64,000 nucleotides of DNA. Origin: Rhizobacter sp. Its GTDB lineage: Bacteria > Pseudomonadota > Gammaproteobacteria > Burkholderiales > Burkholderiaceae_C. A model generated the notes under the pieces. The model was not told the DNA's origin and did not search any database. It saw nothing but the letters and a program-made list of their open reading frames with translations. Positions within the stretch are counted from its first letter, which is position 1; each line of letters starts with the position of its first letter. Shown in pieces: positions 1 through 64,000 of the stretch. The translations under genes were made by a program, and so were the position numbers. Location: NCBI GenBank assembly GCA_021153565.1, contig JAJKJU010000006.1:1-64000 (forward strand). The letters run 5' to 3'.

Positions 1-337
1 ACTGGTGCATCAACTCCGACAACAGCACGCTCGGCAGATCGGCCACATTGGCCGTGAGCATGATGGCTCGCGTGAAGCGATGCAGGCGATCGGCGATGGC
101 GACGTTCTCTTGTCCGTGACGGATCATCTCCATCACTTTCAGCTCCATGGCCTTGAGCTTGTCGCGCAGCATTTCCATTTGCCGCTCCTGCAGCGACACC
201 GCCCGCTGGCCATGCGGGCTCGTGAGCTGGATGCTTGCGAGCAGCTCTGCCTGCCGCTCGAAAAATCCGGGCGTGTTGGCAAGATAGTTGGCGATGTCCA
301 GCTCGGTGATCCCTTGTATGCCTGATGCCGTGCTCAC
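1..337 (-). CDS. DUF484 family protein (partial, runs off window start; GTG start)
   Basis: Minus-strand reading gives [72 protein letters not shown]..., DUF484-like; start overlaps the dapF stop. Confidence 0.85.
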
Positions 338-1185
338 AGTTCGATTTCTCCTTCAAAGACGGTTTGTGCGGGGCCGGTCATCAGCACATGGCTGTCGCCG
401 CCTTGCCATTCGATGGTGAGGCGCCCGCCGCGCGTGTCGACGTCGACACGCTGGTTCAAGAGCCCGAGGCGGATTCCCGCGACCACGGCCGCGCAAGAAC
501 CTGTGCCGCAGGCGAGTGTTTCGCCGGCGCCGCGCTCATGCACGCGCAGCTTGATGTGATCGCGGTCCACGATCTGCATGAAGCCCGCGTTGACGCGTCG
601 CGCGAATCGCGTGTGCGCTTCGATCATCGGGCCTTGCGACGCGACCACGCCGGAATCCACGTCCGCCACCACCTGAACCGCGTGCGGGTTGCCCATGGAT
701 AGCACGGCCAGGTCGACGTCGTAATCGCCGAGCGACACGGGCCATTGCTCGAAATTGCCCACGCGCCGCGGCGTGAGACCCGTGGGGTCGAAGGGAATCT
801 TGTCGTGCGCGAACACCGGTGCATTCATATCGACCGTCACACGGCCGTCGGGCTGCAGGCGCAACTCGAGCAGGCTGTTCATGGTCTCGACGCGGATCGT
901 GTCCTTGTCCGTCAGGCCCTTCGAACGCACGTAGCGCACGAAGCAGCGTGCGCCGTTGCCGCATTGCTCGACCTCGTCGCCGGTGTTGTTGAAGATGCGA
1001 TAGCGGAAGTCGACGCCCGGCGTGTTGCTGCGCTCGACGACGAGGATCTGGTCCGCGCCTATGCCGAAACGGCGGTCGCCCAGGATGCGGTATTGCTCGG
1101 GGGTTAGATCGATGCGTGTATGTGTTGCATCGAGCACGACAAAGTCGTTGCCCGCGCCGTGCATCTTTGTGAAGTGGAGTCGCAT
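334..1185 (-). CDS. dapF: Diaminopimelate epimerase; true start at [19 protein letters not shown] inside the longer ORF
   Basis: [34 protein letters not shown] and [16 protein letters not shown] active-site motifs. Confidence 0.97.
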
Positions 1186-1255
1186 GCCTGGATTATCCGG
1201 GAGCGACGCGGCCAGAGGGGGGCACGTGCGTCGCTTCAACGCATCGCACGGACTC

Positions 1256-1371
1256 GCTCCCTCTTTCCCGGTTGGGGTGAGGGCTGCGGCCGTTGAATCG
1301 ATGGCCTCGTTCGTTCCACCTCCATCGCCCTCACCCCCGCCCTCCCAGAGGGTCCCAGAGGGAAAGGGAGC
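1256..1371. repeat. REP/BIME-like palindromic intergenic repeat with inverted arms GCTCCCTCTTTCCC...GGGGTGAGGGC / GCCCTCACCCCC...GGGAAAGGGAGC
   Basis: Left arm 1256-1284 and right arm 1327-1371 are imperfect inverted repeats; right arm contains a small tandem duplication CCCAGAGGGT. Confidence 0.6.
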
Positions 1372-1490
1372 AATACAGGTCGATGGCTTGTCCGAGCCCA
1401 TCTTTTTGATGGCTGCATGACAGCACGCGCGGGCATTCGACATGCCCGCCGAGCCCCCTCTCTTAGGGGGCCGGCATCCGGACAGCCGGT

Positions 1491-1519
1491 TTGACAGGGG
1501 TTCTCGCTGCCACTATTCA
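1491..1519 (+). promoter_or_regulatory. Sigma70-like promoter TTGACA-17-TATTCA upstream of the TIGR03118-like PEP-CTERM gene
   Basis: ttgaca 1491-1496, 17 nt spacer, tattca 1514-1519; gene starts at 1600. Confidence 0.55.
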
Positions 1520-1599
1520 TTGAATGTGGGGGCACGAACGGCAGCGAGCCGGTTGTGCTCCCTTTTTTGCCTGTGGGGTTTCGACAGGAGGAGAGCAAC

Positions 1600-2709
1600 A
1601 TGACATCACATCGATTGATCCAACTCGCCCTCGCCATGGGTGGCCTGTGCTGCCTGGTCGCGCCGGCCTACGGTGTCGAGTTCAGGGCCGATGGGCTCGT
1701 GAGCGATGACATCGCGTTGCACCCGGCCCAGGTGGAGGACAAAGGCCTTGTGAACGCCTGGGGAATGTCCTTTTCACCGATGAGTCCCTTCTGGGTCTCG
1801 TCCGCCGATGGCGGCAACTCCGGGGTCTACCGTGTGAATCCGACGACGCAGGCCACGACCAAGGAGCCTCTTACCGTCAGCATCGTCGGCAACCCGACCG
1901 GGCAGGTGTTCAACGGCAACACTGCAGCCTTTCATAACGATCGCTTCCTCTTCGTCAGTGAAGATGGGACCGTGTCCGGGTGGCGAGGTGCGCTGGGTAC
2001 GACCGCCGAAACCCTTGTGGCGGGGAGTGCTGGCAACAGCTACAAAGGCGCGGCCTACGCCACGATCGGCCTCAACAGCTATCTGTACGCCACCAATTTC
2101 TCTGCAGGAAAGATCGACGTCTTCAAAGGCGACGGCGGGTCGCCGACGCTCACAGGCAACTTCACTGATCCGACAGTTCCCGCGGGATACGCGCCCTTCA
2201 ACATCCAACTCCTGGGCAGTAGCCTGTACGTGACCTACGTAAAGCAAACCGCCGACAAAGCCGACGAGGTCGCCGGCGCGGGATTGGGGATGGTCGACGA
2301 GTTCGATCTGCAAGGCAACCTGGTAGGACGTGTCGCAACCGGCGGCACGCTCAATGCGCCCTGGGGTCTGGCTATCGCGCCCGGAACTTTCGGCTCCTGG
2401 GCCGGTGCGCTGCTCGTAGGCAACTTCGGTGACGGCCGCATCAATGCGTTCGATGCGAGCACACATTCCTTCCTGGGCCAAGTGCTCGCTGACGGTGGGG
2501 CGCCGCTCGAAATCGACGGTCTGTGGGCCATCTCTCCCGGCAACGGCATCGGGGCAGGAAGCATTCAATCGCTGTACTTCACCGCGGGGCCGGCCGAGGA
2601 AACGCATGGCTTGTTCGGCGTGCTCACGCTAGTGCCCGAGCCGTCGACCACCGCGATGGTCGCCTTGGGCCTGACGCTGATCGCCGCTTTCGCGCGACGT
2701 CGGCACTGA
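1600..2709 (+). CDS. TIGR03118-like protein with PEP-CTERM sorting signal
   Basis: Signal peptide; NAWGMSFSPMSPFWVSSADGG-type repeats; C-terminus VPEPSTTAMVALGLTLIAAFARRRH. Confidence 0.85.
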   Translation: MTSHRLIQLALAMGGLCCLVAPAYGVEFRADGLVSDDIALHPAQVEDKGLVNAWGMSFSPMSPFWVSSADGGNSGVYRVNPTTQATTKEPLTVSIVGNPTGQVFNGNTAAFHNDRFLFVSEDGTVSGWRGALGTTAETLVAGSAGNSYKGAAYATIGLNSYLYATNFSAGKIDVFKGDGGSPTLTGNFTDPTVPAGYAPFNIQLLGSSLYVTYVKQTADKADEVAGAGLGMVDEFDLQGNLVGRVATGGTLNAPWGLAIAPGTFGSWAGALLVGNFGDGRINAFDASTHSFLGQVLADGGAPLEIDGLWAISPGNGIGAGSIQSLYFTAGPAEETHGLFGVLTLVPEPSTTAMVALGLTLIAAFARRRH

Positions 2710-2716
2710 CATGCCC

Positions 2717-2749
2717 GCATGGCGCGAACGATCCTCGTTCGCGCCATGC
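2717..2749 (+). terminator. Intrinsic terminator-like hairpin, 15-bp perfect stem
   Basis: gcatggcgcgaacga-tcc-tcgttcgcgccatgc followed by gtctttcgttt. Confidence 0.7.
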
Positions 2750-2877
2750 GTCTTTCGTTTGCATCCAAGGCAAAGCGCGTGTGTCTACCGCCTGCGGGTC
2801 AGCGTGTAGATGCTGCGTGCCCATTTCAGACCCGAGTTGCGCAAGCAGTCCGCGGATTAGGATCAGGCTTAGGCTTA

Positions 2878-3045
2878 GAGGCTGAGAGTATTTCGATCAT
2901 GCCCGCTCATCACGCCAAAAGCCCCCTGCTCGTCGTTGCAAATGCTCGCCATAGCCCGCCATAGCCAAGCTATGGCTGCGCTTTGCGCCTAGATCAGGCG
3001 CCTTTTGACGTGCTGCTCGGACACGTTCGAAATACTCTCAGCCTC
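2878..3045. mobile_element. MITE-like palindromic element, copy A (full length), flanked by TTA/TTA
   Basis: TIRs 2878-2896 and 3027-3045 (GAGGCTGAGAGTATTTCGA); direct TTA at 2875-2877 and 3046-3048. Confidence 0.75.
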
Positions 3046-4032
3046 TTAGGCGAGACCGCGCACGCGGGCCATCAGGCGAACAAGTCCCAGCAGTGAATCG
3101 AGGTGCGGCGTCGCAAGCTTCAGATGGTCCCCGATCTCCTTGACCGAGCCCACCAGTGCATCGATTTCCAGCGGCCGACCTGCTTCCACGTCCTGCAGCA
3201 TCGAGGTCTTGAACGCGCCCAGCTTGCGAGTCACCTCGTGCCGTTGTTGCGGGGTCTGGTCGATGGGAAGACCAATGCGGCCACCGATCGTGTTGGCCTC
3301 GATCATCACCGCACGGCAGAAGTCGCGTACCAGCGGATCGTCGAGCACGAGGTCGGCCGTTGCGCCGGTCAATGCCGACACAGGGTTCATCGTCATGTTG
3401 CCCCACAGTTTGAACCAGATGTCGCGCTGGATGCGATCGCTTGCCGTGACGGCGAAGCCGGCGCGCGTGAGCAAGGCTGCCAGGCCTTCGACACGCGAAG
3501 ACATGCCACCACGCGGCTCGCCGATGACGAGCCCGTTCCCCATCACGTGATGCACCCGTGCAGGCGCCGGCGCGGCGCTGCTGGCGTGCACGACGCAGCC
3601 GATCACGTGGCGGATGGGGATCGCGTTGCGCACCACATCGCCCGCATCCACCGACTGCAGATGCAGCCCATCGCACTCGCCGCCCAGTCCGTCGAAGAAC
3701 CACCAAGGCACGCCATTCATTGCGACAAGAACCATGGTGTCGGGATGAAGAAGTTGGCGCACTGCAGGCGCGACGGCGGCGAGTGCCGGGCCCTTTACGG
3801 CGACGATGACGAGATCTTGCAGTCCGAGTTCCGCGGGGTCTGCGCTGGCTCGCAACTCGACGCGCCTGGTCGTGCCGTCGCTGTCGACCTGCAATCCGTC
3901 GCGTTTCAATGCGGCCAGCGTGTCGCCACGGGCCAGCGCAGTCAACTCGATCTCCCCTGCTGGAATGCGCGACCCAAGCCATCCGGCGAACAAGCCGCCG
4001 ATGGCGCCTGCGCCGACGATGCATATTTTCAT
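3046..4032 (-). CDS. panE: 2-dehydropantoate 2-reductase family (PanE/ApbA)
   Basis: MKICIVGAGAIGGLFAGWLG Rossmann motif; IWFKLWGNMTMNPVSALTG. Confidence 0.88.
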   Translation of the reverse strand: MKICIVGAGAIGGLFAGWLGSRIPAGEIELTALARGDTLAALKRDGLQVDSDGTTRRVELRASADPAELGLQDLVIVAVKGPALAAVAPAVRQLLHPDTMVLVAMNGVPWWFFDGLGGECDGLHLQSVDAGDVVRNAIPIRHVIGCVVHASSAAPAPARVHHVMGNGLVIGEPRGGMSSRVEGLAALLTRAGFAVTASDRIQRDIWFKLWGNMTMNPVSALTGATADLVLDDPLVRDFCRAVMIEANTIGGRIGLPIDQTPQQRHEVTRKLGAFKTSMLQDVEAGRPLEIDALVGSVKEIGDHLKLATPHLDSLLGLVRLMARVRGLA

Positions 4033-4064
4033 GATCGGTTCTCCATCTGTCTTGAAAAGGCGGT

Positions 4065-5177
4065 TCAGCCCATCCAGCGCTCTGTCGCCCATTCGACCAC
4101 GGCAGGCAAGGGCAGGCCGACGCGCCGTTGCTGCCGCAGGCCGGCAGCGTCGTTGCCCGCGAACAGGCTGTCGCGCAGCAAGTTGCTCGCGTTCAGTGCG
4201 CGCAAGTCGAGCGCATGTTCATCGATGCGCGCCAGGGTGCGCAAGATGTCATCGCGCAGCTTGTGGCGCTCCTTGGTCTTCGGGTCCACGATCTCGCCGT
4301 CGAGGCCGAAACGGCAGGCCTGGAAACGGTTGAAGGTGTAGACGAGGTAGTCGTCTTCTGCAGGTTCGAAGGGCTTTTCTTCGCGCAAATAGCGGCAAAG
4401 GCATTGCAGGTAGCACGCCAATGCCGCGGCCTTGTCGACCGTGAGAGGTGTGTCGCAGACGCGCAGTTCGATGGTGCCGAATTCGGGCTTGGGCCGGATG
4501 TCCCAATAGAAGTCTTTCATCGACTGCACGACGCCGGTGCTCGTCATCTTGTCGAAGTAGTGGCCGAAGTCGTCCCAAGTCAGCGCGAAGGGCGCGCGGC
4601 CCGACAACGGAAAGGCGAACACCGAGTTGAGCCGGGCCGAATCGAAGCCCGTGTCCGTACCCTGAACGAAGGGCGACGATGCCGACAGCGCGATGAAGTG
4701 CGGCACGTAACGTGACAGTGCATGCAGGAGCCACAGCGCCGTGTCGCCGTTCTCGCAGCCCACGTGCACATGTTGTCCGAACACAGTGAACTGTTTGGCG
4801 AGGTAGCCGTACAGCTCGCTGATGTAGTGGAAGCGCTCGGTCGGGTAGATCTGCTGCGCGCTCCAATGCTGGTAGGGGTGTGTGCCGCCGCCGGCGATTC
4901 CGATGTTTAGCTTGCGCGCGCCGTCAGACAACTGCCGGCGCAAGTCTTTCAGTTCGTCGAGCAGCGGGCCGTGCTCGGTCTGGATGGACGAGCCGATCTC
5001 GATCATGCTCCGCGTGATCTCAGGCTTTACATCCCAGGCGCCGCTGTGGTTGGCGAGGACGCGCAAGAGGTCCTCGGCCTGCGGCGCGAGGTCGAAGTCG
5101 TGCGTGCTGACGAGCTGCAGCTCGAGTTCGACGCCGAGCGTGAGTGGTGCAGACGGTGTAAAGGCGGCGAGGCTCAT
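4065..5177 (-). CDS. Carboxylate-amine ligase, YbdK family (glutamate-cysteine ligase type 2)
   Basis: [56 protein letters not shown]. Confidence 0.9.
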
Positions 5178-6421
5178 ATGCTGGGCTCCGTCTCAGATTC
5201 GCGGGCGATTTGCTTGAGCGCGAAGGTGGTCCACAAGGGCCCTGTCAATTGCATCAAGGTGGTAGCGGCAAGCAAAGCCTGCAATGCCCATTTGTCCACA
5301 CCCGGGAACTGCGACGCCCAGATGAAAGTATCAGCAGCCAGCAGCACAGCAAGACTGCTCATTGGTTGCAGCGCGAGGATGAGTGCGCCCGATTGGCGCC
5401 AGCCGAGTCCGCTGGGTTTGGCGAGCAGCAGCACGGCGATGGCCTTTCCGGCGGCGCGTGCCACGATGATCGCGAGCACCGAGGGCCACAGCGTCCCGAT
5501 GTGATCGAGCGTGAGCAGCAGGCCCAGGGAAATGAAGAGCACGACACCGAGTGCGGCTCCTGCCGATCCGAGCTGCGGCTCGACAGTGAGGCCATGCCGC
5601 ATGCGGGAGCGGGCCACCACGCCGGCGACGAGCAATGCAAGCAAAGGCGACAGGGTCCATTGCACAGCAAGCATGCTCGCGATGGTGACGACCGCGATTT
5701 GCAGCACAGGCATCGTGCCTGTACCGTGCACGCGCCTGGCCAGCAGGTCGAGCAACAGGCCGCACACGGCGCCGAGCAGGAAGGAACCGGCCACGACGTA
5801 AAGAGCACCAGTGCCCGTCGAGACGAGGTCGTGTTCAGCTGACGCAGCGAACACGCGCCAGACCCTGAGGCTCAGCATTGCCATCACGCTGTTGATTGCG
5901 GTCATGAGCAAGAGCCGCTCGGTGACTTGTCCGCGCGGTCGGATATCGTGCAGCACCGCGAGCGTGATAACGGGCGAGGTGGACATCGCGACGATGCCCG
6001 CCACGGCCGCAGAGAGCATCGGCACCCCGAGCCAGTTCAGCAAGAACGTCACGGCAGAGCCGGCGAGCGCGCCTTCGAGCAGGCAGGTCACGGCGAGCGA
6101 TGGGTTGTCAATGAGCCAGCGTGGCCGAATGCGCGTGCCAAGCTCGAACACCAGGACGCCGATCGCGAGATCTATGAGCGGCTTCCAGGTGTCGAGCTCC
6201 GCGCGCTCGAGAATGCGCAGCACGAGGGGGCTCGCGAGCACGCCCACCAGCATGTGCCCACAAGGCCGCGGCAATCTTATGTAGCGGTGCAGCAAGTCGG
6301 CCAGCACGACGGCAAACACCATCAGCAAGGCCAGGCCCAGCACCGGGTCGGCCAGGCGCAGCACCTCTAGCATCCACGCAGGCAAGTCGGCAATGCTCGC
6401 CAGGAAGGTCAGGTCGGTCAT
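5174..6421 (-). CDS. Cation:proton antiporter (CPA2/Kef-type)
   Basis: Multi-TM protein; [24 protein letters not shown] motifs; 4-nt overlap with the YbdK start. Confidence 0.85.
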
Positions 6422-6635
6422 AGGGGGCGCAGCTTACGCAAATTCGAGCCCCGCACGGTAACCGATGCCGTGACCAGCCGATGGGCACGCATCTCGTGCC
6501 GGGCTATCAATGTCCGGGAAAACTGTCTGGACGGACTGACAGGCGAAGCAGAAGGTCGCGTTGCCGCTCCGCTATCGGCGGCGATGCGCGCCACCTGTCA
6601 GCATGCCTGCGTTGTTTTATCGGACCTCAGGGACT

Positions 6636-6662
6636 CTTGAATCCTCCACAATCACCCTTATT
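6636..6662 (+). promoter_or_regulatory. Heat-shock sigma32-like promoter CTTGAA-13-CCCTTATT upstream of htpG
   Basis: cttgaa 6636-6641, 13-nt spacer, cccttatt 6655-6662; htpG ATG at 6713. Confidence 0.55.
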
Positions 6663-6712
6663 TTGTCGTGCGCGGCCGGGTTTCTTGCGGCCATAGACAT
6701 CACGGGACGATC

Positions 6713-8593
6713 ATGGAAAAACAAACGCTTTCCTTCCAGGCCGAGGTCAAGCAGATCCTGCACCTCGTTACGCACTCGCTGTATTCGAACAAGGAGATCT
6801 TTCTACGCGAGCTGATCTCCAACGCGTCAGACGCCTGCGACAAGCTGCGCTTCGAGGCGCTGAACAAGCCCGAGCTCTACGAAGACCAGCCCAATCTTGA
6901 GGTGCGAGTGAGCTTCGACCCCGCGGCGAAGACGATCACCATCGTCGACAACGGCATCGGGCTGTCGTCGGCTGAGGCGGTGGCCAACCTGGGCACCATC
7001 GCCAAGAGCGGCACGCGCGAGTTCATGGCCGCACTCGAAGGCGACCAGAAGAAGAATGCGCAGCTCATCGGACAGTTCGGCGTGGGTTTCTACAGTGGCT
7101 TCATCGTGGCCGACCGAATCACGGTCGAATCGCGCCGGGCAGGATTGCCAACGGAAGAGGGTGTTCGCTGGAGTTCGGAAGGTGCCGGCGACTTCGAGGT
7201 GGAGACTATCGCGCGTTCAGCACGCGGCACATCCGTCACGCTGCATCTGCGCGACGGCGAGGACGAGTTCCTGAGCGGATGGAAGCTCAAGTCCATCATC
7301 GGAAAGTATTCCGACCATATCTCACTGCCCATCCTCATGCAAAAGGAAGAGTGGGATGCCGAGGCGCAAAAGCAGGTCACGCGCGACGAATGGGCGTCTG
7401 TGAACAAGGCGGCGGCGCTGTGGACGCGCAACAAGAACGACATCACGCCTGAGCAGTACAACGAGTTCTACAAGCAAATCAGCTACGACAGCGAGCCGCC
7501 GCTGGCCTATACGCACAACCGGGTCGAAGGCCGCAGCGAGTACACGCAGCTGCTCTTCATTCCTGCCAAGGCCCCATTCGACCTGTGGAACCGCGACAAG
7601 CGCGGCGGCGTGAAGCTGTACGTCAAGCGTGTCTTCATCATGGATGACGCCGAGGCGCTCATGCCGGTGTACCTGCGCTTCGTCAAAGGCGTGATCGACA
7701 GTGCCGACTTGCCGCTCAACGTCTCGCGCGAGTTGCTACAGGAAAGCCGCGATGTGAAGGCGATCCGCGAAGGCTCGACCAAACGCGTGCTGTCGATGCT
7801 CGAATCGCTGGCCGACAGTGAAGACTCTGCTGAAAAGGCCAAGTACGCCGCTTTCTGGAAGGACTTCGGCGGGGTCCTCAAGGAGGGCATCGGGGAGGAC
7901 CACGCCAATCAGGAGCGGCTTGCCAAACTGCTTCGGTTCGCGTCCACGCATGCCGACCAAAGCGTAAGCTTTGCAGATTATCTCGGTCGCATGAAAGAAG
8001 GGCAGGAGGCCATCTACTACATCACTGCCGACAGCCTGGCGGCCGCCAGGAGCAGCCCGCAACTCGAAATCTTCCGCAAGAAGGGAATCGAGGTGTTGCT
8101 GCTCGTCGATCGTGTGGACGAGTGGATGCTGAGCCACCTCTACGAGTTCGACGGCAAGGCGCTGCAAAGCGTCGCCAAGGGCTCAGTAGATCTTGGCAAT
8201 CTGCAGGACGAAGCGGAGAAGAAGCAAGCCGAGGAAGCAGCCACTGCGTTCAAGCCAGTGCTCGATCGCTTGAAGGAAGCACTGAAGGACAGGGCGAAGG
8301 ACGTGCGTATCACCACCCGTTTGGTCGACTCACCGGCATGCCTGGTGGTAGTGGAGGGCGACATGAGCGGCCACCTCGCGCGGCTCCTGAAGCAGGCTGG
8401 CCAAGGCGCGCCTGCATCACGCCCGATTCTCGAAGTCAACGCCGAACATGCGCTTGTGAAACGACTCGACGGCAGTGCGCATTTCGACGATCTAGCTCAC
8501 ATCCTTTTTGACCAAGCCTTGCTGGCGGAAGGCGGGCACCTGGAAGATCCGGCGGCCTATGTGCGCCGGGTCAATGCGCTTCTGATGAGCTGA
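6713..8593 (+). CDS. htpG: Molecular chaperone HtpG (Hsp90)
   Basis: [63 protein letters not shown]. Confidence 0.98.
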
Positions 8594-8656
8594 TTTTGAT
8601 AGGGGCCCGAGTCCGGGCCCGATGTCGAAATGAAATAGCTGATTCAGAAATGAATA

Positions 8657-8678
8657 GAGCCGACCCGAAGGTCGGCTC
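8657..8678 (-). terminator. Hairpin gagccgacc-cgaa-ggtcggctc between convergent htpG and PEP-CTERM gene
   Basis: 9-bp perfect stem with CGAA loop. Confidence 0.5.
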
Positions 8679-8703
8679 ATATCCCAACTCGAGACTGGAA
8701 TAT

Positions 8704-9315
8704 TCAGTCAGCGCGGCGGCGACGGGCGACAAAGCCCATGATGCCGAGGCCAGCCAACATGAGGGCATAGGTCTCGGGTTCCGGAACAACCGAAACCTTG
8801 ACGCCGACGACGAGGTCGTCATAGTCAGCGTCGACTTTGTAGCCGTCGTTGAAACCGAGGACGAAGTCGTATTCGCCGCCCTTGGTGTACTTTGTTAATG
8901 CGCCATGGTCGAAGGTGCCGAGAACGACGTAGCTTGCGAAGGCAAGCAGGTTGCCGCCGTTTGAAACTTCGCTGCCGTCATCGGCGTCCCGGAACTTGAA
9001 GTCCAGCGGCGAACTGGCGTAGAACGGGCCGTAGGTCGACGGTGCTGCTGCGAGGTTGTTGAAGACCAGGCTGCCGTTGACATAAAACTGATTGATGTGG
9101 GCGGCTTCTTTGCCCAGGAAGGTGGCGGTGATCTGGTCAAGCGGATTGTCCGAAACCAGCTTCGTGTCTTGCAGGCCTGAAGACTGCGGGGCGGTCAAGA
9201 CCGGGGGCGCGTCGTAGTCATCGAAATGGTTTTCCTTCCCGCCGACGAGGCTCACGGTTGCGTTGGCACTGCCAACGATTGCCAGCAGTGCTGCAGCTAG
9301 GAGAGTACGTTTCAT
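8704..9315 (-). CDS. PEP-CTERM sorting domain protein
   Basis: Signal peptide MKRTLLAAALLAIVGSANA; C-terminus VPEPETYALMLAGLGIMGFVARRRRAD. Confidence 0.88.
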   Translation of the reverse strand: MKRTLLAAALLAIVGSANATVSLVGGKENHFDDYDAPPVLTAPQSSGLQDTKLVSDNPLDQITATFLGKEAAHINQFYVNGSLVFNNLAAAPSTYGPFYASSPLDFKFRDADDGSEVSNGGNLLAFASYVVLGTFDHGALTKYTKGGEYDFVLGFNDGYKVDADYDDLVVGVKVSVVPEPETYALMLAGLGIMGFVARRRRAD

Positions 9316-9447
9316 TTGGTGTGTCCCTTCTCTGAGTTAGTACTCGCATCGGGCTCCTCCCTTTGCGATGGGCGGATGTTAGGTATTACAGAGTCGTAGC
9401 ACATCCCGTGTTCAGGGGGTTTGAAGGGTGTTATAGGGCGGCATCCC

Positions 9448-10500
9448 CTAGGTTGCAGGAGATGCGTGCATGGCGGCAATTTGCTCTCGCAGCACCTGTG
9501 CTTGCTGTTGCCAGTACGAGGCACCACCGAACCAGGGAAATGCAATGGGGAACGCCGGGTCGTCCCACCGCTTGGCGAGCCAAGCGCTGTGATGAACAAG
9601 GCGCAGTGTGCGCAAGGCCTCGATCAGTCCCAGCTCCCGATCGTCAAATTCCATGAACGATTCGTAGCCTGTAAGCAGTGCCCGCATCTGTTCCCGATTG
9701 GCGTTTGGTTCGCCGGACAACATCATCCACAAGTCCTGGACGGCGGGGCCGTTCATCGCGTCGTCGAGATCTACGAAATGGGGGCCTTCATCGGTCCACA
9801 GCAGATTGTTGATGTGGCAGTCGCCGTGCAGGCGAATCGACCGCGTCGGCGCCGCACGTTCGAATGCCGCGTCGGCCAAGTCGAGGGCCTCGTCGACGAT
9901 CCCGGTCCATGTGGCTCGGATGTCGGGCGGCAAAAGATTGGATTCGATGATCCAGTTCCGAGATGCGCGACCGAGCGTAGCCACGCTCAATTTGAGGCGG
10001 TGCTCGAACGGCCTGCGGGCGCCGATTGAGTGCATGCGGCCGATGAATCGCCCGATCCACTCCAGATGCTCGATCGACTCCAGCGAGGGTGATCGCCCTG
10101 ATCGTCGCGGCGAGATGGCGTAACGATGGCCCCCCGCAGCAGCCAGGGTGGGCGGATTGCCGACGAGGCGCACTGTAATGGCTGGATCGGGCGTTGACGC
10201 TAGCACCAGAGGCGCGACGACCGGCACTTCGGCGGCAGCGAGTTCAGCCGCGAATAGATGTTCTTCGAGGATTTGTGTATCGGTCCATCGACCCGGTCGA
10301 TAGAACTTCGCCACGACCACCCTGCCATCCTCCAGAAAAACCTGGAAGACGCGGTTTTCATAGGAATTGAGTTGCAACAATCGGCCGTCCCCGCGCAGGC
10401 CGACGACCTCAAGCGCGTCCAGCACCATGTCCGGTGTCAGGCCGGTGAAGGGTGTCCGGGTCGAAATGGAAGACTCGTCGGATGCGCTCATGGCGCGCAT
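9448..10500 (-). CDS. Serine/threonine protein kinase, SrkA/RdoA-like (APH superfamily)
   Basis: RLHGDCHINNLLWTDEGPHFVDLDDAMNGPAVQDLWMML; SYENRVFQV. Confidence 0.88.
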   Translation of the reverse strand: MRAMSASDESSISTRTPFTGLTPDMVLDALEVVGLRGDGRLLQLNSYENRVFQVFLEDGRVVVAKFYRPGRWTDTQILEEHLFAAELAAAEVPVVAPLVLASTPDPAITVRLVGNPPTLAAAGGHRYAISPRRSGRSPSLESIEHLEWIGRFIGRMHSIGARRPFEHRLKLSVATLGRASRNWIIESNLLPPDIRATWTGIVDEALDLADAAFERAAPTRSIRLHGDCHINNLLWTDEGPHFVDLDDAMNGPAVQDLWMMLSGEPNANREQMRALLTGYESFMEFDDRELGLIEALRTLRLVHHSAWLAKRWDDPAFPIAFPWFGGASYWQQQAQVLREQIAAMHASPAT

Positions 10501-10526
10501 CGTACGCGGCGTCTGAGCGGTTGAGC

Positions 10527-11318
10527 TTAGTGACGCGTCGGATTTGAATGACGCCGGCTATCCACCACCACGCCGTCAACGTCATCTGGTGAGTGACGCG
10601 GAACGTCGGGTCGCTGTTGAGCACCTGAGCCGCTCAGGTCTCCAAATTCAGACGAGCCGGAGCCGTCCAACCGGTTGTCAGGAGCGAAGAAGGAATCTTG
10701 GAAGAACGTGGAGTCCTGCCAAAGCGCTGTTCGCTCGGCCCGCCGGTTCGCGACGGTGCTGGACAGGAAATCCCGAGCTTCGTGAAGACTGGGGCTCGGG
10801 GCTGGCGCGGCCTGCGGCCCCCGAGGCGTGTTGGTGTGCTGTGGCACGAGCAATTGAAGCTCCGCGATAGTTGGCAGGCGGTCGGATGGGCATCGCAGGT
10901 AGCGCACTCGGCAGGCGGCGAGCGCCGACTGCTTGATTTGGGTGGTTCTGCGCGAACCAATTTGCTCGGCGTCAAGATCGATGGTCGCCAGTACGCGCCC
11001 ATTGGCACTACAAACGGCGAACGCCACATGGATTGCGCCCAGCAGGTCGTACCAATAGCGAAGCTCATTCGCGTCCGTCGGGTGGCAAAAGCGCACCAGC
11101 GGAAGCTTGGACAGGATGATCTGATGAGGAAGAGCCTCTCTGAGAAGGCGGTAGAGCCGGCGCTCGTCGGTGTTGAAGACCAGCCGCGCTACGAGTGCCC
11201 AATCGGTAGGCAAAGATGCTTGTGGTGCTGCTGCGCGAGAGCGCAGCACCCACCCCCCCAATGCGATCGCAGCCGTGCCAAGCAAGGCACCAATGATGAT
11301 CCACGGAACAGTTTGCAT
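10527..11318 (-). CDS. DUF2726-like protein with N-terminal TM segment
   Basis: MQTVPWIIIGALLGTAAIALGGWV, LSKLPLVRFC, HVAFAVCSANGRVLATIDLD. Confidence 0.55.
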   Translation of the reverse strand: MQTVPWIIIGALLGTAAIALGGWVLRSRAAAPQASLPTDWALVARLVFNTDERRLYRLLREALPHQIILSKLPLVRFCHPTDANELRYWYDLLGAIHVAFAVCSANGRVLATIDLDAEQIGSRRTTQIKQSALAACRVRYLRCPSDRLPTIAELQLLVPQHTNTPRGPQAAPAPSPSLHEARDFLSSTVANRRAERTALWQDSTFFQDSFFAPDNRLDGSGSSEFGDLSGSGAQQRPDVPRHSPDDVDGVVVDSRRHSNPTRH

Positions 11319-11557
11319 GGTAATGGCGTCGTCTGGCAGCCGGCGGCTCCGCAAAAGGTGAGGCGCCAGCCGAGAATTCCTCTCGGGGTGGGTCAATTGT
11401 CAGGCCCACTGTTGCTTTGCATCCCCATAATAAGGTGTGACCTGCAGATCGCTCAATCGAAGCGCAGGCAGCGAACCGGCACCCAGGACCATGGCTGGCG
11501 GCCTAGTTAAGGCCAATTGACCGGGGCGCACACCAAGACCTTAATTCGGTTCGATTT

Positions 11558-11754
11558 GCCTTGCGGGGTCATCTGATAGAATCCAAAGCTTTCCCACAAC
11601 AGCCCCAGGAAAAAATGCGTTTTGGGTTCTGCCCAGGACGACCTGCCTAAGAGGCCGCCATCAAGAGAAGCGGCGCCGACCGCAGGACCGGTTGCGAGTT
11701 CGGAAACGAAGTCGTCAGCCAAAGCGGGGCTCGATTCTTAACCCAAGTCATTTC
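11558..11754 (+). promoter_or_regulatory. rplM promoter (weak TTGCCT-15-TAGAAT) and ~170-nt structured leader
   Basis: ttgccttgcggggtcatctgatagaat, then GC-rich leader with dyads up to ATG 11755. Confidence 0.35.
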
Positions 11755-12183
11755 ATGAAAACCTTCAGCGCAAAACCGGCCGAAGTGGAGCATGAGTGGT
11801 TTGTGATTGACGCAACCGACAAGGTTCTCGGACGGGTGGCCAGTGAAGTCGCCCTCCGCCTGCGCGGCAAACACAAAGCCATCTACACGCCTCACGTCGA
11901 TACCGGCGACTTCATTGTCGTCGTCAATGCAGACAAAATTCGCGTCACCGGCAACAAGGCCAACGACAAGGTGTACTACCGTCACACGGGTTTTCCCGGT
12001 GGTATCTACGGCACCAAGTTCAAAGACATGCAAGCCAAGCATCCGGGCCGTGCGCTCGAAAAGGCCGTGAAGGGCATGCTCCCCAAAGGGCCGCTGGGCT
12101 ATGCGATGGTCAAGAAGCTGAAGGTCTATGCCGGTGGTACCCACCCGCACACCGCCCAGCAGCCCAAAGTGCTCGAGATCTAA
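11755..12183 (+). CDS. rplM: 50S ribosomal protein L13
   Basis: [30 protein letters not shown]. Confidence 0.98.
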
Positions 12184-12192
12184 GGAGCGGTG

Positions 12193-12585
12193 ATGATCGG
12201 AAATTGGAATTACGGAACCGGCCGTCGCAAGTCTTCGGTGGCACGCGTTTTCATCAAAAAAGGCACGGGGCAGATCCTCGTCAATGGTAAGCCGGTTGAT
12301 CAGTATTTCGGCCGCCAGACGTCCATCATGGTTGTGCGTCAGCCGCTCGTGCTGACCGCTAACGACGCGGCCTTCGACGTGAAGGTCAACGTTCATGGTG
12401 GCGGCGAGTCGGGTCAGGCTGGCGCGGTACGCCACGGTATTACCCGTGCCCTGATTGACTACGACGCGGCGCTCAAGCCCGCACTGAGCCACGCTGGCTT
12501 CGTGACGCGTGATGCGCGTGAAGTTGAACGTAAGAAGGTCGGTCTGCACGGCGCGCGTCGCCGGAAGCAGTTCAGCAAGCGCTGA
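12193..12585 (+). CDS. rpsI: 30S ribosomal protein S9
   Basis: [26 protein letters not shown]...[14 protein letters not shown]. Confidence 0.98.
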
Positions 12586-12600
12586 CGCTTATTGTTCACC

Positions 12601-12642
12601 GAGCAAGAAAAAGGCCGCATTTATGCGGCCTTTTTCTTGCTC
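12601..12642 (+). terminator. rplM-rpsI terminator, 20-bp perfect stem with U/A tracts on both sides
   Basis: gagcaagaaaaaggccgcat-tt-atgcggcctttttcttgctc. Confidence 0.9.
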
Positions 12643-12686
12643 GGTGCATTGCACACAAGTGGACAGGTCCGATTTGGACGGCCTGA

Positions 12687-12851
12687 GAGGTTGAGAGTAT
12701 TTCGATCATGCCCGCTCATTCACGCCAAAAGATCCCTGCTCGTCGTTACAAATGCTCGCCATAGCATGAGCTGCACTATGGCTGCGCTTTGCATCTAGAT
12801 CAGGTGCCTTTTGACGTCCTGCTCGGACACGCTCGAAATACTCTCAGCCTC
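12687..12851. mobile_element. MITE-like palindromic element, copy B (full length), flanked by TGA/TGA
   Basis: Near-identical to copy A outside the centre; TGA at 12684-12686 and 12852-12854. Confidence 0.75.
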
Positions 12852-12879
12852 TGACCTGAAGCCATCGGACACATCGGAC

Positions 12880-13605
12880 ATGCGCTGGAAACTGATGCGT
12901 CGAAGACTGTCGATCAGTGCGCCGCGCATGATCGTTCGCAGTCACCTGCCCTGGCCACTGCGGTGGGCCGCGGTGGCGCTTGTTCTGGGCTTTTCTGCAG
13001 CCATTGCAGTGTGGGCCTTCGAGTTCGGCAAGGACATCGCGGGCCTTGATCGCGGTGCCAAAGCCGAGTTGGCCAAACTGCGAATCGAGGTGGCGCAACT
13101 GCAGGCGGAACGGGAGAGAAGTCTGTCGATCGCGAACACTGCCGACAGCCTGCTTAAATCCGAAAAGGCATCGCAAGAGCGGCTGGTGCAGCAGCTAAAG
13201 CAAATCGAAGCTGAGAACCTCTCGCTCAAGGCGAATCTGGGCTTCTTTGAACGACTGCTGCCTGCGGGTGTCAGCTCAGGGGTGAACATCCGAAGTCTTC
13301 AGGTCTATGCCAAATCTCCGGAGCAGGTGCGGTTCCAGTTCCTGGTGATGCAACCCGGCAAAAACGTGCCCGAGTTTCGTGGCAGTTACGACGTGACGCT
13401 TCAGGGCACGATGGACGGCAAAGCTTGGTCCTTACTGGCGCCTGGCGGCCCTAAACCATTGCATATGAAACAGTATTTACGGGTTGAAGAATTGATCGAC
13501 CACCCAGCAGCGGCCGTGTTAAAAACCGTTCAAGTCCGGGTGTTGGACGCGAGCGGCGGGGTCAAGGCAACCCTTTCCGCCCCAGTTATGAAGTCTCGTC
13601 TGTGA
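12880..13605 (+). CDS. DUF6776-like membrane/coiled-coil protein; start after the repeat is more likely than ORF start 12811
   Basis: MRWKLMRRRLS..., TM segment, coiled coil LAKLRIEVAQLQAERERS; ORF start at 12811 lies within repeat copy B. Confidence 0.6.
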   Translation: MRWKLMRRRLSISAPRMIVRSHLPWPLRWAAVALVLGFSAAIAVWAFEFGKDIAGLDRGAKAELAKLRIEVAQLQAERERSLSIANTADSLLKSEKASQERLVQQLKQIEAENLSLKANLGFFERLLPAGVSSGVNIRSLQVYAKSPEQVRFQFLVMQPGKNVPEFRGSYDVTLQGTMDGKAWSLLAPGGPKPLHMKQYLRVEELIDHPAAAVLKTVQVRVLDASGGVKATLSAPVMKSRL

Positions 13606-13646
13606 TCCCGCATCGATTACCGCAGACGACCATGTTGGGAGACATC

Positions 13647-14042
13647 ATGTTCAGCAAGAAGAAGCAGCCGCCGATTCGTACGTTGATCGGCGAGGGAACC
13701 GTCATTCAGGGTGAATTGCGTTTCACCGAGGGGCTTCGCATCGACGGTGAAGTTCATGGCGATGTCGTGGCAACCGGTGAGGGCCACAGCATTCTCGTCA
13801 TCAGCGAGAAGGCACGTGTCATGGGCAAAGTAAAGGCCGCCCACGTGATCATCAACGGCAGCGTGGCGGGCCCCGTGATTTCGGACGAATTGCTCGAATT
13901 GCAGCCCAAGGCCAGCATCGTAGGAGATGTTCGCTACGAGGTCCTCGAAATGCACCAAGGTGCCACCATAGATGGTGAATTGCGACCGCTGAAGGCCGAT
14001 GAGAAACCCGCGTTGAAACTGGCGGCTTCGAACGGCGGATAA
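13647..14042 (+). CDS. Bactofilin family protein
   Basis: [40 protein letters not shown] beta-helical repeats. Confidence 0.92.
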
Positions 14043-14073
14043 TGCGGGTTCGCACGTTCCCGAAGGAATCCAG

Positions 14074-14454
14074 ATGAGCGCAGTCGCCGACAACCGCACC
14101 ACCGCCCCGCACTACGATGAACCGCCGCCTCCGCTGGTGTTCACCGACAGCGCCGCATCAAAGGTCAAGGAACTTGTCGACGAGGAAGGCAATCCCGACC
14201 TCAAGCTGCGTGTCTTTGTGCAAGGCGGGGGGTGCTCTGGCTTCCAGTACGGCTTTACCTTTGACGAGATCATCAATGACGATGACACGCAGATGCACAA
14301 GAACGGCGTCACCTTGCTGATCGACGCGATGAGCCTGCAGTATCTGGCCGGTGCCGAGATCGATTACAAGGACGACCTCCAAGGGGCCCAGTTCGTGATC
14401 AAGAATCCGAACGCAACAACCACCTGCGGCTGCGGATCGAGCTTCTCGGTCTGA
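14074..14454 (+). CDS. erpA: Iron-sulfur cluster insertion protein ErpA
   Basis: A-type carrier motif [10 protein letters not shown] ... [11 protein letters not shown]. Confidence 0.95.
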
Positions 14455-14475
14455 CCGCCTCTCTTGCTTGACAAG

Positions 14476-14497
14476 AGCCGCCTTCGGGCGGCTTTTT
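14476..14497 (+). terminator. erpA intrinsic terminator
   Basis: agccgcc-ttcg-ggcggctttttg. Confidence 0.85.
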
Positions 14498-14518
14498 GCT
14501 GGGGGCGCGCAGGTCGAG

Positions 14519-15640
14519 TCAGGCTGGGTACAAGGCGCCGAGAACTCGTGGCCCTGCTGCTCCGGTGACGGCGACCAGATTGCCTGGCCGGCGATCCACA
14601 AAGGCCTTGGCGAGCCAGGCGAAGGCGGCTGCTTCGACCTCGCCTGCGGGGAGGCCTTCTACATCCGTAGGCAGCACCGATGCCGAACCCAGCCGGGATG
14701 CGATCAGGCGCATGACATGTCCATTCAGCGCGCCTCCTCCACACACGCGGACGCGGGACGCGCCGGGCGCGTGGTGCGAGATCGCTTCGGCTGCGGCCCA
14801 CGCCGTCAGTTCGGCAAGCGTCGCCTGGATGTCCGTTGGATCTGTCGACGTCGGGCCAGCGTCGATCACGCGTTGCAGCCATGCGGCATTGAAGAGATCG
14901 CGCCCCGTGCTCTTTGGCGGCGACTTGTGGAAAAACGGGTCAGCCTGCATGCGCTGCAGTAACGCTGTATCGATATTGCCCGTCTCCGCCCATGAGCCAT
15001 TTCGGTCGAAGGGATTCCCTCGGTGCAGTGAGCACCAATGGTCCATCAGGGCATTGCCCGGGCCGCAGTCGAAGCCGATGGTCCGACCATCTGGCAGCAA
15101 GGCGGTGAGGTTGCCGATGCCGCCGAGGTTGAGCACGGCCACCGCTTCTCCATCGCGGCCGAATACCGCTCTGTGAAACGCCGGCACCAGTGGCGCTCCT
15201 TGTCCACAGGCCGCAACATCGCGGGAGCGGAAGTCAGCCACGACATCGATGCCGCACAGTTCCGCCAGCAAGGCCGGGCTGTTCAACTGAAGCGTGTAGC
15301 CCGTTCCATCGAACTCCCCGGGACGATGCCTGACCGTTTGCCCGTGGGCACCGATAGCCCGAACGGCGAAAGCTGATATGCCAACTTTGTGAAGAAGATC
15401 GCTCACCATGGCGCCATACACGCGAGCGAGTGCGTTCCCGGCAAGGGCGGCCCGATGAAGCTCATCGGCCCCTGAAGAATTCAATGCCAGCAATTCCGCA
15501 GCCATCGCCGGATCGAATGGGCGATGCGCATGCGCCAGAACTTGCACCGCTGCAGGGCCGTCCGCGCCGAAGTCGCACAAGACGCCATCCACCCCGTCGA
15601 GCGAAGTGCCGGACATGAGCCCGATGAAGAGATTCGACAT
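14519..15640 (-). CDS. anmK: Anhydro-N-acetylmuramic acid kinase
   Basis: MSNLFIGLMSGTSLDGVDGVLCDF; GGIGNLTALLPDG; GFDCGPGNALMDHW. Confidence 0.96.
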   Translation of the reverse strand: MSNLFIGLMSGTSLDGVDGVLCDFGADGPAAVQVLAHAHRPFDPAMAAELLALNSSGADELHRAALAGNALARVYGAMVSDLLHKVGISAFAVRAIGAHGQTVRHRPGEFDGTGYTLQLNSPALLAELCGIDVVADFRSRDVAACGQGAPLVPAFHRAVFGRDGEAVAVLNLGGIGNLTALLPDGRTIGFDCGPGNALMDHWCSLHRGNPFDRNGSWAETGNIDTALLQRMQADPFFHKSPPKSTGRDLFNAAWLQRVIDAGPTSTDPTDIQATLAELTAWAAAEAISHHAPGASRVRVCGGGALNGHVMRLIASRLGSASVLPTDVEGLPAGEVEAAAFAWLAKAFVDRRPGNLVAVTGAAGPRVLGALYPA

Positions 15641-15665
15641 GCTGTCGATTGTGCCCGCTGAACAG

Positions 15666-15694
15666 AACAAGGCCCGCGTCGAGCGGGCCTTGTT
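15666..15694 (-). terminator. Hairpin between M23 peptidase gene and anmK
   Basis: aacaaggcccgc-gtcga-gcgggccttgtt, 12-bp perfect stem. Confidence 0.6.
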
Positions 15695-15714
15695 CGGGTG
15701 ACGAGGCGAATGAT

Positions 15715-17175
15715 TTATTCGGCGTACATGCTCGCCCCGGCCACCGTCTGCGCCGCGTCGAGTTGTGCCCGAACGCCCTGCGCCATTTGCGCGAACTGCG
15801 CCTTGGCACTCGGCGAGATGGCCACGGTCTCGGAGGCCTTGGCGATGTTTAATGGATTCTGCTGCTGGCCATTGAGCTTTACCTCGAAGTGCAGGTGCGG
15901 GCCGGTCGCCCAGCCGGTCGCGCCGACCGCCCCGATGACCATGCCCTGGTCGACGCGCTGGCCCTTGTGGACATCGATGCGGCTCAGGTGCGCATAGACC
16001 GTCGAGCGGTTATTGCTGTGATTGATGCTGATGACGTTGCCGTAGCCGTTCTGCCAGCCCGCAAAGTCCACCATGCCGTCACCGACTGTGCGCACTGGAG
16101 TGCCGCTGGGCGCGCCGTAGTCGACGCCGTTGTGCTGTTTCCAGGTCTGCAGGACCGGATGGAAGCGCATCGCGAAGCCGGATGTGATCCGCGAGAACTC
16201 CATCGGACTCGCAAGGAACGAGCGGCGTTTGCTCTGACCATTCATGTCGAAGTACGCGCCCTTGCCGCTGGCCGGATCCTTGAACCAGACTGCCGCAAAG
16301 GTCTTGCCACCGCTTGTGAACTCAGCGGCTAGCACGCGGCCTGATGACTGGTTCCAGGTGATGGGCTCGCCGTCGGCGGTGAGCGCTTCATAAATCAGGC
16401 GGAAGCTGTCGCCGCGACGAAGTTCGCGGTGGAAGTCGATGTCCGTCGCGAAGATTTCCGCGAGCTGGCTCGCCACCGGATCAGGGATGTGGGCCTCGTC
16501 GGTCGCAGCGAAGAGCGAATTGCGGATGACCCCGCTGCCCATGCGCACTTGGGAGGACAGTGCGGCCGTCTCGATTTTGGCCTGGAACTGCTCGTTGACG
16601 CGCGAAACGTGCAGACGGGTGAAATGGGTACCGATTTGGTCGGGGCTTTCCGCCGCGGAGCGGGCGACCAGCTCTTCGAGTTCTCCGGATGCATCGATGC
16701 GAACCTGGACCATCTTGCCGGCGCGGCCGGTCAGAAGTTTTTTGGCAACCGCATCGCTGCGCAGGAATGCGGCTGCGCGGGGATCGTGGACGTTTAGCCG
16801 GGTTAGCAGCGAGTCGGCGGTGTCGCTGGCACGCGTCAAGTCGTTGCGAAACAACTCCAGATCGTTGGCGGCCAATGCTTCGAGTTGTGACGAAATGCCC
16901 TCGGGTGTGACGCTTTCTGTCACGATCCGACTGGGCAGGTCAGCCGCGTCCGGTGCCATTGACGAGACACCGAAAGCAGTTGCGCCAAAACCCGCCAACG
17001 CCAGGACGACTGCAGATGTGAGGCTGCGGGGGTGGCGGGTGACGAAACGTCCGGTGCGCTCGAGGGCTGAAGCCAAAGCGCTGTCAACAGAATCCAACGA
17101 ACTCAATTTGATTTGGCCGGGCGTGGCCCGGATAGCTTGCTTGCGCCATGCGACGCTGCTTTGGTTGCTCTTCAC
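15715..17175 (-). CDS. M23 family metallopeptidase
   Basis: [31 protein letters not shown] ... [19 protein letters not shown]. Confidence 0.93.
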
Positions 17176-17346
17176 GACCCGAGGCGTCCACTAGAATTCG
17201 TGACGCTTTCAAGTCCCGCCAGGATCGTGCGGAAGCCAGGCTCTTCCGCCCGGCTACAGCCGCTGCGCAGTATAGCGATCTGCCACTGCGCAAAAGTCCC
17301 TAATAGCCCCATTTCAGGCCCCCTTCCAGAACCGTTGACGTTCCCA

Positions 17347-18609
17347 ATGAACCAGCCTGTCGATCAAGCCCCCAACACCACCCCCGGCGCCTCCGGGTAC
17401 CCGATCACCGATCAGGTTCTCGAAGCGATGGCTGTCTCAAAGCGGAGTTGTGACGAGCTGTTGCCCGAAACTGACTGGCTCGCCAAGCTTGCACGTTCAT
17501 ATGCAACAGGTGTGCCACTTCGAATCAAATTAGGACTTGACCCGACCGCGCCGGACATTCATGTCGGGCATACGGTAGTTCTCAACAAGCTGAGACAGTT
17601 GCAGGACTTAGGTCATACCGTGATTTTCCTGATCGGCGATTTCACGTCGATGATTGGCGATCCGTCCGGCCGCAACACCACTCGCCCGCCGCTTACGCGC
17701 GAGCAGATTGAGGCCAACGCCAAGACCTACTACAAGCAGGCGAGCATGGTGCTCGACCCTGCGAAGACCGAGATCCGATACAACTCCGAGTGGAGCGATC
17801 CACTGGGCGCGCGAGGCATGATCCAGCTTGCCGCCAAGTACACCGTGGCGCGGATGATGGAGCGCAACGATTTCAGCGAGCGCTTCAAGGCCGGCACGCC
17901 CATCAGCGTGCATGAGTTCCTGTATCCGCTGATGCAGGGCTACGACTCGGTCGCGCTCAAGAGCGACCTGGAACTCGGCGGCACCGACCAGAAGTTCAAC
18001 CTTCTTGTCGGCCGTGCGCTGCAAAGCGAATACGGGCAAGAACCACAGTGCATCCTCACGATGCCGCTGCTCGAAGGTCTGGACGGCGTCGAGAAGATGT
18101 CCAAGAGCAAGGGCAACTACATCGCCATCACCGACCCTGCCAATGACATGTTCGCCAAGATCCTGTCGATCAGTGACATCTTGATGTGGAAGTACTTCAA
18201 GCTCCTGAGCTGGCGCGCGGAAGACGAGATCGCAAAGCTCAAGGCCGAGGTCGACGCCGGGCGCAATCCGAAGGAAGCCAAGGTGCTGCTCGCCAAGGAA
18301 ATCACGGCACGCTTTCACAGTGTGTCGGCGGCGGACGCGGCCGAGGCGGACTTCAACAATCGGGCCAAGGGCGGCGTGCCTGACGAGATTCCGTCGGTCG
18401 ACCTCGGCGGAGCGCCACTGGGTATCGGCTCGTTGCTCAAGCAAGCCAATCTTGCTCCTTCCACGAGCGAAGCCATGCGTCTGGTCGATGGCGGGGGGGT
18501 ACGGATCGACGGCAGCGTGGTCAGCGATCGCGGGCTCAAGCTCGATGCGGGCACCTATGTCGTGCAGGTCGGCAAGCGCAAGTTCGCACGCGTGACGGTG
18601 GCCGCATGA
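17347..18609 (+). CDS. tyrS: Tyrosyl-tRNA synthetase
   Basis: [43 protein letters not shown]-terminal S4 domain. Confidence 0.97.
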
Positions 18610-18631
18610 TGCCTCTTGTGGACGCCGGGAA

Positions 18632-19561
18632 GTGAGCGGGGTCGTGGCGACATCTTCTTCGACCGGCGTGGGCGGCGGGTACTCGGTCCGCACTTTTCTC
18701 AAGCTCTCGGTGCTCGCAGCCATTGCGACCATCAGTTTGAAGACCGCGGCCTGGTGGGTCACCGATTCGGTAGGTCTGCTGTCGGACGCGATGGAGTCCT
18801 TTGTCAATCTCGCCGCGGCGCTCTTCGCGCTCGCAATGGTGACCATCGCCCAGGCGCCGGCTGACGACGGCCATCCCTATGGGCACAACAAGGCCGAGTA
18901 TTTTTCCAGCGGCTTCGAGGCGATGATGATCCTCGTCGCCTCCCTCGCGATCATCTGGACGGCGGTGCCTCGGTGGTTCTCGCCGCAGCCGATCGAAAGC
19001 CTGGGCTGGGGCGTGGCCTTGTCGATCGGCAGTTCGGTGATCAACGGGGTGCTCGCCACCGCGATGCTTCGCGCAGCAAGGCGTCATGACTCGATCGCGC
19101 TGGAGGCCGATGCGCGGCATCTGATGACTGACGTGTGGACGTCCGTGGGCGTGGCGGGTGGCCTGTTGCTCGTGCCGCTCACGGGCCTGTTGTGGCTGGA
19201 TCCGTTGCTCGCGGTCCTGGTCGCGCTCAACATTCTTCGCGAGGCTTTCAGCCTTCTCAGGCGATCGGTGGATGGACTGATGGACCGTGCGCTCTCCGAC
19301 GAAGACCGTGGCCGCATCGACGCGGCCCTGCAGGCGCTGATGACGGACGACGTCCGCTTCGACCACCTTCGTACGCGCCGGGCGGCCGGTGCCAAGTTCT
19401 GTCAGTTGCACATGCACGTTCCCGCGCACTGGACGCTGGCTCGCGCCGCACGCGAGCGGGACCAGGCGGAGCGTCGTCTCATTCGCGCGGTGCGTGGCCT
19501 GCGCGTGACCATCGAGCTGCTCCCGGCGGGCGAAGAGCCGGTGGGTATGGTGGCGGACTGA
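18632..19561 (+). CDS. Cation diffusion facilitator family transporter (GTG start)
   Basis: [53 protein letters not shown]. Confidence 0.92.
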
Positions 19562-19566
19562 AGAGG

Positions 19567-20006
19567 ATGCTCGCGCTCGTTCAACGTGTCGCGCAAGCGC
19601 GTGTCGAAGTCGACAAGCGCGTCACCGGTGAAATCGGTCGCGGCCTTTTGGTCTTCGTTTGTGCCGAGCCCGATGACACGGAGTCCATCGCTGACAAGTT
19701 CGTCGCCAAGCTCTTGAAGCTGCGCATCTTCAGCGACGATGCCGGCAAGATGAACCGCAGCGTGGTCGACGTCAACGGCGGGCTCCTCATTGTCAGCCAG
19801 TTCACGCTGGCAGCCGATGTGTCCGGGGGCAATCGGCCGAGCTTCACGGGCGCCGCGCCTCACGCGCTTGGCAGGGCCTTGTACGAAGAGTTGTCGCTAC
19901 TGCAGCTTCGCAGCACGCGTTCGTCGCCAGCGGCGAGTTCGGCGCTGACATGCAGGTGTATCTCGTCAACGACGGACCGGTGACCATTCCGATCACGCTG
20001 CGCTGA
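19567..20006 (+). pseudogene. dtd: D-aminoacyl-tRNA deacylase with an apparent 1-nt deletion near 19893 (pseudogene or assembly error)
   Basis: Frame 1: [26 protein letters not shown]...[23 protein letters not shown]; then shifted frame [37 protein letters not shown]. Confidence 0.85.
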
Positions 20007-20015
20007 TAGAGCAAA

Positions 20016-20039
20016 AAAGGCCGCCCGACGGCGGCCTTT
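20016..20039 (+). terminator. Bidirectional terminator-like hairpin
   Basis: aaaggccgcc-cgac-ggcggccttt. Confidence 0.8.
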
Positions 20040-20063
20040 CGGACCCGGGCAGCAGAACTTAGC

Positions 20064-21032
20064 TTAGTCAGCGTACTGCCCCGCGGCCTTGATCAGCGGG
20101 CCCCACTTGCTGATTTCGCTCTCGACAAACTTCTTGTGCTCCGGGCCATTGACGCGCGAATCGGTGATGATCATCGCGCCAAGCGCTTCTTCACGCTTGA
20201 TGAAGTCGGCATCTTTCAAAGCCTGCTTCAAAGCGCCGTTGATCTTGTCGACCACGGCCTTGGGTGTGCCCTTCGGGGCATACATCGCGTGCCAGATCGT
20301 GACGTTGAAGTCCTTTAGTCCTGCCTCGTCCAAGGTCGGCAGGTTGACCAGGATCGGCGTCTTCAGGCGCTGCTTGCTCGTGACGGCGTAAGCCTTGATC
20401 TTGCCGCTCTCGATCTGCCCCGTCGTGTTGGTGGTCTGGTCGCACATGATGTCGACCTGGCCACCGATGAGGTCCGTCATGGCGGGGCCAGTACCCTTGT
20501 ACGGCACGGTTTGCATGTCGATCTTGATGCTGCTCTGGAACATGAGACCGCACAGGTGCGATGCCGATCCGATGCCGGCGTTGGCAAGGTTGATCTTGCC
20601 CTTGTTGGCCTCCAGCCATTTCACCAGTTCGCCATAGTTCTTCGCGGGCATGGTCGGCTTGGCCACGATCGTCATGGGCACCTCGTTGATCATTCCAAGG
20701 TACTCGAAGTCCTCGAGCGTCTTGTACTGGAGGTTGCGATACAGGGCCGGTGCCGTCGAAATGCCTGCGTGGGCCAGCAGCAGCGTGTAGCCGTCGGGTG
20801 CGGACTTGGCGACTTTGGTCGCGCCGAGCGTGCCGCCCGCGCCGCCCACGTTCTCGATGATGATCGTTCCGCCCAGCGGCTTGCGCAGCGCCTCGGCCAT
20901 GTCGCGCGCCACCTTGTCAGTCGGGCCGCCGGCAGCGAAGGGTACGACGATGGTGATCGGCTTGTCGGGGTATTCGGCGAATGCGGTGGTGGCGAAGAAG
21001 GCGGCCACGGTGGTGAGGAGCAAACGTTTCAT
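20064..21032 (-). CDS. Bug/TctC family tripartite tricarboxylate transporter substrate-binding protein
   Basis: MKRLLLTTVAAFFATTAFAEYPDKPITIVVPFAAGGPTDKVARDMAEAL. Confidence 0.93.
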   Translation of the reverse strand: MKRLLLTTVAAFFATTAFAEYPDKPITIVVPFAAGGPTDKVARDMAEALRKPLGGTIIIENVGGAGGTLGATKVAKSAPDGYTLLLAHAGISTAPALYRNLQYKTLEDFEYLGMINEVPMTIVAKPTMPAKNYGELVKWLEANKGKINLANAGIGSASHLCGLMFQSSIKIDMQTVPYKGTGPAMTDLIGGQVDIMCDQTTNTTGQIESGKIKAYAVTSKQRLKTPILVNLPTLDEAGLKDFNVTIWHAMYAPKGTPKAVVDKINGALKQALKDADFIKREEALGAMIITDSRVNGPEHKKFVESEISKWGPLIKAAGQYAD

Positions 21033-21134
21033 GACGGACGGATCCTGGTTGTCGGTGCAGAAACAAATTGTCTGCGGCCCCCATGCGAGCGACATGCGGA
21101 AACTACGTAACACCGGGAAAGCACGAGGTCCGAA

Positions 21135-22412
21135 CTACTCGTAGCTGCGCGCGTCCTCGATCACCTTTCCGTCATTGGGCAAGGAACCCGGTTCGCTGAA
21201 CACCACCTCGGCGCGCAGCTTGGTCACGTCGCGAATGCTTTGCGCGATGCGCGCGTCGAGCCCGTCGGGCCGCTGCGCCACTTCGACATGCAGCGTCAGC
21301 TGGTCGTTGGCCATTTCGCCGCTCACGACCAGGCGGGCGCGACTGACTTCGGGGTGGCGCCGAGCGATGGCAGCAACCTGCGACGGATGGACGAACATGC
21401 CGCGCACCTTGGCTGTCTGATCGGCTCGGCCCATCCAGCCGCGGATGCGGGTGTTGGTGCGGCCTGTGAGGCACGTCCCCGGCATCACGGCGGATAGGTC
21501 GCCTGTGCCGAAACGGATCAGCGGGTAGTCGCGGTTGAGCGTGGTCACCACGATCTCGCCGACCTCGCCCGACGGCACCGGGTCGTTGGTGCCGGGTCGG
21601 ACGATTTCGACGATGACATGCTCGTCGAGCACGAGCCCTTCGCGCGCTTCGGTTTCGTACGCGATGAGGCCGAGGTCTGCTGTCGCGTAGCATTGGTAAC
21701 CCGCGATGCCCCGCGCCGCGAACCAGTCGCGCAGGCTGGGCGGAAATGCCTCGCCGGACAGCAATGCCTTGCGCAACGAGGACAGAGCGATGCCTTGCTC
21801 GCATGCCTTGTCCACCATGATCTTCAAGAAACTCGGCGTGCCGACATAGCCGTGCGGTTGCAATTCGGACGCCGCCTGCAGCTGCAGTTCAGTGTTGCCC
21901 ACGCCGCCCGGGAAGACCGTGCAGCCCAGTGCATGCGCGGCGGTTTCCATCATCGAACCTGCAGGGGTCAGGTGATAGCTGAAGCTGTTGTGCACGAGGT
22001 CACCCGCACGAAATCCCGCGGCGAAGAGTGCACGCGCGCCCCGCCAGTAGTCGAGCTCCGAGCCCTCGGGTTCGTAGATCGGGCCGGGGGACGCGAAAAC
22101 GCGGATTGCCCCGCTTCGCGGACGCCAGCCGATGGTGGAAAAGCCGCCGAATGGGTCTCCGTGCGCGCGCGCCGCCCTCTGCCGCTCGATGAGTTCGCTC
22201 TTGCGCGTGACCGGCAATGTCGCCAGCGCCGCGCGGGAGTCGATCTTGTTCGGCGTTACATCCTGCAGGATGGTCGCGTAGGCGGGCGCATTCGCGCGGG
22301 CATGCGCGATAAGCTCGGGCAGCGAGGCCATCAGTGCCTGCTCGCGCTGCTGCGGCAATCGCGACTCCAGGGCGTCATAGTGTGCGGCAGACATGGCGCT
22401 CATCCAGGTCAT
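21135..22412 (-). CDS. Phenylacetate-CoA ligase (PaaK)-like AMP-binding enzyme
   Basis: GYQCYATADLGLIAYET; EIVVTTLNRDYPLIRFGTGDLS; GRADQTAKVRGMFVHPSQV. Confidence 0.88.
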   Translation of the reverse strand: MTWMSAMSAAHYDALESRLPQQREQALMASLPELIAHARANAPAYATILQDVTPNKIDSRAALATLPVTRKSELIERQRAARAHGDPFGGFSTIGWRPRSGAIRVFASPGPIYEPEGSELDYWRGARALFAAGFRAGDLVHNSFSYHLTPAGSMMETAAHALGCTVFPGGVGNTELQLQAASELQPHGYVGTPSFLKIMVDKACEQGIALSSLRKALLSGEAFPPSLRDWFAARGIAGYQCYATADLGLIAYETEAREGLVLDEHVIVEIVRPGTNDPVPSGEVGEIVVTTLNRDYPLIRFGTGDLSAVMPGTCLTGRTNTRIRGWMGRADQTAKVRGMFVHPSQVAAIARRHPEVSRARLVVSGEMANDQLTLHVEVAQRPDGLDARIAQSIRDVTKLRAEVVFSEPGSLPNDGKVIEDARSYE

Positions 22413-22699
22413 TCCTCCGTCCAGCGCACGAGGCGCTTCTTCGCCTCGTCGACGCACTTGCGCACATCGGCACTGTTCTTCAACACGAGCTTGTCCCACT
22501 GCGGCGTCTGCGACTGCCGCTGCGCGAGCCTGGCGATGATGGTCTGCCCTTCGACCAGCAGCTCGATCACGCGCTTGCCCTGCAATTCGAAGCCGTCGCC
22601 GCGCTCGGCGAGCGGTCGCAAGTCGCGCAGGCTGCGCTTGAGCTGGATCAAGGCCTCTGCGGGCTTGAAGGCGGGCGGTGCAAAGAAGTCATCACTCAT
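22409..22699 (-). CDS. Small hypothetical protein (96 aa) in the LIV cluster
   Basis: MSDDFFAPPAFKPAEALIQLKRSLRDLRPL...VRWTEE*; start/stop overlap with the PaaK-like gene. Confidence 0.6.
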   Translation of the reverse strand: MSDDFFAPPAFKPAEALIQLKRSLRDLRPLAERGDGFELQGKRVIELLVEGQTIIARLAQRQSQTPQWDKLVLKNSADVRKCVDEAKKRLVRWTEE

Positions 22700-22722
22700 G
22701 GTCATCAACTCCTGGTCCCGCC

Positions 22723-23538
22723 TCAAGACAACCAGCGCTTGCGGCGCTTGTAGCTCTTCACGTCGCGGAAGCTCTTGCGGTCGCTGCCGCCCATGCCCAG
22801 GTAAAACTCCTTCACGTCCTCGTTCTCGGCCAGATCCTTGGCAGCCCCATCCATCACGATGCGTCCGTTCTCGAGGATGTAGCCGTAGTCGGCATAGCGC
22901 AGCGCCATGTTGGTGTTCTGCTCGGCAAGCAAGAAGGTCACGCGCTCCTTGGAGTTCAAGTCCTTCACGATTTCGAACACCTCCTCGACGATCTGCGGCG
23001 CGAGGCCCATCGAGGGTTCGTCGAGCAGCACCATCTTCGGATTTGCCATCAGCGCACGCCCAATGGCGCACATCTGCTGCTCGCCGCCCGAGGTGTAGGC
23101 GGACTGTGAACCGCGCCGCGTCTTGAGGCGAGGAAAGTAGTTGTAGACCTTCTCAAGCGTCGCATCGATTGCGGCCTTGCCGTCGCGCCGCGTGTAGGCG
23201 CCGGTCATCAGGTTCTCTTCGATGGTCAGGTGGGCGAAGCAGTGCCGTCCTTCCATCACCTGGATCACCCCCCGATTGACCATGTCCGAGGTGCTGAGCG
23301 CCTCGATGCGTTCGCCGCGCAATTCAATGGAGCCCTTGGTCACTTCGCCGCGCTCGCCGGCAAGCAGATTGCTCACTGCCCGCAGGGTGGTCGTCTTGCC
23401 CGCACCGTTGCCGCCCAGCAGCGTGACGATGCTGCCCTCGGGTACCTGCAGCGACACGCCCTTGAGCACGAGGATCACGTGGTTGTAGATCACCTCAATG
23501 CCATTGACGTTGAGGACGATCGTTTGTTCGGTGGACAT
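22723..23538 (-). CDS. Branched-chain-amino-acid-type ABC transporter ATP-binding protein (LivF-like)
   Basis: Walker A GGNGAGKTTTLRAVSNLL; YTSGGEQQMCAIGRALM; LLDEPSMGLAPQIVEEVF. Confidence 0.93.
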   Translation of the reverse strand: MSTEQTIVLNVNGIEVIYNHVILVLKGVSLQVPEGSIVTLLGGNGAGKTTTLRAVSNLLAGERGEVTKGSIELRGERIEALSTSDMVNRGVIQVMEGRHCFAHLTIEENLMTGAYTRRDGKAAIDATLEKVYNYFPRLKTRRGSQSAYTSGGEQQMCAIGRALMANPKMVLLDEPSMGLAPQIVEEVFEIVKDLNSKERVTFLLAEQNTNMALRYADYGYILENGRIVMDGAAKDLAENEDVKEFYLGMGGSDRKSFRDVKSYKRRKRWLS

Positions 23539-23574
23539 CAGTTTTCCTGTCTATTGGCAATGCCTTGCTTGGCC

Positions 23575-24900
23575 TCACGACTGGCAATCTTCACCAGTGC
23601 GCGGGATGAGCTTCTTTTCAGCCGCGTACTTCGCCGCCGTGGCCTTCACCAGCGGCTTGATGATCTGCTCGTCAGCCTGCATCCAGTCGGAGCTGAACTT
23701 CCATTGCTTGCCGTCCCAGGTGTGTATGCGTGCCCAGGCTGATCCCATGTGGTCCGAGCACGAGGTGCTGATGGGGCGCATCACGCCGGCAAAGCCGAGC
23801 GCATCGAGCTTGGGTTGCGTGAGGTTCAGGTTTTCCAGACCCCAGCGCACTTGTTCGCCGGTCATGACCTTGCCCTTGCCGAAGCGTCCCTGTGCCGAGC
23901 GGATGCCTTCGACGCCGAGCATCGCGCTCATCGCCCCGCGCATGTAGAGCACCTGGCCGACTTCTTCCTTCGGTCCCGTGCCCTGGCCCTTGGCGTGGAT
24001 CATGTCGAGGATGTCCTTGACCACCTTCGACTGCGGTTCCGCACCGTGCTGCATGGTCACGGCGTTGTAGCCCTTGGCTCCGTCGGCAACGTCCTTCACG
24101 TCCGGCTCGGCGCCGGCCCACCATACGCCGTACATCTTTTCGCGCGGATAACCGGTGGCCTGAGCTTCCTTGATGGCGGTGGTGTTCATGATGCCCCAGC
24201 CCCACAGCGTCACATAGTCGGGACGCAATTGGCGAATCTGCAGCCAGGTGGATTTCTGATCGACGCCCGGCGCCGTGACCGGCAGCAGTATCAGCTCGAA
24301 GCCGTGCAGTGCGGCACGCTCCCTCATCAGCGCGATCGGCTCCTTGCCGAAGGGGCTGTCGTGATAGACCAGGGCGATCTTCTTGCCCTTGAGCTTCGCC
24401 CAGCCGCCTTCCTTCTTCGCGATGGCCTGCAAGATGGTGTCGCTCGCGACCCAGTAGGTGCCGGCCAGCGGGAAGTTCCACTTGAAGACGGTGCCGTCGG
24501 CGGCTTCGCTGCGGCCGTAGCCCACCGTCACGAGCGGAATCTTGTCCGTGGGCGCCTTTTCCGTGATGGCGAAGGTGCCGCCGGTGGACAGCGGCTGCAC
24601 GAACGATGCGCCACCGTTCTTTCCCTTGAGGCGCTCATAGCACTCGACGGTGCGGGCGGTGTCGTAACCGGTCTCGCATTCTTCCCAGACGAGCTTGACG
24701 CCGTTCACGCCACCACGGGCATTCACGAGCTTCAGGTAGTCCACGAAGCCGTTGGCCCAGGGCACGCCATTGGGGGCATAGGGCCCGGTGCGGTAGGACA
24801 GCACAGGGATGAACTGTTCTTTGGTCTGCGCGACAGCGCCGAAGCACATCACCGACGATGCGGCGGCCAGTGCCAGAACGAGGGGTAGAAGCCTTTTCAT
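23575..24900 (-). CDS. LivK-type ABC transporter substrate-binding protein
   Basis: Signal peptide MKRLLPLVLALAAASSVMCFGAVAQ; periplasmic binding fold YRTGPYAPNGVPWANGFVDYLKLVN. Confidence 0.92.
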   Translation of the reverse strand: MKRLLPLVLALAAASSVMCFGAVAQTKEQFIPVLSYRTGPYAPNGVPWANGFVDYLKLVNARGGVNGVKLVWEECETGYDTARTVECYERLKGKNGGASFVQPLSTGGTFAITEKAPTDKIPLVTVGYGRSEAADGTVFKWNFPLAGTYWVASDTILQAIAKKEGGWAKLKGKKIALVYHDSPFGKEPIALMRERAALHGFELILLPVTAPGVDQKSTWLQIRQLRPDYVTLWGWGIMNTTAIKEAQATGYPREKMYGVWWAGAEPDVKDVADGAKGYNAVTMQHGAEPQSKVVKDILDMIHAKGQGTGPKEEVGQVLYMRGAMSAMLGVEGIRSAQGRFGKGKVMTGEQVRWGLENLNLTQPKLDALGFAGVMRPISTSCSDHMGSAWARIHTWDGKQWKFSSDWMQADEQIIKPLVKATAAKYAAEKKLIPRTGEDCQS

Positions 24901-24945
24901 TGAATGTCTCCTGTCATGAGAATCGAACCGCAGCGCAACGAGTGA

Positions 24946-25026
24946 GAGGCTGGGAGTATTTCGAACGTGTCCGAGCAGCACGTCAAAAGGCGCCGGATCT
25001 AGGCGCAAAGCGCAGCCATAGCTTGG
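24946..25026. mobile_element. MITE-like palindromic element, copy C (one half only), between livK- and livM-like genes
   Basis: gaggctgggagtatttcgaacgtgtccgagcagcacgtcaaaaggcgccggatctaggcgcaaagcgcagccatagcttgg matches the reverse complement of the right half of copy A. Confidence 0.7.
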
Positions 25027-25029
25027 AGA

Positions 25030-26106
25030 TCAATGCGGGAAGGGCCACAGCCGCAGCTTCTGTTTGCCTGTCGACCAGAGTTTGGCCAGGCCGTGTGGTT
25101 CAACGATCAGGAACCACACGATCAAGCCGCCGAAAATCATCAGCTCGGCATGCGAGATGCCAGCGGTTGAGATGGTGATGCCGAACGCGCCGAGCAGGGC
25201 GGGCAGGAACTGATTCAGGGCAATCGGCAGCACGACGATGAAGGCCGCGCCGAAGAAGCTGCCCATGATCGAGCCCAGCCCGCCGATGATCACCATGAAG
25301 AGCAGGCGAAATGATTGGTCCACGGAGAAGGCCGCCGGCTCCCAGGCGCCGAGATACACAAAGGCCCACAGGCCGCCGGCCACGCCGATGACGAAAGAAC
25401 TCACGGCGAAGGCACTGAGCTTGGCGTACATCGGCCGAATGCCCAGCACCGACGCGGCCACATCCATGTCGCGAATGGCCATCCATTCGCGGCCAATGGC
25501 GCTGCGCACCAGGTTCTTGGCAAGCAGTGCGATGACGACGAGCATTGCCAGGCAGAAGATATATTTGCTTGCGGCGCTTTCGATCGGAACGCCGAACACC
25601 TGCAGGTTGGACACCGATACCGAGCCCGAGGGCGTGTCGAGCGTGAACCACTTGATGCGCAGGAACATCCAGTCGGCGAAGAACTGTGCCGCGAGTGTTG
25701 CGACTGCAAGGTACAGGCCCTTGACGCGCAAACTGGGAAGCCCGAAGAAGATGCCGAAGAGGGTTGCGCACAGCCCGCCGAGGACTAGCGCGGGGATCAG
25801 CGGCAGGCCCGGCATGCGCAAGAAGAAGTTGTAGGCACCGTAGGCGCCCACCGCCATGAAGGCGCCCGAGCCCAACGAGATCTGGCCGCAGTAGCCCACG
25901 AGAATGTTCACGCCCAGCGCCGCCAGCGACATGATGAGGAACGGGATCAGGATCGCGCGGATCAGGTAGTCGCTGGCCAGCCCCGGCACGACCACGAAGG
26001 CCACGATGAGAAGCAGGGCGATGAAGAGGCGGTCCTGCGAGATTGGGAAGATCTGCTGGTCGGCGCGGTAGCTCGTCTTGAACTGGCCGTTTTCGCGATA
26101 GATCAT
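25030..26106 (-). CDS. LivM-type ABC transporter permease
   Basis: MIYRENGQFKTSYRADQQIFP...ALGVNILVGYCGQISLGSGAFMAVGAYGAY. Confidence 0.92.
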   Translation of the reverse strand: MIYRENGQFKTSYRADQQIFPISQDRLFIALLLIVAFVVVPGLASDYLIRAILIPFLIMSLAALGVNILVGYCGQISLGSGAFMAVGAYGAYNFFLRMPGLPLIPALVLGGLCATLFGIFFGLPSLRVKGLYLAVATLAAQFFADWMFLRIKWFTLDTPSGSVSVSNLQVFGVPIESAASKYIFCLAMLVVIALLAKNLVRSAIGREWMAIRDMDVAASVLGIRPMYAKLSAFAVSSFVIGVAGGLWAFVYLGAWEPAAFSVDQSFRLLFMVIIGGLGSIMGSFFGAAFIVVLPIALNQFLPALLGAFGITISTAGISHAELMIFGGLIVWFLIVEPHGLAKLWSTGKQKLRLWPFPH

Positions 26107-26120
26107 GATGAGGCCGTCCT

Positions 26121-27050
26121 TCAGACGCGGTCGATGATCTTCTCGCCGAACAGGCCTTGTGGCCGCACGAGAAGGAAGCCGAGGGCGAGCACGTAGGCGA
26201 ACCAGATCTCGATGCCACCGCCGAGCATGGGTCCGACGAAGACCTCGGCGAGTTTTTCGCCGACGCCCAGGATCAACCCGCCCACGATCGCGCCGGGGAC
26301 CGAGGTGAGCCCGCCGAGGATCACGAGCGGCAGCGACTTGAGCGCCAGCACCGATAGCGAAAACTGCACGCCCAGCTTGCTGCCCCAGATGATTCCAGCC
26401 ACGAGCGCGACGAAGCCGGCCACGCTCCACACGATGACCCAGATGCGGCGCAGCGGAATGCCGATGGATTGAGCAGCTTGGTGGTCGTCGGCCACGGCGC
26501 GAAGTGCGCGGCCGGTGCCCGTGTACTGAAAGAAGGCAGCAAGGGCAGCAACCAATGCCGCGGCTATTCCCGCGGCCATCAGGTCTTCCTTGTTGAGCAG
26601 CAACCCGCCCTGGAAAGTGTTCTCGAACAGGAAGATCGGGTCCTTGGGCATGCCCACGTCGATCTTGTAAATGCTGGAGCCAAAGATCGTCTGGCCGAAA
26701 CCGTCGAGAAAATACGAGACGCCTAGCGTCGCCATCAAAAGCGTGATGCCCTCCTGATTGACGAGCTTGCCCAGCACGAAGCGCTCGATCAACCAGGCAA
26801 CGACGATCATGAGCCCCATGGTGACTATGAAGGCGAGTGCATTGGCGAACAGCTTGTCCTCGATGGCGGTCCACTGCGGAATCCATTCGGACAGGCGTGC
26901 CATGGCCAGCGCGGCGAAGAGCACCATCGCGCCCTGCGCGAAGTTGAAAACGCCCGAGGCCTTGAAGATCAGCACGAAGCCGAGTGCGACGAGCGAATAC
27001 AGCATGCCTGTCATCAGGCCGCCGAAGATGGTTTCGAGAACTGGACCCAT
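26121..27050 (-). CDS. LivH-type ABC transporter permease
   Basis: GGLMTGMLYSLVALGFVLIFKASGVFNFAQGAMVLFAAL. Confidence 0.93.
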   Translation of the reverse strand: MGPVLETIFGGLMTGMLYSLVALGFVLIFKASGVFNFAQGAMVLFAALAMARLSEWIPQWTAIEDKLFANALAFIVTMGLMIVVAWLIERFVLGKLVNQEGITLLMATLGVSYFLDGFGQTIFGSSIYKIDVGMPKDPIFLFENTFQGGLLLNKEDLMAAGIAAALVAALAAFFQYTGTGRALRAVADDHQAAQSIGIPLRRIWVIVWSVAGFVALVAGIIWGSKLGVQFSLSVLALKSLPLVILGGLTSVPGAIVGGLILGVGEKLAEVFVGPMLGGGIEIWFAYVLALGFLLVRPQGLFGEKIIDRV

Positions 27051-27060
27051 CGCGTGTGCC

Positions 27061-27933
27061 TTAATGGCTCGTGCCGAGATAGGCCTTGATGACCTCTGGA
27101 TTGCTTCTCACCTTGTCGGGCGTGCCGTCGCCGATCTTCTTGCCGTAGTCGAGCACCACGACGCGGTCGGAGATATCCATCACCACGCCCATGTCGTGTT
27201 CGATCAGAACGATGGTCGTGCCGAACTCGTCATTCACGTCGAGGATGAACCGGCACATGTCCTGCTTCTCTTCCAAGTTCATCCCGGCCATGGGTTCGTC
27301 GAGCAGCAGCACCTTGGGTTCCATCGCGAGGGCGCGGCCCAGGTCGACGCGTTTTTGCAAGCCGTAGGGCATGCGGCCGACCGGTGTCTTGCGATAGGGC
27401 TGGATCTCGAGAAAGTCGATGATGCGTTCGACGAATTCCCGGTTTCTGATTTCTTCTTTTTCAGCCGGACCGATGCGCAGCGCCTGCAGCAGGATGTTGC
27501 TCTTCATGTGCAAGTTGCGACCCGTCATGATGTTGTCGAGCACGCTCATGCCCTTGAAGAGCGCAAGGTTCTGAAACGTGCGCGCGACGCCCATTTCCGC
27601 GACCTGCCGCGAGTTCATGTGCTTGAAGGTCTTGCCGCGGAAGGTGATCGATCCTTGTTGCGGCCGGTAGACGCCGTTGATGCAATTGAGCATCGAACTC
27701 TTGCCCGCACCGTTCGGTCCGATGATGGCGCGGATCTCATGTTCGCGAACGTTGAAGCTGATGTCGGTAAGCGCCTTCACGCCGCCGAAGGACAGGCTGA
27801 TGTTCTGCACGTCGAGGATGACTTCACCAGTGCGGCATTTGGTTATCGTCGGCGGTGCAGAGATGATCTCGTCGTTCGACGCATCCACCACGATGCGTGT
27901 GGACTTGAGGGTGTTGATGGTGGCGGCAGTCAT
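27061..27933 (-). CDS. LivG-type ABC transporter ATP-binding protein
   Basis: IGPNGAGKSSMLNCINGVYRP; MPYGLQKRVDLGRALAMEPKVLLLDEPMAGMN. Confidence 0.93.
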   Translation of the reverse strand: MTAATINTLKSTRIVVDASNDEIISAPPTITKCRTGEVILDVQNISLSFGGVKALTDISFNVREHEIRAIIGPNGAGKSSMLNCINGVYRPQQGSITFRGKTFKHMNSRQVAEMGVARTFQNLALFKGMSVLDNIMTGRNLHMKSNILLQALRIGPAEKEEIRNREFVERIIDFLEIQPYRKTPVGRMPYGLQKRVDLGRALAMEPKVLLLDEPMAGMNLEEKQDMCRFILDVNDEFGTTIVLIEHDMGVVMDISDRVVVLDYGKKIGDGTPDKVRSNPEVIKAYLGTSH

Positions 27934-29876
27934 GCGGCGCTCCGGACAGGAGTGAAGCCCTTCGCATCGACGATACGCAGCTCGGCGGACACCAGCCCCA
28001 CGCGACCGTCTTCGAACATCACCTGGGTTTCGATGTACTGCGATGAGCGGCCAGCGTAGAGTGCGTTGACGAGCACGCCGTACTTGTCGGCAATGGCACC
28101 GCGGCGAACCTTGCGTGTGCGCGTGAGTTCGCCGTCGTCGGCATCGAGTTCCTTGTGCAGCACGAGGAAACGGCTGATCTGGCTGCCGGCCAGTCGTTCG
28201 TCTTGCGCGAGGTCGGCGTTGACTTTCTCCACGCATTCGCGAACGAGTTCGAGCACTTCAGGCTTTGCCGCGAGATCGGTGTAGCCCGCATACGGCAGGT
28301 TGCGCCGCTCGGCCCAGTTGCCCACCGCCGCGAAATCGATATTGATGAATGCGCAGACCTTCTCCTTCTTGTCGCCGAAGGCCACCGCTTCCTTGATGAA
28401 GGGGAAGAACTTCAGCTTGTTCTCGACGTACTTGGGGGCAAACATGGCACCGTCGTTCGCGCCGCCCGATAAGCGTCCCACGTCTTTTGCGCGGTCGATG
28501 ATCTTGAGGTGCCCGCCAGCATCGAGAAAGCCAGCGTCGCCGGTGCGATACCAACCGTCTGCCGTCAGCACCTCGGCAGTCGCTTCCGGATTCTTGTAGT
28601 AGCCCTTGAGCAGGCCCGGCGATCGAACGAGGATCTCGCCCGAGTCGAGCACGCGCAGTTCCACCCCATGGATCGGCACGCCGACCGTGTCGGACTTGGC
28701 TTCGTTGTCGGGCTGCAGGCAGACGAACACGGCGGTTTCGGTCGAGCCGTAGAGTTGCTTCAGGTTGATGCCGATGGCGCGATAGAACACGAAAAGATCG
28801 GGTCCGATCGCCTCGCCCGCGGTGTAGGCCACGCGCACGCGGCTCATTCCCAGCGTGTTGCGCAGCGGGCCGTAGATCAGCACATTGCCGAGGGCATATG
28901 ACAAGCGATCACTGAAGCCGAGCGGCTTGCGGTCCATGCGTGCGGGTCCGACGCGACGCGCCACGTCCATGAAGCGCTTGAAGAGCCAGCGCTTGATCGC
29001 GCCCGCGTCTTCCATGCGGATCATCACCGAGGTGAACATGCCTTCGAATACGCGCGGCGGTGCGAAGTAGTAGGTCGGGCCGATCTCTTTCAGGTCAATG
29101 CTGACCGTCTCTGCCGATTCCGGGCAGTTGACGACGTAGCCGCAAGCGAGCCATTGCGCATACGAGAAGATGTTCTGGCCGATCCATGCAGGTGGCAGGT
29201 AGGCCAGCACTTCTTCATCGCTCGTGAGCTTGTCGAAGGCGGCGCCTGCCAGTGCACGGTCGATGAGCGTGAAGTGCGTGTGCACCACGCCTTTGGGATG
29301 GCCCGTGGTGCCGGACGTGAAGAACATCGCGGCCACATCACTCGGCTTGACGATGGACACCCATCCCGAAAATCGGGCCGGATGTTTCTTATCGAGGTCG
29401 GCGCCTTGTTCCATCAGCGAATCGAGCGATGCAAGGCCCGGCTCGCTGTAGTTGCGCAATCCGCGCGGATTGTCGTACCAGATGCGCGCGAGTTGAGGGC
29501 ATTCGGGGCGCAACTCGATCAACTTGTCGACCTGCTCCTGGTCTTCGGCGATGGCGAATGAGACCTCGGCGTTGTTGATCGGAAAGACGAACTCCGCGCT
29601 CACCGCGTCCTGGTACAGCGGAACCGGAATCGCACCCAGCACCTGCGCCGCAATCATCGATGCGGACAATCGCGGCCGGTTGTCGCCGATCACCACGACG
29701 TGCTGGCCTCGCTTCAATCCGGCAGCAGACAGGCCGGCGGCCAAGAAGCGCACCCTTTGCAGCAGAACCGCCCAGGTGGTGGTCTGCCAGATGCCGTATT
29801 CCTTTTCGCGCAGTGCCGCTGCATGCGGACGCTTTTCGGCGTGGTCGAGCAAGAGCCGTGGAAATGTCGTGGACAA
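27930..29876 (-). CDS. AMP-dependent synthetase / long-chain acyl-CoA ligase family; start uncertain (TTG after AGGAGG)
   Basis: MFFTSGTTGHPKGVVHTH; LYGSTETAVF; YRTGDAGFLDAGGHLKIIDRAKD. Confidence 0.9.
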   Translation of the reverse strand: MSTTFPRLLLDHAEKRPHAAALREKEYGIWQTTTWAVLLQRVRFLAAGLSAAGLKRGQHVVVIGDNRPRLSASMIAAQVLGAIPVPLYQDAVSAEFVFPINNAEVSFAIAEDQEQVDKLIELRPECPQLARIWYDNPRGLRNYSEPGLASLDSLMEQGADLDKKHPARFSGWVSIVKPSDVAAMFFTSGTTGHPKGVVHTHFTLIDRALAGAAFDKLTSDEEVLAYLPPAWIGQNIFSYAQWLACGYVVNCPESAETVSIDLKEIGPTYYFAPPRVFEGMFTSVMIRMEDAGAIKRWLFKRFMDVARRVGPARMDRKPLGFSDRLSYALGNVLIYGPLRNTLGMSRVRVAYTAGEAIGPDLFVFYRAIGINLKQLYGSTETAVFVCLQPDNEAKSDTVGVPIHGVELRVLDSGEILVRSPGLLKGYYKNPEATAEVLTADGWYRTGDAGFLDAGGHLKIIDRAKDVGRLSGGANDGAMFAPKYVENKLKFFPFIKEAVAFGDKKEKVCAFINIDFAAVGNWAERRNLPYAGYTDLAAKPEVLELVRECVEKVNADLAQDERLAGSQISRFLVLHKELDADDGELTRTRKVRRGAIADKYGVLVNALYAGRSSQYIETQVMFEDGRVGLVSAELRIVDAKGFTPVRSAA

Positions 29877-29963
29877 CGGGACCTCCTGACTGGACACCTC
29901 GCACTGGAAGAGCGTGCAAGTTGTCACGTTGAGGTCGATGGTAGAGAAGAGTTTGACGCTATG

Positions 29964-29981
29964 TTGTCGTTCTGACGACAA
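29964..29981. promoter_or_regulatory. 18-bp perfect dyad TTGTCGT-TCTG-ACGACAA in the divergent promoter
   Basis: 7-bp inverted arms with 4-bp spacer between the CoA ligase (-) and Crp/Fnr gene (+). Confidence 0.6.
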
Positions 29982-30020
29982 TCCACGGGTCACCCCGCTG
30001 AGGACTTTCCCGAGGGTCCG

Positions 30021-30740
30021 ATGACTGCATCAAACATGTCCGTGCCCTTGTGGCAGCGCGCTCGCCCGCTGTCGGAAGCGGAGCTGTCGGACATTCCCTG
30101 GCTCGCTTCCCTTAGTTCGCAAGAGAAAGGCCAGGCGGTGTCGTCGATGCGCGCGGCGACGGCACAAGCCGGTGACGTTCTGTGCCGGATCGGCAAGCCG
30201 CCGACATATTGGTTCGGTGTGATCGACGGGCTGCTCAAGATGAGCAACGACAACTCCGCCGGCCCTCCGATCACCTTCACCGGCGTGCCGCCCGGTGCGT
30301 GGTTTGGCGAAGGCACCTTGCTCAAGCGCGAGCCGTATCGCTACAACATCCAGGCGCTGAGACGAAGCACGGTGGTGGGTCTGCCTATCGACACCTTCCA
30401 CGAGTTGCTTGACACGAGCCTGGCCTTCAACCGCTTTGTGTTGCGGCAATTGAACGAGCGGCTGGGGCAGTTTATTGCGGCGGTGGAAATCGACCGCTTG
30501 AACGATACCGATTCACGCGTGGCACGCGGGCTGGCGGCGATGTTTCATCCGGAGCTGTATCCGGGGGTGGGGCAGGTGCTGCGGATCACGCAGCAGGAGC
30601 TGGGGTATGTCGTCGGTTTGTCGCGACAGCGGGTGAACGAGGCGCTGAAGGGGCTGCAGGACATCGGCCTGATTCGGATCGAATATGGCGGTGTGCGTGT
30701 GCTGGATCTTGAAATGTTGCGAAACCACCGGGTCGGGTAG
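30021..30740 (+). CDS. Crp/Fnr family transcriptional regulator
   Basis: cNMP-binding fold; HTH ITQQELGYVVGLSRQRVNEALKGLQDIGLIRIEYGGVRVLD. Confidence 0.92.
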   Translation: MTASNMSVPLWQRARPLSEAELSDIPWLASLSSQEKGQAVSSMRAATAQAGDVLCRIGKPPTYWFGVIDGLLKMSNDNSAGPPITFTGVPPGAWFGEGTLLKREPYRYNIQALRRSTVVGLPIDTFHELLDTSLAFNRFVLRQLNERLGQFIAAVEIDRLNDTDSRVARGLAAMFHPELYPGVGQVLRITQQELGYVVGLSRQRVNEALKGLQDIGLIRIEYGGVRVLDLEMLRNHRVG

Positions 30741-30858
30741 TCGGATATGTGTCCTGCTACGTCAAGATGTTGCCGGACTCCGGGCACAGCACTCCGGGCA
30801 CAGCACAAATAGACGGGTGATTTAGCTTTAGTCGCTCGGACGGACTACGAACTCAGAA

Positions 30859-31764
30859 TCACTCTGCGATCACATTGCTGACGCCTGCCGCCACATGCCC
30901 CGCAGGCACATGTGCCATTGCGTTCTCGACGTGCCCTGTCTGGTCATCGAAGAAGAAGTCCGGTTCGAACTCGCGCAGGAACTCACCTTTCGGCAAGCCG
31001 CCGAGGAACATCGCCTCATCCACATCGATGTGCCAATCCATCAGCGTTCGAATTGCACGCTCATGCGCCGGCGCACTGCGGGCCGTGACGAGAGCGGTGC
31101 GGATGCGCATCGTGCCCGACGGGTCACGCTGCAGGCGATGCAGGGCTTCCAGCAGAGGCTTGAACGGGCCGGCAGCCAGCGGCGTCTGAGCCTGATCCAT
31201 CTCGTGCGACTGAAACGCATCCAGCCCGTCGCGTCGGAACACACGTTCGGCCTCGTCGGAGAACAGCACAGCGTCGCCGTCGAAGGCGATGCGAACTTCA
31301 TTCGGATGCGCATCCGAAGCCCGGGCCGAATGCGGGTACACGCGCGCCGCAGGCACTCCCGCCGTCAGCGCGGATCTCACGTCGGGCTCGTTGGTCGACA
31401 GAAACAAGTTAGCACTCAGCGGTCGTAAATATCGCCACGGCGACTGGCCTCGCGTGAACACGCCGCGCTGAACTGGGAGGCCGTAGTGCTTGGCCGAGCG
31501 GAAGACGCGCATGCCCGAGACGGGATCGTTGCGCGAGAGGATCACCACCTCCACGCGCGGCACATCGCCGACGTTGAACGCCAGCAGCTTGTTGACCAGA
31601 GAGAATGCGACGCCCGGCTTGGCGGGGCTGTCGACGCGCGCCAGTTGGAGCTGCATGTAGGCGCGATCGTCAGAGGCTTCGAAGACTTCGTTTTCCTCTT
31701 CGAAATCGAACAGGGCGCGCGATGAAATCGCGACGACAAGTTGGCCGTCGAGTGAGATGGGCAT
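30859..31764 (-). CDS. 5'-nucleotidase family protein
   Basis: LVVAISSRALFDFEEENEVF; RIAFDGDAVLFSDEAERVF; FFDDQTGHVENA. Confidence 0.85.
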   Translation of the reverse strand: MPISLDGQLVVAISSRALFDFEEENEVFEASDDRAYMQLQLARVDSPAKPGVAFSLVNKLLAFNVGDVPRVEVVILSRNDPVSGMRVFRSAKHYGLPVQRGVFTRGQSPWRYLRPLSANLFLSTNEPDVRSALTAGVPAARVYPHSARASDAHPNEVRIAFDGDAVLFSDEAERVFRRDGLDAFQSHEMDQAQTPLAAGPFKPLLEALHRLQRDPSGTMRIRTALVTARSAPAHERAIRTLMDWHIDVDEAMFLGGLPKGEFLREFEPDFFFDDQTGHVENAMAHVPAGHVAAGVSNVIAE

Positions 31765-31978
31765 CGGGTCATCATACGAGGACGCCCGCGGTCGATCCTC
31801 ACAGGCTTGACTCCTGTGCATGGGTGGCCACTTGAGCGGGGCATCTCCCGTGAACACAGGATCGCCCATGGGTCGCCCCCCCAAACTAGGGATACGACGC
31901 AAGCCCCGCGTCGATACAGTGGCGCTCGCGTCGCGGAGGCGCGATTCCAAAAAACTTCACTAAATCCGAAGACTTTTC

Positions 31979-32671
31979 ATGAAACTAAAAACTATCGTTC
32001 TGGCATCTGCCTTGTGCCTTTCCTTTGCGCAAGCCCAGGCTGCCGACGTCGAGGGGAGCACGTCAGGCAAATGGGTCAACCCCGTGCCAGGCACCGCCAC
32101 CATGACTGGCGTGGGCACATCCGCCTTCACCTGGGGCGATAGCAGCGCCTTCGGCGGACCACCCAACAAGCTCAGCTTCACCGGCGACGCCTTCTCGAGC
32201 GCCTTCGAAACCAAGTTCAAGGTTGGCACCCTCAGCTACTTCAACGGCACGACGACGAACGGCACCACCGCCGACACCGTCGATCTGGCCTTGGCGCTCA
32301 ACTTCACGGCGCCGGCATTGGGCAATGTGTCGGGCAACTACGGCTTCCTCCTCAACAGCACGCCCAACTCCGGCACGCCCGACCAGAATGCCGACTTCGT
32401 GTCGCTCCCCAGCCTTTTCAGCGCCACGTCCTTCCTGATCGGCAGCACCGAGTACCGCGTGAAGCTGACGGGCTTTGAGAACGTGGTGGGCGACGGATTC
32501 CTCGCATCCACCGCCACCGAATTCCATGTGCGTGAGGGCGGGACTGCCACTGCCGATCTGTACGCGGTCGTCACGACGGCGCCGGTTCCCGAGCCCGAAA
32601 CCTATGCGCTGATGCTCGCGGGCCTCGGCGTGGTGGGCATGATGGCTCGTCGTCGTCGCCAGCAGGCTTGA
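31979..32671 (+). CDS. Choice-of-anchor K-like protein with PEP-CTERM signal
   Basis: Signal peptide; C-terminus VPEPETYALMLAGLGVVGMMARRRRQQA. Confidence 0.85.
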   Translation: MKLKTIVLASALCLSFAQAQAADVEGSTSGKWVNPVPGTATMTGVGTSAFTWGDSSAFGGPPNKLSFTGDAFSSAFETKFKVGTLSYFNGTTTNGTTADTVDLALALNFTAPALGNVSGNYGFLLNSTPNSGTPDQNADFVSLPSLFSATSFLIGSTEYRVKLTGFENVVGDGFLASTATEFHVREGGTATADLYAVVTTAPVPEPETYALMLAGLGVVGMMARRRRQQA

Positions 32672-32692
32672 TCGAAGCTTCGCTGCGAACAT

Positions 32693-32722
32693 GAAGAAGG
32701 GGCGCCCAGGCGCCCCTTCTTC
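32693..32722. terminator. Bidirectional hairpin, 14-bp perfect stem
   Basis: gaagaaggggcgcc-ca-ggcgccccttcttc between convergent genes. Confidence 0.7.
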
Positions 32723-32739
32723 ATCGAGCATGCAACGCT

Positions 32740-33735
32740 CTATTGCATGAACCCGATGCTCGTCTTGCGCAGCCCCGGGTCCGGCAGGTCCCCCGGGATC
32801 ACGCGCTCGCGGTGGTCGAGTTTCGCGTTTCCGAAAGCCGTCATCCACGCACGTCGCATTTCCCGCGGTGCCAGTTCGCACATGCGATCGAGTACGTCCG
32901 CACAGGGCTCCTCTTCGAAGCGTGAACCCCAGTCGTGATCGGCACGGATGCCGCGATAGAGCTTCGCTGCAATTTGCCTCGCCGCTTCGCGATCCGGCGC
33001 CTGAACTTCGTAGACGTTCATCCGGTTGAGGATGGGGTCGGGAATGTTGCGCGCGTCGTTGGCGGTCGCGACCCAGATCACTTGGCTCGCATCGATCGGC
33101 ACCTCGGCGAATTCGTCGGTGAAGGCGCCCGCAGTGTCGTGCTCCAGCAGGCTGTAAAGTGCCCCCAACGGGTCATAGGCGTGCTCGCCGCCCGCCTTGT
33201 CGATCTCGTCGACCACCATCACTGGGTTGGCGTATTGGCCGTCGACCAGCGTCTCGAATACTTTGCCGGGGCGCGCGCCCTTCCATTGGCTGGACGCGCC
33301 ACTCAGCACCCATCCGGCTGTCATCGAACTCATCGAGACGAAGCCCATGCCGGTGCCGAGCAGCAAGGACAGTTCACGGGCGAAGCGTGTCTTTCCGACG
33401 CCGGGAGGGCCGAGGAGAAGCAGCGGGGTGATCTCGAGCGCATCGCGGCTGTCTTCGCACAGTGCGAGCTGGCGGCGAACGTCGTCGAGAACTTCGGAGA
33501 AATTGGGCAAGTCGTCGTAGAGGTGGTCCATGACCGGCAGGCCCGACGGCTTCACCTGGAAGCGTTCGGAACCTTTTTCGAGCATGCGCTCGTAAGTGGC
33601 GCGCAAGCTTTCATGTTCCTTGGGAAGCAGCTTGTCCAGCTTGCGGCCGACCTCGTCGACTCGATACACATGCCGCATGCGGGCGATGGGGATGCCCTTG
33701 CGTGCGAGGGGGACCAGCTCTTTGGAATCGCCCAT
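32740..33735 (-). CDS. AAA family ATPase (Lon-like AAA module without protease domain)
   Basis: LLLGPPGVGKTRFARELSLLLG; PVMVVDEIDKAGG; VIWVATANDARNIPDPILNRM. Confidence 0.85.
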   Translation of the reverse strand: MGDSKELVPLARKGIPIARMRHVYRVDEVGRKLDKLLPKEHESLRATYERMLEKGSERFQVKPSGLPVMDHLYDDLPNFSEVLDDVRRQLALCEDSRDALEITPLLLLGPPGVGKTRFARELSLLLGTGMGFVSMSSMTAGWVLSGASSQWKGARPGKVFETLVDGQYANPVMVVDEIDKAGGEHAYDPLGALYSLLEHDTAGAFTDEFAEVPIDASQVIWVATANDARNIPDPILNRMNVYEVQAPDREAARQIAAKLYRGIRADHDWGSRFEEEPCADVLDRMCELAPREMRRAWMTAFGNAKLDHRERVIPGDLPDPGLRKTSIGFMQ

Positions 33736-33864
33736 GTGAAACTCCGAACATCAGTTCTGACTTGATTGAATCAGAAGAATTGCCCGAACAACAAGTGAAT
33801 TTGCCCGGCAATCGACGCCAATTACTATGCAGATTGCGTGCCCGCGGTGTCAGAGGCTGTGTCA

Positions 33865-33946
33865 GGGGCTGAGAGTTTTTCGATCCATGCCCGCTCGTCA
33901 CGCCAAAAGCCCCCTGCTCGGACATGATCGAAATACTCTCAGCCTC
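33865..33946. mobile_element. MITE-like palindromic element, copy D (internally deleted)
   Basis: ggggctgagagtttttcga...gccccctgctcggacatgatcgaaatactctcagcctc; arms joined at CTGCTCG. Confidence 0.7.
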
Positions 33947-34072
33947 TTCAGTTCCGTGGCGTAAGGGCGTCCGGAGGAAATTCGTGGCCTTCATTTCAGT
34001 GCTGTCGTAGCCGGGTGAAACCGGGGGGCCTTGATCCACAGGCCCATTGCGGAATTCACCCGGACTACATAG

Positions 34073-35287
34073 TCAACGCACCCAGGTGTTGAGCTGGATG
34101 ATTGGCAGCAACACCGCCAGCACGATCAACATCACCACCCCACCCATCGCCACGATGAGCAGGGGTTCGAGGATGGTGGCCAGTTGCATGGCCCGGCGCT
34201 GCACTTCTGCCGATAGCTGCTTGGCTGCCCGATCGAGCATGCGTGGCAACTGGCCCGTTTGCTCGCCCAGGCGGCAAAACATGGCAAGCAGGCCCGGAAA
34301 GCGCTTTTTGCCGGCAAGCGCCGAGGCAAGAGGGGCGCCTTCACGCACCTGCACCAGCGCCTCGAGTGCATCAGCCCGCATGGCGCGGTTGGACAGGGTC
34401 TCCGCTGCTGCCTGAAGGGCTTTCAGGATCGGCACCCCCGCACCTGCCAGCATGGCCAAGGTTCCGGAAAAACGGGCCGCGTTATAGCCGCGTGAAAGCC
34501 GGCCAACGAGCGGCAGGCCGAGCCATCCGGCGTCGAAGCGTTCTCGGAAAGCCTCGTTGCGCAACATCATCCCGAGCGTCACACCCCCGGCGATCAGCAA
34601 GATCAGCAGCAGCCAGCCGTAGTGACGCAGAAAGCCGCTGATGGCGAGCATCGCGACCGTGAGGCCGGGCAATGCGCGTTTGGAGCTCGCGAATACCGAC
34701 GCCACTTGCGGCACGACGTAGGTCACCAGAAAGATCACGATGACAACCGCAATCAACGAAACAATGGCTGGGTAGAGCGTGGCCCCGATCAGCTTCGAGC
34801 GAAGCGCCTGGCGCTCCTCGAGGTCGTCTGCCAAGCGTTCGAGCACCTGGCCCAGAGCGCCACTTTGCTCGCCGGCGGCCACCACGCCGCGGTACACGTC
34901 GTCGAATTCGCGTGGCGCACCTGCCAGGGCTCGGGCGAAGGGCGAACCTGCATTCACTTCGGAGCGCAGGTGGGCGATGAGTTCACGGTGTTTCGGGTCT
35001 TCGGCCTCATCGCTCAGGGCGGTGAGCGCGCGCTCCAGCGGCAACCCGCTGCCGACGAGACCGGCGATCTGGCGTGTCCATACGGCGAGGCCTGTCGACG
35101 AGAACACGCGACGCTGAAAACGGGAGGGCGAGCCGACGCGGTTGCCGGCTGCGACCTGAGCCACGTCCAGCGGCACCAGCGATTGCGCACGCAACTGCGC
35201 ACGCGCTGCACGCACGTTGTCGGCTTCCAGCAGGCCGGTGGTGGCCTTGCCGGCGGCATTGAGTGCTTCGAATTTGTAGGCAGGCAT
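34073..35287 (-). CDS. gspF: Type II secretion inner-membrane protein GspF
   Basis: MPAYKFEALNAAGKATTGLLEADN; FAVWTRQIAGLVGSGLPLERAL-type region. Confidence 0.95.
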   Translation of the reverse strand: MPAYKFEALNAAGKATTGLLEADNVRAARAQLRAQSLVPLDVAQVAAGNRVGSPSRFQRRVFSSTGLAVWTRQIAGLVGSGLPLERALTALSDEAEDPKHRELIAHLRSEVNAGSPFARALAGAPREFDDVYRGVVAAGEQSGALGQVLERLADDLEERQALRSKLIGATLYPAIVSLIAVVIVIFLVTYVVPQVASVFASSKRALPGLTVAMLAISGFLRHYGWLLLILLIAGGVTLGMMLRNEAFRERFDAGWLGLPLVGRLSRGYNAARFSGTLAMLAGAGVPILKALQAAAETLSNRAMRADALEALVQVREGAPLASALAGKKRFPGLLAMFCRLGEQTGQLPRMLDRAAKQLSAEVQRRAMQLATILEPLLIVAMGGVVMLIVLAVLLPIIQLNTWVR

Positions 35288-35412
35288 AGAGCGCGCGTAG
35301 CGAGGGGCCGGGTGCCCGGTTTACGGAGATCGACCAGCGAAGCGATCGGCAAGTGGTTCGGGATCAATGCCCGAATCACGAGGCTGCGATGGTTGCAGAT
35401 GGCGTCTCATGA

Positions 35413-36834
<1,422 letters not shown>

Positions 36835-36847
36835 GGTATGCAGAGCC

Positions 36848-39037
36848 CTAGTTCTTCGGAGTCGTGGCCGGGGCGGAACCCGGCGCAGAGGCTGGCGCCG
36901 TTGGCGGCAGCAAGGTCTGCAACGGTGGCACCACCGGCGCTTCGTTGATGGGCACGACCACGCTCTTCGATGGCTGGGTATTCTGCTGCAGCGCGCGGAT
37001 CGCGTCGTAGCGGTCGAGCGTGAGCGTGTTCGACGCATCCTGCGTGCGAACGATGATCGGCCGCAGGAAGACCATCAGGTTGCTCTTGGTGCGCGAACGG
37101 GTGTCGGTCTTGAACAGGTTGCCGACCACGGGAATGTCGCCGAGGAAGGGCACCTTGCTGACGCCGCCGCTGTATTCGTCTTTGAGCAGGCCGCCGAGCA
37201 CCATGATCTGGCCATCGTCCACGACAACGTTGGTCTCGATGTAGCTCTTGTCGGTGGTGAGGCCTTGCGGCGAAGACTTGCTGGACGCGTCGACCGAGGA
37301 GTTTTCCTGGTAGATCGTCATGCGCACCGTGCCGGCTTCGCCCACCTGTGGCTTGATGCGCAGCGTGAGACCCACGTCCTTGCGCTCGATGGTCTGGAAG
37401 GGGTTGGCTGCGCTGCCGCTCGCGCCGGTGTTGGTGAACGAGCCGGTAATGAACGGCACGTTCTGGCCGATGACGATCTTCGCTTCCTCGTTGTCCAGTG
37501 TGACGAGGTTCGGCGTGGACAGCACGTTGCCATCGGTCTTGGTTTCGAGGAAGTGAGCCAGCGCCGCCAGTGTGTAGACGCCGCCGAACTGTCGCACGAT
37601 GCCTACGTTCAGTCCGTTGGACGGCGCAGAGGTGAGGTTGCCTGTGCCGATCTGCGTGGCCAGCCCGATGATGTTATTGCCGCTCTCTGACGCGCCGAAG
37701 TTGGTGCCTCCGATGCCAACGGTCTTGCCGCCCGTGCTGTTGAACGGGCCTTGCCACTGGAAGCCGAACTCCGCAGCCTTGGTCGCGTCGACCTTGATGA
37801 TCATCGACTCGATATAGACCTGTGCACGGCGCGAATCGAGCTGGTCGATCACGGCACGAAGCTGCCGGTACATCGGCTCAGCCGCGGTGATGATGAGGGA
37901 GTTGGTCGACGGATCCGCCTGCACGAAGCCGCCAGTGGAAGGGCCCGCCGACGCGGTGATCGGTGCCGTGGCCTGAGGCGAGCCGCCCATGCCGGACTGC
38001 GTGGTCTGCGTGGTCTGGAGTGTGTTGCCTGCCGGCGTGGTCGACGTGGTCGAACTCACGCTCGACGAGCCGCCACCGCCGCTGCTGTAGGCAGCGCGCA
38101 GCACTGCAGCGAGCTTCACGGCGTCGGCATTCTTCAGGTACACGACCCAGATGTTGCCCAGCGGGTTGTTCCCCGCGATCGGTCGATCGAGCTTGTCTAC
38201 CAGGGCACGAATGGCCGACAAGCGCGCCGGATTCGGGGCTCGCACCAGCAGCGAATTGCTGCGCGGATCGACGAGGATTGACGCAGCGCCAGCCCCTGCA
38301 ACGCCTGGCACATTGGGGCCGCCCGCCGACGGGTCGGTGAGCCGCTGCACCAGTACCGCGATGTCTGAGGCCACCGCGTGCTGCAGCGGAATCACCTCTA
38401 CGTCGCCGGACACTGGCGTGTCCATGGCCGCAATGATCTTCGCAATGCGCAGCAGGTTGTCCGCGTAGTCGGTGATGACCAGCGAGTTGTTGCCCGGGTT
38501 CGCGTTGATCGTGTTGTTGGGGCTGATGAGCGGGCGCAGCACCGGCACGAGGTTGTTCGCGTTCTCGTGGTTGAGCTTGAAGATCTGCGTAATGACCTGG
38601 TCGCCGCGGCGTGCCACGTCGCCGATGGATACCGTGCTCGCCTGAAGCTTCGCATCGGCTTCCGGCACGACCTTGTAAATGCCGCCCGACTCCACGACGG
38701 TGAAGCCGAGGCCACGCAGCGCGGCGAGGAAGTTGAGGTAGGCCTCGCGCGGCGTCAGCGGCTCTTCGCTGTAGAGCGTGATAGTGCCCTTGACGCGCGG
38801 ATCGACCACGAACTGCTGCTTCAGGATGGCTGCCATCGCGCGAGTGACGCCTTCAATGTCGGCATTCACGAAGTTGAGCGTGACGGGTTCCCCCTTGAAC
38901 TTGCTGTTCGCCGACTGCGCGTAGACAACGGGCGTGACGGCCATCGACAGGCACAGTAGTGCGGCAAGGCTGCGCGTCCCAAGCCGTCGCGGCAGCGTCT
39001 GCCAGTAGGTCGATGGTTTGCGATGCTTCATGGTCAT
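36848..39037 (-). CDS. gspD: Type II secretion secretin GspD
   Basis: Secretin N domains; [32 protein letters not shown]. Confidence 0.96.
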
Positions 39038-39933
39038 CCGATCGAAATGACGGACCGCGCGCCTTCGCGCCGTCCGATGATGTTCAAGAGATTCGAGAGT
39101 GCGGCATCGTCGCCGGTGGCTGCGCGCGCTTCGCCGCGGAAGCGCACCTTGCCGGCGGTCCAGGTGCCGTTACCCGAGAGTTGCAGCGCACCTTCAAGCG
39201 TCGAAAGGGTCATGGTCGGCGCGCCGGAGGCGCCATCGCCCGCGAGGTGCAGCCGGTAGCTGCCCAGGGAGTCGAGCGTGGAGACGCGCGAAGATGCATT
39301 GATGAATTCGATGTCCGTGCTGCCCTTCATGCTCGATCGGCCCTGCGCCGTTTCGATCGTGAAGCCGGGCGAGGTGAGCCGCACCGAGCCCCCTAGCTGC
39401 AAGGTGTTGAACGGCGTGCCAAATCCAGCGAGCCACGCGCTCGGCCACTGCCCGATCCAGTTCCCTGGCGGCGGGTCCATTTTGATCGTCGTGCTCCCGA
39501 TGCCTGGACGAAACTGCAGTGCGACAGTGCCATTGAGACAACAGTCATGCCGGGCGCGAAGTTCGAACGCCAGGCCCTTCATGCCCATGGTCCATTCGAG
39601 CCGGCCGGGCAGGGCGCTGGCGTCACGGCTTTCCATTCCGCCGCTGAGCACCGGCACGGCACTGCCGGACCAGACCGTGCCGCGCGCTTCGGCGAGCAGC
39701 AGTCGCTGGTTCGTGGCCGAGGCAACGGCACTCGCAAGCCATGCCGCAGGTGCAAACGCAACAAGTCCCACGACCGTGCCGACCATGCCGCCGAAGATGC
39801 CCCAGCGCAGTGCCGCGCTGCGCGACTTGTCCCATGCAATTTCAGCGAATGTGGATTCACCCCATCCCGTGGCGGCGACGGTATTACTCCAGCCGCGGCG
39901 CGAGCCTTTGCGGCGCAAGATGGAACGAATCAC
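39034..39933 (-). CDS. gspN: Type II secretion protein GspN
   Basis: Position in the cluster; single TM; LLLAEARGTVWSGSAVPVLSGG. Confidence 0.85.
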   Translation of the reverse strand: MIRSILRRKGSRRGWSNTVAATGWGESTFAEIAWDKSRSAALRWGIFGGMVGTVVGLVAFAPAAWLASAVASATNQRLLLAEARGTVWSGSAVPVLSGGMESRDASALPGRLEWTMGMKGLAFELRARHDCCLNGTVALQFRPGIGSTTIKMDPPPGNWIGQWPSAWLAGFGTPFNTLQLGGSVRLTSPGFTIETAQGRSSMKGSTDIEFINASSRVSTLDSLGSYRLHLAGDGASGAPTMTLSTLEGALQLSGNGTWTAGKVRFRGEARAATGDDAALSNLLNIIGRREGARSVISIG

Positions 39934-40445
39934 GAGCCGGCTCCTATCGTCACGATCACCGTTCCGGCGTAGCCCTGCGGATTTCGCGTGAGCGTTACCT
40001 CGACCGGTCGTGCGCGCGATGCGCTTCGCGCCTCGCTCAACCAGTCACGCAAGGCATCTCCCGACACCCCGGCAAGCGTGAGCGTTGCGCGATCGCCCTG
40101 GACGCTGATGCTTGCACCGGCCCCAAGTCGCCCCGTCGCCGCCTTGAGCGGCTCGACGGCTTGCGCGACAGACACCTCGGGTGCGCCGCGAAGCGTCTTG
40201 GACTCGATCGCGAGTCTCTGCATGTTCTGCAACTGTCCCTCGAGGCGGTCGAGCGCAGCGGGCGCCTCCCGCGCGGTGCGCCATGCGGGCGCTACGAAGA
40301 TGAGCCAGACGATGAAAGCCACCAGCACTGTCACGCCAAGGCCGACCGCCAGGCGTTCACGCTGGCCCATCCCGCGCCATTTGGCGGTGAGTTGAGTGTG
40401 CGCGGCGGCGATCGCCGGCGGCAGGGTCAGGGCACGCGTGTTCAT
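39930..40445 (-). CDS. gspM: Type II secretion protein GspM
   Basis: MNTRALTLPPAIAAAHTQLTAKWRGMGQRERLAVGLGVTVLVAFIVWLIFVAPAW. Confidence 0.88.
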   Translation of the reverse strand: MNTRALTLPPAIAAAHTQLTAKWRGMGQRERLAVGLGVTVLVAFIVWLIFVAPAWRTAREAPAALDRLEGQLQNMQRLAIESKTLRGAPEVSVAQAVEPLKAATGRLGAGASISVQGDRATLTLAGVSGDALRDWLSEARSASRARPVEVTLTRNPQGYAGTVIVTIGAGS

Positions 40446-41716
40446 GACGCCGCTCCGGTGGGGCTGCGGGACAAAGTCACGCGGCCGTCGTTGGTCGATT
40501 CGGCCTTCCACCCCAGCGGGCGCAGGCGGCTCTTGAACTGCTCCAGTTGCGGCTCCTTCCAACCCACGGTTGCAAGCGTCAGCTTGCCGTTTTCGTATTT
40601 CAAGTTCTCGACCGGCGGCTGATCGGCCGGCCACGCGGCGGCGGCGGCTTGCAGCATGGGTTCGAAATCGGTGTCGCCGGGTCTGCCTGCGCGCAGGCGC
40701 AGAAGGTCGGTTTCGCGTTGCATCACGAGTCCGGGATCCAGGCGGATAGAGTTTTCGGGTACGCGCGGGAAGGTCGACTTGACGATGCCGATCGCCGCTT
40801 CGCGCTTGGCATTGATGGCCGCCTTCAGGTTCCAGGACCAGAGGTTGAGTCCGACGATCTGCGCGATCACGAGGGCCGCCATGCCCACACGCACGGGCCG
40901 CCATGCCGGGCTCAGGAACTTCTTCCAGCTGTCGCGAAGTGCACGCGTGCCGCGATTGCGCCGGGCCAGGGTGAACTGACGCAGGTTCCACAGCGTACGA
41001 GCCGCCTGAAGCAGCCGCTGAGCCGGCGGCATGACATTGACGGGGGTACCGAGCCACCGCTCCGCGGCCGCTGCCGCGCCGGGCGTGGCGCTCCAGCGCG
41101 TACCGTGTGGCGTGGGGGCCGGGACGAGAGTTCGCGCCAGCCCGCCGTGCAGACTAAGGCAGGCCACGCCGTCAGGATGCGACCAAGTGAGCAAGATGCC
41201 ATCCTCGCCGCCGCCGTTGTCATGCGAATCGGTTTCCGCGAAATGCCCGCCGGGCGGATCGTCCGGCCAGGCGTTGGGCACGACGCGGTCGACGAAGACG
41301 TTGGCCTTTTCGAGCGCGGCCAGCTCGGCGCGCAGCCAGCCGTGGTCCATCGCTGCAATCCAGGTTGGCTGCCCGGGTGCCGCTTCCGGGGCCACCGCGA
41401 AGTGCATCAGATCGGCGTCCTCAAGGACATGTTCTTCAAGTACGCCCACCAGGGCCGTGCGCATCCGCGCGGCAGGGGCTTTGGGCAGGGTGATGCGGTG
41501 CCAGCTCACATCAGCGTCGGCCAGCACTGCAACGATGGTCTCTGCCTTCGGCAGAAGCGATGCGGCGCACTGCCCCTGGGACTCCAGGAAAAGGCCGTCC
41601 GGACTGAGTGCGTAGACGAACTCTTCGGTCAGGCGCGTGCCTTCGCTGCTGCTGCCGAGCGAACCGCTCGCGCGCAACCTGCGGCGGGGAGAAATCTGAA
41701 TGACGAGGATCGACAT
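40442..41716 (-). CDS. gspL: Type II secretion protein GspL
   Basis: Position and WRPVRVGMAALVIAQIVGLNLWSWNLKAAINAKREA. Confidence 0.9.
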   Translation of the reverse strand: MSILVIQISPRRRLRASGSLGSSSEGTRLTEEFVYALSPDGLFLESQGQCAASLLPKAETIVAVLADADVSWHRITLPKAPAARMRTALVGVLEEHVLEDADLMHFAVAPEAAPGQPTWIAAMDHGWLRAELAALEKANVFVDRVVPNAWPDDPPGGHFAETDSHDNGGGEDGILLTWSHPDGVACLSLHGGLARTLVPAPTPHGTRWSATPGAAAAAERWLGTPVNVMPPAQRLLQAARTLWNLRQFTLARRNRGTRALRDSWKKFLSPAWRPVRVGMAALVIAQIVGLNLWSWNLKAAINAKREAAIGIVKSTFPRVPENSIRLDPGLVMQRETDLLRLRAGRPGDTDFEPMLQAAAAAWPADQPPVENLKYENGKLTLATVGWKEPQLEQFKSRLRPLGWKAESTNDGRVTLSRSPTGAAS

Positions 41717-41817
41717 GGATGGTGCAGCCGGGCGGGGCGAAGACTACCGCAAATCAAGGACTTACGGCATGTTGTTGTAGCACGGTCGCAGCATTGTGAC
41801 TTGTGTTACGCGGGGCG

Positions 41818-42783
41818 CTATTCCGAGGAATCCCGGCTATTTTCACGCTGACGAGACAAGACAGCGATGGTCGTACCCCGGCGCTCCATGAGAGAACTCT
41901 CTTCGAGCATGCGATCGGCCAAGCGCAGCCGGCCGCGGACTTCGAAGAATGCCGAGGAGACACTGACCTGGGATGGGAGCACGGCGTCGGCAATGCTCTT
42001 GGGCACGAGGGCCAGCATTTCCGCCGTGCTCTTGAAGTAGTTGCGCTGGCGAGTCTGGACAATTCTTTGAGCCGTTCCCCGGTCAAGGCCCGGGATGGCC
42101 GCGAGCAAGACTTCAGGCGATGCCGTGTTGACGTTGACCGGCGTGGGCATTGGCAGGATGGTGATATAGGGCTTCATGAGGTGAATGGAGTCGGCATCAA
42201 CGCCCAGCCAGGCGAGTTGAGACACGTCGCGCGGCAAAAGTGGCGCGGTTTGCGAAGTATTGCCGCTTGCGGACGGGCTGATCGAGTCGTGCAGGCCGGC
42301 GGCAATGCGGTCGGCCACACCCGCCCCGACGTTGAGGGCTTGCAGGAGGTTCTTCAGCGCGTTGACCTCGGTGGCCGACACCTTACCCGTGCTGTCGACC
42401 AGATTGCGCAGGTTGTAGCGCGACTGCACGTCGGTGATGCTGCCCGACAGGAAGGCCTCGGGCCCGGTGTCGGTGTTGTTGTCCTTGTCTGCTGCGAGAA
42501 ATGTGGACAGCCGGGCCTCGGCCAGAGGCACAGCCCAGGGTTCGCCGAGATGGTCCACGCCGCCGGTTTTGGCGTCTTCTGCCAGGATGAGCTTGGCCCA
42601 GTCGGCCGCCCCGGAGAGGATCCAGGACGATTGGAGGCGAGCACGTTCGGCCACCTCGACCTGAACGGCGCGCCACTGCTGCCACACCATGGATGCGGCG
42701 AGAGTGGTGATGAGCGTGACGATGATCATCGCGGTGAGCAAGGCCGCGCCGCGTTGATTGCGAGGGTGGATCGTGCGCATCAT
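41818..42783 (-). CDS. gspK: Type II secretion minor pseudopilin GspK
   Basis: MMRTIHPRNQRGAALLTAMIIVTLITTLAASMVWQQW; NVNTASPEVLLAAIPGL. Confidence 0.92.
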   Translation of the reverse strand: MMRTIHPRNQRGAALLTAMIIVTLITTLAASMVWQQWRAVQVEVAERARLQSSWILSGAADWAKLILAEDAKTGGVDHLGEPWAVPLAEARLSTFLAADKDNNTDTGPEAFLSGSITDVQSRYNLRNLVDSTGKVSATEVNALKNLLQALNVGAGVADRIAAGLHDSISPSASGNTSQTAPLLPRDVSQLAWLGVDADSIHLMKPYITILPMPTPVNVNTASPEVLLAAIPGLDRGTAQRIVQTRQRNYFKSTAEMLALVPKSIADAVLPSQVSVSSAFFEVRGRLRLADRMLEESSLMERRGTTIAVLSRQRENSRDSSE

Positions 42784-43454
42784 GGTCCGAGCGCCACGTC
42801 GCGCATGAGGCTGCCATTCATGTCGCCGCCCGAGAATTCGAGCACCAGGCGCACGCCGCTCGGCAAAGCCTGCCGTTGTGTGGGGGCGGGTGCGCTGGCG
42901 CTTCCCGCCGGTTGCCCCGCCTGCTGGTCGCCAGTAGATTGGCAGTTGCTCCAGGAGCCCCAGTAGCAGTACATCTGCCATTGGTTGATCCCCTTGAGCG
43001 TTTTTAACTGCCCGGTTTCCAGGCCCTGGAACTGCTGTGTGCGCATCCAGAGATCCTGCAACTCGCCGTTCGTGACGACGGCAGGGCTCGCCCAACGCAA
43101 CCAGGTGCCGCCTCCGGATGTGCCTTCTGCGGCCGGCTTCAGCGACCAGGTGACGATCTGCAAGCCGCGTTCAGCGCGGCGCGTCATGCGTGCGGTGCTG
43201 CCATCGAAGGTGAGTCCGGGAACGGCAGTCGTCTCCTGGATCGCGGCGAGATCCTGCTCCCATTGGGCGATGACGGTGTTCAGCCGCAGGGTTTGTTCGA
43301 GCCGTGCCTGGCTGAATCCGCGTGCCTTCACGATGCCGTCGACGCCTTGCCACGCCATGACGGCAAGCATCGCCATGATCATCATTGCGACCATCACTTC
43401 TATGAGGGTGAAGCCGCTCGATGCGCTTGCCGTTGAGTGAGGCGTCGTGCTCAT
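42780..43454 (-). CDS. gspJ: Type II secretion minor pseudopilin GspJ
   Basis: SSGFTLIEVMVAMMIMAMLAVMAWQGVDGIVKAR. Confidence 0.92.
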   Translation of the reverse strand: MSTTPHSTASASSGFTLIEVMVAMMIMAMLAVMAWQGVDGIVKARGFSQARLEQTLRLNTVIAQWEQDLAAIQETTAVPGLTFDGSTARMTRRAERGLQIVTWSLKPAAEGTSGGGTWLRWASPAVVTNGELQDLWMRTQQFQGLETGQLKTLKGINQWQMYCYWGSWSNCQSTGDQQAGQPAGSASAPAPTQRQALPSGVRLVLEFSGGDMNGSLMRDVALGP

Positions 43455-43822
43455 TTCCGCATCACCGTCGAGACAGTGAGAATTGGTTGCCCACCATCGG
43501 TGAACATCTGCGCGTCGACGCGGCGGAAGTTGATGTTCGGCGTCGGACGGATGATGAGTTTGCCCTTGTATGTGCGCCCCATCTGCTCACAGGTGAAGTC
43601 GCTGTCGCCAATGGACAGGCCCGGGTGCAGGAGCTTGAGGCTGATCAGCTGGTTGTCGGCGCACCATTGGCCGAAGCTTGCATCGGTCAGCCGCTCTGCG
43701 TTGTAGGCGAGCGAGCCGGCTGCCTTGATGCCGGCGCCGAGGGTGATCGCCACGATGGCGAGGGCAACCAGCACTTCGATGAGCGTGAAACCGCGCGAGG
43801 AGACGGGGTGACGGAGTTTCAT
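43451..43822 (-). CDS. gspI: Type II secretion minor pseudopilin GspI
   Basis: RGFTLIEVLVALAIVAITLGAGIKAAGSLAYNAERL. Confidence 0.92.
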   Translation of the reverse strand: MKLRHPVSSRGFTLIEVLVALAIVAITLGAGIKAAGSLAYNAERLTDASFGQWCADNQLISLKLLHPGLSIGDSDFTCEQMGRTYKGKLIIRPTPNINFRRVDAQMFTDGGQPILTVSTVMRK

Positions 43823-44256
43823 TCGTTCACCACTTCGAATGGGCCGAGTCCATCAGTGACGAGCGTGAGGTGCCGATCTTCCAGGTTCAGCACGATGCGC
43901 TGTGCGCCGATCAGCGGCTCAGGGCCGAGCACCACCGCGCCCCCGCCGACGACTTCTGCCGAAATGCCGGGTGCGAGCCAGTTCTGCGGCATCTCGGCCG
44001 AAAGGGGCAGACCCAGGAAACGGAACTCGCTCGAACCAGCACTTCCATGCGGCTCCCATCGGACCAGGAGGCCCGAGGCGCGCGCTTCGGCGCGGGCCGA
44101 TTCGAGCAGGGCGGCGAGCCGTGCGGCCTCTTGTTCCAGTGCGGTGGCGTTGGGATCGCGGATTGCCAGACTCACAAGGCCCGAGGCCACGGCGATCAAC
44201 GCGAGGACAACGAGCAACTCGATGAGGGTGAAACCGCGGTGCCGTCGAGCGTTCAC
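43819..44256 (-). CDS. gspH: Type II secretion minor pseudopilin GspH (probable GTG start)
   Basis: RGFTLIELLVVLALIAVASGLVSLAIRDP. Confidence 0.88.
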   Translation of the reverse strand: MNARRHRGFTLIELLVVLALIAVASGLVSLAIRDPNATALEQEAARLAALLESARAEARASGLLVRWEPHGSAGSSEFRFLGLPLSAEMPQNWLAPGISAEVVGGGAVVLGPEPLIGAQRIVLNLEDRHLTLVTDGLGPFEVVNE

Positions 44257-44305
44257 GTCAAGACCGTTTCGCGTGGGGCATGGCGACCATCGGCACGAAT
44301 TGCTG

Positions 44306-44740
44306 CTACTGCCAGGAGCCGATGTCGGCGTTCTTGCCTTCGCCGCCCACCACGCCGTCTGCGCCCAGGCTATAGACGTCGATCTCCCCCTTGACGCCTG
44401 GATTTGCATATTGATATGCATGGCCCCAGGGATCGTTGGGTAGTTTGTCGAGGTAGGGCCGCCAATTCGACGGTACCGGGCCGGCAGTGGGCTTGGAGAC
44501 CAGCGCCTGCAGACCTTGTTCGGCTGTCGGGAAGCGCTGGTTGTCGAGCTTGTACATCTTGAGCGACTGCACCAGTGTGTTGATGTCGCTCTTCGCCCCA
44601 GTGACCTTGCCTTCATCGAGACGATCGAGCACGCTGGGCACGATCAGCGCGGACAGCACGCCGATGATGAGCAGAACGACCATCAGTTCGATCAGAGTGA
44701 AACCGCACTGGCGGCGTTGAATTGCAGGCGTTGTTCTCAT
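44306..44740 (-). CDS. gspG: Type II secretion major pseudopilin GspG
   Basis: CGFTLIELMVVLLIIGVLSALIVPSVLDRLDEGKVTGAKSDINTLVQSLKMYKLDNQRFPTAEQGLQALV. Confidence 0.96.
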   Translation of the reverse strand: MRTTPAIQRRQCGFTLIELMVVLLIIGVLSALIVPSVLDRLDEGKVTGAKSDINTLVQSLKMYKLDNQRFPTAEQGLQALVSKPTAGPVPSNWRPYLDKLPNDPWGHAYQYANPGVKGEIDVYSLGADGVVGGEGKNADIGSWQ

Positions 44741-44803
44741 GGTGGCTCGTATCATGTATCGATTTCCGGGTGCGCATTGAGTTAGTTGAATCATAATCGT
44801 CGC

Positions 44804-45445
44804 ATGCCGGCAAGACTGTCCGCTTTTGTCATCTGGGCCATTGTGGCCGCGAGCATCGCCTTTTGGGGCCTTCGGCTCTTTGTAAAGCCGCCCGTGGCGC
44901 CCGCCCACACGCAACTCGCGTCCGACTCCGGCCCCGCCCGCGTCGATCTCACACGGCTGCTCGGTGCGCCGCCGCCCGTGACAGTGGCTTCGGTTCAGGC
45001 GCCGGCCATCAGTTCCCGCTTTCAACTCACCGGTGTGATGGCGCCCAAGGAGGCCGGCCAGCAAGGCATCGCGCTCATTGCGGTGGACGGCAAGATGCCG
45101 CGTCCTTACCGCATCGGGGCGCCGATCGACGGCGAATTGGTGTTGCAGTCGGTCAGTTTGCGCACTGCATCCATCGGGCCGTCGCGCGGTTCGCCAGCTG
45201 TAGTGCTCGAATTGCCGGTGCTGCCGCCGCCTGCGACCGGGGCCTTGCCGCCTGTCGCATCGATGGTGCCGCCCACATCCGGGCCTGTTCCGCCTGTCGT
45301 CGCGGCACCCATGCCGGTGGCCCCTGTGGCTCCGGCGATGCCAGCAGTGGGCGCTCAGGGCCAGCAGCCTCCGCCTGACAGCAGATTTTCTCGAAGCGCA
45401 CGTGGCATGCAGCAACAGCAGACGCAGCCGAGCTTGACCCGGTAA
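44804..45445 (+). CDS. gspC: Type II secretion protein GspC (divergent from gspG)
   Basis: Single TM, HR domain SSRFQLTGVMAPKEAGQQGIALIAVDGKMPRPYRIGAPIDGELVLQSV. Confidence 0.85.
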   Translation: MPARLSAFVIWAIVAASIAFWGLRLFVKPPVAPAHTQLASDSGPARVDLTRLLGAPPPVTVASVQAPAISSRFQLTGVMAPKEAGQQGIALIAVDGKMPRPYRIGAPIDGELVLQSVSLRTASIGPSRGSPAVVLELPVLPPPATGALPPVASMVPPTSGPVPPVVAAPMPVAPVAPAMPAVGAQGQQPPPDSRFSRSARGMQQQQTQPSLTR

Positions 45446-45472
45446 AACGTCACCCAGGCGTCTCGCGCCGAT

Positions 45473-46516
45473 TTAAATGCTCGCCGGCTGAGACGGCCCC
45501 GGATCTTCGCCTTCCGCCACTTCGGTCAGCAAGGCGGCAGCGCTTTTCACAAGAGGCCAGGCGAGTGTGGCTCCTGTGCCGTCCATGCTTTCCATGCCAA
45601 GCTCGAGCAGGGCGGTCGTGTGGAACAGCGACAGTGCGATGTCCAGACCCTGGTGGCTGTGGCTGCGGCAGTAGATGCAGTAGTCGGTGACTGCGGGGGC
45701 GATGCGCGAGGCGACCATCAATGCGGCGCAAGCGGCCATGCCGTCCACGATGACGAGATGCCGCTTGCTGCCGGCAACCAGCATTACCCCGACCATCACC
45801 GCGACTTCGAAGCCGCCGAATGCAGCCAGCACCTCGACCGGGTCCGTGACGTCTTTGTGGCGGCCCTGAGCGCCGAAAAGCACAACCTGGAGATGAGCGA
45901 GGTCATCGGGCTTCATCGCCGGGCCGGCATTGACGAGGTCGCGTACGTTCGCACCGGTGAGTCGCGAGAGCACCAACGCTGAGCTTTCGTTCGACCCGAT
46001 ACCCAGGCCCGCGCAGGCGACCACGTTGCCGGGCAGCGCGTCGCCGATCTCCATGCCCGCGCGAATTGCGGCATGAGCCTGCTCGATGGACATGGCCGAC
46101 ACCACGCGCGAATTGCGCGTGCCGTGGGCGATCTTGCGAGCCAGAAGTCGGGCATGCGGGATCACCGGTTCCGACACGCCGCAGTCCACAACCGACAGCT
46201 CTAGACCCTGGATGCGCGCAAACACCGACACCGGCAACTGCGAAGTGAGCAGGCTGTGAACGATCTTGCCCGTGGACGCACGCCCCGGCGCGCTGATGCC
46301 GTCAACCGCGAGCCCGTGGTCGGCAGCGAACAATGCAAGCTGCGGTGCGCGAAAACGTGGCTTCAGCGTGTTCTGGATCAAGCCCAGCCGAATCGCAAGC
46401 GGCTCGAGTTCGCCCAGGGCGCCGGTCGTTTCACTGCGGCGCTTGAGCTTGTCCGCCAGCGCTTGCTCGAGCGTCGGGTTGGTCGTCGGGGCGATGAGCG
46501 AACGATTGACGGACAT
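45473..46516 (-). CDS. cobT: Nicotinate-nucleotide--dimethylbenzimidazole phosphoribosyltransferase
   Basis: FAADHGLAVDGISAPG; VVACAGLGIGSNESSALVLSRLTG; LELGMESMDGTGATLAWPLVKSAAALL. Confidence 0.93.
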   Translation of the reverse strand: MSVNRSLIAPTTNPTLEQALADKLKRRSETTGALGELEPLAIRLGLIQNTLKPRFRAPQLALFAADHGLAVDGISAPGRASTGKIVHSLLTSQLPVSVFARIQGLELSVVDCGVSEPVIPHARLLARKIAHGTRNSRVVSAMSIEQAHAAIRAGMEIGDALPGNVVACAGLGIGSNESSALVLSRLTGANVRDLVNAGPAMKPDDLAHLQVVLFGAQGRHKDVTDPVEVLAAFGGFEVAVMVGVMLVAGSKRHLVIVDGMAACAALMVASRIAPAVTDYCIYCRSHSHQGLDIALSLFHTTALLELGMESMDGTGATLAWPLVKSAAALLTEVAEGEDPGPSQPASI

Positions 46517-46625
46517 GGGTCGGGTGTTGATCGGGTGAAGCCAGTTGCGCAGCGCCGATTGTGGGGCCGGCGACTTGCTGGGCGCAAACCGCCTCCCCGC
46601 CGTCGGGAGGATATGCAGGGTGACA

Positions 46626-48206
46626 TCAACGCAGGAACAGTCGATACACCGGGTTGTCGGTTTCGTCTTCGCACGGGTAAGCGAGCGTGTCCACGAACTC
46701 GCGGAATGCCTGTTTGTCCTGCTTCGGAACCTGGATGCCAACAAGGATTCGCCCGTAGTCGGCGCCCTGGTTGCGGTAATGGAAGAGGCTGATATTCCAC
46801 TCGGGGTGCATGCTGGACAGGAAGCGCATCAGCGCGCCCGGCCGTTCCGGAAAGATAAAGCGGAACAGGCGCTCGTCGCGTGCCAGTTCGCTTCGACCAC
46901 CGACCATGTGTCGCAAATGCTGCTTGGCAAGCTCATCGTGCGTGAGGTCGATGGCGGGGAAGCCATGGCGCTCGAAATTGCGGGCGATCTTGTTCGACTC
47001 GCCGCGGTTGGAGGTCGCAATGCCCACGAACACGTGCGCCTGCTTGTCGTCGGAGATGCGATAGTTGAATTCGGTGACCGATCGCGGGCCGATCAATTCG
47101 CAAAAGTGCCTGAAGCTGCCGCGCTCTTCGGGAATGGTGACTGCGAACAATGCTTCACGCTCTTCACCGACTTCGGCGCGTTCCGCGACGAACCTCAGCC
47201 GATCGAAGTTCATGTTCGCGCCGCAGGTGATGGCCACGAAGGTCTTTCCCTTGAGCTTGTGCTGCTCCACGTATTGTTTGATAGCGGCCACGCCGAGCGC
47301 GCCGGCGGGCTCGAGAATGCTCCGCGTGTCCTGGAAGACGTCCTTGATGGCGGCACAGACTGCGTCGGTGTCGACGACCACGAAGTCGTCAACGAGCTTG
47401 CGCGTGAGGCGAAAGGTCTCTTCACCGACCGTCTTCACTGCCGTCCCGTCGGAGAACAGTCCCACATCCGCGAGCGTGATGCGCTTGCCCGCCTTGACCG
47501 ACCGAACCATGGCGTCCGAATCACTGGTCTGCACGCCGATGACCTTGATCTCCGGGCGCACCGCCTTGATGTAGGCCGCGACCCCCGAGATCAATCCGCC
47601 GCCGCCGATGGCCACGAAGACTGCATCCAGCGGGCCCTGGTGCTGGCGCAGGATTTCCATCGCGATCGTGCCCTGACCGGCGATCACGTCCGGGTCGTCG
47701 AAAGGGTGCACGAAGGTCAGGCCGTGCTCGTGCTCGAGTTCGAGAGCGTGGAGATATGCATCCGAGTAGCTGTCACCGTGAAGCACGACATCACCGCCGA
47801 AGGAGCGGACGGCATCGATCTTCAGTCGTGGGGTCGTCACTGGCATGACGATCATTGCCTTGCAGCCGAGGCGTTTCGCGCCCAGCGCCACGCCTTGGGC
47901 ATGGTTGCCGGCAGAGGCGCAAATGACGCCGCGTGCGAGCTGCTCGGCCGACAGGTGGGCCATCTTGTTGTAGGCGCCGCGCAGCTTGAAGCTGAACACG
48001 GGTTGGCTGTCCTCGCGCTTGAGCAGCACGTGATTCGACACTCGCTTGGAGAGGCTGCGCGCGGGTTCCAGCGGGGTCTCGATGGCCACGTCGTAGACAC
48101 GGGCGGTGAGAATCTTCTGAAGGTAGGCGCCCAGGGGGAGCGGCGTGGATATTCCGGCGTCCCTGCGCTTCTTCGCGCTCTTCGAGGCGCCTTTCGCGGC
48201 GATCAT
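46626..48206 (-). CDS. ilvA: Threonine ammonia-lyase, biosynthetic
   Basis: LLKREDSQPVFSFKLRGAYNKM; ASAGNHAQGVALGAKRLG; C-terminal regulatory ACT-like region. Confidence 0.96.
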   Translation of the reverse strand: MIAAKGASKSAKKRRDAGISTPLPLGAYLQKILTARVYDVAIETPLEPARSLSKRVSNHVLLKREDSQPVFSFKLRGAYNKMAHLSAEQLARGVICASAGNHAQGVALGAKRLGCKAMIVMPVTTPRLKIDAVRSFGGDVVLHGDSYSDAYLHALELEHEHGLTFVHPFDDPDVIAGQGTIAMEILRQHQGPLDAVFVAIGGGGLISGVAAYIKAVRPEIKVIGVQTSDSDAMVRSVKAGKRITLADVGLFSDGTAVKTVGEETFRLTRKLVDDFVVVDTDAVCAAIKDVFQDTRSILEPAGALGVAAIKQYVEQHKLKGKTFVAITCGANMNFDRLRFVAERAEVGEEREALFAVTIPEERGSFRHFCELIGPRSVTEFNYRISDDKQAHVFVGIATSNRGESNKIARNFERHGFPAIDLTHDELAKQHLRHMVGGRSELARDERLFRFIFPERPGALMRFLSSMHPEWNISLFHYRNQGADYGRILVGIQVPKQDKQAFREFVDTLAYPCEDETDNPVYRLFLR

Positions 48207-48297
48207 CTGTGTCTCCTGAGTTGCAATCCTCGCGAGCGCGGGATGATACGTGAGGGGGCTTTCCAAGCTGTCTTGTTCGCTTTTCCCCGCACCAAAG

Positions 48298-48385
48298 AAA
48301 AAAGCCCGAGGTCTTGCAACCTCGGGCTGAATCCACCAAGAGGAGGTGGAGGAGACAATCGGTTGGCCCTCAAAAACCGCCAATG
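48298..48385 (-). ncRNA. Putative sRNA or ilvA leader attenuator with UCCUCUU-loop hairpin and intrinsic terminator
   Basis: Minus strand: hairpin UCCACC-UCCUCUU-GGUGGA (48332-48350); terminator gcccgagg-ttgcaaga-cctcgggc-TTTTTT (48304-48327). Confidence 0.5.
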
Positions 48386-48391
48386 AGAATC

Positions 48392-48420
48392 AGTGTAGTC
48401 GCTCATTTGCTGCACTGCAA
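48392..48420 (-). promoter_or_regulatory. Sigma70-like promoter TTGCAG-17-TACACT for the putative sRNA/ilvA leader
   Basis: Minus-strand -35 at 48415-48420, -10 at 48392-48397. Confidence 0.5.
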
Positions 48421-48543
48421 TATCAAATGCGGAAATCCAGTAGATACGCGACGTAAGTGTGACCCGTTGCACAATCCCGCCTGTCTCGGAATCGAGTCGC
48501 CCCGTCCTGCGCTTCGCGCATAAGAACGCCACAGGAATTACTC

Positions 48544-48966
48544 ATGGAATGCACAGTCAATTGGTTGCCTGCCTCAGGCATGGGGTTGGTCGCCGAAACC
48601 GGCAGCGGTCACGTACTGATGATGGACGGCGCGCCCGATGGTGGTGGGCGAAATCTTGCGCCGCGTCCCATGGAGACCGTGCTCGCAGGGACGGCGGGGT
48701 GCACCGCCTATGACGTGGTGCTAATCCTCAAGCGTGGCCGTCACGAGGTTTCCGGGTGTCAGGTGAAGGTGACATCAGAACGGGCGACTGCCGATCCGAA
48801 GGTGTTTACGAGGATTCACATGCATTTCATCGTGAGCGGCAAGGCGCTCGCCGATGCAGCGGTGGCGCGGGCAATTCAAATGTCGCATGAGAAGTACTGC
48901 TCCGCGAGCATCATGCTCGGCAAGACCGCGGAGATCACGACGTCGTTCCAGATCGAGGCGGCTTGA
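48544..48966 (+). CDS. OsmC family protein
   Basis: GGGRNLAPRPMETVLAGTAGCTAYDVVLILKRGRHEVSG; KYCSASIMLGKTAEI. Confidence 0.92.
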   Translation: MECTVNWLPASGMGLVAETGSGHVLMMDGAPDGGGRNLAPRPMETVLAGTAGCTAYDVVLILKRGRHEVSGCQVKVTSERATADPKVFTRIHMHFIVSGKALADAAVARAIQMSHEKYCSASIMLGKTAEITTSFQIEAA

Positions 48967-48984
48967 TCAGCGCTCGCGACGATT

Positions 48985-49608
48985 TCAGATGTGGTACGCA
49001 GTCGTAGTCATTACTTTCGCGGCGGCGCGCATCACCCATTTCACAGGCGCTGGCAACTCGACAGCGCCCGCTTGTTCTGCGCTCAGCGCGTGGCGTGCCT
49101 CGTCTTCTTTCATCTGCCGCACGATGGCTTGTGATCTCAGATCGGCTGCAGGCAGCGCGTCGAGGTGGCTCTCCAGGTGTTGTTCGACTTGGCGTTCCGT
49201 CTCGACGACGAAACCTAGGCTCATCGCGTCGCCTACGCGACCGGCAATGAGGCCGATGCCGAATGCGCTCGCGTACCACAGCGGATTCAATGCACTCACA
49301 CGCGAGCCGAGTTCATCGAGGCGCTGTTGTGTCCATGCAAGGTGGTCGGTCTCTTCGCACGCTGCATGTTCGAAATGCTTCCGAAGCTTCGGATCGCGCG
49401 TGCTGAGCGCTTGCGCCTGATAGAGCGCCTGGGCGCAAACTTCGCCGACGTGATTGACGCGCATCAGGCCAGCTGCGCGCTTGCGATCTGCGTCTGCCAG
49501 TGATTCGCTCTGCAGGCACGCTTCCGCAGGATTTGGTCGAGACGCGTGACGCGTCCCCGCGAGTGTTCGCAATGCGTTGTCCGCGGCGACGAGCATGTGA
49601 TCAAGCAT
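48985..49608 (-). CDS. coq7: 2-polyprenyl-3-methyl-6-methoxy-1,4-benzoquinone monooxygenase
   Basis: [41 protein letters not shown]. Confidence 0.94.
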
Positions 49609-49900
49609 GTTTTCGAATAGTCCGATGATGGATTGTCAGGATAGCGCAGCAAGCCTTTTCAACCTCTCGATTGAATGGGGTCTGCATGCTCGATCCGATC
49701 GCAACTGTCGCGATAAAGCTCGCTTCAATGCTCGTTGTGCACAGACAACATAAAGGCCTTATTCAAAGGCCGAATCCTTTGCAATGGGAAGGTCGTCTGT
49801 TGCAATACGCCCAACTTCCGCTGAGGGGGTTTGGCCTGATCAGCCCTCGAGGCAGGGTGCACGCATCGGGACCTCTTGTTTAACCTAGGAGATAGTCGCA

Positions 49901-50962
49901 ATGAAAAAATCTCTGCTCGCTCTCGCAGTTCTGGGCGCGTTCGCTGGTGCCGCATCGGCCCAATCGTCGGTCACCATTTACGGTTCGCTGGATTTGGCCG
50001 TGCAGAAGGGCAACGGCGGCACGGCTGCCAACAATGGTGCCCTGGGCACATCCAAGGCTTGGCAGGAGAGGCAGTCGAACGCCTCGCGCCTCGGCTTCCG
50101 CGGCAATGAAGATTTGGGCGGCGGTCTTTCGGCTCAATTCCAAATTGAACATCGCTTCACTCCGGACGACGGCGCTGCGGCCACGAATGCACCGTTCTGG
50201 CAGGGTCGTTCGTACGTCCAACTGTCAAGCGCTACGCTGGGTCGCGTCTACCTGGGCCGTGAATACACGCCTGCCTTCTGGGTCCAGAACAAGTCCGATC
50301 CGTTCGGCAATGACGGTGTGGCTCAATTCGGCGCTTCGTTTAGCTGGGCTGGTTTCGCCACTCCGTCGACTGTCGTTACCAACAGCGCGACCACCTCGAA
50401 CACTCGCGCCTCAAACACCGTGGGCTACAAGTCGCCCAACCTCAGCGGATTGACCGTTAATGCAGCGGTGGGCCTCGGCGAAGCCGCTGTTGCACGTGAC
50501 ACCGGCTTCAATGTCGAATATGCCGCGGGCCCGATCTACGCTGCGATGGCTTACGAAAAGCTCAACGGCGGCTCCGCAGAAGATGGCAACTCTTTGATCA
50601 ACCTTGCGTTGCACTACGACCTCGGCATGGTCAAGCCGATGCTGTACTACGCACGAGCCAAGCTGAACGTCGGCACGGCAACCCCGACAACCAACAAGAT
50701 GCTCATGATCGGTGCTCTGGCTCCCATCGGTAGCGGGAAATTGAAGGTCGCTTACGGTCGCGAGACGATTGGTGCGGTTGCCCCTGACACCAAGGGCAAC
50801 ATTTCGAAGTTTGGCCTTGGTTACGACTATCCTCTGAGCAAGCGGACCAATGTTTACGCCGACGTCGGGTTTGGTCGTCAAGGCGACGATGTGACGGCGG
50901 GTGTCGTCAAAAGCTACACCAATAACACTGCTTACGCCGTCGGCCTCAAGCACACGTTCTAA
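49901..50962 (+). CDS. Gram-negative porin
   Basis: MKKSLLALAVLGAFAGAASAQSSVTIYGSLDLAVQ; LGFRGNEDLGGGLSAQFQIEHRF; C-terminal F. Confidence 0.95.
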   Translation: MKKSLLALAVLGAFAGAASAQSSVTIYGSLDLAVQKGNGGTAANNGALGTSKAWQERQSNASRLGFRGNEDLGGGLSAQFQIEHRFTPDDGAAATNAPFWQGRSYVQLSSATLGRVYLGREYTPAFWVQNKSDPFGNDGVAQFGASFSWAGFATPSTVVTNSATTSNTRASNTVGYKSPNLSGLTVNAAVGLGEAAVARDTGFNVEYAAGPIYAAMAYEKLNGGSAEDGNSLINLALHYDLGMVKPMLYYARAKLNVGTATPTTNKMLMIGALAPIGSGKLKVAYGRETIGAVAPDTKGNISKFGLGYDYPLSKRTNVYADVGFGRQGDDVTAGVVKSYTNNTAYAVGLKHTF

Positions 50963-50990
50963 TTCAAGACTCAATCAACGGTTAGCGAAG

Positions 50991-51015
50991 AGAGGTCGCC
51001 TTTGGGGCGGCCTCT
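50991..51015 (+). terminator. Porin intrinsic terminator
   Basis: agaggtcgcc-tttgg-ggcggcctct followed by tcttttt. Confidence 0.8.
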
Positions 51016-51125
51016 TCTTTTTGGGGGCGCGTCGGTGCGCTGCGTGAGGGAATTGAGCTGGCCACCTCGCGCGCGAGCAACCGACAGGATTGCCCCATAT
51101 CACTAAAAGAATCGGAGGGACATCA

Positions 51126-52358
51126 ATGAAGGAAATGATCGCAGTAGCCGCCCTGGTGGTGGCTTCTCCCGCAGCGCTGGCGCAAAGCAGCGCCCAGGTC
51201 TATGGCATCGTCGACGCTGGTGTCAGCCGGACAACAGGCATATCCGGTGGAACCAAAACTCTTCTCGTCAGCGGCATCATGGAAGGTTCGCGTCTGGGCT
51301 TCAAAGGCAACGAAGACCTCGGTGGTGGTTACCGCGCTTTGTTTACGATGGAGCATCGCTTCGAGGCCGACACGGGTGGCATTTCTAACCGTCCGGAATC
51401 CGGCACACAGATGCCCGACAGGCTCTCCCAGGCAACGCTGTTGGGTCTGCCCGGTGCGTTGCAGCCCGTCGTCAACAGCGTTTCCGCGACGCTTGGCAAC
51501 TCGATCGGCGTCAACCTGGCCGGGAACATGTGGGACCGTCAGGTGTACGTCGGGCTCGTGACGCCGTTCGGCGGCGTGCTTGCGGGGCGGCAGTACACGC
51601 CAGCCTATGAAATGGCAGCCACGTTCGACACCCTCGGTGCCCAGTCGAGCCTGTCGACCGGCCAAGTCTCATCATTTCCGCCTTCCATTGACATCCGCGT
51701 GAGCAATGCACTGGTCTACCGGATTCAGCAGGGTCCGGTGTCGGGCGCGTTGATGTACGCGCTTGGCGAAGGCAGCGCTACGACAGGCAGTCTGATCGGT
51801 GTCAACGGCATGTACAAGACCGATGCGTTTTCATTTGGAGTGGGCTACAACACGCGCAACAACGAGCTGGCCAAGAAGTCGCTGACGTCATTGGTCATCG
51901 GCGCGTCGGCGAGCGTCGGGCCGGGCACTGTTGTCGCGGAAGTTGCGTCCGTGAAGGACGACAATCCGACAGGCCTGTCTTCCATCGCCGCCGCATTGAC
52001 GCCGGTGGTTGGGGCGCCCACGGCGGGTGTTGTGCAGAACGCCTATGTGGAGGGTCTCAAGCAGGACGCCCGGCTCATGCACATAGGCTACCGGCTCACC
52101 ACCGGACCGAATACGTTCTATGTCGCCTACACCGCCTGGAACGATCGTCGTCCGAACAATGCGGATGTCGCGACTTATGGCGGCGTCTACACCTACTCGT
52201 TGTCGAAGCGGACGGACCTGAACCTCGTCATGACGCATTTCAACAACAAGAACCTCGCGCAGTCGGCCCCAGGTCAGGCGGGCTTCCTCGGCGGCGTGAC
52301 GGCAAGTGCAGGGACCGATTCCAACAACGTGGCAGTCGGCATTCGTCACCGCTTTTGA
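51126..52358 (+). CDS. Gram-negative porin (second, divergent paralogue)
   Basis: MKEMIAVAALVVASPAALAQSSAQVYGIVDAGVSR; LGFKGNEDLGGGYRALFTMEHRF; C-terminal VGIRHRF. Confidence 0.94.
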   Translation: MKEMIAVAALVVASPAALAQSSAQVYGIVDAGVSRTTGISGGTKTLLVSGIMEGSRLGFKGNEDLGGGYRALFTMEHRFEADTGGISNRPESGTQMPDRLSQATLLGLPGALQPVVNSVSATLGNSIGVNLAGNMWDRQVYVGLVTPFGGVLAGRQYTPAYEMAATFDTLGAQSSLSTGQVSSFPPSIDIRVSNALVYRIQQGPVSGALMYALGEGSATTGSLIGVNGMYKTDAFSFGVGYNTRNNELAKKSLTSLVIGASASVGPGTVVAEVASVKDDNPTGLSSIAAALTPVVGAPTAGVVQNAYVEGLKQDARLMHIGYRLTTGPNTFYVAYTAWNDRRPNNADVATYGGVYTYSLSKRTDLNLVMTHFNNKNLAQSAPGQAGFLGGVTASAGTDSNNVAVGIRHRF

Positions 52359-52406
52359 GCGGCATCGAGCGCAGTCCAAATTCACGACTTCTCCGAGTTT
52401 TGCTTC

Positions 52407-52432
52407 AAGGCCGCCTTCGGGTGGCCTTTTTC
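52407..52432 (+). terminator. Second porin intrinsic terminator
   Basis: aaggccgcc-ttcg-ggtggccttttt. Confidence 0.8.
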
Positions 52433-52618
52433 TTGGGGCTCGAGCAGAAGCGTGCTCCGCGTCTTCGATTTGCGCCGATGACCCTGTTCTGGCATTTCCC
52501 TTTGACGGGTGGTGCCCGTTTTTCTCAGATAGTTGCCACTCTATCTGACCCATCCCTCGTTTGAATTCAGTCGTCGGCAGCCCGATGGCTGCCATGCACC
52601 AGCCTCTACCCATGCCTC

Positions 52619-52846
52619 GTTTTAGTCCTGCGTCGTTTCGTCCAAGCCGCCATCGTGATGCTCGCGGTCGCGTTCATGATGGGGCTGCTGTTCATCCAGC
52701 CAGTGCAGTTTGCCGACACCCCTGTCATGGCCGCTTATCTTTGCCTGATCGCACTGATCTTCGTGTGGATCAATCTCGTGGTGGACTTGCTGTATTTCGC
52801 CGTCGATCCATGGCTTCGAATCGAACGTCGCGTAGGAGCACACTGA
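52619..52846 (+). pseudogene. DppB/OppB-like ABC permease remnant (N-terminal TM joined to C-terminal TM) or small membrane protein
   Basis: LRRFVQAAIVMLAVAFMMGLLFIQPVQFADTPVMAAYLCLIALIFVWINLVVDLLYFAVDPWLRIERRVGAH; no in-frame ATG for the N-terminal part. Confidence 0.45.
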
Positions 52847-52847
52847 A

Positions 52848-54080
52848 GTGTTGCTAGCGGTGGATCCAGCCAAGTCGGGTGCGTACCGGCGCTTGGCCAG
52901 CTGGCATGCTGAGCTGACCGCCTTCCGACGGGACCTGCATGCACATCCGGAATTGGGATACGAAGAAGTTCGCACCGCGGGACGTGTCGCGGAAGCATTG
53001 AAGCTCTTCGGTGTCGACGAGGTCCACGTCGGCATTGGCAAGACCGGCGTGGTCGGCGTGATCCGCGGTGCCGCGCCAGCCATATTGAACACCGATGACG
53101 GCTTGCAGCGTGTGCGAAGCATCGGCTTGCGTGCAGACATGGACGCCCTGCCCATGCGCGAGGAGAACGACTTCGCGTGGCGCTCGTCATCGCAGGGGTT
53201 GATGCACGGCTGCGGTCACGACGGGCACACTGCCATGCTGCTCGGAGCGGCGCGCTACCTCGCCCAAACGCGGCATTTCAGAGGCACTGTCGTACTCATC
53301 TTTCAACCCGGGGAAGAAGGCTTCGCAGGTGCAAAGGCCATGATCGATGACGGCCTCTTCGATCGCTTTCCTGTCGATGCTGTTTACGCGATGCACAATT
53401 GGCCGAGCCTCCCGCCCGGGACCATTGGACTCAATAGCTGGCCGATGATGGCCGCCGCGGATCGATTCGAGATCACGGTGCAGGGTCGCGGTGGACACGG
53501 TGCGCATCCCTACATGGCCATCGACCCGATTCTCGTCGCGGGCCATATCGTTATCGCGGCACAAAGCCTTGTTGCTCGCAACATCAATCCACTCGACAGC
53601 GCGGTGGTGAGCATCTGTGCCATGCATGCCGGCGAACTCGGCGCCTTCAGTGTGATACCGCGCCAGGCGCAGTTGATCGGCACCGCCCGCAGCTTCAAGC
53701 GCGAAGTGCAGGACATGATCGAGGAGCGCCTGGGCCGTCTCGCGGAATCGATCGCGCTCGGGTTCGGTGCCACCGCGCGACTCGACTATCACCGCATGTA
53801 TCCGGCCACCGTCAACACGCCCGACGAAGCGGCGTTCGCTGGTGACGTTGCGGCATTGCTCGTCGGCGAAGACAAGGTGATCCGCGACCTCACGCCGAGC
53901 ATGGGCGCGGAAGACTTCTCGTTCATGTTGCAGTCCAGGCCAGGCGCGTACCTGCGAATCGGCCAGGGAGGCGAAGGCGGGTGTTTTCTGCACAGTCCGC
54001 GCTACGACTTCAACGACGACATCCTTCCGCTCGGAGGCGCGTTGATGGCGGAGCTTGCAGAACAAGCCATGCCGCTGTGA
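52848..54080 (+). CDS. M20 family amidohydrolase/aminoacylase (hippurate hydrolase-like; GTG start)
   Basis: FRRDLHAHPELGYEEVRTA; GLRADMDALPM; MHGCGHDGHTAMLLGAA; MGAEDFSFML. Confidence 0.94.
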   Translation: MLLAVDPAKSGAYRRLASWHAELTAFRRDLHAHPELGYEEVRTAGRVAEALKLFGVDEVHVGIGKTGVVGVIRGAAPAILNTDDGLQRVRSIGLRADMDALPMREENDFAWRSSSQGLMHGCGHDGHTAMLLGAARYLAQTRHFRGTVVLIFQPGEEGFAGAKAMIDDGLFDRFPVDAVYAMHNWPSLPPGTIGLNSWPMMAAADRFEITVQGRGGHGAHPYMAIDPILVAGHIVIAAQSLVARNINPLDSAVVSICAMHAGELGAFSVIPRQAQLIGTARSFKREVQDMIEERLGRLAESIALGFGATARLDYHRMYPATVNTPDEAAFAGDVAALLVGEDKVIRDLTPSMGAEDFSFMLQSRPGAYLRIGQGGEGGCFLHSPRYDFNDDILPLGGALMAELAEQAMPL

Positions 54081-54251
54081 CAGACCCAAGTACTCGGAGG
54101 TTCGCGCAGGAGAAAAATGAAACTGAAATCGACGACCACACCGTCGAGATCGAGGAGACCGCCATGCCCACCCCATCCTGCCGGACACGCTGTCCATCGT
54201 TTACATGATGGGCAAGAAGTGGTCCGTTTGCTGCGCGGCAGAGCGGCCGGC

Positions 54252-55532
54252 TCAGCGTGAGCGAGGCGGCAACAGGTGTTCGCCGCGGAACAGATCTGAA
54301 GGCGTCTCGCGGTCGCGAATCAGCCACGATTCGCTGCCCGACACCATGACCTCGGCGGCCCGGCCGCGGGTGTTGTAGTTGCTGGCCATGGACATCGAAT
54401 AGGCGCCCGCCGACAGCACGGCCACCATGTCTCCCGTCTTGACGTCGAGCATGCGGTCATGGCCCAGCCAGTCGCCCGATTCGCACACCGGCCCAACGAC
54501 GTCGTACTGCACCGGGGAGCCGCCGTGAATTGCGCATGGCACGATGCTCATCCAAGCTTGATACATCGAGGGCCGCATCAGGTCGTTCATGCCAGCGTCG
54601 ACGATGCAGAAGTTTTTCGCCTCGCCGGGCTTCAGGTAAAGCACTTCGCTCACCAGCACGCCAGCATTGCCGACGAGTGAGCGACCCGGCTCGAAAAGAA
54701 TCTTGCGATGACCATGGCCGCGTGCATCGATGCGTTCGAGAAGTGCTGCGACGAGTGCATCCGCGGCCGGCGGCTTCTCGTCGGTGTAAGTGATGCCGAG
54801 CCCGCCGCCGAGGTCGAGGTGATGCAGTTTGATGCCATGAGATTCGACCGCTTCAATCAAGTCGAGCACGCGATCGAGGGCGTCGACGTAGGGCCTGACC
54901 TCGGTGATCTGCGAACCGATGTGACAGTCGATGCCCGCCACATCGATGCCTCGGAGAGAGACCGCGTGCAGGTACACCTTGACGGCACTCAGGTGCGCAA
55001 CGCCGAACTTGTTGCCCTTGAGTCCCGTCGAGATGTAGGGGTGCGTTCCCGCGTCGACGTCGGGGTTCACGCGCAGGCTGACGCGCGCAGTGCGACCGGC
55101 TTGCGTGGCGACGGCCGAGAGCACATCCAGCTCGGCTTCGCTCTCGATGTTGAAGCACATCACGCCAGCGTCGAGCGCTTGGCGCATTTCTGCCCGCGTC
55201 TTGCCCACGCCCGAGAAGACGATCTTGGCCGGATCGGCGCCGGCAGCAAGCGCGCGATCGAGTTCGCCGCCTGACACGATGTCAATACCGCAACCTGCCT
55301 CGACGAAAGTCTGCAGTACTGCGAGGCTCGAATTGGCCTTCATTGCGTAGCAAATGAGGTGATCTCGTCCACGCAGTGCGCGCTGATACGCGTCAATCGC
55401 CTCGAGCATCGACGCCTGCGAATACACATACAAGGGCGTCCCGTGGCGCGTGGCCAGGTCGGAAAGGGCACAGTCTTCGAGATGCAGCGTGTCGCCGCGA
55501 TAGGCGACATGCGGCGAACCAGGCAGCATCAT
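54252..55532 (-). CDS. lysA: Diaminopimelate decarboxylase
   Basis: YAMKANSSLAVLQTFVEAGCGIDIVSGGEL; HIGSQ; FEPGRSLVGNAG; CESGDWLG. Confidence 0.97.
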   Translation of the reverse strand: MMLPGSPHVAYRGDTLHLEDCALSDLATRHGTPLYVYSQASMLEAIDAYQRALRGRDHLICYAMKANSSLAVLQTFVEAGCGIDIVSGGELDRALAAGADPAKIVFSGVGKTRAEMRQALDAGVMCFNIESEAELDVLSAVATQAGRTARVSLRVNPDVDAGTHPYISTGLKGNKFGVAHLSAVKVYLHAVSLRGIDVAGIDCHIGSQITEVRPYVDALDRVLDLIEAVESHGIKLHHLDLGGGLGITYTDEKPPAADALVAALLERIDARGHGHRKILFEPGRSLVGNAGVLVSEVLYLKPGEAKNFCIVDAGMNDLMRPSMYQAWMSIVPCAIHGGSPVQYDVVGPVCESGDWLGHDRMLDVKTGDMVAVLSAGAYSMSMASNYNTRGRAAEVMVSGSESWLIRDRETPSDLFRGEHLLPPRSR

Positions 55533-55741
55533 TTTGAGGGGGAAGGTGAGGAAGCGGAGGAGGGTGGCTCGACTGCGGTCGAAGCCGAGGCGCGAACCGG
55601 CTGGATACCGGTGGAGACGGGTTGAGCAAGTGTCAGTGGGCCCTTTTGCCCGCAGGCACCAAGCACCAGGATAGCGGCGAAAGAGCCTGCTGCCGTCATC
55701 GTGACAACCCTGGGGGATAAACTGCGACGGCATTTCAACAT
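55529..55741 (-). CDS. lptM: LptM/YifL-like small lipoprotein
   Basis: Lipobox LGAC followed by GQKGPLTL; adjacent to lysA and cyaY. Confidence 0.8.
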   Translation of the reverse strand: MLKCRRSLSPRVVTMTAAGSFAAILVLGACGQKGPLTLAQPVSTGIQPVRASASTAVEPPSSASSPSPSK

Positions 55742-55759
55742 CCCGCAATTTTACCGACC

Positions 55760-56119
55760 ATGCCTGCCCAGATTGCCCCGACTCCGCTGACGGACAGCGA
55801 ATACCACGTCAAGACTGCCGCTGTGCTCGCGTGCATCGAGGTGGCGGTGGATAGCTTTCTGCAGAACGACGTGGTCGATATCGACGCGAATCGGGCTGGT
55901 GGGCTTCTGGAGCTGGGATTTCCGAATGGCAGCAAGATCGTGCTCAATACGCAGCCGCCCCTGCATGAGCTGTGGATGGCAGCGCGCTCCGGCGGCTACC
56001 ACTACAAGCATGCGAACGGCCAATGGCTCGATCGCGAGGGCCGAGAGTTCTTCGAGGCGCTGTCGACTTGCGCGAGCGAACAGGCCGGAGTCTCGTTGAG
56101 GTTCGCGCCACCGGCTTGA
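55760..56119 (+). CDS. cyaY: Iron donor protein CyaY (bacterial frataxin)
   Basis: LTDSEYHVKTAAVLACIEVAVD; GSKIVLNTQPPLHELWMAARSGGYHYK. Confidence 0.95.
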   Translation: MPAQIAPTPLTDSEYHVKTAAVLACIEVAVDSFLQNDVVDIDANRAGGLLELGFPNGSKIVLNTQPPLHELWMAARSGGYHYKHANGQWLDREGREFFEALSTCASEQAGVSLRFAPPA

Positions 56120-56149
56120 TGCGTTGCGAAGGCGCCGCTCGGTTGTCGA

Positions 56150-58519
56150 TCAGCGCTTGAACAAATCGAGGATGCTCTTGCGCTCCTCCTCGGTCGGCAT
56201 CGTCGGCAGTTTGTCTTCGAGACCCACGCTGCTCACCCCGGTGCCGTGGGTGTATTCCTCGTAGTACCACTCGCCATTGATATTGACGACGCCTTCGGGC
56301 GCGGGTGGTTCTTCGATGGGAATGCCTTTCAAGGCATAGCGCATGTAGTCGATCCAGATCGGCAGCGCAAGTCCGCCCCCCGTTTCGCGGTCGCCCAGCT
56401 TGTGCGGGTTGTCGTAGCCGATCCAGACAATCGCGGCCAGATGCGGCTGGTAGCCCGCAAACCAGGCGTCCATCGAATCGTTGGTCGTGCCGGTCTTGCC
56501 ATACACGTCGGGTCGCTTCAGCTTCTCCTGCGTGCCGGCAGCGGTGCCGGAACGGGTCACCTCCTGCAGAAGGCTCGTCATGACGAATGCATTGCGCGCG
56601 TCGAGCGTGCGCATCGATTCATCCAGGGCCGGCGGTTTAACCTCGGTCAGCACCTTGCCCTTGTGATCGGTCAGCTTGCCGATAAGGTATGGGTTGAGTC
56701 GATAGCCACCGTTGGCGAAAACCGAATACGCACTTGCCACTTGCAAAGGTGTGACTGAGCCAGCACCCAATGCCATCGTGAGATAGGCCGGGTGCTTATC
56801 TGCTTCGAAGCCGAATCGTGTTATCCACTCTTGCGCGTAGGGCGCGCCGATCGACTTGAGAATGCGGATCGACACCATGTTCTTCGACTTCTTGAGAGCC
56901 GTGCGGAGCGACATCGGGCCTTCGAACTTGCCGTCATAGTTCTTCGGCTCCCACGGCTGGCTGCCGGTGGTGCCAGCGTCGAAGAACAAGGGCGCGTCGT
57001 TGACGACAGTCGCCGGCGTGAAGCCTTTTTCGAGGGAAGCCGAGTAGATGAAGGGCTTGAAGCTTGATCCGGGCTGTCGCCAAGCCTGCGTCACGTGATT
57101 GAACTTGTTCTTCGCGTAGTCGAAGCCGCCGACCAGGGCATGGACGGCACCGGTGCGTGGATCGACCGAGACGAAAGCACCCTCGACTTCAGGCAGCTGG
57201 GTGATGAACCAGTCGTTCTTCGGTCCACCCTTCACGAGTCGAATCACCGCGCCTGGGCGAATCTGAGTCTTCGGATTGGCCTTGTTCGACAGCCCAGAGG
57301 CTGCAGGCTTCAGGCCTTCGCCGACGATCGTCGCCGACTCGCCGTTTTGCAGCACGGCCACGACCTTTTTCGGACCCGCTTCGATGGCCACCGCAGCCTT
57401 GATCTCGTCGTTGTCCGGATGATCGACGAGGGCTTCTGCAATCCGCGCATCGAGCTCCTTCGAGTTTCCCGGAAGATCGATGTAGGCCTCGGGGCCCCGA
57501 TATACCTGGCGGCGCTCGAAGTCCATGATCCCGTTTCGCAGCGCCCGGTAAGCGACCATCTGCTCGCCGGAATCGATGGTCAGGTACACGTTCAGCCCAC
57601 GTGTATAGGCTTCTTCACCGTACTGCGCGAAGATCAGTTGCCGCGCCGCTTCGGCCACGTATTCGGCATGAACTGGCACGTCGGCTGGCGCACGATAGCG
57701 AAGCTTTTCCAGGCGTGCGAGGTCGTGCTGTTCCGGCGTGATGAACCCGTTCTCCAGCATGCGGTCGATGATGTATAGCTGTCGCACCGTAGCGCGCCGA
57801 GGGTTGGTGATGGGGTTGTAGGCTGAAGGCGCCTTGGGCAGCCCCGCAAGCATCGCCGCTTCGGCAATGGTGATGTCCTTGAGCGGCTTGCCGAAGTAGA
57901 TCTCACTCGCCGACGAGAAGCCGTAGGCCCGCTGGCCGAGGAAGATCTGGTTCATGTAGACCTCCAGAATCTGCGGCTTCGTGAGCTGGCTCTCGATCTT
58001 GAGCGCGAGAAGAATCTCGTAGATCTTGCGGGTGAAGGTCTTCTCCGTCGACAGATAGAAGTTGCGAGCAACCTGCATGGTGATGGTGGAGGCGCCCTGG
58101 CTGCGAGCTTCGCCGAACTGCGCGAAGGCGGCGCGCACCACGCCCTTGTAGTCCACGCCGCTGTGTTCGTAAAAGCGCGAGTCTTCGATGGCGAGCACGG
58201 CCTGCTGCATTACCTTCGGGATTTCGCCGATGGGCGTGAAATTGCGTCGCTCCTCGCCAAACTCACCGACCAGAACGCCGTCCGCGGAGAAGATGCGCAT
58301 CGGAAGCTTCGGGCGGTAGTCAGTGAGGCTCGCAGTTTCGGGCAGGTTCGGATAGGCCACCGCCAGCGCTATGGCGGCAAGCATCAATATCGACAAGATG
58401 GCCGCGAGGCCCAGGCCAGCCAGCCAGGTGAGGGTTCGGGCAATCCACTGCCCCCAAAGTGGCAGAGATGAATGAGACTTGCGCGGGGGCCGTTTGGCTT
58501 CGTGCTCGGATGAGCTCAT
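56150..58519 (-). CDS. mrcA: Penicillin-binding protein 1A
   Basis: AIEDSRFYEHSGVDYKGVVRA; GASTITMQVARNFYLS; transpeptidase KTGTTNDSMDAWFAG. Confidence 0.96.
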   Translation of the reverse strand: MSSSEHEAKRPPRKSHSSLPLWGQWIARTLTWLAGLGLAAILSILMLAAIALAVAYPNLPETASLTDYRPKLPMRIFSADGVLVGEFGEERRNFTPIGEIPKVMQQAVLAIEDSRFYEHSGVDYKGVVRAAFAQFGEARSQGASTITMQVARNFYLSTEKTFTRKIYEILLALKIESQLTKPQILEVYMNQIFLGQRAYGFSSASEIYFGKPLKDITIAEAAMLAGLPKAPSAYNPITNPRRATVRQLYIIDRMLENGFITPEQHDLARLEKLRYRAPADVPVHAEYVAEAARQLIFAQYGEEAYTRGLNVYLTIDSGEQMVAYRALRNGIMDFERRQVYRGPEAYIDLPGNSKELDARIAEALVDHPDNDEIKAAVAIEAGPKKVVAVLQNGESATIVGEGLKPAASGLSNKANPKTQIRPGAVIRLVKGGPKNDWFITQLPEVEGAFVSVDPRTGAVHALVGGFDYAKNKFNHVTQAWRQPGSSFKPFIYSASLEKGFTPATVVNDAPLFFDAGTTGSQPWEPKNYDGKFEGPMSLRTALKKSKNMVSIRILKSIGAPYAQEWITRFGFEADKHPAYLTMALGAGSVTPLQVASAYSVFANGGYRLNPYLIGKLTDHKGKVLTEVKPPALDESMRTLDARNAFVMTSLLQEVTRSGTAAGTQEKLKRPDVYGKTGTTNDSMDAWFAGYQPHLAAIVWIGYDNPHKLGDRETGGGLALPIWIDYMRYALKGIPIEEPPAPEGVVNINGEWYYEEYTHGTGVSSVGLEDKLPTMPTEEERKSILDLFKR

Positions 58520-58712
58520 GGGACTCCAATGATGCTGCCAGGAATTATAGGAACTCGGTTACAGCTGATTCGGGGGTAGCGTGAATTGGTTCGCAACCAA
58601 GCGTGAGTCGACTGCAAAACTTCTCAGGGTTCTCCTTGAAAATAGCGGCTTAATCGGTGCGAACCCGTCTTGGTTTTGCAACGGGACGGGGGTCCTGGAA
58701 GCGGAAATCTCG

Positions 58713-58741
58713 TTGTGGGGCAAAGACTTTACTGCTAGCAT
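58713..58741 (+). promoter_or_regulatory. Putative pilM promoter TTGTGG-17-TAGCAT
   Basis: -35 58713-58718, -10 58736-58741. Confidence 0.35.
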
Positions 58742-58761
58742 TGAAGTAACTTATTAACAGT

Positions 58762-58788
58762 CCAGTGCAGCCTTTCGAGGCTGCCTGG
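58762..58788 (+). promoter_or_regulatory. UUCG-tetraloop hairpin in the pilM leader adjacent to the ribosome-binding site
   Basis: ccag-t-gcagcct-ttcg-aggctgc-ctgg, 11 bp with one bulge, followed by gagaggg and GTG start at 58800. Confidence 0.5.
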
Positions 58789-58799
58789 GAGAGGGCGTT

Positions 58800-59879
58800 G
58801 TGAGCTTTCTGGACACGTTGTTGGGTCGCAAACATCCACCGATGATCGGGTTGGACGTTAGCTCGTCCAGCGTCAAATTGGTGGAGCTATCTCAAAATCC
58901 TTCCGGTGAATATGTCCTGGAGCGATTTGCCGCCGAAAGCTTCGAAAAAGGCTGGATTCAAGACGGCCAAATCGAGAAATTCGACGAAGTGGCGGACGCC
59001 GTCAAACGGGTCGTCTCCAAGAGTGGCACCAAGACCAAGAACGTCGTCATGGCCATGCCCCAGTCGGCGGTCATTACGAAGAAGATCATGCTTCCCGCAG
59101 GACTGCGCGAGGAAGAACTCGAGCTTCAGGTCGAATCCGAAGCCAACCAGTACATCCCCTTTTCGCTCGACGAAGTGAGCCTCGACTTTTGCGTCATTGG
59201 TCCGAGCCCCACCTCGGTCGGCGACGTCGAGGTCCTGATCGCCGCGTCTCGCAAGGACCGCGTGCAGGATCGCCAGGGCCTCGCCGAAGCAGCGGGGCTG
59301 AAGCCAATGGTGCTCGACATCGAGTCGCATGCGTCCCGTCTCGCGATGAGTCGCGTCGTGGCGACTTTGCCGAATGAAGGCCGCGACGCCCTGGTTGCCC
59401 TCTTCGAAATTGGAGCCGACACGACCAGTCTCAAAGTCCTGCGCGACGACGAGATGCTCTACGACCGTGACCAAGCCTTTGGCGGATCGCAGCTCACGCA
59501 GCTCATCTCGCGCCAATATGGGTTTTCGTTCGAGGAGGCCGAGCAGAAGAAGCTGGCCGCCGACCTGCCCGACGACTACGAGACATCCATCCTCGCGCCA
59601 TTCGTCGACAGCCTTTCGCAGGAAATCGGGCGCGCGCTGCAGTACTTCTTTACCAGTACGCCACATCACAAGGTCCACTACGTGATGCTCGCCGGTGGAA
59701 CGGCCACGCTGCCGGGTCTCAAGGACCGCGTGACCGAGCTCACCGGTTTTGCATCGATGGTGGTCAACCCATTCGACAATATGAAGCTTGGCAGCGCCGT
59801 GCGTGAGAGCAAGCTGCGCCGTGAGGCACCGTCATACCTGACGGCCTGCGGCCTGGCGATGCGGAGGTTCCTGCAGTGA
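58800..59879 (+). CDS. pilM: Type IV pilus assembly protein PilM (GTG start)
   Basis: MIGLDVSSSSVKLVELSQNPSGEYVLERF; actin-like fold. Confidence 0.95.
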   Translation: MSFLDTLLGRKHPPMIGLDVSSSSVKLVELSQNPSGEYVLERFAAESFEKGWIQDGQIEKFDEVADAVKRVVSKSGTKTKNVVMAMPQSAVITKKIMLPAGLREEELELQVESEANQYIPFSLDEVSLDFCVIGPSPTSVGDVEVLIAASRKDRVQDRQGLAEAAGLKPMVLDIESHASRLAMSRVVATLPNEGRDALVALFEIGADTTSLKVLRDDEMLYDRDQAFGGSQLTQLISRQYGFSFEEAEQKKLAADLPDDYETSILAPFVDSLSQEIGRALQYFFTSTPHHKVHYVMLAGGTATLPGLKDRVTELTGFASMVVNPFDNMKLGSAVRESKLRREAPSYLTACGLAMRRFLQ

Positions 59880-60508
59880 TCCTCATTAACCTACTCCCGC
59901 ACAGGGAGGAAAGGCGCAAGCGGCGCAAGGCAGCGTATTTCATCGGTTTGGGCGTGTCTGCGGCCGTCGGCTTGGCGGTCGTCGGAATCTGGTTCCTCGT
60001 CTTGCAGCAGCTCACGTCATCGCAACGCGATCGCAATGCCTACCTGGGCGGCGAAATCAAGAAGCTCGAAGTCCAGATCAAGGACATCGCGACCCTGCGT
60101 GCCGAAATCGAATCGCTAAAGGCGCGCCAGAAGGCGGTCGAAGATTTGCAGATCGATCGCAATGTGCCGGTTCACGTGCTTAATGAGCTGGTGAAGCAGA
60201 CTCCGGAAGGGGTGTATTTCACTTCGGTGAAGCAGGACGGTCAGACCCTGAACGTCAACGGCGTTGCCCAGACTAACGAGCGCGTCTCGGAGTTCCTGCG
60301 CAATACCGCCAACAACTCTGAATGGCTCGTCAAGCCCGAACTCGTCGAGATCAAGGCATCGACGACGAGCGCTGGACGGGACCAGAAGCGGCTCTTTGAC
60401 TTCGGGGTGCGTCTGACGGTGAAGCGTCCGCAGGACAAGGCGACGGCCGATGCAATACCGGCCGCGAAGCCGGCAAGTTCGGCTGCGGTCGCAGCGAAGA
60501 AAGCCTGA
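59876..60508 (+). CDS. pilN: Type IV pilus assembly protein PilN
   Basis: MILINLLPHREERRKRRK. Confidence 0.95.
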   Translation: MILINLLPHREERRKRRKAAYFIGLGVSAAVGLAVVGIWFLVLQQLTSSQRDRNAYLGGEIKKLEVQIKDIATLRAEIESLKARQKAVEDLQIDRNVPVHVLNELVKQTPEGVYFTSVKQDGQTLNVNGVAQTNERVSEFLRNTANNSEWLVKPELVEIKASTTSAGRDQKRLFDFGVRLTVKRPQDKATADAIPAAKPASSAAVAAKKA

Positions 60509-60515
60509 GTCCGAC

Positions 60516-61196
60516 ATGGCAAACAAGAATGTGAATGTCGATCTGAACTCGGTCTTCGAGGGGGCGGCCGCGCAGTTTCGCGGGCTGAATCCCAATGAAC
60601 CCGGTCAGTGGCCCGCGCTGCCCAAGGCGGTGACCTGGTCGATTCTTTGTATTGCTGTGGTGGTCGTTGGCTGGTTTTTTCTGTTGTCGAGTGCCAACGA
60701 CGAACTCGAGGCAGAGCGGGCCAAGGAGCCTGCGCTCAAGACCGACTATCGCAACAAGCTCGCGCAGGCTGTGAACCTGCCTGAACTCCGCAAGCAGAAG
60801 CTGCAGGTCGAAGAGTACGTGACCCAACTTGAGAAGCAATTGCCTGGCAAGGCCGAAATGGACGCGCTGCTTTCGGACATCAATACTGCCGGTCTCGGCC
60901 GAGGTCTGCAATTCGAGTTGTTCCGTCCAGGTCAGGTCGTCGTGAAAGACTACTACGCGGAGTTGCCGATTTCGATCAAGGTGACGGGGCGGTATCACGA
61001 CATCGGGGCTTTCGCAGCCGATGTGGCCAATCTGTCGCGCATCGTCACGCTTCACAACATGAATATCACCGGTGCCAAGGATCCCACCAGCGCCTTGTCC
61101 ATGGAGGCGACTGCACGGACTTATCGCTACCTCGATCCTGCCGAAGTCGAGTCGGTCCGCAAGGCGAACGAGAAGCCGAAGGCGGGTGCCAAATGA
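60516..61196 (+). CDS. pilO: Type IV pilus assembly protein PilO
   Basis: Position; SDINTAGLGRGLQFELFRPGQVVVKDYYAELPISIKVTGRYHDIG. Confidence 0.94.
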   Translation: MANKNVNVDLNSVFEGAAAQFRGLNPNEPGQWPALPKAVTWSILCIAVVVVGWFFLLSSANDELEAERAKEPALKTDYRNKLAQAVNLPELRKQKLQVEEYVTQLEKQLPGKAEMDALLSDINTAGLGRGLQFELFRPGQVVVKDYYAELPISIKVTGRYHDIGAFAADVANLSRIVTLHNMNITGAKDPTSALSMEATARTYRYLDPAEVESVRKANEKPKAGAK

Positions 61197-61732
61197 TCAC
61201 GAGATTTAGTCTCGGCACATTGGCCGCATCAATGCTTGTGGCGTCTCTTGCAGCGTGCTCTGGCGAGCAGGACGAATTGGCTCAGTGGATGGAGCAGCAA
61301 AAGCACGAGGTCAAGCCGAGTGTGCTGCCATTGTCGCCGCCAAAGAAGTTCGATCCACAACCCTATTTGGCCCTTTCGGGCGTCGACCCCTTCAGCCAAC
61401 AAAAGTTGACCGTGGCCCTCAAGCAGGAAGCCCGACAGCCGAATTCCATGTTGGCGGCGGAAATCAACCGGCGCAAAGAACCCTTGGAAGCCTACCCCTT
61501 GGACGGAATGTCGATGGTTGGCAGCGTGGCGAAGCACGGTCAGCCGTATGCCCTGCTGAAAGTGGACAGCCTGCTGTATCAGGTCAAGGTCGGTGACTAT
61601 CTCGGGCAGAACTACGGAAAGATCACCAAGATCACCGAAACCGAAATTTCCCTGAGAGAGATTGTTCAGGATGCGGCTGGCGAATGGATTGAGCGTCCGG
61701 GCTCACTCCAGCTCCAGGAGAAATCGCGATGA
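61193..61732 (+). CDS. pilP: Type IV pilus lipoprotein PilP
   Basis: Lipobox LAAC; YPLDGMSMVGSV; VKVGDYLGQNYGKITKI. Confidence 0.94.
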   Translation: MITRFSLGTLAASMLVASLAACSGEQDELAQWMEQQKHEVKPSVLPLSPPKKFDPQPYLALSGVDPFSQQKLTVALKQEARQPNSMLAAEINRRKEPLEAYPLDGMSMVGSVAKHGQPYALLKVDSLLYQVKVGDYLGQNYGKITKITETEISLREIVQDAAGEWIERPGSLQLQEKSR

Positions 61733-63894
61733 AGTGCATGCAGGAGACAGGAATGACTGGCAATTGGGGGGCGCGAATACTCGCGCTAGTGGTGTGCCTT
61801 GGCGCGACGATTCCGGCGTGGGCGCAGAACGCGATCCAGTCGATCAACAGTAGCCAGCAAGCGGGCTCTGACATCATTCGCATTGAATTGGCTCAGCCGC
61901 TGGCCACGGTGCCCAACGGATTCACGGTACAGACGCCTCCGCGCGTTGCCATCGATCTTCCGGGCGTGACGAATGCGCTGGGCAAGTCGAGCGTTGACAT
62001 CAACCAGGGCAACCTGCGTTCGATCAACGTTGCGCAGTCGGGCGAGCGATCGCGCCTCGTGCTCAATCTCAAGCAGCCGGCGAACTATCAGGTCCAGTTG
62101 GAAGGCAAGATTCTTCTGGTTGTTCTTGCCGCCCCGACGGCGGCCCCTGTTGCCTCCGGTGCGGCGACCAGCAGTGAGCCGGTGCATTTCGCTGAGAGCC
62201 TGAATCGCTCGCCGGTGGCACTGCGCGACATCGACTTCCGCCGCGGGCCGGACGGTGCGGGCCGGCTTGTGGTCGATCTCCCGAGCAATCAGGTCGGCGT
62301 CGACATCCGTCAGCAAGGTCAGAGTCTCGTTGTCGAATTCCTGCGGTCAACCTTGCCCGACAACCTGCGTCGTCGTCTTGACGTCACAGACTTCGGCACT
62401 CCAGTGCAAACCGTCACTGCGACGCAAAGTGGCGACCGGGTTCGGCTGATCGTTGACCCTCGCGGTGCGTGGGAACACAGTGCCTATCAGAGCGACAACC
62501 AGTTCGTGCTTGAAGTGCGGCCGCAGAAGATCGACCCGAACAAGTTGACGCAGGGTCCTGGCTACTCTGGGGAAAAGCTGTCGCTCAATTTCCAGAACAT
62601 CGAAGTGCGTGCGCTGCTGCAAGTTATCGCCGACTTCACGAACTTCAACGTGGTGACGAGCGATTCTGTGACTGGCAATGTCACCTTGCGTTTGAAAGAC
62701 GTTCCTTGGGATCAGGCCCTCGACATCATTCTGCAGGCCAAGGGATTGGGACTGCGCAAGTCCGGCAATGTGATCTGGATCGCGCCCAAAGATGAACTCG
62801 CGGCGAAGGAAAAGGTCGACCTCGAAGCGAAGGCGCAGATTCTGGCGCTTGAGCCTGTGCGCACGCAGTCCTACCAGTTGAACTACACGAAGGCGGAAGA
62901 AGTGGCCAAGGGTCTGACCGGGCAGTCCACTGGGCAGAGCGGCGGCACGGCAAGCCGCATCTTGTCGCCACGCGGCAGCGTGATCTTCGAGACCCGAACG
63001 AATCAACTGTTCGTGAGCGACGTTCCGTCAAAGCTGGAAGAAATCCAGGCGATGATCACCAAGATCGACATCCCGGTTCGCCAAGTGTTGATCGAAGCAC
63101 GCATCGTCATCGCTGACGACAAGTTCGGGCGGTCGCTGGGCGTGAGGTTGGGAGGCTCCGACCTTCGTGGCCTTCGCGGAGGCACCCCTGGATACAGTAT
63201 CGGAGGCGACAACCGCGTCACCGTCGGCGGGAACATGAACGCTGTGGGAGCGCAGACACAGCAGACCACGGCGACATCGGTTCCCTTCACCGACACTCAG
63301 TTCGTGAATCTTCCTGCCACTGGGCAGAACAATTTTGATGCGGCCACGTTTGCGCTGTCGTTGTTCGGGGCATCGTCCAATCGTTTTCTGAACCTCGAGA
63401 TCTCGGCCCTGGAAGCTGATGGCAAGGGCAAGGTGGTTTCAAGCCCGCGCGTCATCACGGCCGATCAGGTCAAGGCCTTGATCGAACAGGGTGAAGAGCT
63501 TCCGTACCAGACTGCGACATCGAGCGTGGCCACGGCACTGCAGTTCCGCAAGGCGAACCTGCGACTCGAGGTGACGCCCCAAATTACGCCGGAAGGCAAC
63601 GTGATACTCGACGTCGACGTCAACAAGGACAGCGTGGGTCGTGTGACAGCAGCCGGCTTCGCGATTGATACCAAGCATGTGAAGACGCAGGTGCTGGTCG
63701 AGAACGGCGGCACGGTGGTGATCGGCGGTATCTTCGAGCAGACAGATCGGGAAGACATCACGAAGGTGCCGTTCTTGGGGGATGTTCCTTACTTGGGCAA
63801 CTTGTTCAAGACGAAGACAAAAACCTCGAACAAAACTGAATTGCTGATCTTCATCACGCCCAAGGTGGTGAGTGATCGTTCCGCTGCCCGCTGA
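61729..63894 (+). CDS. pilQ: Type IV pilus secretin PilQ
   Basis: AMIN domain region; VPFLGDVPYLGNLFKTKTKTSNKTELLIFITPKVV. Confidence 0.97.
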   Translation: MKCMQETGMTGNWGARILALVVCLGATIPAWAQNAIQSINSSQQAGSDIIRIELAQPLATVPNGFTVQTPPRVAIDLPGVTNALGKSSVDINQGNLRSINVAQSGERSRLVLNLKQPANYQVQLEGKILLVVLAAPTAAPVASGAATSSEPVHFAESLNRSPVALRDIDFRRGPDGAGRLVVDLPSNQVGVDIRQQGQSLVVEFLRSTLPDNLRRRLDVTDFGTPVQTVTATQSGDRVRLIVDPRGAWEHSAYQSDNQFVLEVRPQKIDPNKLTQGPGYSGEKLSLNFQNIEVRALLQVIADFTNFNVVTSDSVTGNVTLRLKDVPWDQALDIILQAKGLGLRKSGNVIWIAPKDELAAKEKVDLEAKAQILALEPVRTQSYQLNYTKAEEVAKGLTGQSTGQSGGTASRILSPRGSVIFETRTNQLFVSDVPSKLEEIQAMITKIDIPVRQVLIEARIVIADDKFGRSLGVRLGGSDLRGLRGGTPGYSIGGDNRVTVGGNMNAVGAQTQQTTATSVPFTDTQFVNLPATGQNNFDAATFALSLFGASSNRFLNLEISALEADGKGKVVSSPRVITADQVKALIEQGEELPYQTATSSVATALQFRKANLRLEVTPQITPEGNVILDVDVNKDSVGRVTAAGFAIDTKHVKTQVLVENGGTVVIGGIFEQTDREDITKVPFLGDVPYLGNLFKTKTKTSNKTELLIFITPKVVSDRSAAR

Positions 63895-63938
63895 TCGGCA
63901 ATTCGAATATCAACGCCCGACATAGAGTGAGGCTTCCG

Positions 63939-64000
63939 ATGAAGATCCTAAACTGGTTGACGGCGAGTCTTCTCACGATGACTCTTGCCGCCTGTGGTGG
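63939..64000 (+). CDS. Putative lipoprotein (partial, runs off window end)
   Basis: MKILNWLTASLLTMTLAACGG, lipobox LAAC. Confidence 0.55.
   Translation, partial: MKILNWLTASLLTMTLAACG

Follow-up and report, generated by a model that had tools for sequence, protein, structure and literature searches.

A Burkholderiales MITE family probably moved in trans by an IS1182 subgroup, with probable directional insertion at C-TGA-G

The palindrome at the end of panE and the size of its family

The window analysed here, a 64,000-nt stretch of the genome of Rhizobacter sp. (the host), carries a panE-like ORF whose stop codon directly adjoins a 168-bp palindrome. The preliminary description of this DNA had reported a palindrome with perfect 19-bp inverted ends, direct TTA repeats on both sides, and the right TTA serving as the stop codon of the minus-strand ORF, and each of these observations was reproduced from the sequence. 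The palindrome (copy A), the ORF, and the other copies in the window are as follows:

2878..3045, plus strand: copy A, full MITE, 168 bp; the strand is that of the core orientation GTTGCAAATGCTCGCC
2878..2896, plus strand: left terminal inverted repeat of copy A, GAGGCTGAGAGTATTTCGA, 0 mismatches
3027..3045, minus strand: right terminal inverted repeat of copy A, 0 mismatches
2875..2877, no strand: target-site duplication TTA, left copy; target C-TTA-G
3046..3048, no strand: right-hand TTA of the target-site duplication; serves as the stop codon TAA of minus-strand panE
2931..2992, plus strand: central core hairpin of copy A, common to other genera and to palindromes with other ends
2947..2966, plus strand: 10-bp tandem duplication in copy A, CGCCATAGCC twice
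3046..4092, minus strand: panE-like ORF, ketopantoate reductase type, 348 aa; its stop codon is the duplicated target
12687..12851, plus strand: copy B, a full MITE of 165 bp; duplicated TGA at 12684-12686 and 12852-12854
24946..25023, minus strand: copy C, a half copy with TGA at the left flank that breaks off at the palindrome centre
33865..33946, plus strand: copy D, an 82-bp derivative that has lost the core

Copy A exceeds the usual length of 158 or 159 bp mainly through the CGCCATAGCC tandem duplication at its centre, and copy D apparently lost its core when the segment between the CTGCTCG direct repeats of its arms was deleted. A panE relative in a congener of the host, examined for comparison with copy A, ends in TGA and carries no element.

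With up to 3 mismatches allowed, the end sequence occurs 7 times in the window where 0.01 occurrences would be expected by chance, and chance is thereby excluded. When the search was extended to the host draft genome (5.38 Mb in 381 contigs, 92% complete), we found 710 ends at a tolerance of 2 mismatches, and the reversed pattern used as a control gave none, so the four copies from which the family was originally described were a large underestimate. A detailed set of host copies was compiled from 1.21 Mb of the genome, which includes the window and was partly picked for containing matches, and this set yielded 72 end pairs, with 158 and 159 bp as the commonest lengths. Many host contigs start or stop about 80 bp inside an element, and it is probable that the palindrome itself breaks up the host assembly.

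Beyond the host, 400 genomes of the bacterial family were sampled, and 28 of them had ends with up to 2 mismatches. Four congeners of the host had no ends at all, indicating that the amplification is restricted to this species or to a narrow lineage; strong amplification was also seen in a second genome, that of Massilia glaciei. The same element was recovered at 60 fetched loci and at 80 loci of the genome collection, mostly with a length of exactly 159 or 157 bp, and a phage search returned no match to it. The analysis confirmed a real, large MITE family with relatives across many Burkholderiales genera.

Ends, hairpin, and core of the element

The typical element is a MITE of 158 or 159 bp with 19-bp ends and without an ORF of transposase size, and the family end in its full form reads GAGGCTGAGAGT[A/C/T]TTTCG. 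Alignment of 34 copies gave 159 columns, and the 159-bp length is maintained across genera without gaps. The consensus folds over its whole length, with a free energy of -82 kcal/mol for the host and -102 kcal/mol for the other genera. Within the stem, 17 pairs of the 34-copy alignment were altered on both sides, and the cells with changes on both sides numbered 65 compared with 19 in shuffles, none of the 500 shuffles reaching 65. This covariation may reflect selection for the hairpin; another reading is the correction of imperfect palindromes by template switching.

The central 50 bp are 86-94% conserved in plasmid palindromes (L163-L168) from Cupriavidus, Ralstonia, Variovorax, Mitsuaria, and Comamonas, the arms and ends of which are different. 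The Variovorax palindrome lies directly after a stop codon and has TGA on both sides. One core in the host likewise sits in a palindrome with other arms (L144, around position 12724, on host contig C68), and the exact core pattern, searched in 300 genomes of the order of which few were from the bacterial family, was found in the host only. The same ends also surround other interiors (142 bp in genomes G285 and G106, and 160 bp in G073), and copies of 42-57 bp reduced to the ends occur in the host and elsewhere; copy D of the window is a deletion product of this kind. Judging from these combinations, the ends and the core look like separable modules. A 228-bp copy in genome G129 (L218, 2517-2744) has an extra hairpin of about 69 bp within one arm.

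Neither the element nor the core reached the gathering score of any Rfam family, and a permissive Rfam search of positions 2700-3200 gave a single chance-level match outside the element. Elsewhere in the window, positions 48296-48357 on the minus strand matched the Rfam family Betaproteobacteria_toxic_sRNA (RF02278) with 60.7 bits (gathering score 50).

Target site, polarity, and position at stop codons

Tabulation of the flanking trinucleotides extended the TNA duplication seen at copy A to the family as a whole. Among the 70 host copies with readable flanks in the 1.21 Mb, 50 had identical 3-bp flanks (24 TCA, 23 TGA, and one each TTA, CGA, and AGA), and an identical 3-bp duplication was found in 82 of 94 non-redundant copies of other genera. 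The rare duplicated triplets are CGA, AGA, TTA, and TAA. In the rebuilt targets, C precedes and G follows the triplet, with a consensus of C-TNA-G; G follows CTGA at 22% of genomic sites, but does so in 33 of 48 targets in the host and in 56 of 82 in other genera. The target is thus a short, nearly palindromic C-TNA-G with a 3-bp duplication.

Empty sites were sought with a composite query of rebuilt empty sites. Close relatives (Extensimonas) had empty alleles at four loci, each contiguous and with TGA or TCA present just once where the element inserts, and one of them coincides with the stop of a phaB-like gene; the preliminary reading of the palindrome as an insertion is thereby borne out in relatives. 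At L337 of Massilia glaciei (2707-3183), three 157-bp copies lie head to tail in the same direction with exactly one TGA between them, an arrangement that is expected if insertion regenerates CTGAG at the junctions. The flank of one locus in the composite query (L201, query positions 363-418) is a separate repeat of about 56 bp, found in genomes G163 and G249 and in dozens of near-identical copies in Extensimonas genomes.

For the other genera, polarity was scored on the 94 non-redundant copies oriented by their core. TGA lay on both sides of 79 of these copies, and TCA on none. The host contains two sublineages: copies with the right end ...CGAG had TGA in 36 cases and TCA in 2, whereas copies with the right end ...CGAA had TCA in 17 cases and TGA in 2 (Fisher test, p = 1.9e-10). 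Inspection of the ends showed TGA ahead of those that have C or A at position 13 and TCA ahead of those that have T there, so that the outer ends account for the polarity in both host sublineages; the base-13 pair is C/T in 79 of the 94 copies of other genera. The second host sublineage resembles a version of the first in which the interior has been flipped with respect to the ends. Base 13 may therefore set the polarity, but copies in which both ends have A at this position still follow the polarity of their sublineage, which makes base 13 a marker of the polarity that perhaps does not cause it. Copy A falls in the second sublineage (right end ...CGAA), and its TTA is the panE stop on the opposite strand, as the polarity predicts.

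The elements are also found at gene ends in excess: the TGA is usually a stop codon, and in other genera the majority of copies sit exactly on one. Of 42 copies at the 60 loci of other genera, 29 mark the end of an ORF with 200 or more codons on the TGA strand, while 16% of the unoccupied CTGAG sites used for comparison do so (p = 4e-12); at about 10% of the copies at these loci, an ORF with 150 or more codons ends on the opposite strand. Stop and intergenic positions were then classified with a codon-composition gene caller, since longest-ORF calling mislabels many sites as in-gene in these GC-rich genomes. With this classification, the ratio of stop to intergenic positions in other genera was 54:20 for the elements and 46:117 for unoccupied CTGAG sites (p = 1.5e-10), and in the host 16:24 and 63:520, respectively (p = 5e-6). 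Since stops are in excess over intergenic sites, a purge of in-gene insertions alone is not enough. Transposition biased towards gene ends and long-term retention at gene ends are both possible contributors.

Candidate mobiliser, rival readings, and relation to known elements

A scan of the genome collection found one complete element of IS size with these ends, a 1657-bp element at 3831-5487 of locus L308 in a Burkholderiales draft genome. Its right end, GAGGCTGAGAGTTTTTCGGG, matches the MITE ends, its left end has C at position 4, and TGA is present on both sides. The encoded protein of 488 aa contains the domains DUF772 and DDE_Tnp_1_6, and scores 355.9 bits on the NCBIfam IS1182 model (NF033551, cut-off 270) and below the cut-off on IS5 models. 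In genome G203, the same end adjoins a contig-edge fragment that is 63% identical to the L308 element. Related IS1182 elements in a congener of the host (L381), in Rhizobium, and in Bradyrhizobium have GAGNCTGTGAA-type ends with TCA or TGA duplications (TCA/TCA in L381 and L395, TGA/TGA in L396). Other IS1182 elements of the bacterial family (L432-L437 and L427) have GAGGCTGTGTGAAAAC ends and flanks that suggest a 4-bp duplication, which indicates that the IS1182 group with GAGNCTGNGA-type ends is a distinct subgroup. The host assembly had no match to P0001 at E values up to 1e-10, and its matches to NF033551 were all sub-threshold, with no intact IS1182 transposase among them. Multicopy IS often drop out of draft assemblies, and a true absence of the IS1182 partner from the host and its loss in assembly are equally possible. 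The presence of IS1182 was not clearly enriched among the MITE-bearing genomes.

Bacterial MITEs are mobilised in trans by IS with the same ends, and from the shared ends we infer that an L308-type IS1182 transposase moves the MITE. Taken together, the family and its ends, the duplication, the polarity, the stop-codon excess, the empty sites, and the IS1182 element with matching ends in another genome, all of them read from sequence, point to what is probably a Burkholderiales MITE moved in trans by the IS1182 subgroup that has GAGNCTGNGA-type ends and duplicates a 3-bp TNA target, and inserted directionally into C-TGA-G. We propose that an IS1182-type transposase would recognise the two near-identical ends of the MITE and insert it into C-TGA-G, or rarely into another CTNAG (CTTAG for copy A), with duplication of the three central bases. 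The TGA strand would read into the end that has C or A as base 13, and the complementary TCA would flank the end that has T as base 13. With TGA as the usual duplicated triplet, an insertion exactly on a stop codon would restore the stop, and the stop codon would therefore be a harmless landing place. Because the element starts with G and ends with C, CTGAG could be regenerated at both junctions, which would permit head-to-tail arrays.

The preliminary description had preferred a non-autonomous transposon to a REP sequence and named the IS1031 subgroup of the IS5 family as the candidate mobiliser. The terminal inverted repeats, the TNA duplication, the many copies, and the empty sites uphold the former view; the mobiliser it named did not stand. 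The directionality and the preference for stop codons are not visible within the window by itself. The IS1031 subgroup of IS5 makes a TNA-type 3-bp duplication, and together with GAG-type ends this would fit a MITE moved by an IS1031-type transposase, except that the TNA duplication also occurs in the IS1182 subgroup and so is not specific. In the host genome, DUF4096 had no match above the cut-off, no DDE_Tnp_1 match lay inside an element with these ends, and the host family searches yielded no linked gene; the complete element with these ends carries the IS1182-type transposase of L308. We therefore consider an IS5/IS1031 origin highly improbable. A REP-like element moved by a single-strand HUH/Y1 transposase, with the left TGA as the target and the right TGA as part of the element, would give the strict polarity at TGA directly, and would agree with the long hairpin with its conserved mismatches and with a Y1_Tnp gene in most genomes carrying the element. 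Such co-occurrence is uninformative, as Y1_Tnp is found in 296 of 401 genomes of the bacterial family, and none of the fetched Y1 loci has MITE ends nearby, so that the repeats are neither linked nor phyletically tied to Y1 genes. The preference for G 3' of the insertion point, the duplication of rare triplets on both sides, and the same ends on the L308 element also argue against a Y1 mechanism, which is very unlikely.

A different question is whether directionality arises at insertion or afterwards. Polarity and stop excess could result from selection after blind insertion, the survivors being those in which the stop is restored and the hairpin lies in sense; this is compatible with an IS1182-mobilised MITE and competes with the directionality only. 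Copies on stop codons make up a larger share in other genera than in the host with its heavy amplification, as selection would have it, and a hairpin right after the stop could serve as a 3'-UTR structure, with which the hairpin covariation would agree. Against this, no TCA duplication occurs among the 11 copies in other genera at which no ORF of 60 codons ends, and the host polarity tracks the ends in two sublineages of opposite core orientation, which means that the sense direction of the core is not what is kept. Moreover, stops are about 7-fold over intergenic sites, although a simple in-gene purge should leave both. Selection as the source of the directionality thus appears doubtful, and directional insertion is the more probable reading. 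In such directional insertion at a stop, the asymmetric TGA would be read in register with a difference between the ends.

The family resembles the IS1182 subgroup with GAGNCTGNGA-type ends in its terminal sequence, in the 3-bp TGA/TCA duplication, and in the C and G around the triplet, and differs from IS1182 elements in being a MITE without an ORF, 10 times shorter, and with a hairpin interior. IS1272, which has been placed in the IS1182 family, replaces palindromes and makes no duplication (PMC5678879). As in bacterial MITEs generally, the element is short, non-coding, bounded by terminal inverted repeats, flanked by a target duplication, and present in many copies; the Acinetobacter element MITEAba12 is reportedly an example. 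Unlike such MITEs, it shows directional insertion and a preference for stop codons, keeps its 159 bp without gaps in many genera, folds into a covarying hairpin of nearly full length, and has a core found also in palindromes with unrelated ends. It shares the TNA-type 3-bp duplication with the IS1031 subgroup as that subgroup is generally described, but no associated transposase of that subgroup was found and its complete relative is IS1182. REP/BIME sequences with RAYT are likewise extragenic hairpins often located just downstream of genes, and the present family differs from them in its defined 19-bp ends, its target duplication, and the lack of a link to Y1 genes. As a separate observation, Y1_Tnp usually occurs in one or two copies per genome, and most of the matches listed resemble REP-associated transposases (about 230-350 aa).

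In the openly accessible literature, which our search covered, we found no earlier description of these sequences, of IS1182 in connection with MITEs or stop codons, or of a Comamonadaceae or Burkholderiales MITE. As far as this literature shows, the kind of element is known and the combination of features is undescribed. We tentatively suggest that an IS1182-type DDE system inserts directionally into stop codons, restores the stop and regenerates CTGAG, and that the 159-nt hairpin, its core exchanged among elements whose ends are unrelated, would thereby come to lie behind genes in one orientation and form a ready-made 3'-UTR module. If true, such one-way landing of a DNA transposon on stop codons would represent a natural and harmless targeting of gene ends by a DDE enzyme, and would raise the question of how a transpososome whose ends are nearly identical can read a triplet that is asymmetric. 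For annotation, the family would account for the splitting of such genomes into hundreds of contigs at one palindrome. The family also provides a large natural data set, with an amplified host on one side and low-copy relatives with empty alleles on the other, in which the insertion preference and later selection would be separable.
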